A DNA stretch of 64,000 nucleotides from Owenia fusiformis (taxonomy: Eukaryota; Annelida; Polychaeta; Sabellida; Oweniidae). The translations under genes were made by a program, and so were the position numbers. Where the stretch lies: contig CAIIXF020000008.1 of NCBI GenBank assembly GCA_903813345.2, positions 25,652,822 to 25,716,821 of the forward strand. The letters run 5' to 3'. Positions 1 through 64,000 of the stretch are shown here, piece by piece (position 1 is the first letter of the stretch; each line of letters starts with the position of its first letter). The notes beneath the pieces were generated by a model. The model had not been told where the DNA came from. It saw only the letters and a program-made list of their open reading frames with translations, and did no database searches.

Positions 1-339
1 CCTGTATATCATTGAATAGATTAACTTTCATTATTACTGAGATGATTATTTAGCCAAGTCTGAGAATGAAAATCACAAAATGAAATAAATATACTAAATA
101 ATTTCAATGGTATAATATTGAATGTAAGTTTGTCAATAAATAAAGAAGTTGAGTTTCACGACTGATGAGTTGAGCTTCACTTGGAATTGTCTTCACTGGG
201 TAGAGTTGACTTGAGGTTGAGATGACCCATTACCAAGAATACAACTGACTCTATATTGCATGCCCATCAGAAGTAACATATTATTTGGCATGATTGTAAT
301 GGTCTGACTATGTGCTTTGTACGTTACTTTTACTTGCAG

Positions 340-908
340 CTCATGCATTCAAAGCAGCACAAGCCATGAGCGTGTTGGGCGTGGTCGGGTTCTGCGTTGC
401 TTCTGCACTCTTCATCGTTGTCAATTGTAGAAACAGCAAGCTAGAAACCTCTGAGAATCTGTTCTTTTTCCTGGCTGTGGAATGTGTAGGATCAGGTAAG
501 TACAAACATAACTTTGCCAGAGCTGTAGATTATATACCTCCTTGCTTTTGCACAACATCTGTCATTTTTCCCTGAACAAAGATTATTGTTGCTGCTGATA
601 CATGTGTGCTGCTGCTGATAATCAATACAAAAATATATTGTTTGTTTTCAGCTATATTCACTTTGATTGGACTTTGTATATACGGGTCATTATTTGGACA
701 GTCGTTTCAAGGAGGCCGTCTTGACCATGCTCGATTGGACTTTGCATTTTACTTTGGAATGGTATCAGTTTTATTGGGAATATTATCTGGTGCACTTGCA
801 AGATGGTCCGTACCTGATCCAGAACCTGATGATTTTGACAGTATACTTGCAGAAGAGGACAGGAAGCGACCAGAAGGGACAGGGAATCAATATGAATTGC
901 CTAACTGA
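340..908 (+). CDS. Partial gene: last two exons of a multi-pass membrane protein
   Basis: Two exons, 340-495 and 652-908, join in frame: the acceptor TTGCAG lies before 340, the donor is TCAG|GTAAGT at 495/496, the acceptor TTTTCAG ends at 651, and the stop TGA is 906-908. The first exon enters with one base of a codon missing, so the start and upstream exons lie left of the window. The readable part, about 137 residues, has three strongly hydrophobic stretches (around MSVLGVVGFCVASALFIVV, AIFTLIGLCIYGSLFG and YFGMVSVLLGILSGAL) and then a hydrophilic acidic tail ending YELPN. Size, spacing and short tail look like the back half of a four-helix claudin/PMP22-like protein, but I do not recognise the family and assign no function. 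The last 19 bp of the coding region are repeated immediately after the stop. Confidence 0.7.
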
Positions 909-927
909 ATATGAATTGCCTAACTGA

Positions 928-2132
928 AACATTAACAGTGATTTCATCAAGCACTGACTTATAATTTATTATTTGTAATTTAACTATTAAAACAGCCCAT
1001 CTGAACATGGAGGAATTATCAATGACTTGTTTTATAATACAATAGGCCTATATAAGTATGATTGTCAGTTAGTTGAATGTTCAAAAGCATTTGGATTTCT
1101 AAGCTAATTGAGGTCTGTGCACAGAGGTACACTGTATACAAACCCACAAATTACTTATAATTTTGTTGCTCTATCATCAGTTTGTCAGTTTATCATGAAG
1201 CATAATATTTGACAACTGGCATAGATGGACCTTGTAAGAGCACTGATAATATTATTTATTTTTACTGGAACTCGAATCGAAAGAGGGGAATGTGTTCAAA
1301 TGCAATAAAGATGAAAACAACATACGTAGTGTAATGTTTACATAGGAAAAACTCATGCTATCCATTGTTTTCAGCCTAACTTTGGTCAACTTTGATATCT
1401 TCCAAATTAAACTTAAGATGTCATTCTTCATTTGAGGATGTTTCCCATAAGAATAACTCAAGTTATCCATTGTTGACAAATTCAAGCCTTTAGATGGCCT
1501 TTTTGGATTTTCCGAGACACAGATCAGACACCAAATACAATATTTGATATCTACCATAGGATACCTTGATTTGAGTACACCAAAGCCATATTTTGAAAGA
1601 ATTTTATATGTTTTACCTTTATGTTACCAAAGCTTTATACAGTTATATTTTTCCATTTTGAAAAAAATTACCATTATACAACGTATTATATATATAAAGA
1701 AAATTGGACTACTAGCGTTTGAGTTATAAAACTATTTGAGCTTCAATTTATCCATACTAAAATTCATTTATTGGGATAACTTAAATCTTATAATGCAAGT
1801 TCCTGTCAGTTGTAACTAATGTACTTTACATAAATACTGTGTGTCAGTTCTATATACAAATTATTTATATTTACAAAAATAGTTAACAGCAAATATTATT
1901 GAGAGGTTTTAGAGAAGAAATATTTGTTACTGGAAACATGTAATTGAAGAAGTCATATTACATGATGAACTTTTATATCTTCAGTATCATAAACATTTCC
2001 TGTGTTTAACTTCAAATAGTATTGCACATAATCCAATGTTTGTATCCAAGGGAGGGAGCATTAAGGCTGAAGAAGCAATGCCACCATACCCAATGTCTAA
2101 TGTCATTCAATTGTCAATATTTATGAAAGATG
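928..2132. other. Intergenic: 3' ends of two convergent genes, with repeat debris
   Basis: No coding region supported. 3' flanks of the membrane-protein gene and of TRAPPC6B. About 1345-1490 resembles the core of foldback repeats also seen near 37.6 kb and 61.2 kb; the shared word AAAACTCATGCTATCCATTG starts near 1350. Confidence 0.6.
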
Positions 2133-5100
2133 TCACAGCCTTTGGATTTGTATCTGGAACTTACCTGAAACAAGAATACACATTAATTAGTATTTTTGCA
2201 AGAAAAAAATGACTCATATTTTATCAAAATCAGAAGCAGTATTTGTACATTTTATTTGACTTATTCCTCTGAGCAAAGTGGACTAAAAGTGAGAAGGCAA
2301 CATAAATAAAACAATAACAGAATTACTGAAATGTACATAGTGTTTAGAATGTACATTATGTGTGTCTTGAAACATTATTGGATTAAGTTTTATACAACTT
2401 GTAAAGATGTCGCTCTTAGTGTATAAACTTGTATTATGGCATAAGACGTGTGCCAGCCATGCCTGAGAGAGGGCGCTGTCATATTGGATTTAATAAAGCC
2501 TTAAAACAATTTGCTGCATCTGTGAATTACTTTGACTTAACAAGTAATAAGAATGTTACATTTATCATCTGTGTCCATGCATGATTTGGGGCAACTTCTA
2601 ATTTAAATTTTTTTAATTGTTCCAACTCTTCCAATAAGCTTAAAATTAAAGGCACAACAAGGACTGTCAACATAGAATTTTCTTTCATTACCATTTTTGC
2701 GCTCTCAGATTTTTATGCCACGATTAAGTAGGCACATCAAGTTAATCATGTAGTCTCTTGAAAAGTGGCACACTCTTAGATGAGTTAGACATGTGATAAC
2801 TTACATGCAGGCATAGCACTGACTTCTGCTGTTACTACGGAGACTATACCGAGTCCAGACAATGCACCTCTAATCAACCCACAAGGCATGGCGAGATACT
2901 GAAATTAATGATAAATGAATTACACTTTATGGAATTCATTTGTATATCACATAATTTGTCATTAAAAACATTTGTTTGTTAAAATACAAATGTCAAATTT
3001 CCATTTCAATTCAATTTATTTTTCAATAACAGTTCATGAAAGAACAGAGTAAAATGATATCAGTGAATCAATGTGAATTGTCTGAAAATGGCCACATTTA
3101 TATTATTTGATTTCGATATCTTTCAATACAGGCATAGATTTACAAAATGGTATGTAACGCATTTACAACTATATTGTGAAGGTAGATGTATTTAATACTT
3201 TAATAATCAGGGCTAAGTAAAGGCAAATGAAAGGAAGACAATTGCACCCAATTCAAATATGCCAAGTGTGTCTCAGCCAATCAGCTTTGAGTATTTCAGT
3301 GTTTTAATTTAAGGTATATGGTCAATTGAGCAGATAAATTATTTTACAGTTCATAAAGAAAATTTTCCGAATACAATACTTACCCTTGGTGCCATGTCCA
3401 TGTACTGTTTCCCCTGGGAGATAAGGGTGAGGAGTTTAAACCTGTTGTCTTGTAACACATATACACCCTGAAACATACAAGTCATTTGTTTTAACTTAAA
3501 CACAAGAGGGGAGAATGACCTCTCATCATACATGGCCCTATCTTTGTGTAAAGATGAACCTCTATTTTGATGATGTAAAGCAATGAGCAGATGAGGTAAT
3601 GATAGCTCAACTATGAACTATAGCCACACTTTTCCTTCTCTTACAAAGCTCTATGAAAATTCCTCCACTTGTGATATTCTATGTGATATTCTATGATTTA
3701 TAATTAGGAATTCCTATTTGGTTATGTTTTCTTGCGACTGTATTTTTGAACTTTACCTGGTGATTTGTTCTTAGATTATCTATCTGTTTCTTGTAAAGAG
3801 TCATCCAGAAATCTTTGCAGATAAACTTCATTGTGTCAAGGTCATCTTTGAATCTAGGGTTGTCCTTTGTTAGTCTAGAAAAATTTAATTAACATTTAAT
3901 AATATGCATGGATTTTGGATCCCTTAATGATCATTACTGTATACCAGGCTATGTGTAAATGTTCCCAGTTAATAAGCCTTTACCAGTGTTCTCCAAAGAA
4001 ATTTTTCTCAAGGAGTTGCAAAATTCTCATTTTCACAATTCAGACAAAATTCAGACAGAATATGCCCACTTTTCATCATTTTCCTCATTTTCAAGTGGAT
4101 GCAAATTGATTTTTAGGTGGGTGCAAGTCTGTTTTTAAAATCTAAGGTGGGTGCTGTACCCACTTGCTTTAATGTTGGGGAGATCACTGCTTACTCATGT
4201 CATGTTACACGTTTAGTATCTGAAAATCGTTATAAAATAGACTAAGCATTTTAAATATAAATTGCTAAGAGTACCCTTAAGCATTTTAAATTAGAGACTC
4301 AAAATGTCAGAAAAAATGAAAAGTTACATGGCAGAATACTTGCCTTTCAACGAGACTTAGGCCTATTCTGTACCCTAGTGCTTCTAATTTGCTAATTGAG
4401 GAAGCCTGGAAAAATAAACATTAGTCTAAAGATTATCACGCCCGGTGATCGTACAAAATGGATGGTGATTTCTGCAAGAAAACTCAACAAATTTGCAAGA
4501 GAAAATTTACGACTGAATTGCCAAATGAATAGGCGCAGTGCATGGCAAAATATGTTAGGTCATCTAGTATTTTTTTGAACTGATGCCCTTCTAAGATATG
4601 AGATCTATTAAAAAAGGCGCATCATCACCAACGTGCAAAAGTCAATGTTTTTGCTATAAATCGAGCAACAATGGTCTACACGACCTGTAATAAATAGGTA
4701 TAAGGGACGTTATTATCACAATACTAATGACATTGCTCACTTTTTAATGTTAGTTTCCATGCGTTATACAAAAAATAATCGAAATGAATTAATATTGGAT
4801 GGAGAGGGGGGACTGGATAGAGGGGGGATAACGTGTATATAAGATATGATAAGACAAGCTACTTGAATTTATTCTTATGACTCCAAATTTTCCCATTTTT
4901 CATTCTCCAGAGATATAATATCCAGTTTCTTACTCACTGTGGTACTGAGTTTAGTTTTTTCAAATACACGAGTTCTTGTGAATTTGTTCCATCCTAAAGA
5001 CATATAAATCCCACCTCCACTCCCCCTCACCCCGGTCCTAAGTTTGATTCCCCCATGGGGCATTGAATTAAGCACACTTGCTTTCAATTTCTTTATCTGG

Positions 5101-5943
5101 TTTGTTACACTGAGCTACATGTAGTAAGTTAATCATTCCCCTGGGACCCCTTGGGTCATTTCACTACTGTAGTTTCATTTAATGGTATTTAACTCAAGTG
5201 AACCTAACTTTAAGTTCATTTAGGTCCCTACTCAAGACCTCAATATAATTAGCACATTTGATCTGGAAATCGCCTAAAAAGTTAAGGGAACGTCCTACCA
5301 ATGCGATTTAATGTGGGGGAGCTACCTGAGGAATGCCGGAAATATACCTATTTATGACTGACTGTTGAAAGCCCATAATCTAAGCGAAGGCTTTACACCA
5401 GTTGCCATTCTTAACAATCTAATTTTAGGGGTTGAATTTACCCATCACAACTTTGTCATCTGATATTTTATAAGGTAGAAACAGTTCCCATATATAGCAA
5501 GGGCCATAAGACATGTCAGATAAGAAACGAGGCCCAGGCTCTAATGTTGTTGGACTACGGAGCTATGTCTATACTGAAGCGAACTTGAAATATTTACCTG
5601 AAGCCCGGGCCTGAAACAAACCCAGAAAGCGAACATAATGAAAGGCTTTGGTAGTTGTTGTGTGGACTCACTAAGCTTAGTTTGGATAACCCCATAAATG
5701 TGGGGTTGAAATCAACCAAATGTAATCATAATGTGGGTAAATTTGGAGTGACTTAGTCTATCCTTTTATTTGAGTTAGGCTAGTCTAAATACAAAATAAT
5801 ATTGATGCATTACGTGTTTAAAACCCACAATTAATTATTCTAAGTTAGCATGCTTATCAAACCTTGTCTTCTTCGTTGCTTGAATTGCAGATATGGGATA
5901 CGATTTCATAATGTAGAAGCTCAAACAAAACTTCATCTGCCAT
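2133..5943 (-). CDS. TRAPPC6B: TRAPPC6B, trafficking protein particle complex subunit 6
   Basis: Six exons on the minus strand: 5943-5863, 4405-4344, 3874-3757, 3467-3384, 2898-2805, 2164-2133. They sum to 471 nt, encoding 156 residues (human about 158), with consistent phases throughout. Recognised by the MADEVLFELLHYEIVSHI start, the block FKDDLDTMKFICKDFW, then KKQIDNLRTNHQ, GVYVLQDNRFKLLT, and the C-terminal AMPACKFQIQIQRL, all collinear with vertebrate TRAPPC6A/B. This family adopts the Bet3-like fold and is a core subunit of the TRAPP tethering complexes, which activate Rab1 in ER-Golgi traffic (family knowledge). Intron 2 has a GC donor (GAAAG|GCAAGT) instead of GT; the other donors are GT. 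The last exon starts with GTAAGTT, itself donor-like. It shares a 228-bp divergent intergenic region with PNN. The 6A/6B split is a vertebrate duplication, so this may be the single ancestral gene. Confidence 0.95.
4975..5115 (+). repeat. SINE-like fragment in TRAPPC6B intron 1
   Basis: AGTTTGATTCCC at 5041 resembles a tRNA B box, and the following GGGCATTGAATTAAGCACAC matches, with one change, the sequence after the B box of the SINE-like copy near 41.65 kb. The A-box part is not clear here, so this is a truncated or decayed copy. Boundaries are approximate. Confidence 0.45.
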
Positions 5944-6171
5944 TTCCGCATTTGACGCTTGTGAAATGCGGATAATAGGCGGATCACGTAAATAATTGAA
6001 TAAAAATCATTTTTATTTAGGATTGAACATTAAGTTCTAAAAATCAGTAAACAGTATCAGAAAAGGGTAGATAACGTATATGTATAATCATAGATTACTT
6101 ATATCATTAAATTTGTTGGTGAATTATTTTGTCATTCCCAGTCATTGATCCGAAATATACACCTAATCAAA
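5944..6171. promoter_or_regulatory. Bidirectional promoter region between TRAPPC6B and PNN
   Basis: Only 228 bp separate the two divergent start codons (ATG at 5943 on minus, 6172 on plus). This must contain both 5' UTRs and both core promoters unless undetected upstream exons exist. There is no clear TATA box for either gene at a recognisable spacing; it contains a CACGTA word near 5986. The placement is direct observation; bidirectional promoter function is inference. Confidence 0.7.
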
Positions 6172-9100
6172 ATGGCGTCTGTCCACGGTGTGGACTTCCT
6201 CCAAAATGAAATCGAAAAAGCAAAAGAAAGCCTCAAAGGAGTGGATGAAAACCTTAAAAGGGTGATGGGGAGAGATCCTTCTCAAAGGGGGTATGTAATT
6301 CCGTAATTGGTGCCTTAATTGTATCAATCAAACGCCATATTTTATTGATAAATAGACTACTTCGTTCAATTTTTTTCTATTCCCAACACAGAACCCCCAA
6401 AATGTTATTTTGAATAACAAATGTCCTAAATATTAAAAATCCTCAAAATAACCCCACATTTATGGGGGTAAATCACAGGAATCACTCCTTCCTTTATCGC
6501 ATCCTACGACCCCTTTGGATTGTGGTCGTACGCGCGTATAATTGGTCAGTCAATGTTTTTACAAAGTTGGAGAATACTACGCATTGCACACCTAAATGAC
6601 CTACCTCGATACATTCCTTAGTATTTTAGAATTCTTTTTATGTTGTTAGATCGCCAATTGTATGGGATTTTAGTTTTTACATCGGAAATATATCAGCAAT
6701 TTTCAAAATGTCGGAAGGGGAATTCCCCAGGGATTTCCCTTATGACTGGTGCATGCCGGGAACTGAATGGAGGAATTTGACGGTTGAAATAAGTTAAATA
6801 TTACACGCAAATATTGCTATCAAAAACGAAAACCTCTTCGTTCTGCCGATAAACGACGAGTCAGATCCAGTCCCCATTGGTAGTAGGTTCATTGAAATAA
6901 TGAGAAGACCGGACTCAAAACCAAAAATAGTACAATGTACATCCAAAATGACCACCTAAAAATATGACCCTAAGGCCTTTACCTTCACCATCTATCAAGC
7001 ATCGAATAATCAATAGTCGCCTTTTAATCTTTTCTTCATACATGTATTTCAGAATGGTTACATAATATTAACTGTTGATGCTGTGAATAAATTCACCTGA
7101 GACAAATGTTTCAAATTTTCTGAGCGTAAAGATGATGTTCTGATTCGGTAGTTTCCGGCCCATTTCCAACACTGTCCGATGATGTTTATCTGTCCGTTTA
7201 TGTCACATCACAGCGAACAGCCAATGAAAGCAAATGATCAAGTAGCCTAAACAAAGTCTAGGGGATTTTAAGAAGCCTCATGGTGTTTTTCAGTAATCTC
7301 TGGTGTGACGTCATCTGGAGTGGCGTCACATTCTCAGAATAAACATTCAATCTCCAGAATAGACATCATGATCACTGGGAATTGCTGAAACCAGATTTTC
7401 TTTATGCTCAGCTATTTTGTGCTTTGAGGACAAATCGTCTGTCTGAAATCACAGACGACGAGTCAGATCCAGTCCCAGTGTATATCAACAGACACTTACA
7501 TATGTTTGGAGATAAAGCTATTGGTGGACACTTGACACTAGTGGACATTAGCTTTAGGACATTCATACTGTTTCCCGAGTTTGAAGTTTAACTGTTGGCA
7601 CATTTGGCATGTTAATGTCTGACTCTTGTTTACCCACATGTTCTTATGAAATAAATTCATATGTAACTGCTCGTATCGTTTGTATCATAACGATTCGTGA
7701 GGTAAATATAATTGCTTGTATCGAAATTGAAGATGATGTATCGTGAGCTCCCTAATATCTAGTGTACTCTGTAAAACTGGAAGATGGACCCCATGTATAA
7801 AATGCTATTGTTTTTGAACTGAGAATCTAGATGAAACCAGACTTAAGATTACTTGTTATCTGTTTACAGTGCAGAAAATAGAGGTTTGGGAGGATCTGGG
7901 CCAATGGTGAATAGGCGGCGAGTGACTGTAGGTGGGACTGAAAGCTTCAGGGGTAGAGAACGTACCTTCAACACTGGGGACAGGTAAACGACATGCTTAT
8001 TGTATATCAATGCAAGAACCATAAGGATCAGTTAACATAATTTCCAAAAATCATTCTTGAAAGTTTCACAATTTTCAAAAATTCATAATTTTTCAACTTA
8101 GCCCATTATTACTTCTACAAGTTACTACCACTGTTACATAAAACTGATTTTTTCAATGGCTTGCTTTGTTTTTAAACAATATAGACCCTAAACTGGTTTA
8201 TAAAAGGTTTTTCAAAAAGCATCAATTCAAGCCCTTGTGATCACACTGCATGATTCTTTTAGTTAATGTCTGTTACATGGGTAGATAAAATAATAGTTAA
8301 GGTTTGTGTGCAGAGGATTCTCTCCTTTCTAAAGTTATACACCTTATGATTTATACAACTTGGAATTTTTTTTATAATGACACAAACTCGCAATTTATAA
8401 TTCATTTGATCACAACTTGAAGTTATATAAGTCCATTGACATGTGTGCTTATTATCTGTAATAGGAGAGGAGCAGGAGGAGGATTGGAGATCTACTCACC
8501 CCCAGCCAAGAGGAGGAACATGGGCCAAGGAGTCACAGCAAGGTAGGCCTGTTAATGATTGTATGAGCACACATTTTAAATACAGCCTCATTGTTGTAGA
8601 ACTTTGATGTCTGTTTATTGATAGAAATACTGGTATAAATATTTTTTGATTCATACTAGATACTGGTTCATGTGTTTCCTGACTGTCTGGGGTTACCGTA
8701 TTATCTCTATTAAACGCACACTCTCTAATAAACGCACACCCGACTTTTTGTCCCAGGTTAGAAAGTCCTGTCCAGATAATATTGAGATCTGACGAAGCTC
8801 TAATAAAAAAAACATTGTGGGCGATAATAAGTATTTTCACCGTTCGTTAAAATAATGCATCATGATTCATGACGTCACGATCTCCCATCATGCAACGCAT
8901 GCAACGTAAGAAATTTCTTCAGGTGTTCGTGTAAATAACACACAATAGTGTATTTATATACTAAATTTGTCGTCTAGAAACTCACAATTCAAGGTAAAAA
9001 CATAACATCAGTCTACGATTTCGTCTGTCGCACCTCGCCAAATGCGGAAATGAAACTGCTGGGGCGAAAAATTGTGGCAACTTTTAGGCTATAACTTCTC

Positions 9101-12100
9101 AAAACATAAGATAAAGTGTTCACTTACCATACAGAATCTTTTTTTTCCAAAATAAAGTCTTAAAAACCGGCAATTTTCAGGTAAAATCACCGTATTATTA
9201 AGATACTTTTTGAAGTTTACTAACTTCCTGTTCTCAGATTAGTGTGAGAGAGGGAGACATCTATTGAGAAAAATACTAGTAATTGCTTTCAATAAGCATA
9301 CCCCCTTCAATAAAGTTTGCAGTTCCCATTTTTTACCATGTAGATTTGAAATAAAAAATAAAATCTTGGGGAGGGAAACTCTAAAATGCAACAGCTGCAT
9401 AAATTAAGCAGGTTGACCTTTCACTTAGAGCCACTTAGGAATGTTTATTATAGTGGGAAATTTAAATTTGAATGTTGAAACAACATGATTGGTATTTGTT
9501 ATATGATTGGTCTGATCACATGACTACCAATGTTTATGTTCTCATAAGACAACATGTTTTCTCTGAATTGTTTGACTTGAAACATTCTTCTAAAGCTAAT
9601 TCTGTTTACTTTTGAGTCAGAAAAATACTATTTTTTGAGGCAAATATATCTATGTCTATTATTCTGGAAAGAAGGATAGTCCTGTATGATCCAGTTATTT
9701 TTATATCTTATTTTAATGTCATATTAAAGGGGGGGGGGGTGGGGCGTTGTTTAATTGCTCGCTGGACATGGGTTTAGTTATGGGGAAGAAATTTCTTATC
9801 AAGTGCTTATCAATTCCATTCTTGAATTGATTTATTTCTGTGGTGTCTATTACGGATTAGAAGATTGTTCCACGTAAGAGGTACCTGCGCTACCGCTGAG
9901 CTACACGGGTGGACTATTTTATGTGTCATGTCTCTGTTTAATTTATGTGTCATTTCCTGCCCAAAACAGGACTAGTACAAATTTCATATGGCGAGAACTA
10001 ATAATTTTTAGTAGTCACTCTTGGCAAGTATGAGCTGAAAACGAAATCGTAGACTGTAACATATAGCATATTCTCTCTAATAAACGCACATATCTACTAT
10101 ATTTGATCGAATTTAGGTAAAGAAGTAAATTTTCACCCATTATCGCACACCATCATAATTTTTTAGAATTCCCGGGGATTTAGCTGCTTGAAACCTCTCC
10201 CCCACGGGAATTTGCTAAGCGCACTGTGTGTTTAATAGAGATAATACGGTACTTTGATAATACTGCAAGATTGAGCCTTTATGTAATGTATAGTCTATAA
10301 TGTGAATGATTGTTTCATATCTGTATATTGCAGGCTGGGTGGAAGAGTAGGAGGGAGGCAAGGCCGGGATAGTGGAGATGAAGAGGAACTCCCCAACAAG
10401 GTAAGTCTTGCACATGAGATAAAAGTGTGTTTGTCTTTGGCATTCACTCGAATTGGCATGTGTAGCAAATTGTAACACTTTTGAAATCATTGGAAAACTT
10501 ACCACCTAATAATGTTCTCTTTTGAGTGGACTGTCTGTTTTTCTATAGCTTTACTCATATGAGATTGCACTATTACAAGAGCCATTCTATGCTCCACTTC
10601 ATCGGCTTGACAATATGAATTCTGCTCCATTGCAGCCCACTATCCTGTCATCTGTAGTCCCTACCCCAGAGGCAGTCAAGTCCCGCAAAGACAGCATCGA
10701 TGAGCAAAACAAAGATGAGAGAGGAAAACAAAGGTATTTTTTTAAGTGTATAATTCATTCCCAAATTCAATGTATCCCTCAACAAATTTACCAATAAGAA
10801 AAGGGGATGAATGTAAAGTGTGTGTATCATACACAACCAATTTGACATACTTATTTAACTTATTGTTATGTAAGTAAGAAAATATGGGCCAAAATGAAAC
10901 CCTCAATATAAAAAGCTATGGTGAAATGATTAATAAAACGTCCATGTTTTACACAAAACTTTGTTTGTGTTCCAGAAATCGGCGCATGTTTGGTATGTTA
11001 CTTGGTACATTAAAGCGGTTTAAAGATGATTCCAAACAGGACACTCAAAAAGTAGGTACCCCACTTAGAACCAAAAATATGGTCTAATATGTGCTTTGAA
11101 AATAATATGTAATATGAAGGTTCTGCTTGGTAAAGCACTGATAACAATAGCAATAATCACACATTCTTGTTGAATTAACCATTTTCCCCAGGACAGCATT
11201 AGCAGTAGTCCATTTGTACTAGATTATACTAAAGACCATCTAATCTTTAATATGTATATGAAAATAATATGATAACTGGTCCATATTATCATGAAAAAGT
11301 TTTCAGTTGATTTCACAGTGACAGTTTCACTTCATTGCCTTTTAGGAAAACAGCCGCAAAGAAATTGAGAAGAAGCTTGAAGAGAAAGCTTTACAAGAGA
11401 AGGATGCAATCAAGAGAGAGCGTGAGGAACTCTTCCAGGAGCGTCGCTCCCAGCAGACAAAACTGCGCCGGTTGGAGCACAAGATGGAACTGGTGCAACT
11501 GGTGAGTGATAAACTGGATGTAATATTGAAGGTTCTGACAGTTAAGCACCCATGGGCATTTAAGTGAATATGTGTTAATTGGAGAATTGAAGTTCTGAAG
11601 TTGGAGTTTCAATAAAGTCAGAATATTTTTCAGAATTTATACCAGTCATATAATCTTATCTGAAGTTATTTCATAACTAATTATTTGTGTCATAAGACTA
11701 ACAGTGAGATATCACCCTTATAAACATTTCTGCTTCCTTTCATAACACCAATCTTCATGAATCTTATTGTTGGAATGTTTCATATGCAATAGTTTATATG
11801 CAATGTTGATGTCATTACTTTTAGGTCTTATGTTAATTGTAAAAGTTTATGAATAGTAATGTACAGGTTCAGTTCACATTAACTCATGGTTTTCTACAAT
11901 TATATTTCAGCAAGAACAGTGGGAGAAAGAAACCCTAAAGATGAAGAATTTTATTCGTACCAAGGTGAAGCCACACATATTCTACCTGCCCAAGAGTCAT
12001 GTGGAGGAGACTAGCAAGCGCTTGGCTGACACGAAGACAGTTCTTGATGGTAAAAGCTCTAATAAAATATTTCTCATATGTGTCCACGTATCATACCAAA

Positions 12101-13410
12101 CTTAACAATGTATTGTAATAACAGGAGCCTTTAATTACAAACCAATATTTCATATTGAAATATCAGGTCTTCACTAGCCATCAGTGGTCAACATTTGTCC
12201 ATTTTACACTTTTGCAACCATGTGAAATAATAATCATAATCATAACAATAATCACTTCATAAAAGTGAGTTCTGGAGCCAACTGGCTTCTCCACATCAAC
12301 ATTGCATATAAACCATTGCATATGAAACATTGCATATAAACCATTGCATATGAAACATTGCATATAAACTATTGCATATGAAACATTGCATATAAACTAT
12401 TGCATATGAAACATTGCATATAAACCATTGCAGACACATCTTTCATGAGTTTCCTCGACCCATAGTTCCGGGGATACTACATTGTATATTCCTATTTACT
12501 TTCAGAGCTGATCAAAACCAGGAAGCAGAAGTTGCAGATGCGCATAGAAAAGATGAACCAGAAAGAAGAGGCTAGGGACAGACGTGCACAGGGAATTCAG
12601 GAAGATGAGCAGGAATCTAGTGGAGAAGAAGATAATGATGAAGCAGAGGATAAACCTAAGAACAAAGATAAAGCAGAGGGAGATGGGGATGGAAGTCGTA
12701 AGATTAAAGTTGAAGATAAGGATGGAGATAAGGGAGAGGAGGGCAAAGGTAGACCAAGGGAAAGGAGGTTCAGTGAGAGAGAGAAGAGACCTAGAAGTGG
12801 GGAAGGGAGGGACAGGTCCAAGCCACGTAGTGGCGAAAGGGATGAGGGAAGAAGCAGAGACAAAGGTTCCAGAAAACATAGTGATAAAAGGGAGGGATCC
12901 AAACATCGTAGTGGGGAAAGGGATAGAAAATCTAGGAGCAAAAGTAGGGACAGGAGAAGGGGGAGGCATCGTAGTGGAGATCGCCAATCAAGGAGTAAAA
13001 GTAAGGAAAGGGGAAAGCACGGAGGGGAAGGGCGGAGAAGCAGGGAGAGGAATAACGATAAGGATAAAAGAAAAAGTAGGGAACGCAGGCATAGTGGTAG
13101 AGATAAGAAAGAAAGTGGGAGGAGGGAAAGTGTTGAAAGGGATGGTAGCCCAACTGCGGGAAAAAAGTCAGTGGAGGGTAGGGAAAGTAGGGAAGGAAGT
13201 GTAGGGCAAGATGCTAGAAGAGAAGACAAGGAAGGTAAGTCAGACCAACTAGAGAAAACAGAACCTATGGAACATGATGGTGAAAAGGAAATGCATGAAG
13301 CTCAGGATACATCTAGTGATAAACTTCCCAAAGACAGTGAAGAGAATGATGAAGGGGAAAATTCAATGGACACTGAAACTTCCAATGTAAATGAAAATGG
13401 TGAAACATAA
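6172..13410 (+). CDS. PNN: PNN, pinin (splicing-associated SR-related protein)
   Basis: Nine exons: 6172-6290, 7870-7983, 8465-8542, 10334-10400, 10636-10733, 10976-11051, 11346-11501, 11911-12049, 12506-13410. They total 1752 nt, or 583 residues, with all phases matching. The N-terminus (LQNEIEKAKESLKGVDENLK, then GRDP) is the pinin N-terminal coiled segment. Residues from GKQRNRRMFGMLLGTLKRF through a long charged coiled coil (KLEEKALQEKDAIKRERE, FIRTKVKPHIFYLP) are the conserved pinin/SDK/memA domain. The large last exon encodes an acidic run, then an Arg/Ser/Glu-rich RS-like region (about residues 367-487, repeated RSGERD, SRSKS, RSRD), then a second acidic tail. Known role: nuclear-speckle protein tied to the exon-junction complex, alternative splicing and, in vertebrates, desmosomes. 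Human PNN is longer (717 aa), mainly in its Gln/Ser-rich tail. RS low complexity keeps other frames open here; those are shadows. Confidence 0.95.
8694..10251. mobile_element. Non-autonomous DNA transposon with inverted ends in PNN intron 3
   Basis: The left end ACCGTATTATCTCTATTAAA (from 8696) recurs inverted at the right end (to 10249) over about 26 bp with one mismatch. Both ends are flanked by TA (8694-8695, 10250-10251), a possible 2-bp target duplication. The internal word CTCTAATAAACGCACA occurs near both ends (8720s and 10070s). No transposase-length open frame exists inside. The ACCGTATT...CGCAC type of terminus resembles ISL2EU-type elements as I remember them, so the family is tentative. 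A tRNA-like A-box segment on the minus strand (about 9868-9915) lies inside it. Confidence 0.65.
9868..9916 (-). repeat. tRNA-like 5' half (SINE head fragment)
   Basis: Read on the minus strand this gives CGTGTAGCTCAGCGGTAGCG, a good A-box arrangement, but no B box at the right distance and no folded 3' half. Likely a SINE head or tRNA pseudogene fragment, not a functional tRNA. Confidence 0.4.
12297..12432. repeat. 28-bp tandem repeat in PNN intron 8
   Basis: About five copies of a 28-bp unit (ACATTGCATATAAACC plus ATTGCATATGAA) end about 70 bp before the exon 9 acceptor. The array stops at CCATTGCAG, which is acceptor-like. No function is implied by sequence alone. Confidence 0.85.
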
Positions 13411-13686
13411 TTTTTTGTGATGACAGATTATTTCAACAGATTTTATATTAATTATTTTTTATACTGTATGTTCAGTGACTTCAGCTTATCTCAATTTTAA
13501 ATTGTGGACAATTAGTGATTGCATCGAAACATAATATGAATATGCAACAAGGGAGTGAATTCTTAGTTCTGGTTAGTTTTTATGTGAGAGAGGTTCAAAC
13601 ATTTAGCTTAGATGTTGTAACATTGACTTCAGAACTTGTACTTTGGAAACCAACAACTCATTTGAAACAAAGGGAGGTTCATCCAA

Positions 13687-13692
13687 AATAAA
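13687..13692 (+). promoter_or_regulatory. Candidate PNN polyadenylation signal
   Basis: AATAAA 277 bp after the PNN stop codon. It is the first canonical signal downstream; later AATAAA words exist (for example near 14440), so the true 3' end is uncertain. Confidence 0.4.
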
Positions 13693-13859
13693 ACAGATTT
13701 CATAGTCTGTCCATGATGTGTTGCTGTACTCATATTATTACTCGTGTGAATGCAAAAATACTAAGTTTTATTGTTTTGTTTTGTTTGAACCATAGTTGTA
13801 GGTAACATAATATATAAAATTTGGTTTTATTTGGATTTTATTCATGTGATGATTTCTAT

Positions 13860-13925
13860 GTCACCATCATGTGTATTATGTCACCATCATATGTGTTATG
13901 TCACCATCATATGTGGTGACATATT
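13860..13925. repeat. Short tandem repeat of ATGTCACCATCAT
   Basis: Three copies of a 22-bp unit (TATGTCACCATCATATGTGT type) downstream of PNN, ending in an inverted match GTGGTGACAT. The GTCACC...GGTGAC pairing recurs near 14.98 kb and 52.44 kb and marks a dispersed repeat family. Confidence 0.7.
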
Positions 13926-15976
13926 GTTGTGATCTCCAAGTTTTTTGTGAGTGGTTGGTGTTTGGCGTTCAGAGTTTGGCATCTGTAACAAATGGCAGGT
14001 GGTGACATTTTGCATGTTAATGCCTTGTTATTTTTTATTTTATATAGGTATGGTAAGTATGTGTTCATATGTTTAATTTATTGCTGAAAATGATCATAAT
14101 ATTTGTCAATCTGTATTTGACCAGAATCTATATATTGATAAAATGTTGAATCAGGCAACAAGAATGTGTTGTGAATTGAGACGGTCAAACTTTTATTGCA
14201 AAATTTTCAAATATAGAGAGCTCTGCGTAAAAGATGTAACATGACAACTTAACTAGTAATATGTACAAGTGAACAATCAAGCTGGTTTTAAGATTTCTAG
14301 ATCTTTCTTTGATGTGAGATATTAAAAATTCTTTCCTCCAGGCTTCTTTTAGAATTGCAATTAGAAGGAAAGAATTATTGTTGTGAAAGAAAGACAAAGA
14401 ATTATTGTTGTGAAACATGTGATGTCAATTGGAAAAAGGAAATAAACAATTTTATTTGATGAATACATATGCTTGATTTGTGTTTAATTCTTGTTCTTGG
14501 TTTATCATCAGAATACACAAAGGACGACGTGCAAACAAAAAACAATTTCCACAAATAATATTAGCCTGTACCAACCTATAAAATCCACTTATGAATGTTG
14601 CAACCAAAGATGGTGACTGAAATTGTTACACTTTGTAAATATTTACAATTACTTGTCACAATGTTTTAACTAAGAATGCCCCAAGTTGAAAATAATTCAA
14701 GCCACATCAAGAATGAGGTCACTCCACCATTCGTATAAAGCAATGACAAGATAATTGAACAAAAACATTCCAAACAGCCAAATTCAGGATAGCTGCCCAA
14801 AAATTAATTCCATTTAAAACCCGATGCCAAAAGTCAGTTGGAATCTTTAAACCAGGTTCTGTAATGGCCACCAGAATTAAGTTTGGAGCCCAAAATTAAT
14901 CAGCTCTGGAACTTATGGAGTATACAACCTCAACATTGTACATTTAAAGTTAATCTGATCTGTGGTTTTATGTCCCCAAAAAGTGGTGACACATTGCACG
15001 GCGCAGTATCCAAACTGTGTGCATACTATGCAGTGCACGCAGTTTGAAACACTGGCAAACCGCGCACATATCAACATTGCATCATACAAGTTGGAGTCTG
15101 TGTTTTCATTTTAAGACATTTTTTATTCTGCATTGTTTTATAGTTTCATAAGTCTATTTGGTGTCGATTATATGATTCTACCATGTGATAGCGAAAACTA
15201 TGTCCAGATGAACATAGGTTTTAAAATATAAGCAGATTGATAAAAAATTGTCATCGGTTTTTCGATTACTGACACATAAGTTGATGTCGCACTTTTCACT
15301 ATATTACTTATATATATTAAACCATATGCAGCAATCCTGTCTTTCAGTATATGCAAACACAATGAACTTCAAACTATAACAAACAGACAAAATATATGAC
15401 GCAACACTGTATATTTTGAACACAAAAGCTCCTTAGGAAGTTTAGATTGAGATAACTAGGTTTACATCAGGAAAAAAACCGAGTGCTACTTGTAAAGAAT
15501 GTTAGTCTCCACATAATGGTACTGTCTGAAAAACAAAACTAACTTTGTATTTCCAATACTTTTCATCCTTATGGGAGTCGTGAACTCCCTGTCTGCCATT
15601 TTTAAATATGCGCACAGTTTGTCAGTGTATCAAACTTTGTCCATAGTATGCACGCAGTTAAGATACTGTGCAGTGTATTGTTATGGTCTCCATTTTTGTG
15701 ATGGCGGTTGGCATCTGTAAAACATGGCAATGTTAATGCCTTGTCTGGGTTTACTGAGGACTCTTTAATTATCCACCTCCTTAGTGTAATAAATTGAAAA
15801 ATGTTGACAGATAATTCATCCAATCAAACGAGGCATGAGTTCTAGTTGGAGTTCCATCTCTCGATACTAGTTTTACAGACAAAGATTAATTCTCTAAATA
15901 TTCCTAATTTATTGCAAAATTAGTTACCCGAATTACAATTAGTAACCAGAACAACAGCAACGCCAAAGCGTAGCGA
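13926..15976. other. Intergenic sequence between PNN and ABCD4 with dispersed repeats
   Basis: No gene supported. Words such as GTGGTGACA, GGTTGGCATCTGTAA and GTTAATGCCTTGT recur at 13.9-14.03 kb, 14.98 kb, 15.7 kb and again at 52.4-52.95 kb, indicating a fragmented dispersed repeat. No splice-compatible coding block recognised. Confidence 0.5.
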
Positions 15977-17302
15977 ATCCCATCGAACATTTTTCAAAAT
16001 GAGCACCTTCTACCAAAAGTGTCATTAGACTGCCATGCTTATAATATTCACATACCAAATATGAACAAAATCACTTTACTACTTTTCGAGTTATAGTAAA
16101 ATACGGCCACCTTCTACCAAAAGTCTCATTAGACAGTGTGCCATGCTTATAGTATTCATATACCAAATATGAACAAAATCGCTCCACTACTTTTCGAGTT
16201 ATAGTAAAATACGTTAAAATGGCTGCCATTTTGAAAAATGGCCGCCTTCAACCAAAAGTGTCGTTAGACAGTGTGTCATGCTTATACGTATTCACGTACC
16301 AAATATGAACAAAATCGCTCCACTACTTTTCAAGTTATAGTAAAATAAGTTAAAATGGCAGCCATTTTTCAAAATGTCTGCCATTTTTCAAAATGGCCGC
16401 CTTCTACCAAAAGTGTCATTAGACAGTGTGCCATGCTTACAGTATTCACATACCGAATATGAACAAAATCGCTCCACTACTTTTCGAGTTATAGTAAAAT
16501 ACGTTAAAATGGCGGCCATTTTGAAAAATGACCACCCTCTACCAAAAGTGTCATTAGACAGTGTGCCATGCTTAATACGTATTCACATACCAAATATGAA
16601 CAAAATCGCTCCACTACTTTTCGAGTTTTAGTAAAATAAGTTAAAATGGCGGCCATTTTTCAAAATGTCCGCCATTTTTCAAAATGGCCGCCTTCTACCA
16701 AAAGTGTCATTAGACAGTGTGCCATGCTTATAGTATTCACATACCAAATATGAATAAAATCGCTCTACTACTTTTCGAGTTACAGCAAAAATCGTAAAAT
16801 AACGAGTAAAGGCAAAATGTCCGCCATTTTTCAAAATGGCCGCCTTCTACCAAAAGTGTCATTAGACAGTGTGCCATGCTTATAGTATTCACATACCAAA
16901 TATGAATAAAATCGCTCTACTACTTTTCGAGTTACAGCAAAAATCGTAAAATAACGAGTAAAGGCCGCCATTTTTCAAGATGGCTGCCATGTGCTTTTTC
17001 AATATCTACATTTCTAGCTTTATTAATGTCCTATATCATTTTTTTTACATTTAAAACATATTGCTATTACAGTTTTACATATTGCACCTAAATTACTGTA
17101 AAATCGGCACTAAAATGGCCGCCATTTTTAAACGAGCGGCCATTTTGAAAATCGGCTTTCGAGCAGAACTTCTACCCCCATAGGGTATATGTGTACAAAA
17201 TATGAATAAAATCGGGCCAACAGTATTTGAGTTATTGCCCGGACGGACGGACGGACGGACGAAGGCGTTCCCTATATCCCTCCGAACTTCGTTCGATGGG
17301 AT
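15977..17302. repeat. Tandem-repeat element with short inverted ends
   Basis: Seven copies of a unit of about 104-156 bp, each with CTACCAAAAGTGTCATTAGA and AATATGAACAAAATCG, separated by palindromic AAAATGGCGGCCATTTT blocks. The block is bounded by ATCCCATCGAAC (15977-15988) and its inverse GTTCGATGGGAT (17291-17302). Near the right end lie a CGGA microsatellite (17238-17262) and a hairpin (17275-17302). ACAATTAG occurs just outside both ends. It looks like a non-autonomous element carrying internal satellite; class unknown. No coding sequence. Confidence 0.75.
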
Positions 17303-18525
17303 AACAATTAGTTACAACATGTATGGAGTACAAAAATAATTGTTTGGTCATCAGCTCCAACTTAATGAATAAAGATGCCCTATAGTTTGATAAAACTGAT
17401 CTGATTCTTTCACAAATGTCTTTAGTACAAACAAATGAGTGCAAATATAATTTCATTCAACTTTGTTGATGATAAATAAATGTGCAAAACTTATTTTTTG
17501 TGGCCTGAGGCCCAAGCCAGTAAATTCTAGCATTACATGCATGGTTATATTCTATTTTAACATTTAAGAAATACTTTGTCAATAAATGTTTAGATCTTTA
17601 GGCCAAACAGAAATATATATAACATGTATTGTCAATATCTTCTCAAATAATAAATTCCATATCTGTCCTGATCAGTGAAAAACATATTTATCCCCTGATA
17701 TTATAAATTGGATTAATTAGCATACAAAATGATGATGCTATTAATTTTTTATCTGTGATTTAAATATTCATTCACACACACTATAGCAAAAATGAGAGTA
17801 TTTTCCAGGATTTTACAATGGGGATACATAACATCCTGATTTACATCCTTATTTTCACATTTTAATGGCACACACACATGATACAGAAATCATTGATTTG
17901 TATGCAAATTGAAGTTCTACACCCACAATTCATTCTCATTTTACAGTTCTAACACTCGCCTACAAGTGCCTAAATCAGTAAACAAATAAAAAGTAGTTTT
18001 AAATTTTTAGTGTCTTATATTGGCAAATGAAATGTGCAATAAATAAATACTGTAATTCACAAACATCTTTCACCCGAGATATCAGTATTTCTAATGCGGT
18101 CAGTCCCAGTGTAATATTAATGAACAGCCACATAAATAATGAACAGCCACATAAATATGAGTCATACCTTTTTAACAGATAACAAATTGACTTTGTTTGC
18201 TTTTAATTTAATATTAATATTTTGTGACAACATTTAAAACTGTTGACCTCAGGTCCCTACTTACATGACTGAAACAACATGCTCATCCTATATCAATATA
18301 TTGGTTTCATAGATGTACATCATGGATTTATATTCTACTAATTTTACTAAATATTAGTACATGTAGTTATAAATAACACTACATAATGCTATTTTAGACT
18401 TACAATACATGTTCATGTATACTATAAATTATTCCCATATCATGCTACAGATTTCAGTGTTTTGTCTATCTATCCTATCTAAACAAATTGAGCATTTCAC
18501 TTTTAGTGAACAATAACATACTGGA
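17303..18525. other. Intergenic, AT-rich, no gene seen
   Basis: Nothing coding recognised. A 20-bp direct duplication (AATGAACAGCCACATAAATA type) occurs near 18120-18155. Confidence 0.5.
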
Positions 18526-18539
18526 TTGTGCCCTAAATC

Positions 18540-18885
18540 CCATACTGTACTCTATCGGATTGTGCTGTACTGTACTTTATTGTGCTGCACTGTACTTATT
18601 CTGCTGTACTCTACTGTATTGAGTGGCACTGTACTATATTGTGCTGCATTGTACTGTACTATATTGTGCTGCACTGTACTTATTCTGCTGTACTCTACTG
18701 TATTGAGTGGCACTGTACTATATTGTGCTGCATTGTACTGTACTATATTGTGCTGCACTGTACTTATTCTGCTGTACTCTACTGTATTGTGCGGCACTGT
18801 ACTGTACTACATTGTTCTGCACTGTACTGTACTATATTGTGCTGCATTGTTGTACTGTATTGTGCTGGGATATACTGTACTAGCT
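18540..18885. repeat. 84-bp minisatellite built from GTACT/GTGCT words
   Basis: The unit beginning TGCTGCACTGTACTTATTCT starts at 18583, 18667 and 18751, an 84-bp period. Within it, TGTACT and TGTGCTG are themselves repeated. Being stop-poor, it opens long frames on both strands with Cys/Leu/Tyr-only composition; these are not genes. It lies within about 100-440 bp beyond the ABCD4 stop codon, so it may be in the 3' UTR. Confidence 0.9.
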
Positions 18886-18976
18886 GTACTCCTATGTATT
18901 TCAGAATCCATTAAATGAAAGATTTTTCCTTTCTAATTTTCAGTCAAATATCATTATTTGTTCTCACTTATTGGTA

Positions 18977-21900
18977 TCATTGTGAATTTGTTAGAATTGG
19001 CAAGATAGTCCAGCCTCCCATTCCATCTAGTTTAAGTTCAGTATTGTGGTATTGACGTAAACTGTCTCTATGGCCCACACTGACTACAGTGATGTTGAGA
19101 TCTTTACATTTGGTGTACATACTGCATTCTGAAGTCAATCCTATCTGGCTGCTAGCTTCATCCAGCACTGCAACAAGTTAGTTAAAATAATCAAGTGAGC
19201 TTAATGGAAGATATGTAAGGGGTACAGACATTAAGACGTTGTCCTCAATTCCCTACTTAATTACTGAAACAACATGGTTATCCTACATCAATACATTTTC
19301 ATAATACATGAACATAATTTTTCACAGATATGTTTTCAAAAGATACAAAATTTAAAAATGCAGCATTGTGATAAAACAACCGAGCAACTTACCTGCAAAT
19401 GGAGGACTGTGATAGAACAGTCTAGCAAAGCTCAGTCTTTGCATCTCACCTGGGGAGAGCATATCATACCTAAAAGTAAATTTATGAATGGATAGTTTTC
19501 AACGTGCAAAATCTGTGGACTCATCCCATGTTAATTGCTAATTATTAGGAATATTTATAGAATAAAGACAGAGATTTAGCCTTTAAGTGTTGCATAATCA
19601 GAATTTAATTTGGGACTTGCATCCATTTCTCATTGTTTCATGGAACTCAGAAATTAGTCAGGACAAAAATCACTATTTCCAAACTGGCAATTGCCTTTAG
19701 GACTGTCAATAGATGATTAAAAAATTCAGTGTGTTTAATTACACATACTTTTACATGTAAAATTGATTCAAATATCTCCTACATTAAATTTTAATGTATA
19801 TCCAAAACCTCATGATATTGACACCTTTAAGTAAATAATTATGATGAGAAAATGTGACATAATTTGATTCATGTAGTGTATTCGAAGTATCAAGACACAA
19901 TTTTTATATATAAATCAAAAGGACAGGTGTAAAGAACAATCCAAGAGAGAAAATTATTGAACTGCTATCTACGAGTTCTGGCTCCCATATCACATGGAAG
20001 CAATAATGTATTTACGTACCAGTTCCAATCATTCTCTCCATCCAGGCTAACCCTCTCCAATAAATGAGTGAGACCAACATACTCTAAACACTCTGAGCAC
20101 TTCTCATCATCATAACCTAAAACATTAAAGACTCATCTTGAACTCAATATCATTCCATTTTATGCCATTTTTTAGTCTAACAGTTAGGACTTCATTTTAG
20201 GTTAATCCTTTGATTAACTGATAAAAAAATTGAAAAGTTCTCCTCTTTTTAATTCAAATGAATAGGGACATTTCTGCAAATTAGTCTTCAATTCTTATTT
20301 TTCAGAATTAGGAAATAAGATATGGATGTTAAGGGAAACATAATGAACAGGCATGCTTTTTGAAAATCTTACTTTGAATACTTTACATATTTAGTCTTTG
20401 AAGTGAACATACAAGAATGCATGGAACAAATGCACCTAGTTGCAGATGATTTTTATCATCTCTGTTGAATGCTTTTTATGAGGTTTTCATTTCAGTTAAT
20501 ACTGCATTTTTTAACTCACTTTCAGTGTTGCTTGTTTCTTCTACTGGGTATATTATCTGAAGGTATAAAAACATAATAGGTAATCTTTGAGGAAAAATTC
20601 AGTTGCAGTGGAATTACACTTTTGGCGTGTCACCTATTTATTGATATTCACTATTATCTAGCCAATGTAACATTTTACAAAGAGACTTGCGTAATGACGT
20701 TATGTGTAAATCTCGTAGATGCTCTACAAGTAGAACTTTATTTTTTATGACGGTTGGATAAGGCCAACTGACATGTGGGAAAGACCACTTGGCACTCTGG
20801 ATAAGATGAAGGATACAGCTGGGAAAGACCAGTGCACAAGAACATGCAGTAAGGGATGTGTGATACAGGGTGATCTCGAATCGCTCTGCATGAATGATTG
20901 TATTATTCCATACGCAGCATGACCTGCGTACCAATAGACTGTAAAAACATAATAAAACATAAGCAATAAAACAAACAGGGCTTGCCCGGCTTGATGATAG
21001 AGTAAGAAGAATAAGGTAACATATATGTAATTTGTAATCACCTGTTGTTTCAGAGATCCACTGGTGAAGTATGGTTTCTGAGGTAGGAACATGACACCTG
21101 CTGGCCCTTGGGGTAGGAGACGGTCCACTGTACCTTTAGAGTGGGGCCAGAGAGCGGCAAGTACCCTCAGCAGAGAACTTTTTCCACAACCACTGTCCCC
21201 TGTGATCAACATGTTCTCCCCCTGGCTTATCTCTATACTGAGATCTATTTTGTGAAATAGAAAGAAGTACATGTATGAGTTGCATTTACATGCCTCCTAG
21301 ACCTCAACTCACATGGTCATCAGTTCTCATATCACAAAATCGATGCGCAAGTGGAGATATAAATGTAAGTTCAGAAGAGAGGAACTGGTGAGTCAAAGTC
21401 TAGGATAGATTACATAATCCAAAAATAAATTTGCATAACTCTGCATTTGTAGAGTTATACTATTTTTTTATCAGAAAATAAAACAAGATTACAATATAGC
21501 CCCATAAGCTGCACTGGCAGAGACAGTGTTTTAGAAACCAAGTTATTTTAAAACGATGAATTTTTTACCAAAAATCTGTCGTGCAATGAAAATAATTCAA
21601 ACATGACCGTGCTCTATTCGAATTTCTCAACCAATCAGAATGCAGCATAGCCAATATAGAACGTTCTCTAATTCTCCATAGATGCACGACCATGCTCTAT
21701 TCAATCTACAATTTGCATTGTTTTGAGTGACGTCACATCTCAGCTGCACATCTGGGGCTCTGTCCGGGGATAGCTGTTCTTTTTTACTCCCTCCGTAACT
21801 ACTGTAACATTTAACTATGGCTGACTATATAATATAATAATCTAAAACGGGGAGTAAAATAGAACAGCCCAAACAAATTCTAAAATTTTTCCAGCCGACT

Positions 21901-24900
21901 TCAGAATCTTGACAGCATGCGTATTCTTCCTTCATGCCCGTTCCACAGACACGACTTTTACTAATTTTTATGTTTGAATCGGAATAAATAATGCTAGGCC
22001 ATTCAATATGGTGAAATTCAGCACTCGTTGGACAGAATGTTAGTACAAATGCACTCACCTTCGGTTCGTGCTTTGTACAACATTCTGTCCAACTCGTGCT
22101 GAATTTCACCATATTGAATGGCCTATCATTATTTATTCCTTAAATAAAGAAATATAAATAATATATTACATACCATTTAAGAAATTTTTTTCTGCCCTTG
22201 GTTTTTTATAACTGAGATGTTTCACCTTGTAGGCTTTAGTTGAATCCTCTGGGCCCTCACTATAAGATCTTGAACTGTAACACCAAATACATAAGACCTT
22301 AAAGAACTACACATACTAGTTGGTATTTCCTTTTTTATCACACTTTCAAAAAATGCTATATGGTCCTCATATTGTTCCTGTTGTGTGGATGACTGGGTTC
22401 CACATAACTCTTGTTTTAAATTAGAAGGCACTTTATAAAAACTTATTTTAGAGGTAAGGAAAAAAACGAAAAAGATTACATATTACACTAAAACCTGTCA
22501 AATTTGAACGCCTCTTGGACCAGGCAAAAAAGTTTAGATTAACAGGTGTTCACATATCAAGGTTTTTTCATATGTGAGTCTATGGGAGATAACAAATACG
22601 GGACCGAGAAAAAGTGTTCACATTGTACAGGTTTAGCTGTACACATAATTGTAGTGCTGAGTTTGGATGGGTAGATGGCAATAATATTGTACTGCATAAT
22701 ATCGTGACAAGATGGACTAGAACATATATCCGTGTGTTATTGTAAAAACTTAACTATTGTCAAACTAAGATGTTGAAATCATAGGACTGTAAATCATAAG
22801 CATGCATAACAATAAGGTATAATACCTGCTGAATGATATGGTACTAAGTGAGTTATCGTATTCCTGTTGGTCTCCCCAATGTACATCTAAGCACTCCAAC
22901 AGCTGGCCAATACTGAAAACATCAGGTTAAAGTAGACATGAATTATTGTATTCCTGTTTGTCTCCCCAATGCACATCTAAGCACTCCAACAGCTGACCAA
23001 TACTGAAAAAATCAGGTTAAAGTAAACATGAATTATTGTATTCCTGTTGGTCTCCCCAATATACATCTAAGCACTCCAACAGCTGGCCAATACTGAAAAC
23101 ATCAAGTAGCTGGCCAATACTGAAAACATCAGGTTAAAGTAGACATGAATTATTGTATTCCTGTTGGTCTCCCCAATGTACATCTAAGCACTCCAACAGG
23201 TGGCCAATACTGTAAACATCAGGTTAAAGTAGACATGAATTATTGAATTCCTATTGGTCTCCCCAATGTACATCTAAGCACTCCAACAGCTGGCCAATAC
23301 TGAAAACATCAAGTTAAAGTAGACATGAATTATTGTATTCCTATTGGTCTCCCCAATGTACATCTAAGCACTCCAACAGCTGGCCAATACTGAAAACATC
23401 AGGTTAAAGTAGACATGAATTATTGTATTCCTGTTGGCCTCCCCAATGTACATCTAAGCACTCCAACAGCTGGCCAATACTGAAAACATCAAGTTGAAGT
23501 AGACATGAATTATTGTATTCCTGTTGGTCTCCCCAATGTAAATCTAAGCACTCCAACAGCTGGCAAATACTGAAAACATCAAGTTGAAGTAGACATGAAT
23601 TATTGTATTCCTGTTGGCCTCCCCAATGTACATCTAAGCACTCCAACAGCTGGCCAATACTGAAAACATCAAGTTGAAGTAGACATGAATTATTGTATTC
23701 CTGTTGGCCTCCCCAATGTACATCTAAGCACTCCAACAGCTGGCCAATACTGAAAACATCAAGTTGAAGTAGACATGAATTATTGTATTCCTGTTGGTCT
23801 CCCCAATGTACATCTAAGCACTCCAACAGCTGGCAAATACTGAAAACATCAGGTTAATGCTGACATGCAGACCCACCAATCTACAAATATTATAATTTAG
23901 TAATATAATACTTTCTGAACATGGTGATATCTAGATTTAAAATACATGTACTTCCTGGAAAGTCATTATAGCTGTATCACTTTTACAAGGATTAAAATGT
24001 TGTTCTTGAGTACAAGATTTGTGTCACATTTCTGAAACTTTTATTGAACATTGTAGAATCAGACAATGTATCATGCATTCTTGAGCTGTGATTCATTTCA
24101 CTTTGTAAAACTAAGCAATTTTACAGACTGACAATGTTACAGGCATCATGATCAAATATGGCTGACTTCACATTCAAGCATGGGTAGGCAAGGTGTGTTA
24201 AACTCTAGCCAATCAGAACACAGTATTTCATATATTATTACATTTCATTTTACAATCAACAACCCACCCGAGGTCATTTTTAGATTCTAGTGAAATAAAT
24301 TAAACTGAAAAATAACAATGAAACCAGGCACATTTCACAAAAGAGAATTTTACAGGTTTAGTTGCAATACTTAAAAGTGCATTATGTAAAATTTTGAAGG
24401 CAAGTGGTGCAGATTAAGCAACGTTCCTGCCAGCACCAGTCCTGTTACTTTTGGAAAACCCTGTATAGAACATTGGTATTACATTGAATACATGTAAATG
24501 TACAATATTTGTAAGCCTCGCTGAAATACTTTCTTATGCATAAAACAACTTCAAAATATACTAAGTAATAAATATATTGTGATATGGTAATAAAGTCTCA
24601 CCCCAAACCCTATTGTACCTCACTAACATACACACATTCTACATGAGGAATACCTCCATTGATGTACATACAATGTACAGAGCACACATGAATACAAGAG
24701 TGAACCGAGTGGAGACCATTTTACAAATAATTCACAATGTTTTAGAAATATTTTCACATGTTTTATTTCCTAGGGAAGCCCTGAATAGTATTCTATAAGA
24801 GTATTATATACACTAATACACAACTTTAAGGATTTGTTATTTTGAAATGTTAAGTTTGGAAATTCCCTTACAATAGAATTCTGTGAAAGACGTGTCAAAA

Positions 24901-27900
24901 TAGAAAATATTGTGCAAAGAATGATATGATTATACAAAAAGCAATCATTACAAGAACATAAAAATGTCAAGGAGATTCAACAAAATAATTTTTATAAGAA
25001 TTCACCATTTTGATATCCTTACATTGACAAAATATTGATTGAATATTTCTGAAAGGGCCACATGGTAAAACTGCATAATAAATATTAGATTACTTTCTTA
25101 TATAATACTTTCATTATTTGCAATAATAATGGCCAATATACCAGTTTACAATAAGTGATTAGCAGCCAATACTGGCCAATACACTGATATATATTAAAGG
25201 CACCATGTAAATTCAAATAACTTTGGCTTATATTGCAATTAGGGGTGAGACGAGTCGAAAAAATCCGATTCGAGTCGAATCCGATTCGAGTCAGAAAATG
25301 ACGATTCGAGTTTCGAATCCGTTTCAAGTCAGATAAAGTGCGAACAACATCGCTTTTGACCGTTCGTATTTTTAATGCGTCAATGGTGGAAAGCCGGAAA
25401 TATAAACAAACACAATTCGTCGTAAGTTTATTCTGATTTTATCACATATATTCTTTCATTTATGTGTACATACAATATAATAATTTAATACAAGCATATC
25501 CAAGTCATTGAAACTTATATATTCAGCGCAATATCGAGTAAAAACATGCATATTGACAGTATTTTTCTGAATTTTTTTATTTTTTCGAATTTCTTCTCAA
25601 CTCGAAAATGATTCGATTCATCAACTTCGACTCGATTCGACTCGACTCGAAGCCCCAAACCCGCGAGTCCTCGACTCATCGGGTTGTCGTCTCACCCCTA
25701 ATTGCAGTGTTACCCAATGGTCTAAAAATAGATTCTTTGAAGCACTTTTTGATTTAGAGAAATTATGAATTGATTGCAAATTAAATTTGATTGTTACATT
25801 CATATATTAACAAGAAAAACTTTAAAATACATATGTGCATATCAAAATATATTAAAACTATAAAAAATAAAATAAATATATTAAACAATATTTACAAACT
25901 TTGCATGGGACCTTTAAGTGAACCAATAAGATACACCTATAAGACTATCACCAGAATATTATACATTTACCATGAGGAGGTTAAACATAAAACAATGTCT
26001 GATTTTCAGTATAATCAGTATTCTGTTTCTAAACTTGCTAGTATTCAACATTTTGCTTTACTATGGATATTCAAGAATGAGCACATCATTAACTGGTAAT
26101 TCTTGGTTGGAAAACATTCTCAGCAGTCCACAAATTCAGAAATTGATTCAAAATGGAAAAGCAGGAGGCTTTGTCAATCTCCAGCAAAATTCTTTAGGAA
26201 GAATATTCATCATGACAAGCAACAAAATAACTAATACAAAACTGGATAACCTGACAACTCAAGCTGGAAAATCTGCACCTGAAATTCATGAATCAATATC
26301 ATATTTAGGAATAGATGTATCAGACTCGGGGGAAGCTTTATATGTTTATAAAAGGATTTTATCTCGACATTTATTTCCTTACAAGAAACTCATAGTGGAC
26401 ATAGGAGCAAATGATGGCCTCATGTCCAGCAATTCTTTCAATTTTATCCAATGGGGTTGGGATGCTATGTTAGTGGAGCCTGTTCAACAGCAGATAGAGA
26501 TGGCAAAGCAAAATGCAAAAAGGTAATTGAAAATGTGTATTTACAGGTATGATATACATGTACATGTTCTTGGAGTTTGGATTTCTCAATTGCTTCTGTT
26601 GTAATTTCGGTAATTGACAGGTCGAGACAAAAACAGCAAAGAGATAGCAAAAATTATTTCTCATTAAATTCTTGAATTTTGAGATGGGGAAATAGTCCTA
26701 ATTATCGCACAGTCCTATTTATTGCACAATTGTCCTAAATATCTAACCTCTTTTAAACCAGTGTTCCTAACACCGGCTCAACACCATTACTCCCAATCTT
26801 AATGATTTATTCATATATTTAGAAATTACAGGTTATTAATGTTGCTTACTGTTGAAGGAGAGAGAGAGAGAAAAGGAAAGATTGTTGGTTTTTGTCACTT
26901 TGCATAAAATGATGATATTAACGCAAGAGTCTGCAGATATTCCATAGTGTCTCATGTTGTTCCATTTTGTTGTTTTTCTTTGCTATGTATTTTTCTTCTT
27001 CTTCTTGACTCTGAGGGTATATTTTAAAAGGACCTAGTTCTGGTCTATTGTCTCCTAATTTTCTTAGGTATATTATATGAAATGTTTCATATGAATCAGT
27101 AGCTTATTTTTTGTATTTTCTTCTACTGTATCCGAAAACAATGTCTTTATTTTCTGGTCTATTTTCACCAGCTTCCTCATAGCACATCCTCAAAAAGTCC
27201 TTTGTGGCTATACATTCTAAGAAGCCATGTTCGATGCCATCTACAGGGCGTCCACAAAAAAAGTATACCCAACTTCAAAGCTAGGAGACCAGAATTCTGA
27301 GCAATTTCCTATTAATTTAAAGGCTGCAGTATAAGGCCTAGTTAATTCTCCATCAAATGGTACCTAGATCATTATGTAACTGTCATGTATGACTGAGCAA
27401 TCAAGACTTTTATGAAAGGTGGAAAATCAGCACTGTGCCAAGTTAGCATTCAAGTAGGATTGACACAATGAATGTTTTTTTGTGTTCAAAACATTTTTAA
27501 AGTTCAAATTCAAACTTGCTCCATGTTCTTCAACCTTTTAACATAATTTCCCATAACTTCTTATTGCTACCACCCTCGCTGAAATTGGATCCCAAGAGCC
27601 TCTTGAACAGCAATGAAAATTCTACTTGATGATATGCAGCCTTGAAGTCAATAGTAACCCCCATAGAAGTCAATACACCCTTGGTGAAATCCTCATTTTC
27701 TCAGAATAACTCAAGTTGATTGAGTCTCAACAAGTAGATTAATGTTGGACAGTATTGGTAGAATCAATTTTCGATAGTAAGAATAGGGATTCTTAAACAG
27801 TACACTGGACTCACTTTTTGTGGTCTCTTCTGCTCATGTGTCAGTTGAACCATGTTTGCAGGTCTATTTTAGAGTAAGTAAGCTTTTTGCCAAATCTTTT

Positions 27901-30900
27901 TTTCATAATTGAGCTACTCAGCCCCCATTGCAGTTCATTATGAAAGTCCTGTCATCTAACATAATGTAACAGAAAAAGAATACTAAGCCAATAACACATC
28001 GATTGTCACACAGGAAGATAACTTGGCACCGTGCTAAATTTACCACCTATCATAAAAGTTTTGATTGCTCAGTCATACGTGACAGTTACATAATGATCTA
28101 GGTACCATTTGATGGAGGACAAAAAGGCTTTTTGCTGTAGCTTTTGGATTTCAAAAAGATTGCTCAGGATTTTAGTAATTTGGTTTTGAAGTTGGGTATA
28201 CTTTTTTTGTGGACGCCCTGTAGTATATGGTTCTCATTGCATATTGTACACATTGGCGTGTTTATCCCCTCTATGTTCATTTTGTTTAGCATTTTATTGC
28301 TAAGTATATTGTTCTGTGTAATAATCTGAACTGGAAGTATCTAAGTTTCGCATTACTTGTTATCATTTTATAAGTGGTGTATATTTCATCCCATTCTTTC
28401 CTCATTTAAATTTAGCTCCCTAAGCCACTTGTCTTGTGCTTTTATAAGTTCTATTTTTATTCTTTTAAACATCCTATACATAGCCGTAGGGACCGGGGAT
28501 TCAATGGGTTCGGATGAACCCCCGGTCGGGGTTTCCCCCGAAAAATATTTGTGGAAAATTTATTGCAATAACCAGAAACATATATTCGATTTATATGACT
28601 AGTAGATAAAAATTTTAAATTTACACTTCTCTCCAAAAGATTGGCAACCTCAGGCACGGGGTGGAATTGTTTAATTTTGGGAAGACCCCGGAGCATCATG
28701 ACATTATGCAAAGAAAAATATCAATAATTTTGCGCAACTTATTTTCCAGCTTAAAAGCTGCTCCATCTACAGGGAAATAAACCAACTGTCTTAATACTGA
28801 TGAAAACACATTTTCTTTCAAATCTGTGCCCCTCTAAGTAACAGAAACATTTTGAAATGAGTTATTATTAAAAGCATATGTATCATTTATGAACACAAGT
28901 ATTTGATCAAATAGGTATTTATTATCCATCACTTTTTAAGGAATAATAAATCCATTGCGAAAAAATCAGTTTTGCTTTTTTTAGATGCACGTTGATCTTG
29001 GAGATCATTTTAAGATTAAATTGTTGCTGTTTCAGTCTATTTAGTATTTACTCTATTTTCAAGAATATCAAACTTTAGTGGATCGTGTTATTGTCATTAA
29101 TTGTATATGTTTAGCAAATAATTAAATGGATTGAGGGAGGCAATTAGGTGAGTATGTCTCTGGTACTAGATACAAGTGTAAAAGGTACACAAATTGCGTG
29201 CAGTTGAAAGTTCTGTCCAATAAAAAGGCCAGATGGAGTCATCTTTTGCTGAGGAAAGCAAAGGCGTAAGGAGGATTATATCAAATAAGTATATATCAAT
29301 GAGTATTTTATTTTCACAGTGAAGGGAAAAAGTTCATAATAAAAAATATCGGGATTTTTAAACTTCAAAGACCTAATTACAGATGGCCTGCGGTTGAATC
29401 TAATCTACTTATTAAATATAGAGCCCATTGGTTCCTCTTGGTTTACGTGGGAATGAAGATTTTCAAAAATTCATCAAAAATTGGTATCATTATGGAGAAC
29501 TGAATTCAACAATGTTTTTCGCTTAAACCAATCATTGAAAACATTCTGTAAAAAACAAGTTATTTTATGTGATGTTCACTGATTGACAACAATTTAATGC
29601 GAAAATTATTTAGAAATACTTTATATAACTGTTTTTTGTTAACATTTTTTGTTTTTCAGTGCAATTGTTTTTGCTCCTTTCTACCAATTCTTGAGAATGA
29701 AATAAAATGTCTTCCCGAACCTTGTTGGAACAAAATAGCATATGCAACATGTTTGTAGACCTCTCAATATTATAGTTATATAAAGGAATTTTTGGTTGAT
29801 TTTAAAAAAGCATTTAAAAAATTAAAACAAAATCCCCCAAAATGAACAAGATACTTTTTTAAAATCAACAAAATTTCCTTTGTACAATTACAATTTTGAG
29901 AGACTTAAGCATGTTGTGTTTATGTCGTTTTGTTCCAATGAGGTTCGGAAAGATGTTTCATTTCACTCTGGAAACATGATACCAAGAACAAAACAAGTGT
30001 TTGATGTGTTTTCTAAAACAATATAGATGAAAGTATATAATTATTTTTCAAATTATATTGTTACCATTCAAAAGATGACCATTAAATTGATGATGTGTTC
30101 AATTTTTAGATTTTTTTCATGACTGGTTTAAGAGAAACGTGTGTTCAAAAAGTTCTCCACATCGATATCACTCCTTTAGAAGTAAAAAACAAATTGGGAA
30201 AATTTGGAGGCATTTGAAATGAAATCAAGTTACATTTTAATCAATATTATAAGTATTTTCCCCGCAGGTTATGTAAATAAAAATTCAAATATAAAGAGGA
30301 GGCAGGGAGCTTAGGTTGCCAAACTTTTGGAGGGGAGTGTATTTGCCAGAAAGAAGAGAGGATTAGCCTACCACAAGTTTCAAATCGTGTGTCTAAAAAG
30401 GATTTGACAGCATTCTTCAATAAGATAATAAAACGTTAATTTCTCAAAAACAAATCAAAGTTTATAATGATTCACAAGTTCATCTAAAATATTTTCATTT
30501 CTCAAAACGTTCATGATTTTCGTCATTAATGATAAAAACAGCGGAACGGTGATAGAATGTTTCATTCCATATGTAATACAATACTATTTGTCATCTGTCA
30601 CTTCTATCGTCAGTACCAATTGAGAGTATTCATGCAGCCATTACGACTTTTATTGTGTGCCATGATAAAATAAAATTACATTCTTCAAAAATATTTGCTA
30701 GTAAATAACTGTATAGGTCATTATGGACTCCTCGATTACAAAATGAAATAGCAAATAAAATTCTTTTAATTTGGATTCTTTTCAAAAATCATCTAAAAGC
30801 GTGGGAAAATAGCATGTGTCAGAATTTGACATATCTTTGAATGAACGATTTATCAATGGTACCTCGTTAAAAATATGTTCCTTAGAAATATGGTATAATT

Positions 30901-33900
30901 TGCCCTTAACAAAAGTTGGCTCAATGTATGCTAATCCTTGATTTGGATTTCATTGAACAATTAAACAAGTGTTATATTAAAATGTATGACTTTGCTACCA
31001 GATTTTTCCTTATTATCATAGTTTTTTAGCTTCATTTTCCATAAAGTTTTCCGTTTATCTTTGTCATCTGTATTGAAATATTTTCGCAACCATTTAACCT
31101 TTGCATTTTTGGCAAAGGCTTTTAGGTTAACCATTTATAGAATGACGATCTTGTCTTCATATGAAATTCTCTAATTTTAGATTCAGAGACCCGTATCGCG
31201 ATAACAAACAGAACGTTCAGTACATCCAAGCTGTTATTGGAACAATAGATGGCAGCATTGACTTTGCACTGACTAATGATGTAGTTTCCATGGAGAACCA
31301 CATAATCAAAACAAATAGACCAATGGCTGGAAATGTAAAAGGAGTAACAAAAGTTAAATCCATGAGGGTTGAGACATTTGTGAAAACATACAATATTCCT
31401 AGAATGTTTGGAATTCTATCCATTGATGCAGAGGGCATAGGAGATGAGGTAATAGATCATTTTGTATTTTTAAAACTATAAGCTTTTCACACCATCCTGT
31501 AAATCTCAGCAATTTCCCATTCCTCTTAACTAATAAGTGATAAAAAGTAAAATAAGGCAATAAACTGCATGTCTATTTTGTGGAATTTCACCGGCTGTGT
31601 GTGATTTATATGTAGGTGAATTACAGTATTTTGTTGGATTGGTTTTTTAGAGACATCAATATTTATTCCCAAATCATGATTTTTAATTTCTATGTTTTCC
31701 AGGTGCTTCACCAGTTTATGGAATACAATATGAGACCAGCTTATATAATATATGAATCACTGCACAATAGAGAAAACATTTATGACACTGAGCGCTATAT
31801 GAAGTCGTTTGGCTATGTCAGCATGTCTAAACTAGGCTGGAACCATATATTTGAGCATAGACCTTAGAGTTATACTCAGGGCTCAAAACTCAAATTGCAG
31901 TTATTTGCTACCATCTTTAGAATTAATAAAATAAATTAATACCTGTGATTCCGACCTCTACAAAATTCTGCATAATATTCATTTATGTAACCCTAAAATT
32001 ATCTAGACGATGGAACTTTTTATACCTGTCTGATTCTAGCATAACTACTTAATGGAATCAAGAACTATCTGAAATGGCCACTAGGCAAAAACTGTTAATT
32101 TCAATATACTGTACAGGGCCTGACACTATGCATAAAATTCTTTCACACATTGGAAAATATTATATATAATATCAATTAAAAGATACAAAATGACTGAAAA
32201 GAATATTTTTTCAAAGAAACCTTTTGCAAGGGTCAAGTTGTCACCTAGACGGCCATGATTCAATGTTTACCATTTGACCTGCATAAGCACTTGGCTTGTT
32301 ATTTCCTATGACACTATTTATACATTTTTACTCAACTAAGAAATTCATCAGCTTATCAGTTTCATTAGTTTCATGAGGATCTAAAAATAACCTTGGGTGC
32401 ATTAGAAGTGTATTGAAATGCAGTTATATGAAATAGCATGTTCTGATTGGCTGGAATTGCTATCCAGGTGATAGCATCTGCCAATCATTCAAAATAGCTT
32501 GTCTGTGTGTCATGTCTAATTAATTCTTTCATTCTACCCAAATATACAAAATCCATTCATTCTAAAAATTCATTGGAGGTGATATTGTTAGAATAAATAT
32601 GGAGAAGTATTTTTGCTTGGAAATGGATTGATAAGTGACTTTTACAATGAAAATTGTTATTTTAACATACTGTCTTTAATTCAAAAATTCACATATAATA
32701 TGAGACCAATCTCTTAGATATTCATAGCACTAGCAGAAGATACCCTAAAGTGCCTCAAGTAAAGTTTTTAAAGAATTTAGTTTATTTATTGCTGAAAAAT
32801 TAATTATCAAATTACTTCCCATTCCCATGACCCGCTTGCTTCGATGAGATCACTGATTCATTAAAGCAAGCTATTGTTCATTGGTGCAAACATCAAGTTT
32901 GACTCACTGACTGCCATTTTTCAGAATCTCATCAAAATGTGAACATCTATCAAGGTGAACCCGTCAGCTAATCAAAGCAGTGTTCCCTGAAGACATTTTT
33001 TATTCTACTAGCGCTACATATAATTAACTGATGTTGAACTCACCGATGAGTGGTCCCAGCTATATCTGATGCTTGAGAAGCCATATCAATAAGTCTTGTG
33101 AAGCAGTTGATCAGATAGATTGTCACAAATGAATTCTGAAAACAAGACATTTCACCATGGAAAAATTGATGAATGTTTATGGTATATTTTTTCACAAAAT
33201 GAAACCATTATGAGGTGGATGATTATGAACAATATTCATAAAATATATTGAGAGCAAACAATGGAAAACTTTTGGTTCAACCCTAGTATACCATTTATTG
33301 ATAAAGTTTACCTGAACAGCAACACAAAAGAAAAAATTGTGTCTGAATGAAATGCTGTTTCAATATATCTAACATTAAAATATTGGTTTACAGGGTGGTG
33401 TACTTACCCTACTTATAAGGGCACTAAGATCAGTTGGAGAGAGATTGTCATAAGTACCCAGAAATATTGGAACTGCTATTGCTATATAGCTAAGTATGCT
33501 GCCTAGGTAGTCACCACAGTTTACAGAAACTGGAATTTATAAATTGTAATACACTGTAAATCAAAGTATGCAATTTTGGTCTGTTTAAATTATTTGAAAT
33601 ATACATGTACTTGCAAATGAAATATGAATTTGTATATATGTCATTATAATTATGCCAAATAAATTAAATCAACCCTGCATCACTCACAGCAGATTGATAA
33701 ATTGCGAATATAATTTTGCATCATACTATACCATATATACCATGGTATGTAGTGCTGTGATGTCATTTTGAATTAGACATGATTCATTTGGCCTAATACT
33801 GTAAATTGCTTTAATTCGACAGCCGTTTTAAGATGGCGGATTTATAAAAACTGCCAAATTAAGTCTATGCCAATTTTTTTAAATGAAATTTCCGGGAATT

Positions 33901-36900
33901 TTCGTTCGGTGCTTTTTCCATGTGTTACCTAATTGCATGATAAAACTTGGGTGAAAATCTTAATTGAAACGGATAAATGTCAATTTTAAACTATTTCTTG
34001 TGATCTTAAGAGTTCCTGCTGGTTTAGATAAAACAATCTGTTACCAGGAGTGATAAAATTGCATTATTTGTCACTGGCGAGCTGTAAAAGAGTAAACTGA
34101 ATGAATTCAAATCACCAAATTAAACAGCAGCCAAAATTTCAAAATTTGTCCTATCAGCCAAATTAAAGCAATTTACAGTATGGAACTTTAACTTAAATGT
34201 TTAACACAAGATACATGCTATCAACTACTTTATGTACATGTCTCCATGTGTCAAAAGTTTTGAATAAAACCATGTGGTCTGAGCTTAAGTTTAGTTTATT
34301 TTTTTTTTATTAAAAACTATATTTCAAATCAAAAACATATATACAGTACAATTAATACATTTACATAAAAAGGTTACATGTTGTAAAATGATTTTTCCCT
34401 ATCATATATCATTTTTAAAGTTTCCTGCTCATTCAGCAGATCACATTTAAACATATGGATAGCTTTTTTTATAATCAGACTTTTAAAATATTTTTCTTGT
34501 GCTAAATTTTCAATTATACCAAGTTTTTGTTTATCACTGAGACAATTACAATCACTGGTGTTCCAAATATTTAAAACTTCTTTACACTTAACAAAATAGT
34601 GCATATCATCATCAATTTCATTATCACAATATTTACATTTATCTGAATCTTGTATTTTACACTGTTTTAGATATTTGCCACTTGGATAAATTTTATGGAT
34701 AATCTTCCATTGGATAATTTTGAGCTTATTATCTTTTGTACAATTAAAAAGTGTGTTCCACACATTCTTACTTATCAATGTATTATCATATTTGATATCA
34801 CATTTTCTTGCCAAGACTAACTCTGATCGTATATACTTTGAATCTGATTTACATAATTCTCTATTTAGTTTATACAAAACACTAGATAAACATTTCACCT
34901 TCAACTATAAATTTCCTGCCATTATATCTCTTGATAATATCCATACTAATCCTTTTTTATATAACATCATACCATGAGGACAATGGAATAAATGAATTCT
35001 TATTGCATATTGTTGATTCAATGATCAATGTTCATCTAGTAAGTACAACTATTTATTACACTCTATTGTCATTGAAACAATGGTTGGGATCTACATATGT
35101 TTATCAAGAAGGTACTTCTTAATTACCCAAATGCAAGTAGGTAGTTACCAGTTTCACCACCAGGTGGCTGATTCGGGTCAATTAACATGGCAGGTATATA
35201 AGAAAGTTCCCTTAAACTTGAATATTATCAATTTAAGTGGCTCAATTTTCATATAACCCTTATGTGTCTGATACTTATACTAATGAAAATATGTCCAGTA
35301 AAGCAAAATATTATCTGGTTACTAAAAGAAAAGATATTTCATTTTTTGTGATTTTATAGCATGGGGTCTATGGGGAATCTCCCCGAGCTAGAAGTCACAT
35401 TTTCAAAGAAAATTAATTTTTCAAAGTTGATAAACACTTTTTAAAACCACATTTCTAGATGTAATTTTACATGTAGATTTCAAATATGATATTACTTTGA
35501 CTGAATTTTTAATGACGTAAATCAAGATTATTTCTCCTCGCATCTGGGTTATTGATATTACAAATTATTTTAACTTACAATTGAGAGCATACTCTCTGCG
35601 GATAAGTCCACTCTGAGCCTGTAGAAGCTTTGAGAGTTTGTGGTTTGCTTTTTGTGCCTCCAGTCGGCCAGCCTGATAGAAGGCAGCTGATTCAGCATTT
35701 ACTCTTATCTGCATGTGCTTGAATCTACAATGACCAAATATGTTGAAGTTTGGATATGATACACCATTATTATAGTATTATAGTATTCATCAGTGTTTTC
35801 CTATTGTTGTAAAAATTTACATCACACTGGGGTAAGCTATTCCAAATCGATATCACTGTGGTGGAAATCTTCAACTTGTTTACAAAACAGATCCATTTCA
35901 GAAACAAAATATTGCAATTGATTTTTTATTTTTCAATAATTTCACGAGTTGTAGACAGAATCTTCATAACACTTTTGGCACAAACTGATGTCAGCATAAT
36001 ATGTTTCAGAAAATCTAAGCATTTAACAAATTGGTTCATGAGACGCCATAATGAACAAAATAATTCCTCACTATTGTTATGTAAATTGAATGGTTGAAAG
36101 TGCAGATGTTAACCATTTTTAACATTCAATTGACGTAACAAAAGTGTGGAGCTATATCGATAAATGTACAATGTATGACATGGCCTAGTAGGTACTCACT
36201 TAAAATCTTCACTTTTCTCCTGTTTGACAACATAATGTATGATATGGCCTGGTAGGTACTCACCTAAAATCTCCTTCATTTTTCTCCCGTTTGACAACAT
36301 AATGTATGACTGGGCCTAGTAGGTACTCACCTAATATCTCCTTCTTTTTCTCCTGTTTGACAAAATAATGTATGACATGGCCTTGTAGGTTCTCACCTAA
36401 AATCTCCTTCATTTTTCTCCTGTTTGACAACATAATTGTATGATATGGCCTGGTAGGAACTCACCTGAAATCTCCTACATTTTTCTCCTGTTTGACAACA
36501 TAATGTATGATTGGGCCAAGTAGGTACTCACCTAAAATCTCCTTCATTTTTCTCCTGTTTGACAACATAATGTATGACTGGGCCTAAGAGGAATTTGTTG
36601 ATGACAGTGAAGACAATGAAGAAGGCCAAGACACTCACTGGTCCAATGTACCCAGTCCTGAAAAATAAGATTGCTGTGAAAGAGAGATGAATGAAAGTCC
36701 AGCAGACAAAAATATGTACATAACTGGGAATTTTGAAAATCAAGTAAATCCATTTCTCAACATTTCAGCCAATTATTAGTTTCAGCATGGGCTTTCAAGA
36801 AAAAGCCCATGGTTTCAGGCATCTGCCCCATCCCTAATATGTACATCCCACTTTCCATAACATATAGACCTTCACAAGAATGCAGGTGATGAGGGGGGGT

Positions 36901-39900
36901 AGCAGTGATATGATGCAAGACAAGTTTGAAATGTTTCTTACCCTGTCCATGCTTGGTAAGTATAGTAGGCTATGGTAAATGGTGTGATAAGAAGACGGGA
37001 TATGATTTGACTCAGGTTATTGCACAGTTTATCTACATCTTGAGCGATTCGTTGGTCTCTAAAAATATATAACAAATTGAAAAGAACATACATATATATA
37101 AAGAACAAAGGGAGGGGTTTGGGGTAGATCCGGCTATGAAATGAGGTCCTTAATATTACCTCCATCAGGTGGGTGGTTAGGAAATATAATTATCAAAACT
37201 GTAAAACCAAAAAGTCCTTTTTAGCTAGAATAAACACATGATTGTGGAACACAATATAAAGGAGCATGTCGGTTATCGCAAACAATTTCAGAAGGTTATA
37301 TCTTGCATTATGACTATTTTCTGACAATGAAGACAAGTTTATCTTTTAGATCAATTCATTATCTCAAAGAAAATTATGCACAGTAATAATAAATTCAAAC
37401 AAACTCGGAGATAGTTAACTAGCAATTAACCATCAACACACTTTTTCAAAGATGTTGACCCTATTTTCACCAAAAATGCAATCATTTTTTACAATGTTTA
37501 ATGCATTACTATTCTTTATTTTGATGTCTCAAATAGTTCTTGAAAGAAAAACTTAATTGCATTAAGACAAGTGTTCCCCGTGTTATTTCTCCATTGAAAA
37601 ATCTCATGCTATCCATTGGTTTCAGTTCATTTTGGTCATCCAAATTGAATATCTTTAAAGTCCCTGGAGCAATCAAATTTTCCTTTTAGGAAATCGAACA
37701 TGTCTCAAAGCACATTCTAATTATGCATACAACAATATAATAATAGGTTGCATTTTTGGTGAAAATTAGGGCATCATTTTTGAAAAAGTATGTTGATTGG
37801 TCCATTGCCCCTTCAATATCACTTAGGACTGATTAACTAAATTATCATTATATATACTTTTCTTGAAGATAATGAATGGATCTAAAAGATACACCCATGT
37901 TCATGATCAGAAAATATTCATAATTCAAGTTAGAATCGTTTGAAATTGTTTGCGATAACCTACGTGCTCCATGAATTGATACTTACGGATTGTCAATATC
38001 AATGTCTAAGACATTTATCTTGTAATAGAGGACATCCCTGAAGTATTGTTTGTGAAGATAGCGGGTGATGGAACCACGCCATGTTAAGTAAAGCACCCCA
38101 CTGGCATACTGGCTGCTACTCTTTATCTGGAGCAAAATACATCTTTATGATTAAATGTAGCATATCATAGAATCAGGACAATGTACTTGAATTAATAATT
38201 ATGGAATTCTACATCATACAGGTTGGTTAATGTATTTAAGATACAAAAGAACTTGGCAAACATTTTCTCTTCATTTACCACCTGACATTATATTTCTGGA
38301 AACATTTCCAAATGTATTTTGAGACATGCAAAAATGAATTCTGAATGATCAGCGATTTTGCAACAGGTGCATTTGACAGAAAATCCTAGAATATTTGATC
38401 ATAAAGATAGCTGGCAAACAACTGATCTGTTTCTAAACAGGCTATATAATTACACTACTTACAAAGGCTATGGCGAGGACCAAACCAATGGATACAAGTA
38501 GGTCAGATCTGAAGGCAACCTGGTCCTTGTCCCCAAGAGATTTGTAGAACTTACTGGGTATCAGACCAACATTGTAGATCACATACTGCTCTGTAATATA
38601 AAAATACTAATTTGTGTAAAAATTATGGATTTATTGTCAATCAAAAACAGCTGTCAGGAACAAAATGAATGATATTGCCAGTTGAGCATCACTACAGTTA
38701 TCTCATTCAGCTGAAAACATATGTTTTTGTTGAAGTATTGACATTTTTAAAATAGAAATTTGTTCATAAATACTAGTAATCAATTCCATTAAATGATTCA
38801 TGTATTTGCCATATCATCTAATCAGATATGCAATACACCTGTATTTAAATGAGGTGCTTCATATTTTTCGGACCAACAGGACTTTGCACTTCTTTTGCAA
38901 TACAAAGTCAGATTACCCTCAGTCCTCACATACCTAAATCAAGTGAAAAAGTTGATCACCTCAAGGTAAGAGTTGCTCCCCTAAGTTAAGGTATTTCATT
39001 AAGCAGTGTGTTAACCAATGGGTTGATATCAATTTGGATTAGAGGAAGGGTGGGAGAGTGAGTTTATTGTATCCTACATGTATAATGTTACTCACCAAGG
39101 AGTCCTATAATGTTACTCACCAAGGAGTCCTATTATATTCCTCACCAAGGAGCCCTATTATATTCCTCACTAAGGAGTCCTGTAATGTTACTCACCAAAG
39201 AGTCCTATTATATTCCTCACAAAGGAGTCCTAAAATGTTACTCACCAAGGAGTCCTATTATATTCCTCACAAAGGAGTCCTTTAATGTTACTCACCAAGG
39301 AGTCCTATCATTATTATGACAACAAAAAGTAGCACACTGGCAGACTTCCAAGAGGGAAACATCACCCCTAGCAACCGACATAGCCTCTTTATGAACAGCA
39401 GACCAAATTTGTAACTGAAAATACAATAAACAACATTTTTTACAAAAAAATGTTGCAGCAAGATATTTAATATTTGCAAGAGAATGCTCATTCTTATCCA
39501 ATACTCAAACAATTTGAGGTATATACAGCAGGTTTGTAAAATGTACTTCTAACAATGGCAGCATATATAGCTAATTACATCCTGTCTGAGCAGACAGATA
39601 TATATGTATATTTCTTTCTCTTCTATCACTTTTCTTCTAACTTTCTATCTTAAAAAACAGTTTTATATTTTGTCATCTTGATTAATACAATTATGTAATA
39701 TAATCATATGTAGCTATATACACCCGCATGGGTGTCAGTTGCCTGTACATTGAAAATCGATATAATTGACAAGTAAACAATATGCAAACTGTATATACTA
39801 TCCTCGGGATAATCCTAAAATCCCGAAACCTCATATATGGATCAACCTCTCTAAATATACCTTTTCGTATGACCTCTGAAGAATCCCATAGTTTTACTAA

Positions 39901-42104
39901 AAAATGACAAAACATATCCTGAACATGTACATTGTTGTTCATTGAATATAGAGAAAATATGGTATCTCAAACAGAATGTATAATTGTTTGAAATAATAAA
40001 CATGTGAAAAAGATGTTTAAAAAATAGAAATTTGAATAAAAATGAATGAAATAATTTTACTTTTGGTGTATAAATCCAAATTTTGAAGACATCTCCTTTT
40101 TTCCACATGATAAACCTGCCATGTTCTTCCTCTTTCTCAGATCTTACTTGGATTTGCCAACTGTTTAACAACATCTCTATTAATAAATGTATGACTATGT
40201 ATCATTTTACATCATTTACCTACTTAATGAAAAAGATGCTAACATGTTAAACGCCTGATAAAAGATTAGAAAGTACAGGTGAAGTCCATAAGAAAAGAAC
40301 AATCAACATACAATGGCTATATCAAAATATCATTGATACTTGACTTTAAAATAAACAGTCAAAGGTCTTATTCTTGACATCTCAATTGAATGCAAAAGTG
40401 AGCACTGAATATATAATAGTAACAGGATCTCTGTGGAGTTACTCAGTCCACAAGGGAAGATATCATGAGTTCATTGAATGATAGCAAATTTAATCATTAT
40501 TATTATAGGCATGTTATTCCTTTAACTCCCAACCAATCACCTATTAAAACATAATTTGCAAAATGTTTAAATGTAACAATTCTCCAAAGTATTTGATATG
40601 TTTGTTTTTTTTAGTTTTATTTTATATTAAACATAAAAAATATACTTTCATCATGCAACAATAGGTCAAGATGAACAATTTTTAATGGTGAGCTAAATGT
40701 TTTTTAAAATATATGAAAAGCAATTAAGGTCAGGTGGTCACCTATGATAAAGTATTTGATAATATTTTGCCTAAGTCAGTGTGTATGACATACATGTACA
40801 TGTAAGTATCATTGGTCGATGATTAATGATACCATAACAGATTACAAATAAGTATTTGAGGACAGGATTACCACAAGTCATCAAAAGGCTTTTATATCTG
40901 CTCTCATCATTTTTTGACCTAGTTGTAAGCTTATAAACAAGTGAAAATGTAGCACTTATTTCATCAAGTTGTAGGAGTTGAAATGGTATTGCAACCGTTA
41001 AAAAATCATTAAAGGATGGAATTACATGTATAGTTATTAGGGTTTATTCCTTGTCTCAGGAGAATTTTGCATTTTTACTGAGCAAGATAGTTCAAGAAGC
41101 GGAGATATTTATCCTTAGCTGAAAAAGTTAAATGTCATTTTAGAGATTGATAAGTGTACCCTCATTTTACTAGTATAGTGTAAATGAACATTTAACACAA
41201 TAATATTGTGTTAAATCGCTTGATGTTATGTGTTTTTATATTATGGTCAAGTATCAGTTGCATGTTATCACAGAAAAATGGTTTTGATGGATCCAGAACT
41301 TGCAATAAAGGAAAGAATAGTAAGGAGGTTAAACCCAATAACGCCCAAGAAAATTCTTAATAGTAAAGAACGCCGTTATTGAGTTTGACGACATTGAACT
41401 AGGGCAATCTCCACCAGGTTTGCTTATTGTGGTTAGACTTTAATGGTTAGTGATCAGGAGCAAATAATTCATGTGTGTGAGTTTCAAATGTTCAGATGTT
41501 TTCATCAGATCCGAGAATCAATGTCTATACTGGCAGAAAGCCTTGACAGTGTAATGACCTTTGATAGCAAGTCGCTGCTACAGTCTCAGCTGTAGTGGCT
41601 AGCCCTTATGACTCAGGGGTAGAGCGTCTGACTCAAGAGTGGAAGGTCATGGGTTCGATTCCGGCACTGGGCATTGAATTTAGCACACTCCCTTTTGAGT
41701 CTAGTATCTGGCTCGGTAGACTGCAGCTCCCCAGACGTAATTTGTTGCTGCTGCATCAGTGTCTTCATTCGGACATGCCAAAGGGTTGTTACAAAACCTC
41801 ACTCAATTAAAAACAATCACAATCATACCAAAACATAATCATGCACAAAATGCAGGTCAATTTCACAACAAAAGTTCCTGAGTAAATAAAAAATTGTCAT
41901 TGACAAAATCTGATTGTTTTTCGTTGACTTTGGTTTCTGATTTTGGAGGTCAAATTTGAAATGTCGTAACCATATTATTCATCAGCTTAAAATCAGAAAT
42001 TGATCAAGCATATTAATTCAACATATTTGGTAAACATGGATACTGCATCGTTCTTACCTTTTAGGGCCCAAAGTCTCTAGCAATTTAGTGTGAAACACAG
42101 GCAT
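18977..42104 (-). CDS. ABCD4: ABCD4, half-size ABC transporter (cobalamin export from lysosomes)
   Basis: Sixteen minus-strand exons: 42104-42058, 39414-39296, 38590-38463, 38126-37987, 37058-36942, 36657-36532, 35724-35579, 33529-33408, 33135-33044, 22912-22826, 22274-22174, 21244-21042, 20556-20520, 20116-20020, 19469-19393, 19167-18977. Sum 1830 nt, 609 residues (human 606), all phases consistent. Family blocks: [34 protein letters not shown] (loop motif), [10 protein letters not shown] and DIAGTTHR in the membrane domain. The nucleotide-binding domain has Walker [10 protein letters not shown] (about 424-432), [13 protein letters not shown], signature [15 protein letters not shown] (about 525), Walker B VLDEA (547-551) and H-loop SVGHR (His about 579). 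In vertebrates it works with LMBRD1 to release vitamin B12 from lysosomes. Oddities: three splice junctions are amplified as tandem arrays, and intron 9 contains another gene on the opposite strand. Confidence 0.95.
21981..22141. repeat. Hairpin repeat (MITE-like) in ABCD4 intron 11
   Basis: Arms of about 63 bp: GGCCATTCAATATGGTGAAA in the left arm (near 21999) is exactly mirrored in the right arm (near 22105), and GTTGGACAGAATGTT is mirrored as AACATTCTGTCCAAC. Spacer of about 35 bp. The left arm lies beside the exon 11 acceptor side of the next intron. Near-perfect arms suggest a young foldback element. Confidence 0.8.
22913..23870 (-). repeat. 90-bp tandem array of the ABCD4 exon 10 3' splice site
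   Basis: Eleven extra acceptor-like sites lie upstream (higher coordinates) of true exon 10. Exon-start equivalents are at 23002, 23092, 23119, 23209, 23299, 23389, 23479, 23569, 23659, 23749 and 23839. Each unit carries GATGTTTTCAG|TATTGGCCAG, the first ~60 bp of the exon ([15 protein letters not shown]) and about 30 bp of intron-like sequence. The period is exactly 90 bp, except for one 27-bp partial unit, so every copy stays in the exon 10 frame. The five outermost copies (23839-23479) read through without stop; the spacers of the inner copies carry TAA. Only the innermost copy (22912-22826) has the exon's 3' part and a GT donor. Confidence 0.95.
24170..24320 (+). repeat. Dispersed repeat copy (GCCAATCAGAACA family)
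   Basis: TAGCCAATCAGAACACAGTA and, about 75 bp on, GGTCATTTTTAGAT. The same order occurs inverted at about 32365-32465 and, in part, direct at about 62180-62225. Boundaries uncertain. Confidence 0.5.
25240..25700. mobile_element. hAT-like non-autonomous element
   Basis: Ends TAGGGGTGAGACGA (25240) and TCGTCTCACCCCTA (25700) are inverted copies. Flanks ATTGCAAT (25232-25239) and ATTGCAGT (25701-25708) form an 8-bp target duplication with one mismatch. Subterminal regions are full of GATTCGAGTCGA-type words on both sides. The terminal TAGGGGTG and 8-bp duplication are typical of hAT elements. Length 461 bp, no coding capacity. Located in ABCD4 intron 9, 270 bp before the nested methyltransferase gene. 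Confidence 0.8.
25972..31867 (+). CDS. FkbM-type methyltransferase, type II membrane protein, nested in ABCD4 intron 9
   Basis: Three exons: 25972-26522, 31181-31448 and 31703-31867, 984 nt in total, 327 residues, with phases matching (AAG|GTAATT donor, TTTTAG and TTCCAG acceptors). A short basic N-terminus is followed by one hydrophobic helix (about 9-31), predicting a Golgi/ER type II anchor. The catalytic part shows VDIGANDG (about 142-149, SAM motif I), LVEPV (about 167-171, motif II), then SIDAEG with DEVL, the usual order of FkbM-like SAM-dependent methyltransferases. The C-terminus ends [19 protein letters not shown]. The acceptor (a sugar, lipid or other hydroxyl) cannot be told from sequence. 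The gene lies wholly within ABCD4 intron 9 on the opposite strand; its own intron 1 is 4.7 kb and full of repeats. AATAAA follows the stop by about 60 bp. Confidence 0.88.
27244..28220. mobile_element. Foldback DNA element, TA target, in methyltransferase intron 1
   Basis: The left end CAGGGCGTCCACAAAAAAAG is repeated inverted at the right end, with inverted similarity continuing inwards for about 200 bp (left CCATCAAATGGTACCTAGAT near 27352; right ATCTAGGTACCATTTGATGG near 28096). TA flanks both ends (27242-27243, 28221-28222), as in the Tc1/mariner superfamily. No transposase frame. The central part, about 27.47-27.99 kb, is unrelated to the arms. Confidence 0.85.
28615..30350. mobile_element. 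Possible decayed foldback element
   Basis: CTCCAAAAGATTGGCAACCT near 28631 matches the inverse of AGGTTGCCAAACTTTTGGAG near 30312. Inside, a second inverted pair (GAATGAAATAAAATGTCTTC near 29696 and its imperfect mirror near 29950) forms a ~280-bp palindrome. The arms between are diverged, so one element or two nested ones are both possible. Confidence 0.45.
31925..31930 (+). promoter_or_regulatory. Candidate polyadenylation signal of the methyltransferase gene
   Basis: AATAAA 58 bp downstream of the stop codon at 31867; a second overlapping AATAAA follows within a few bases. Confidence 0.5.
32365..32520 (-). repeat. Inverted copy of the GCCAATCAGAACA-family repeat
   Basis: On the minus strand this reads CCAGCCAATCAGAACATGCT, then the block ending in GGTTATTTTTAGATC, parallel to 24170-24320. 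The two copies face each other on either side of the nested methyltransferase gene. Confidence 0.5.
34290..34977 (-). mobile_element. 5'-truncated LINE (non-LTR retrotransposon) fragment
   Basis: A minus-strand open frame (34904-34374) encodes 176 residues matching the C-terminal zinc-binding end of LINE reverse transcriptases (zf-RVT type): [19 protein letters not shown] followed by a Cys-x2-Cys...His-x4-Cys pattern (CKYC, HYFVKC). Only the last part is present; the catalytic domain is absent. A T-rich stretch at about 34289-34310 on the plus strand is the likely poly(A) tail. It sits in ABCD4 intron 7 in the same orientation as the host gene. Dead copy. Confidence 0.8.
35337..35560. repeat. 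Dispersed repeat, inverted relative to 54.0-54.25 kb
   Basis: GGGGAATCTCCCCGAGCTAG, ACTTTGACTGAATTTTTAAT and neighbouring blocks recur, inverted, at 54.0-54.25 kb in the same order. The 54 kb copy continues to a CAGGGTGTCC terminus at 53.92 kb, so this one appears truncated. Confidence 0.65.
36165..36531 (-). repeat. About 66-bp tandem array of the ABCD4 exon 6 5' splice site
   Basis: Downstream of exon 6 (lower coordinates) the last ~50 bp of the exon plus its donor recur with periods of 64-68 bp. Last-exon-base equivalents are at 36465, 36397, 36331, 36264 and 36200, besides the true 36532. Four of the five keep AG|GTGAG and the outermost has AA|GTGAGT. A seventh, donor-less partial copy starts the array. 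The linker CTACTAG/CTACCAG just before each exon-like block looks like a short acceptor. The unit length is not a multiple of 3, and the first codon after the true exon end is TGA in frame, so only the exon-proximal donor gives full-length ABCD4. Confidence 0.95.
37261..37970. mobile_element. Foldback MITE-like element next to ABCD4 exon 4
   Basis: The left end GGAGCATGTCGGTTATCGCA and right end TGCGATAACCTACGTGCTCC are inverted copies with few mismatches; inverted similarity extends inwards in patches. The centre contains a CTCATGCTATCCATTGG core shared with about 1.35 kb and 61.2 kb. The right end stops about 15 bp from the exon 4 donor (GT at 37986-37985). Confidence 0.8.
39085..39295 (-). 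repeat. 25-bp tandem array of the ABCD4 exon 2 5' splice site
   Basis: CTCAC words at 39091, 39116, 39141, 39166, 39191, 39216, 39241, 39266 and 39291 show an exact 25-bp period. The last belongs to the true donor CTTG|GTGAGTAAC of exon 2; the other eight are decoys further into the intron. Units alternate between CTTGGTGAGTAAC-like and CTTTGTGAGGAAT-like forms, giving a 50-bp higher-order repeat in part of the array. In the exon 2 frame, read-through meets TAA directly after the donor, so use of any decoy would truncate the protein. Confidence 0.95.
41595..41790 (+). repeat. tRNA-derived SINE-like element in ABCD4 intron 1
   Basis: The A-box region TGACTCAGGGGTAGAGCG (41609-41626) and B box GGGTTCGATTCC (41651-41662) are correctly spaced, but the acceptor stem does not pair as in a working tRNA. 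The following GGGCATTGAATTTAGCACAC recurs near 5.06 kb. Fits a SINE with a tRNA-like head. An open frame through it is not a gene. Confidence 0.7.
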
Positions 42105-42533
42105 GCCGCACACACTTTTCTCACTTTTCCTGGCAGGAACAGCTGTTTAATTTTAGAAAATGACTCGCTAGACCGAAATGACTAGATATTTTCGTTTAGT
42201 GTAAACAACCAATATTTCCACGAAAACTCCCGGGTAGAGTGCTGTGTTATAGTGTCAAAAGAGACTAGTTTTTTAGTCTGAAATAAACTTGGAAAACAAT
42301 CAATTATCAGACAGACAAGTCTATAATATCATATTTCACTTTTCATAAATTCCAGAGAAATTAATTCAATTGAAAAATATTGACAACAAACACTCACAGT
42401 GATTATAAAGTCAAAACTTGAATTTTTTTCCAAAAAGGTCTTGGCACCAAAGTCACATTATACCACAACCTGGTGGCATCACATTTTTGAATGATATAAA
42501 CACATGTATGCATAACAAGTTAAAACAATTAGT

Positions 42534-42711
42534 CAGGGTCGTAGCGCTATTTTTCTAAGTAGTACGCCACCACCACAGGAACAAGAGTTGGGTGAATCAA
42601 AAAACGAGTATTAAAGGCCCCCAGGAAAATTTTGAAATTTCGTTGTATTTGGAGCGAATTTGCAACCATCTGGTATGCCTGTGCGTACCCAGCGTACCGG
42701 GCGCTACGCCC
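42534..42711. mobile_element. Small element with GGGCGTAGCGC-type inverted ends
   Basis: Begins CAGGGTCGTAGCGC and ends GCGCTACGCCC. Its interior GTATGCCTGTGCGTACCC is inverted relative to ACGCACAGGCGTACC in the element at 56371-56651. Such GGGCGTAGC ends are common in hAT-like MITEs. No clean target duplication seen. Confidence 0.55.
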
Positions 42712-43014
42712 ATGTTAGTGGTTAAAATGTTTATCCTTTTTTAACCAATCAAATAATGTTGGAAAATCTATACAATAATAGTGAACAATTTGCTGTTTTA
42801 AAGATTTATTGATCTAAAACTTTTGTGACATTGTTTAAGTAAGTTTGAATGGTGATACAGTGTTACCTGCCTGAATGGACAGATACCCCAACAGTCAACA
42901 ATGTGTCAGAGAAGCTACAACTAACAATGACATCACTAGTCAATCCCAGATGATTCAGATAAATGAAAATTCAGTTTTATGTATATTTAGGCAAACTTCA
43001 AGCATATGTCACAT

Positions 43015-43110
43015 AAATTCCGAATCAATGTGACATAAATTTCAAATGTGACATAAATTCCAAATGTGACATAAATTCCAAATCTGACATGAATTCAAAA
43101 TGTGACCTAA
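43015..43110. repeat. 18-bp tandem repeat
   Basis: About five to six copies of TGTGACATAAATTCCAAA with increasing divergence toward the right. Confidence 0.85.
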
Positions 43111-44093
43111 ATTCTAAGTTACCAGTGACATCATGCAGAACCTAGGTCATAGAAAAGATGACAGTTGTGGACTGTCTATTTAGATCTAGTTGTATCTTCT
43201 CATAGACAGACAACAACTACCATCTTTCTATCAACAAAGTTTCTATGGTGCACAGTGATATGGCTGATTGAAGTCAAAATAGTCATATGGTGTGCAGTGA
43301 TATGGCTGATTGAAGTCAAAATAGTCATGTGCTAAAGAATATAGTACTGAGGTCATAGAATTCAAATGTTACAACTTATATGTACTGTAGGTTAGGATCC
43401 AATTGTAAAACAGTCATAGGAAATAACGGTGACAATTATCATTAGTAGGTAATTTCTGTATCTACATGATAGAGCTAATTCATATAATTTAGCAATTACA
43501 ATTCTTGAATCTTAACCTTTAAAGAGGCCAAAGATGTTAATTTCACATTGTATATGAAAATCATGTTGTGGATGTTCAGAGATCAATAAAAATGACCTTA
43601 TCCAAGCTATGAAATTGTAACAAGAATGTATCTTATTTCTCCATCAAGCTTTAGGTAGAAATTCACTGTCGATCATCTTTTTTCTACAATTCAGATTTTT
43701 TGAAAAATATCTAGGTGAAATATATACTGAGGTATAACAAAATATGTGAAAATTAGAAAGATTGACCATTTGGTTATTTCTAGAAAAACATTTTCATTTA
43801 ACATGGGTTTCAATGTGAAAATGCATGTCTTTAAATCAAAAAATTGCACAATTCAGATTCTCATTAAAAAATTGTGATCATTTTACATGTTTTATGGCAA
43901 ATCAGAATTATTAAAAAAAAATATCTGTGAAAATTCACTGTCCGGATCTTGAGAAAAAAAACTTTTAATATTATTGATCAGTGGGAAAATATTATCATTA
44001 CATTGTGTATAATGACTCATATTGCCAAAAGTGTGTCATATAAAAAAAGATGAAGAAAATTTATTGTGGAGATTAAAAATGAAAAAAATAAAT

Positions 44094-44180
44094 TCTGCCA
44101 GGTTTCGAACCCAATCTCCCATGGTTTAAAACTTTTAACTCCTGGTCACACAGCGCTTTAAACAATTGTGCTACGAAGGA
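44094..44180 (-). repeat. tRNA-like SINE head
   Basis: On the minus strand: TAGCACAATTGTTTAAAGCG (A box) and GGGTTCGAAACC (B box, 44112-44101). The cloverleaf arms are disrupted and there is an AT-rich tail beyond, so this is a SINE or tRNA relic rather than a gene. Confidence 0.55.
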
Positions 44181-45768
44181 TTTGATCAATCAAAGGAATA
44201 TATCTTATCAAATAAACAATTATCAAAGTATTACTCTGTTTTCATTTTTGGCATATTTCAGATGCGCAAACTTACTGCGCAATGGACAGTGAAGTTCTAC
44301 CTTATTGTGCCACTGCTGCCATATTTAGATCAGCACAAAACCTATGTTTATTACCCTACCCAAACTAATGAATTTTCAGATTTGTCCCAAACTAATGAAA
44401 CTATTGTTCCTTTTTGGTGATATCAACCTTGAATATGGTTTTAAAAGTGTGATATAAGCTTATTGGAAGTCCCAAATTATATACAGAACTTCTCGCTATT
44501 AATTAATACAACATACATAATTGTAATTAATTTAAAAAGTGATTGTCATTTATTCTAAAAGCAAATTGCGAGTTACAATTATACATATAGCAGTGTATAT
44601 AACATATTAACTCTTTTATCACTTTTGATTATAACATCTATACTAATTTTCACCCTGATGACCTTGTAGTGATATAACATACTACAACTCTATGTAAAAC
44701 ATCAAACAAACAAGGCTTAGACTTTGCCTTGGGATTTGATGCATCTATGCATATCCTTACAACAAGCTAAATTTAAATAATTTCAAAAATGACTAGATAC
44801 ATACTGTACTTCTACTTAATTTGGTGGCTGTTTTAATTTGGCCACCAAATTCCCCTTTAATTTTAATACCATGTAAATTAGTACCATTAGTGCATTGTAC
44901 GATTGTAAGTCTTCAAAATTAAGTAGCCGCCAAATGTTCAAAACAGCAAATCCGCCAAAGTAAGTAGCGCCAGTAGAAGTAAAGTACTGCCTTATCATAC
45001 TGTAGTTAAGAGGGCAAGGTCTGAGGATAATACAATCTGACATATATCTTTTAATTTGATTTATCAATGATAAAAGTAACCTAACTAAGAGTATGGCACA
45101 TGAGGACTACACACATTTAGCACAATCATGGACCTATATGGCACAATCAAACTGTTTTCAATCTTGATATTGATATTTTCATAATGATAAGGGGCCAAGT
45201 CAATATTTTGATTCTGTCTCAAAACATGACTAATAAAATTTCTGAACCCCTTCACAATAAATGTAATTTGACATTTATTGATTTATTTCAAATTAAAATT
45301 CATTACATACCAAGAATTGCTGCACACCAGCAAAACATAATGGGTCAATCTGATTCATGTTTGTAGATAGATACGTTGACTTTACATACAGTATTTACAA
45401 TGACACTAGTTGACCAACCAAATTTTCACTTTATATGTGTAAGACAATTAAAAATATGATACAGAATTAGATAATAATTACCCTGAGGTCTGGAAAATAG
45501 AAGTAATGACTACTATACTCTGATTAAGCTATATAAATATTAATATAAATATGGCATAACATATATAAATAACTCCAAGAATATGTGTCATGATGGTCTT
45601 TTATACGAGTTTGAATAAAAAGGTACCTTATGAAGGCATTAAATTCTGTTAATGCAATTCTGATTGGGTAACTGGATTAAGGAAGTCAAGATCAAAACAT
45701 TATCAAAGAGAGTTGAAACTCTCTGTTTAAAGAAGTGCAACACAACCAAGGATTTGGTTGTTTGTAAG

Positions 45769-46758
45769 TCATGCAGCTTTAATGCCTTGCTTTTTATAAT
45801 ACTTCTCCTGGAGAGCTTTAAAATCAGGAACATTAAGCCATTTACCATCTTCGTCTACCTTTGTTTTTAAAGGGGCAAACTTAATGATTTTTCCATTCAA
45901 AAATGTGGCAAACCCTGGGCACCATCTCAGATGAAACATAAACAACTTAAAGAACCAGCATCTGAATGTGTCAGGCCAGGATAATATGTAGGGGCATTCC
46001 ACACCCATAACAGCATATATGAAGGCCATGGTGCCTCGCTCAGAAATGAACTGAAACCCTGGAATTAGATTGTTTCCTGTGATGTAAGCATCAAGCATTT
46101 TCTGGAAATCCTTTGGCGGGTTTTCTAATGCAGGTAGCAAAAGCTTCCGTTCAATCTCCTTGCATATTGCAGTGGACTCTTCTAAGCCATTAGAACAGAT
46201 GTTATATTGGTCGTCAATGCCAAGGAGGTAACCAATACCCCGCCAGTAGAACACATAATCCTCCAAGTCTTCTTTAGTGCACTGACCAATGTATTTATCA
46301 TAGTACATAACAACTGCTCCCATGAATCCGCTTTGTACAAGTCCCATGTCACATTGAGAAATATACTGTTTATCACCAAGACGTTTGGTCATGGATTCCC
46401 CTATACTACTATGCATTTTGCGAACCATCATTAGTGACTTATGCGCACTGTCATTTACGTCCCATGGATCTCCCATAGCCCAGAGAACCAAGTGCCGAAA
46501 TGTGCTGTCATATCTTGCCATTGATTTGGCTGGGGTATCAGATTTCCGTGTGAATACAAGAGGCTCCAGCAAATTCACGATGCTTAATCCACTCAAAAGT
46601 GAACAGAACATAGAGAGTGTTATACTAGAAACATGGTCCAAGAAAAATCGTTGGCCGCGTTTAAACTTTTCCATGTCCATCCAAGGGGGTGGTGCCTCTG
46701 GGGATGATCCATTGTCTCCTGGGTAGTTGTTTCCTTCGTAAAGGCTTTCAAGATGCAT
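45769..46758 (-). CDS. MpaB/rubber-oxygenase (DUF2236) domain protein
   Basis: Single open exon of 990 nt, 329 residues. It starts at MHLESLY just inside an acceptor (TTTTACAG|AATGC), so an upstream 5' UTR exon is expected; a likely one ends near 47280 with a donor CACAGT|GTAAGT. The domain signature is RHLVLWAMGDPWD (about 88-100) with KSLMMVRKMH, then CDMGLVQSGFMGAVVMYYD, DYVFYWRGIGYLLGI with DQYNICS, and a Pro-rich hydrophobic C-terminal half. This matches the ER-bound oxygenase MpaB/MpaB'/Lcp latex-clearing family (DUF2236), whose known members are b-type haem proteins that cleave isoprenoid chains oxidatively. The animal members are not functionally understood; substrate unknown. A short ATG frame in the upstream exon would end within this exon and may act as an upstream ORF. 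Confidence 0.8.
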   Translation of the reverse strand: MHLESLYEGNNYPGDNGSSPEAPPPWMDMEKFKRGQRFFLDHVSSITLSMFCSLLSGLSIVNLLEPLVFTRKSDTPAKSMARYDSTFRHLVLWAMGDPWDVNDSAHKSLMMVRKMHSSIGESMTKRLGDKQYISQCDMGLVQSGFMGAVVMYYDKYIGQCTKEDLEDYVFYWRGIGYLLGIDDQYNICSNGLEESTAICKEIERKLLLPALENPPKDFQKMLDAYITGNNLIPGFQFISERGTMAFIYAVMGVECPYILSWPDTFRCWFFKLFMFHLRWCPGFATFLNGKIIKFAPLKTKVDEDGKWLNVPDFKALQEKYYKKQGIKAA

Positions 46759-46822
46759 TCTGTAAAAGATAATTGACTTTATAAGCAGAAAAGTTCCATA
46801 CCAGTAATTAACTAGAAAAAAA

Positions 46823-47211
46823 AGTCCATTTCACTGGTTCATTTCGTCAGTAGAACGGCAAAAATAAGAAATTGGGAGACCATTGTGCAATCATATATAG
46901 AAAAGTATATTCATAATGTACATGAATGACATTTGTATATCTTGGATTGCTTCTAGTTTGGCTTATAAAGTGTGTGGCCTCTTATATTTGGATGTTTCTC
47001 TGCCATGTTATTTTCAATAAGATTAACATGGCTGAAATTCTTCAAATTACAAGACGGCACAGGCTTATTGCACAAAAAACTAAAAAATCTGAAATATACA
47101 AATGTCATTCATGTACATTATGAATATACTTTTCCATATATTACTGCACAATGGTCTCCCAATTTCTTATTTTTGCCGTTCTACTGACGAAATGAAGCAG
47201 TGAAATGGACT
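46823..47211. mobile_element. 389-bp hairpin MITE upstream of the oxygenase coding exon
   Basis: Arms of about 115 bp: AGTCCATTTCACTGGTTCAT on the left, and its mirror with small changes on the right (ATGAAGCAGTGAAATGGACT). CATTGTGCAATCATATATAG and AATGTACATGAATGACATTT are likewise mirrored. A further end-like copy (AAGTCCATTTCACTG) occurs near 63258. It lies in the intron between the putative 5' UTR exon and the coding exon. Confidence 0.85.
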
Positions 47212-48369
47212 CTACATGTATTCATTCAGTTTCAAACAAGCAGAATATTGTGAATCTATCTATTTAAACACGTACTTACACTGTGTGTAGGTGGGGTCGC
47301 AAGGTATCCAAGAATAAGTACAGTCAATGACATAGCTAGCTAAATAAAAAAATGTGAGACCTTGTCGTCGAGATAAAAGGACTAATTAATTATCATATTG
47401 AACTTGAACTGTTGAATTTTGTAACTTTGTCTTCGGTATTTTCGTTCGGTGTATATTCAAAACAATGTAATCGGGGTTGTAATTGTACTTCTTATGAATT
47501 TCAGCCATATAAACCTAGTTAATTTCATGAATTTAGAAATCGGATACATTTGTCATTGATTTATTTGAAGTAATACGATGCTTTTATATGTTAGTCGATC
47601 GTGTAAAATATTCCCGGGAAAAAGGTGGGTGTGTCATGACCTTGAACTTTGACCTATGTTATTGTTTAGGGGTGTTACTAAATACCACCTAGGTGTCCCA
47701 CACCTAGGTGCCCCTTTCCAGGTGTCCCTTTTCAGGTGGCGGCGCGAGGCTTGGAATATAGGGAAATATTGGTCGATTAGACCTTGATATAAGTCAAATA
47801 ATAGTACAAGAGTATGAATGGAGTTGTACTTTACTTGATGAGGTAAGAATAAAAGTAGTTTTGTGACATTTTAAAGAGAAAAAAGTATTTTTTCTAGATT
47901 TTTTTCTGACGCCATGTTGCTTTCGGAAAATAAAAATCTCTCAACTTTCTATCAGCATTTCCAACACTGGTCTTTGTTATTACAAAACCAAACGTTGTTG
48001 TATGTGTTCATCGTTGTATCATTTATATGAGATGTTTACAACAATTCTAAAGATTCAACTGTCTTGTCAAAGATGACCCAGGACCCTATCCTACAGATTT
48101 TCTTTATCAAAAGCCAGATATCAGTTCCTGGTCAGTTAGGTTCCTCTAGTCTGATATTGGATATAGACTAGGCAGCCAGTGTACATGTAAGAGAATAAGT
48201 CTAGTACTAAGGAAAAGTGTATGTATATGTAGACTGAGCAATAAAAAGTACATGACTTTGAACCCATGCACAGTATTCAATAATTCTAGGACAGAAAATA
48301 TTGTGCATCTTCAGCATTCACCTGAGAAGATACATGTATCTCATGATCTCTCAAGACTCGGCACAATGC

Positions 48370-48464
48370 CTTGTTCTGTAGGCATCTGGATGAGGAACGG
48401 GAGCAGCTATTCTGCCATCAACTGAATACTTTGGGGAAAATACAGAAGCTGCTGTCAAGTCAGT
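48370..48464 (+). other. Exon-like open segment of unknown origin
   Basis: Between TTCTGTAG and CAAC|GTAATA lies an open stretch reading HLDEEREQLFCHQLNTL and onward through IQKLLSSQF, amphipathic and coiled-coil-like. A second acceptor (TTTCAG at about 48722) precedes another short open piece. I found no frame that joins them into a longer protein and do not recognise it. Confidence 0.25.
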
Positions 48465-49399
48465 TCAACGTAATACACGTGTATCACGTGCGATCCCAAT
48501 ATCTCAGTTTTAAATACAGACATGGGCTTTCAACTAGATGATTATGAGAGTGCTTTGAAGCTCAAATATTGTTATATATCATTTTACTACCAAGATACGA
48601 CCACTTCCAAGTTAAAATTGTCCATTCATGAGTGCCTCGATAAGATCTACATTCTCTTAAGTCATCATTTTTTTAAAATAATTCAGTATTCATGTATCCT
48701 AATCATTCAATGTTCACTTTCAGCATTACAACTCGCCATGAAAGTGCTGCACAAAATCCGATCCAAATGATGCTGAAATACATGTAGTGAAAGGCTGTGT
48801 GAAAGTGTATGCTTGCCTCCACCCAAGCTTTCCCCAAGACTATCATCATCAGGTTTGATATTAATGTTCAAATAATTATTGTCACTAGCTCCAGGGATAA
48901 CCTAAAAGAAATTATCAGTATCTATGTAAATTGTTCTTATACCTGTATACTGGATTTCATTTGATTGAACAAATTTACTCAATATTTCATTAAGTTTATA
49001 GTCAAATTGGTTTGTTGCTCTTGTAAATGCTGATATATGCCTCATGGTGTCATTGTGTATTACATGTAGCTTAGCTTTTTATGTATATTTTGTAATAATA
49101 ATAATATAATATGTATAATGATAATTTGTGAGTATGCACTTAAAAGTATCATTACTATACTTGTCAAAGTATTTAACCCAGTGGTCGAAACCCTTTCAAA
49201 CAGATATGTTGATTTTTCTGTTATTTCAGCCAGAAGAGCAATTCCATGTTTTGGACACCACAACACAAAACAAGAAAGATGAACAGTGGTTTGTGCTGAC
49301 TCATTTAAACCAGACAACAATAGTCTAAAAAATAACTAGAGGTAGGATATAACATAATATTGTAATGTCATCAAGCATAAGCAAGTTAACAAAAATAAA

Positions 49400-51150
49400 G
49401 AAAAACATTTTTCAACTTTAATTTCTTTTTTTTCCTGGTAACGAAAGGTATTATAAAAAGAATTTCAAAAACAATATTTAATTTGGATGGAAGATGTAAC
49501 TTAGAGAAAATCAATTTTAGGGATCGGTCCTACTGAACTCAATGTAAAATGTTCAAAACAGAAAAACGGCTCTTAACCCAAAATCATTCGCTGGCTTTAT
49601 TTTTGACATTCTAATGTTCTTTCCTTGTAAAGTATAAGATGGCGCACTCTTTTGAAAAAAATCACTAAATTATTCCATGATTTCAACATTTTATGGTTAT
49701 TTGTTTGATGGTTTGGTGAGCCTCTGTAGCCTATAGAATGCTTTAGTGCAGTTGGAGTGAAATATAACAAAAATAAAAAAATCATTTTTCAACTTTGATA
49801 TTTGTTTTTCCTAGTAAAGAAAGGTATTATAACAATAATTTCAAAAACAATATTTAATTTGGAAGATGCAACTTAGAGAAAATCAATTTTAGGGATCCGT
49901 TCTACTGAACTCAATGTAAAATGTTCAAAACTGAAAAATGGCTCTAACCCAAAATCATTCACTGGCTTTATTTTTGACATTCTAATGTTCTTTCCTTGTA
50001 ATATACAACATGGCGCACTCTTTTGAAAAAAAATCACTAAATTATTTCATGTTTTCAACATTTTATGGTTATTTGCGTTTGATGGTTTGGTGAGCCTATG
50101 TGGCCTATAGAATGCTAATGCAGTTGGAGTGAAATATAACAAAAATAAAAAATTCATTTTTCAACTTTGATTTTCCCTTTTCCTGGTAAAGAGAGGTATT
50201 ATAAAAATAATTTCAAAAACACTATTTAATTTGGAAGATGCAACTTAGAGAAAATCAATTTTAGGGATCCGTTCTACTGAACTCAATGTAAAATGTTCAA
50301 AACTGAAAAATGGCTCTAACCCAAAATCATTCACTGGCTTTATTTTTGACATTCTAATGTTCTTTCCTTGTAATATACAACATGGCGCACTCTTTTGAAA
50401 AAAATCACTAAATTATTTCTTGATGTCAACATTTTACGGTTGTTTGCGTTTGATGGTTTGGTTCAGCCTCTACAGCCTTTAGAATGCTAATGCAGTTGGA
50501 GTGAAATATAACAAAAGTAAAAAATTCATTTTTCAACTTTGATTTTCCTTTTTCTTAGGTATTATAATGATAATTTCAAAATCAATATTCAATTTGGAAG
50601 ATATAATTTAGAGAAAATTAATTTTAAGGATCGGTCCTACTGAACTCAATGTAAAATGTTCAAAACTGAAAAAACTGCTCTAACCCAAAATCATTCGCTG
50701 GCTTTATTTTTGACATTCTAATGTTCTTTCCTTGTAATATACAACATGGCACACTCTTTTGAAAAAAATCACTAAATTATTTCATGATTTCAACATTTTA
50801 AGGTTATTTGCATTTGATGTTTTGGTGAGTCTCTGTAGCCTATAGAATGCTATGCAGTTGGAGTGAAATATAACAAAAATAAAAAAAATTCATTTTTCAA
50901 CTTTGATTTTCCTTTTCTTAGTAAAGAAAAGTATTATAAAAAGAATTTCAAAAACAATATTCAATTTAGAATATGTAACTTAGAGAAAATCAATTTTAGG
51001 GATCGGTCCTACTGAACTCAATGTAAAATGTTCAAAACTGAAGAAATGGCTCTAACCCAAAATCATTCACTGGCTTTATTTTTGACATTCTAATATTCTT
51101 TCCTTGTAATATACAACAACATTTTTCAACATTGATTTTCCTTTTTTCCT
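49400..51150. repeat. About 370-bp satellite, 4.5 copies
   Basis: TTCAACTTT recurs at 49412, 49788, 50160, 50532 and 50895 (spacing 363-377 bp) with a truncated copy at 51125. Each unit holds CTGAACTCAATGTAAAATGT, ATTCACTGGCTTTATTTTTG and TGGCGCACTCTTTTGAAAAA-type blocks. Located wholly inside the 7.7-kb inverted-end element. Non-coding. Confidence 0.9.
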
Positions 51151-51806
51151 GGTTAAGAATCCAATCAAAGCAAAATCGAGTTCATCTTGACAAAAAGAAA
51201 GAGATTAAAATTTTCAAAGAACTTGTGATTATACAATACATTCTTATGTTATAGCATTTATAAACAATGCTTTGACTTAATTGTTTGCATTAACATGTTG
51301 CATATTACCCTTTTATCAAACAATAATCTGCTACAACTAGCCAAATATGGACTAAGGATTATAAAATATATTCTTTAATGATAGCTTCTCAAAACAATGC
51401 CTTGAGTTGTTTACAAATGCTGTTGTATAATGCCTCTGTTATCAAACTCTAATCTTCTTCAACTAGAGAAAGAGATTAACTATTTCAAAGAACTATACAT
51501 TTTACAATATCAATATATACCATTGGGCATATGAATTTTTAGATGACTACAATAATTAAAACTTTAACTTGAATCTTCTTAAATAAGTTTTTTCAATTTA
51601 AGTCATACATAAGATTTCTAATAGGGGATTATTTTCAAATGACAGTAAAAAACGAACTCCATTTAGTAATCATTGCATAAGGAGATGAAGGGGTATCCCA
51701 TGTAAAAAAACTTGATGATGTTTGGAATTACACATAATTTGTGTCTTAATACTGTAATTGCAGGATACAGAGTTATGAGAAGGTCGCAGGTAAACTGTTC
51801 TCCACT

Positions 51807-52019
51807 TTAATGCTGCCGTAACATCTTGCTCCATCTGGCCTTGGCACAGGGTGTATGAGATATATACAACCAACTATGACTACCACCAGCAATACCCTGT
51901 TGCCATCTCTCATAGTCCTTATTCCAGGTGTGGACAGTCCGACGTAGAAACAGTTGTACCTTGATCTGCAGATAAAACTTATAGTGAGAATCTAGCTGCA
52001 TCTGATCAACCATAACCAC
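51807..52019 (-). other. Unassigned 70-residue open frame
   Basis: Minus-strand frame containing YLQIKVQLFLRRTVHTWNKD, then YERWQQG and ARWSKMLRQH before a stop. Composition is more protein-like than that of neighbouring frames. No family recognised; it may be a remnant exon of a transposable element or host gene within the 7.7-kb element. Confidence 0.25.
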
Positions 52020-52399
52020 TCAGTGTTGGATTGTTAATTTATGAAGTGAACTACTTTATCAATAATGAGTTAAAGTCTGGATTACATCAGAGATTATTAT
52101 GAATGTACTACGTCATGGATTGTATTCTGCATTGTGGATTACATGTATATACATTTAGTTCAAACTACATCCTGAGTTATATAGTACATTATGGATCATA
52201 TACTTCAAGCTGACCATATCAGCAATTATGACTGACTCTGTCTGGCTACCTCCTCCTCCAACATATAGATTAGGGAGAATGGCATTAGTCCCTGTAATGA
52301 ACTGTAGAGCTAAGCTTGAAGTTTGCATAATTTCAAACTTGCACTGCTATGGTATCTATAGTTATAAAAAGAGGATCTACTGCTATTGATGCATCATGT

Positions 52400-53720
52400 T
52401 GTTACTTTGTGAAATAATTGACTTGTAGTTTTGTTATGTCACCACCAAAAAGTGGTGACATATTCCATTTTTTGACAGCGGTTGGTGGTTGGTGGTTGGC
52501 AATCAGCATCTGTAATAAATTCTTACAACTTCCAATAACTTAACAAATACTGTTTAGACCGACTTCAATTTTTTTCAAAATCATCTAAAAGTTTTCAGAA
52601 GTTCAAATCTGACTTTACATTTATGTTTGACCTTGACTGACCCTCTCAAGTCAAAAAAGGTCAAAAAGGTATTTTTTCAAATTGTTTTTTCAAAATCATT
52701 TAAGTTCATCTAAGTTCTCAAATGTTCAAATCTGACTATAGATTTGACCTTCAATGACATTCTAAAGGTAAAAAAGATTTGACCTTTAATGACCTTCTCA
52801 GGGTCAAAAAGGTCTTTTTTCAACTTGCTTCAAATTGACCAATTTATTTTTTTCAAAATCATCTACAAGTTCTCAGAAATTCAAATCTGACTTAAGATTG
52901 AACTCATAATATTGTGAGCAACTAGGTAGTGACATGTCATTTATGCCTTGTTGGCATCTTGTCAGGGGTAGGGGAAAATTCAATTTTAATATGATTGTCA
53001 TTGAAATCATGCTTAGAATCTTTCAACCTTTAATATCTAATATTATGTGTACATGTAACCATGTTGTTTAAATATTCAATGTCTTATGTCATTATTTTGT
53101 GAAATAATTGATGTGTAGTTTTCTTGGCATCTTGTTAGGGTTAGGGGAAAATGTAGTTTTAATATTGTCATTGAAATCATGCTTAGACTGGTTTAATCTT
53201 TAACAAGTGTATCAGATCAGAAAATGAAAATTATGTAAATTCATTATATTCATGTAATTCTCTTGTAGCCTAAGTTGTTCTCAATGTTAAATGTAAATTA
53301 TATGCATATTTTGAAGATGCATATATATCAAATTGTTCTATATGTCCTATATATCTATTTGTATGTTTATATATTTATTGTACATATTGTTAATAATTGT
53401 AAATTATCACTGGGCCTCTAGGAAGACCAGTTTTGTACTGATAGAGCTACCCAGAATAACTATAGTTTTCAAATCAAATCAAATCTAATATATTATGTAA
53501 TTTAAACCATCTTGTTTAAATATTCAATGTCTTATGTCATTATTTTGTGAAATAATTGACTTGTAGATTTGTTGGCATCTTGTTAGGGGTAGGGGAAAAC
53601 GCAAATTCAATAATATTAATGTTAATCATGCTTAGCCTGGTTTTATCTTTAACATCTAATTATTATGTACATGAAACTATGTTGTTTAAATATTCAGTGT
53701 TTTATTTCATTATTTTTTTA
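52400..53720. repeat. Dispersed/tandem repeat cluster interrupted by a LINE 3' end
   Basis: Blocks with TTGTGAAATAATTGACTTGT, GGCATCTTGTTAGGGGTAGG and AATCATGCTTAG recur near 52.4, 52.95, 53.1 and 53.55 kb. Between them, 53225-53490 ends ACTGATAGAGCTACCCAGAA...CAAATCAAATCAAATC. That is a short-tandem tail typical of CR1/L2-like LINE 3' ends, so a LINE tail probably interrupts an older repeat. Confidence 0.55.
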
Positions 53721-53919
53721 TCATTTAAAAATACAAGTGGAATGTAGAAAACAAGTTTTCCTAATAAAGTTCATTTATACACACAAAAAGATTTTGAGTC
53801 AATATTGTTTTTAGGAAGGAGTAATGGTTTCGGCCAACAAACCACTGCATGCCAGTTAAAATGTTTGTGAATCCTTCCCTGTGAATTTCATATAGTGCAC
53901 TTGATCAGTTTTTAACATA

Positions 53920-54250
53920 CAGGGTGTCCTAAAATATATGCACTCTGTTTATGGTGTTCTGTTATGTTTTCCAATATTTATAATATTTTGTCCATTCTCC
54001 ATACTAATACATGATGAACAATAGACTAGATGCGAGTAGAAATACTTTGATTTATGTCATTAAATATTCGTAATTCAGTCAAAGTGATGTCTGAAATCTA
54101 CATGTTAAAGTACATCTAGAAATATATGGTTTTGAAAATTGCTTTTCAACTTTGAGGATTTAATCTATGGGAAAAATGTGATTTCTAGTTCAGGGAGATT
54201 CCCCATAAGGCCCCATGTTATAAAACCACAAAAGTCTCACAACCTCTGAT
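53920..54250. repeat. Repeat with CAGGGTGTCC terminus
   Basis: Starts ACAGGGTGTCCTAAAATATA. The sequence to about 54250 is an inverted relative of 35337-35560. The end resembles the CAGGGCGTCC end of the foldback element at 27244, suggesting a shared Tc1/mariner-like family; transposase absent. Confidence 0.55.
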
Positions 54251-54489
54251 TTTTCAATTTCAATCTAACAGATGTTTTTTTATATTTGAAGTGAGTAAAA
54301 GATGTGGCATTGTCCAATTTTGTGAACTCTATAATATAGGCCTAGTATCTAATATAATATAATAGCAAAGACTTTATTTGGATAAATGTACTACGCTGTG
54401 TAAGGTGAGGCAATTGCCTCACCTCTGGCCTCACCTACTACAGTATTACTACTATCAACACTTATGTTGACATAATTCAAACAGGGTAG

Positions 54490-54645
54490 CCCCATTGGTC
54501 TGAATCCCATTGGTCCGAATCTCACTGGTCTGAATCCCAGTCGTCCGAATCGCAATTGCTGAATCCCAATCATCCAAATTCAAATTGTCCGAATCCCATT
54601 AGTCATCTGAAGCCAAATTCCATTGGTCTGAATCCAGCGGGATTT
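54490..54645. repeat. Degenerate 15-bp minisatellite
   Basis: About nine imperfect units of TTGGTCCGAATCCCA, some losing or gaining a base, inside the 7.7-kb element. On the minus strand part of it gives an RFGPMGFRPMG-type frame that is not a gene. Confidence 0.8.
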
Positions 54646-55408
54646 GGACGATTGCAATTTAAATGGTGTGTAGTCATTCTAACAAAATATATGGATTTTG
54701 AACTATGATTATTATAGTCATCATTCAGGCCTCTTATGTCATGTGGATAATTGGTATCCATGTTGCAAAGTGCAATGCAATTTGTGGTATGGGTCTTGGC
54801 TGAGAAAAATTGTAAAGCTTGTGTTACTGTGTTAAAATGAACAATCGCAACACCAATGTGCTATTTCTATACAGAATTAGAGTGTAATACAGTGACTGAC
54901 ATAATCGAATCGGAAATGACTCTTATACATGTAGTCTACATGTATGTGACTACACATTTATAAATCAAAAGTTGATATATTATGACCGTCGATTAACCTC
55001 ATTATGCGACATAATTTCGCAAGAAATACTAGTTTGTGACTTTTGTGGATAATATTTCGGTATTTTGAGCAAATTTATTAAGCATATCGTCGTTAAACAT
55101 TATGTATTTCGACCATACACGACCACTCGTAAACCCAAGTGGCAGCCATTTTATTTTTTCTCGTCGAAGCCCTCTTCTTTAACACTTTTTTCATGCTATA
55201 CAATGTCAGACTCGTATTAATTTATCAACTAACGAAATATTTACAAAGCCATTTAAGTTACTGTAAAGTTTCAAAGAGTTTCCTTCACTGAAACATCGTT
55301 AATCAGTAGTCTAAAAATCCAGGTGTCCTAGGGGACACCTAGGTGTCCCCAGGTGGGGGCACCTAGGTGCGGGACACCTAGGTGGTATTTAGTATTACCC
55401 TTGTTTAG

Positions 55409-56014
55409 CGTCCTTAGATCTGAAAATATTGTAGAATAAATTTATAAAAATCTTCACTTATAGGTATGTATGATCGATAATATTCACGCGGAAAGGTTGA
55501 AATATATACACTTATTGTGCATTCTACTCGAATGTGTCTCATATAGATCAAATAACATAGAAATCAAGAAGTTTATGTTGACATTTTTCTGGACCTTTAA
55601 ATTTTGTTTACATTTTACATCCGGTATTTTTTGGATGTTCCATGAGTTCTTCCCCCGGTTCTTCCATACCTCCAAAACACTCGTAAACACAAGCTGTACA
55701 CATTTTCCGTATGTCAGTTGTATTAGGTATAATGGGGCATTGATAAGGTTGATATTTTTCAGTATGAATCGGCTATGAATACAAGCTGAATTACAACATC
55801 TGGTCTTGAGCTGTCTACAATTCTGAATCTTGAAGAAATGTAACCCCGAGAATGTAACCTTACTATAAAATACAGTATTTCCTGATTTCGCACCTTGAAA
55901 ATCTTGTACAAACTACAGAACATTGATATATATTGAGCAAAGGTAGCTATATATGTCCGAAGTGCCAATAAGACACCATATTTGATATACATACTGAACT
56001 AATTCGGGTGAATC
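55409..56014. other. Intergenic, probable FBXO48 promoter side
   Basis: About 600 bp between the 8-bp duplication and the FBXO48 start codon. Should contain the FBXO48 5' UTR and promoter. No clear TATA element or other coding feature seen. Confidence 0.4.
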
Positions 56015-57479
56015 ATGGATACTGGACAGTCGACACAAAGTGATGATCAATTTTGTTATCTTATAAATACACTACCAGCAGAGATGCTTGAGAACATTAT
56101 TTTTAAGTTAGATATTGAAACGATGTGTAACCTATCCTGCACATGCATACTGTTGTTCAAGAAAATTCATCACAATGAGAGACTTTGGAGATATCTATGT
56201 AAGAAGCATTGTAATGCAAATCATATACAGGAGAACAGACAATCTGGGTGTACATGGAAGGTAAGTCATTTGGGGAATTTTCCCAACAGTTGTCACAGAT
56301 ATTTTCAAGTAATGAATACAATATGTCATGTTTAGGGTGCAATTTGTTGAATTTACAATATAGCATTCAAGGGCGTAGCGCCTATTACGCAAAATACGCA
56401 CAGGCGTACCAAATGAATTTGAAAAAAATTAAAAATATGTTAAAATGCATTCATTTATTTGCGAATTTATTGATGCTTCCTATCGTATCTGTATTTTTAC
56501 CATTGTCAACATTTAAAGTTGATAAACGCTTAGATTCCATCAAATAACGTCCTTGAAAAAATTCTCCCCAGACCCCCTACGATGTGCGGCCTTCGGCCAC
56601 TCAATCAGGCATCCCAGTGTGCGTACCAACTCAAAATATAGCCCTACGCCCATGGCATTACAATAATCATACTATATCATAATTTAAAGGTTACATTATA
56701 GCCCGGGGGGTTCACTGTGAACAAAATTTGACGGGGGTCCTAGGCTGAACCCTCAGATATCAATATATTCCCATACCAAAATGTCAAATTTGGATGTGTT
56801 CCCATACCAACCGATATATTGCCAAAAAGCCATACCAAATCCCCAAATATGAAACCAATACCATACCAAATGTCAAAATATAGGACCAATGCCACACCAA
56901 TGCCATGACTGGTCCAGAGTAGAATATTTCCTGGGAAAAAAGCTATTTATTTAAACTGAAGAAGGTCTAAGAAGAAGGTGATCTTTGAGGAAAATGAACC
57001 AAAACAACTCATATTAGGATATGTGTAACTACCATAATTGTGAGGTTACATATTTTCCATGACCATTCTCATACCAGAAAGTTTAAAAATCTGACCATTT
57101 CCATCCCTCAAAAATCATAATGCATTCTCATACATGTACCACATCCTAAAATTTGGGTCCATTGCCATACCAAATGTCAAAAAAGGTACTCCATGTGCGC
57201 CGAGGATCCCTGTCAAGGTTTATATACAGTGAATCCCCCAGGCATTATAGATCAATTGTACGTGTATTTTGAATTGTTGCCTTGTATGCTTCATTCTTTT
57301 ACTTATTCTTTTTCAAGGCTACTTTCATAGAGAATTATGGGAGGAATGCAGTGAAAAAGCAATGGAAGGCAGGTGCCTTGAGTAAGATACAAACATATGA
57401 TGACCTACCGTGTAAACCAATCTGTCCAATGGATGTTGAAACTTGGGGAGAACTTTTCCAGATGGAACTAAATAGATAG
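56015..57479 (+). CDS. FBXO48: FBXO48, small F-box protein
   Basis: Two exons, 56015-56260 and 57318-57479: 408 nt, 135 residues (human about 155). The donor is TGGAAG|GTAAGT, the acceptor TTTTCAAG, phase 0. The F-box lies at about residues 18-58 (LPAEMLENIIFKLDIETMCN, then RLWRYLCKKHC), with the Leu-Pro start and Trp-containing end expected for Skp1 binding. The C-terminus PMDVETWGELFQMELNR closely parallels the vertebrate FBXO48 end, which is what separates it from other short F-box proteins. There is no added WD40, LRR or other substrate domain. As a family it should act in an SCF ubiquitin ligase; the mammalian protein is reported to target active AMPK. The intron contains a GGGCGTAGCG-type element at 56371-56651. 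Confidence 0.88.
56371..56651. mobile_element. Inverted-end element in the FBXO48 intron
   Basis: Left GGGCGTAGCGCC, right GCCCTACGCCC; the subterminal ACGCACAGGCGTACC is shared, inverted, with the element at 42534-42711. Non-autonomous. Confidence 0.6.
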
Positions 57480-60400
57480 TAGGAACAGGATGTATTAGGT
57501 GGCTTAAAATCCAGGTTTAATACTTTTATAGATGGCATCTTTGTCAATTATTGCCAAAGGTTATATTTCTGAATATGCTGCCAACTACTGCTGGCATCTT
57601 TGTAATGTATCAGTTGTGAGATCTTCATTGTTGTGATCTGTAAGCAAGCATACTAGACTCTATGACAAACATAATTTTTAACATTGATTATAATTATATG
57701 CATTCAATTGCATATTTAAGAAGATGTATATTGAATTTTATAAATGTATATTGCATGAATATAGAACCAGTTAAAAGTTATTTGTTTATCATATAAGGTA
57801 GACTTGGATGAGGTAATGAGAATATTTACTTTAATACAAACAAATCAAATGTTTTAGCTTGTACTGGGATGAATATAAACTATAACTATACTAAATCTCA
57901 GCTGGTTGCAGAAATGAGGCAGTCCTCAACTTGATAGTTTTTATTCATCCTGTTTAACTTTTAAATGGTTTAGGGAATTGTGCATATAAATATTATACAA
58001 TTATTCATATATTATTTATGTTTATTTATAAGATATACAATATGTATATATATTACATAGTACTCTACAATGTATAGAACTATATAAGGAGTGTCTAAAG
58101 AGGTCCTTATTCTTTATTTTGGTCTGTAACCTTTTTAAATCCGTGGATTTCAATATGAATCTAACTATGTATGTGGTATCATATAAGGGGTTTGTATGTA
58201 TTGATCTAAATTGCTATCACCTCTTATATGGATGCAATATTTCATACGTGTAAATGTATAGAATAACTGATAATGTACAATTTGGGGAGAATTTTAGTTT
58301 TACAATAAATTCACTAAAAATTAGACACCAAAAACCTTGGAAATAAAAACAATGAAAACTCAACAAGAACACAATTATATTTTACTATTTCATCTAGTAT
58401 GGTGGCGATTTTGAGAAATGATAACTGGCTTGTTTGATGGTTATCATTAGGTTTTAATGAGATTTGCTAATTAAATACAATTTATAGGATTCATTTTAGG
58501 TATGCAAATTCACAATATTTTTGTGTTATTTTACACCTTGCAAAAATCACTGCATTTTTATTGTCAGTATTATGGCAAATCTGTACATCATTTTAGTCTC
58601 ATAATTGCAATAAAACTAACATGTATTTAAGAATAACACACAGAAATAAAATTTGAAAATATATAAATAATATCTCAGTCTTATTGTGAAGTTTGATCAT
58701 ACACTAACTCCTTTCAAATCTGAAAAAACTGGGCACTGGCCAAAAATGTTAGAATAAGGTGTCCACATTATATGTTTCTTAAACATTAGAGTCAGTGTGA
58801 GAATAAAACATTGTAAGTAACAGACAAAGGTGATCAGAGAGAGAAGTGTTCCAGTACACAAGTTTTACTACAGAAGTTTACTTTTCTGTTCTGACAGGGA
58901 CATTTTGTCAGTATTTAGACATACAGTAGAACCTTTCTAATTCAAACACCATTGGGTCCAGCTAAAAGTGTTCAGATAAGGAGGTGTTCACATTTTGCGG
59001 TTTTTGCATTTGGGAGATTCTAGATTTTAAAGAAATGTGAACACATTCTCAATGAATATTTATGAGTTCTATTAAACCACATATAGCTTTCCTGCCTTTA
59101 TGGCATTACAATAATTTGAAAATCAGATTCAAATGAATTTATATGTCATGCTAGAAAGTCATTTAATTATTGAAACTATGCAATGTTTGGATGTCATGAT
59201 GAAACAGTGACACATAGAAAGTATTACAGCAATTTTTGTAGAAAATATTTTAATATTTCATGAAAACTGTTCAGATTACACAGGTCAACTTAAGATAAAC
59301 ATGAATTAGTATTTATTGAACAAGCCTTGTATTGTGTGGTTATGGTTTTGATTGGTCATTCATTCTCAAGAAAATTGATTTAATCACTAACAAAGTTCAT
59401 CATAACAAATAATCAAAATTATTCAAAGGGACAGTAGTTATATTTGACAGATTAAGGTTGTTATATACACAGAGGCTTAAAAATAACTTTAGGATAGTGT
59501 GTATATATTTTTAGATCAAAATGACTATGATGTTCCATTATCACAGACTTCATTTTTTACTGAAGCAAGAAAATATTTTGATTCTCCATGTTTGGGAATA
59601 GGAGAGTGGAGAATGAAGAGGATGTATTTTCTCGAAAACTGAATGCAGGATTTTCTGATCTTTGTTCACTTGAAATTTGATTACGTACCAAAGTGCAACA
59701 GAAATACATCAAAATGCACAAATCATCACTATACAATTCATTAAAAGTAAAACACTCATTTTTGAAAGTGTAATATCATGAAATTGGTATGTCCAAAGCT
59801 GAACACTGGACAAAGCATTGCTCCATTGCTATGACATGGAGCCACCTTATGCCAGTGAATAACTACCTTAACAAGTATCCCATGGCTATTCATATAATAA
59901 TCTCATACATCAGAGATGATGACAAGTATTATTAAAGAACAAGATATATTATGGCCAATGGGGAACAAAGATCCTCTTGATGTAATCTAGAATAGTGAAA
60001 TATTAAAACACAAATAATTGTTGACAGTCCAGATGATCGTGAGGAATATTGACAAATAATTACAATTATCAAATACTTGCTAAATTGTTTGTGTATAGAG
60101 ACTTGCTTCAATATCTGTTTGCAATGAATGAAGGCATGATTATTTTCCTGGTGTTTTGCAACTCTGATCTTCCATTTGGCAGCTATTGATGGGGAGGGTA
60201 TTTAAAAAGAAGGGAAAGTAGCAGGCAGTGAGGCACATCACATCATTCTGATTCTACATGCAAAAAGCAAGCTGGAAATATTCATTCTTCACATCTTTCT
60301 GTTGTACAATACAAAAAGGCAAAACATGTCATTGTTAACCATAATGATAAAAAGGTCATTGATTTTTTTATAATTTTAACCAGTTTCTCCAGTTTTATCA

Positions 60401-60829
60401 TATATGATGAGGAATTTGATGTATGCATGTAGAAATTGTCATACTTCATGAAGCTCATTTGCAATCTGATGAGATATGGCAAAGCGGCCACAATTCATGT
60501 TGGAATTGGAAGTTTTGATCTAGAGGTGTCATTCTTATTTGTATAACTATTTAATCTGATGATATATGGCTAATATCGCTGTATTATCATAGGTTTTAAT
60601 TTTGAAAAATAAACTATGACAACAAATACTTTATTATAGTATATTTAGTGAAAATATTTACTGTAACTAATTTAACTATTTTCTGTGAACAGAATTTTCA
60701 GTCAAAAATACAATTAAGAAGTCTATCTTTAACAATAAAATTGCACATTTGGTGAAATTGACACCTGTGAAATATACATGTATTCACAGTATTCTAAATA
60801 ATCCATGGATGGATGGGAGTTCTTTGAAA
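57480..60829. other. Downstream of FBXO48; no gene seen
   Basis: AT-rich sequence without recognisable coding blocks on either strand. Contains the FBXO48 3' UTR (end not determined) and unassigned repeats. Confidence 0.5.
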
Positions 60830-61545
60830 AGGTCCATGTAAGGTATTGCAAGTGATTTTAGATGCTCATATCTTTCACCACTAGTACTTTATGGCCACAA
60901 GTACAGTGGTTTTTATTAAAATAATATTTTTTCTTTCAAGTGAACGTCCCCATGTTAGTAAAAATATAAATCAAACAATTCTAAAAATTATGAATAGGGA
61001 ACCCATGTCAATAACTTTTCCAAAATGTTGAACCTATTTACTCAAAAGAGGATCTTCTTTTCTGATTTTTATTGCTTGGAAAGATTATTCAACATGGGGT
61101 CTAAATCTTCTTCAAAAGTAGAATGGTTTGAGAGTCTAGTTTTGAAGATATAAATTTTTGATGACCAAAATCATGCTGAAAACAATGGATAACATGAGTT
61201 TTCCCTATGGGAAAATAACATGGGATATGCGGTTTTTAAATTTCGACCTTTCACACCCCATCCCATTTTTAGGAATTATTAATATTGTGTAGACTAGTAG
61301 AAGAAATTTTTGATATGTTTAAATAGAGAAAATCAAGATCCTCTTTTTAGAAAATAAGCCTAACATTTTTAAAAACTGCTAAGGTGGGGGTCCTAATTAA
61401 TCCATAATTTTTAAAGAGTTACATTGATAATTTACTATCATGTGGAGTTCACTTGAAAGAAAACATATTGTTTTAATAAAACCACTGTATTTATACCCAG
61501 AAAATACTATTTCAAAAGAACACTAACTCTTCTAATTCCTTTAAA
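60830..61545. mobile_element. Foldback MITE-like element, about 700 bp
   Basis: CAGTGGTTTTTATTAAAATA (near 60904) mirrors the inverse of TTTTAATAAAACCACTG (near 61472), and TTTCTTTCAAGTGAAC mirrors GTTCACTTGAAAGAAA. The interior has AACAATGGATAACATGAGTT, the inverse of the core near 1.35 kb and 37.6 kb. Exact ends are not clear. Confidence 0.65.
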
Positions 61546-64000
61546 GATCCCTTTAATATAGAAGTTGATAATTTATATACTTCCCCCATCTTCCACCACT
61601 CAATCATGCACACTGTAAATTCTCTCTAATTGATAATTACACGTCATTTTAATGTTAATTGTATGGCAGAGTAACAGATATATCCAGTACATGTACGTAT
61701 ATGCACTGCATCATGTGAAATAAATACATTTTATTTCATTTTCAATGTGCGTATCCTTTTTTGGCCCACCCTGTTATACTAAAAGGATTTTTGCTACTGA
61801 AGTCAATAATCTCAAACCAAATTAATATGTCTGCAAAAATGTCAAAAGCGGTAATTATGTTTTTCTAAATTGGCTGCTCAGTGCTGCAACAGTACAGATT
61901 TAAACTGATGAAGGTATTTATGATGTCATATATGTATTGGCTAGCCCTACAATAAACAAGGTGAATATTATCAGCTAATAGTATAAGGACTTCCCACAAT
62001 ACTGGCTATCATGCATATCATTATGAAAGGCCATAAAACTAAAAACTATCGCTGATAAAGCAACTTTTCTTCTTGATCCTCTAAGTGTGATAAGCCTAGA
62101 TGTATTCATGATCTCTGTAAATATCAATCTTTCAATGTAGGCAATAAATATATATTCACGCATAGCTAGGCAAAGTGTCCAATTCAAGCTAATCAGAACA
62201 CGGTATTTCATATAACTGCACTGCATTATAACACGGACTGTGATTATATAGATTCTAACCAATAAGAGGAGGAAAACCCCAGAGCTTTAGAGATGGCACA
62301 TAATTACGTCTTTTGCTAATTACCACCTTTGTTTGTCAGAATTTGCACCATCAACAAGCGATGAAATCGGTTAACACGCTCGATATAACATAATTTTATT
62401 CGTAGTATGTTTAGAAAACTTAGAAACCACTGAATGATTTCATTTCTCTGTCGATTTGACCAATCAGCTTTTTTGAACCCTGCTTACAACCATTAGAGGA
62501 TATACTGTAGGGGCATTCTTGGCCACGGGGCATTCCCGGACAAACCCTTGGTATCAGGTGAAAATCTGGGGGATTGTTAGTCTTTTAACAATATATATTA
62601 CCACAGCGATACTATGATGCTTCTAATTTGAAGTTTCAATAAAGAAACCATATAAAAAAAAGAATTATTGAAGATCGTCCGATAATGGCCCGTGTCCGAG
62701 ATTACCTCTATCTCCTCTCACCAAGGTCACTCGTTGAATGGTTGTCAAGGTGACAACTTGACTACAGATTGAAATTGATGCTTTGCCAACTTGATCCTTA
62801 CAAAAAATTTCACTGAAAATTAGTTCTAAAGTGATTTCATATCTTTTTTCGAAGCAAATATTTTGTAATTGGTGAAAAGAATTTAGCCCAGAATTTGATG
62901 CATTGTGTCTGATCCATTCCACTGGGCATAATTTCCTAAACTTCACACTTGATGATTTGCATCTCATGCAAAGGTTGAAGTACCCTTTTTGAGGAATGAT
63001 TCAATCAACATTGCACTGAGTCCAGGGCTTAATACCTGAAGTCTTAGATTTGCTGAAGTGAGGATTCTCTATGTGAGGCCATACATCAGTGGATAATGAG
63101 TATATAAAACGTAAAATATACAAATTTTAGGAGATATGTATCAAGACAATATTGGAAACCATGGGGTTTCAAACCACCATGGTTTAAAATGATGATAGAA
63201 AATTGACTTGTCTACTCATTTGTTTATTGCCCCAACTGTAGCCTGAACTAATAAAGTCCATTTCACTGTTTTTTGCAATAAGAAATAAGATAACCTCTAT
63301 TTATTATTGGCTCACACAGTGACCTGGGATTGACTAGGCATCCCTCCGCCCATCGGTCCATTTGTCCGTCCATGGGCTTTCAACTAGATTGAAAGCCCAT
63401 GGTCTGTCTGATGGTGTGTCAACATTGGCTGTACAAATTCTAAAGTCTGAATAACTTACGACTTAGCAACTACTGTAACTCATGTAATTTGGACATAAAG
63501 AGTTTTTTCTCTTTAAAGTATAAAGTTCTGTATAAAGTTATTAATTAATACTTTCTAAACATAATGTGGTTACAATTCACTGTGTGATATACCTTTGTGA
63601 ATTTTGTATCTGCCTTAGTGAATCAATGACCAAAAACTCAATACAGTGTCCGGATGACATATATTTATTGTCGAGGCCCTTTATTGTAGATGGTCATTGA
63701 AAAGAGTATAAATATTACATATGAATTGAGTATTATATTCAAATTATTATATTTAAATTCAATTATCCAGGGGAACTGCTCATGCTATTTTCTAATATTT
63801 GTTTTGAAAATCTGATTTCCTTTTTGAAAACAGGCTACTAATATAAAGGTTTTGAATATCTTTCAATCATGAAGCTTCAGTTCTCATACCTTCAGTTATT
63901 TACATTCATTATTCTTTAGTCAATCACTCAACCACATCAGGAATCAAACACTGCTTAAAGTTCTATAATTAAGCTCTCTGCTAAAAGGGATATAGAAGAG
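61546..64000. other. Right edge: no firm gene; repeat fragments
   Basis: A partial GCCAATCAGAACA-family repeat at about 62180-62225; an unassigned minus-strand frame at 62967-62665; a MITE end near 63258; a palindrome CATGGGCTTTCAACTAGATT with its mirror at 63372-63404. No recognisable exon set. Confidence 0.45.
62665..62967 (-). other. Unassigned 100-residue open frame, possible exon
   Basis: Starts MRCKSSSVKFRKLCPVEW and has balanced, protein-like composition (FEKRYEITLELIFSEIFCKD). A donor-like ACCTTG|GTGAGA lies at about 62718 (minus strand), which would cut it to roughly 83 residues. No family recognised and no partner exon found; it may be chance. Confidence 0.25.

Follow-up and report, generated by a model that had tools for sequence, protein, structure and literature searches.

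What turns several splice junctions of a single gene into tandem arrays of splice sites, and how far are such arrays out of the ordinary? The question is raised by a gene in a window of 64,000 nucleotides (the whole stretch of DNA that was analysed, C8:25,652,822-25,716,821), part of a 498-Mb assembly of 525 contigs with a GC content of 33-34% where sampled. The first-pass annotation had identified the gene as ABCD4, described three arrays at its exon-intron boundaries, and offered three readings of them, namely a duplication mechanism acting on junctions, selection for splice-site redundancy or poison isoforms, and neutral slippage with the exon-side copies held by selection.

The name ABCD4 is upheld by protein comparisons. 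The joined exon peptide matches the Pfam families ABC_membrane_2 (6.6e-65) and ABC_tran (9.7e-17), and the best match of a 147-aa stretch is to solved ABCD4 chains (4.6e-53), with an alignment that spans the joins read between exons 6 and 7 and between exons 9 and 10. An FkbM-like methyltransferase gene, recognized by eye, is nested on the opposite strand within the 10-kb intron 9 of ABCD4 (window positions 25990-31870, + strand). Two more tandem arrays, at 18559-18882 and 16004-16965, lie about 0.1 and 2 kb 3' of the ABCD4 stop codon and are at no known splice junction.

Anatomy of the ABCD4 junction arrays

Features of the ABCD4 locus, in window positions
Feature	Position	Strand	Description
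ABCD4 gene, exons 2 to last	18980..39414	-	15 exons placed; exon 1 not located
ABCD4 exon 2	39296..39414	-	3' end formed by the exon-proximal 25-bp copy
Exon 2 donor array	39081..39308	-	25-bp unit with a 50-bp higher-order pattern; 9 GTGAG donors, 1 exon-proximal and 8 intronic
ABCD4 exon 6	36531..36657	-	ends ...QEKNEGDFR
Exon 6 donor array	36170..36586	-	unit about 67 bp, spacing 64-68 bp; 6 donors
ABCD4 exon 10	22827..22912	-	exon boundaries read in sequence
Exon 10 acceptor array	22849..23857	-	90-bp unit; 12 acceptors

The arrays were located by TRF, with periods of 90 bp (exon 10), 67 bp (exon 6) and 25/50 bp (exon 2). Every unit in all three is made of exon and intron sequence from across the real boundary, two arrays repeating a donor (5' boundary) and one an acceptor (3' boundary). 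They are mirages, a kind of structure already described in lancelets. Together they carry 27 splice signals (9, 6 and 12), three of the exon 2 copies being weak; sites were counted by motif, so that copies without GT or CAG would escape the count. The exon 2 donors run from 39295 to 39095, one every 25 bp (n = 9), those of exon 6 from 36531 to 36199 (n = 6), and the exon 10 acceptors from 22912 to 23839 (n = 12; 11 TTTCAG and one TTTACAG) at 90-bp spacing, save one truncated 27-bp copy near 23119/23092. The counts fit the TRF copy numbers at exon 2 (9.1) and exon 6 (6.3). The motif count thus reproduces exactly the numbers of sites first claimed (nine on a 25-bp unit, six on a unit of about 66 bp and twelve on a 90-bp unit). 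That the arrays span the junctions was likewise correct; the start at 22826 was not, the exon 10 array beginning at 22849.

The arrays are seen in one assembly, and a lancelet mirage was once misassembled in a draft genome, according to the accessible text of PMC3087553; both points would suit an assembly artefact. Against this, the copies in the exon 10 array diverge from the exon copy, with identities of 0.875 to 0.975 (0.60 for the truncated copy), and such arrays occur in several genes, which makes an artefact very improbable. The region of the exon 2 array has one match in the assembly.

Reading frames and conservation of the copied sites

The initial claim that only the exon-proximal site keeps the ABCD4 frame was borne out at all three junctions, each of the 24 intronic sites (8, 5 and 11) leading to a premature stop. 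At exon 2 the stop met from all eight distal donors is the TAA of GTGAGTAA, and at exon 6 that met from all five is the TGA of AGG-TGA; at both donor arrays the stop sits within the donor itself. All 11 distal acceptors of exon 10 keep the frame, yet meet a stop. Five distal exon 10 copies form a single 149-aa open frame of 30-residue repeats, since they have CAA where the proximal copies have TAA.

A stop at every distal site would be in keeping with selection for the arrays, whether as redundant splice sites or as a means of poison splicing, in which stop-bearing transcripts are degraded and ABCD4 is thereby tuned. So would the intronic exon 6 copy at 36464, which outscores the real site at 36531 (13.7 vs 11.1 by donor-matrix score). 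A stop right after a GTGAGT donor would, however, be common by chance, and the copied motifs do not behave as selected sequence. With all arrays pooled, variation is seen in 6 of the 24 splice-motif columns and in 49 of the 162 others; the corresponding figures are 2/9 vs 6/16 at exon 2, 3/9 vs 20/62 at exon 6 and 1/6 vs 23/84 at exon 10, in a count that includes the exon-proximal copies, treats exon 6 gaps as variation and leaves out the exon 10 copy at 23119. This column comparison found no conservation of the splice motif above the rest of the unit in the three ABCD4 arrays. Decay is also seen at exon 2, where three of the eight distal donors, those at 39270, 39220 and 39170, lack the exonic -1 G and are weak, scoring 4.5-4.7 vs 9.1. 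Weak exon 2 copies and an exon 6 copy stronger than the real site likewise give no sign that intronic sites are kept. The intronic splice sites thus show no sign of being maintained, and the same structure is found in unrelated genes (see below); selection for the arrays is accordingly improbable.

Junction arrays elsewhere in the genome and the expectation by chance

The ABCD4 gene body holds four arrays of 80 bp or more, and three of them are junction-anchored. When four arrays were placed at random among the 15 exons, with exons left unbroken, three or more were anchored in 0.3% of 200,000 draws. A cruder, post hoc estimate comes from array density. The catalogued sequence amounts to 264 kb, made up of the window and of one 100-kb block each from C1 and C2, both at 20.0 Mb. 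Arrays of 80 bp or more number 42 there and take up 9.2% of it, from which 0.0135 anchored arrays are expected per junction, a rate that leaves out the four anchored arrays known in the 264 kb. For the 29 junctions of ABCD4 this gives 0.39 anchored arrays and a Poisson probability of 0.7% for three or more. Three anchored arrays exceed chance for a gene named in advance; ABCD4 was picked for looking odd, and at that rate many such genes would be expected in a genome that we take to have tens of thousands of genes. ABCD4 is nevertheless unusually dense in mirages for one gene.

Such density could point to a mutational bias that favours tandem duplication at the exon-intron boundaries of transcribed genes and would raise mirages above chance; a step in base composition or breaks linked to transcription, for example, might underlie it. 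The frequency of junction arrays outside ABCD4 bears on this directly. We sought tandem copies within 800 bp of exon edges in 50 coding segments, which have no more than about 100 junctions between them. The segments were 25 ABC_tran loci, not all independent (some belong to one gene or are close paralogues), 11 further segments of the window and 14 from the C1 block. Among the ABC_tran loci one (L025) has a junction copy, a decayed acceptor copy of 74% identity at a lag of 171. Its neighbour L024 carries three acceptor copies 20-21 bp apart, which the exon-edge search missed. Weak or non-junction self-matches were not counted, namely those of L022 (E 0.48), L027 (0.35) and L035 (0.35), together with six self-match rows of L024, the strongest of which (lag 573) ends about 60 bp before the exon.

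The exon-edge search found no junction copies in the 11 other coding segments of the window, for which gene models are incomplete; to that extent, the remark that TRAPPC6B, PNN, FBXO48 and the methyltransferase are without such arrays held. A 22-bp exact direct repeat occurs in the window at 6853-6874 and 7455-7476 (lag 602), the one copy lying within a coding segment and the other upstream.

In the C1 block, one of the 14 segments has a junction copy, an exon of an M48 peptidase (31077-31190; Pfam 2.6e-8) with five TTTCAG/TCTCAG acceptors, the real one and four intronic. We take this peptidase to be OMA1-like. The sample consisted of 13 of 35 codon-score candidates, picked by eye, and the M48 exon, which was added after its array was seen and is thus no blind hit, the block itself having been placed arbitrarily; none of the 55 candidates of the C2 block was used. 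The home-made codon score proved too weak to annotate genes in the two 100-kb blocks, and most of the 31 arrays there were left unclassed. The AMP-binding family, with 14 places in the assembly, lay outside the exon sample.

Outside ABCD4, therefore, 2 of the 50 segments have a junction array (3 with L024), compared with at most about 1.35 expected, in a comparison of low power. In this small sample the frequency of junction arrays is compatible with chance, and it offers the mutational bias little help.

The edges of donor arrays on C1 lean the other way. Of four read, chosen from the donor-motif matches listed and with no control-array edges alongside, three (L047, L048 and L049) start where an ORF with an acceptor-like start ends in a donor, and the fourth (L050) is ambiguous. 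Homology backs L049 only: 25 residues of its RFESD-like exon, which borders a donor array of 38-40-bp units, match the Rieske protein PDB 3d89 (1.1e-8), and Pfam assigns Rieske_4 (3.4e-8). The peptides of L047 and L048 match no Pfam family. A search of NCBIfam with two peptides of this study gave no match.

The donor array at the L049 edge lies in two blocks, C1:6976937-6977676 and C1:6978852-6979302, with about 30 CAG/GTGAGT copies among the matches listed; the first block begins at the Rieske exon, and the second, of the same 38-40-bp unit, follows 1.2 kb further on. At L048 (C1:5412030-5412420) the last 31 exon bases recur as nearly the whole of the 33-bp intronic unit, GTGAGTCCC included. 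Judging from this sequence, the L048 donor looks built from repeated exon sequence, and a donor shift is possible.

Mirages are, in sum, not special to ABCD4, being found also at Rieske, M48-peptidase and ABC-transporter exons and at two further ORF-bearing exons. Genome-wide motif counts, which are counts of matches and not of independent arrays, divide over the mutational bias. Pairs of CAGGTRAGT outnumber those of the backward motif by a factor of 3 to 4 (373 vs 113 at gaps of 11-41, 427 vs 110 at gaps of 42-72), with a few large arrays dominating the matches listed. The shorter GGTRAGT, taken in triples at 20-50-bp spacing, shows no excess over its backward control genome-wide (1683 vs 1772 matches), long arrays and TGGA-type repeats filling both sets among the matches listed. 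Taken together, a mutational bias towards junctions appears unlikely.

We consider it probable that the arrays are a by-product of random tandem duplication, with exon-breaking outcomes removed by selection and the intronic copies neutral. A short tandem duplication with one end in an exon and the other in the intron would give the initial unit, which could grow into a minisatellite by slippage or unequal exchange. In an array-rich genome such duplications may land anywhere; those that break an exon would be purged by purifying selection, and those that spare the exon-proximal splice site would be tolerated, because the proximal site would be the one used and the further copies would be spliced out with the intron. 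Among the readings first offered, neutral slippage with a selected exon-side copy thus fits best, selection for redundancy finds no favour, and a junction-targeting mechanism is not needed on present numbers. The structure is real, odd in appearance and present three times in one gene; its claim to be extraordinary is weakened by the lancelet precedent and the further examples in this genome.

A bolder proposition, which we regard as doubtful, is that in this lineage boundaries are preferred sites of tandem duplication, and that the arrays exceed chance genome-wide and supply decoy splice sites through which introns are moved or newly formed. A genome in large contigs is a place where junction preference and intron shift could be counted.

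Comparison with lancelet mirages and related systems

The microRNA families mir-2 and bantam are protostome markers. In this assembly, four mir-2 hits lie within 6 kb on C3, three of them above the curated cut-off and one below, compared with a hit in 1 of 14 control prokaryote genomes, below the cut-off. A full-length bantam-like hit reaches 53.2 of 61 bits, below its cut-off, with none in the 14 controls. No match to cytochrome oxidase I (PF00115) was found in the assembly. The mir-2 and bantam-like hits speak for a host that is probably a protostome, and not a cephalochordate as in the reported mirages, although a cephalochordate host is no part of their definition.

According to the accessible text of the two reports (PMC3087553, PMC3902484), mirages are known from the lancelet genes for Adh3, the globins BflGb6 and BflGb9, troponin C and PGBD5, the last two added by PMC3902484; RT-PCR is said to suggest that splicing is undisturbed, and it is discussed that mirages may occur generally in cephalochordates and may give rise to new introns. 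As far as those texts describe them, they share with the ABCD4 arrays minisatellite-like units across an intron/exon boundary, at donors as well as acceptors, with splice signals in many copies, and their published units of 10-160 bp compare with 25, about 67 and 90 bp here. The ABCD4 case differs in its apparent protostome host and in having three arrays, of up to 12 sites, in one gene. Among the titles and abstract openings of the literature searched, which excluded subscription papers, we found no report of mirages outside lancelets.

Human internal tandem repeats (PMC2812944) are similar in that minisatellite units, of about 30 bp on average, occur at exon-intron boundaries among other places; as summarized there, in genes that were duplicated recently they alter transcripts and give rise to new introns, whereas the ABCD4 arrays are known from genome sequence alone. 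Intron gain by tandem duplication, as outlined in the accessible parts of PMC2891723, PMC4974935 and PMC2809761, is similar in that tandem duplication gives rise to splice sites or introns; unlike in those systems, no new intron is seen in ABCD4, where the intron carries further copies of a junction that already exists. The occurrence of mirages in several genes of an apparent protostome, at a rate near that set by array density, suggests that abundant minisatellites, and not a lancelet-specific process, are their cause.
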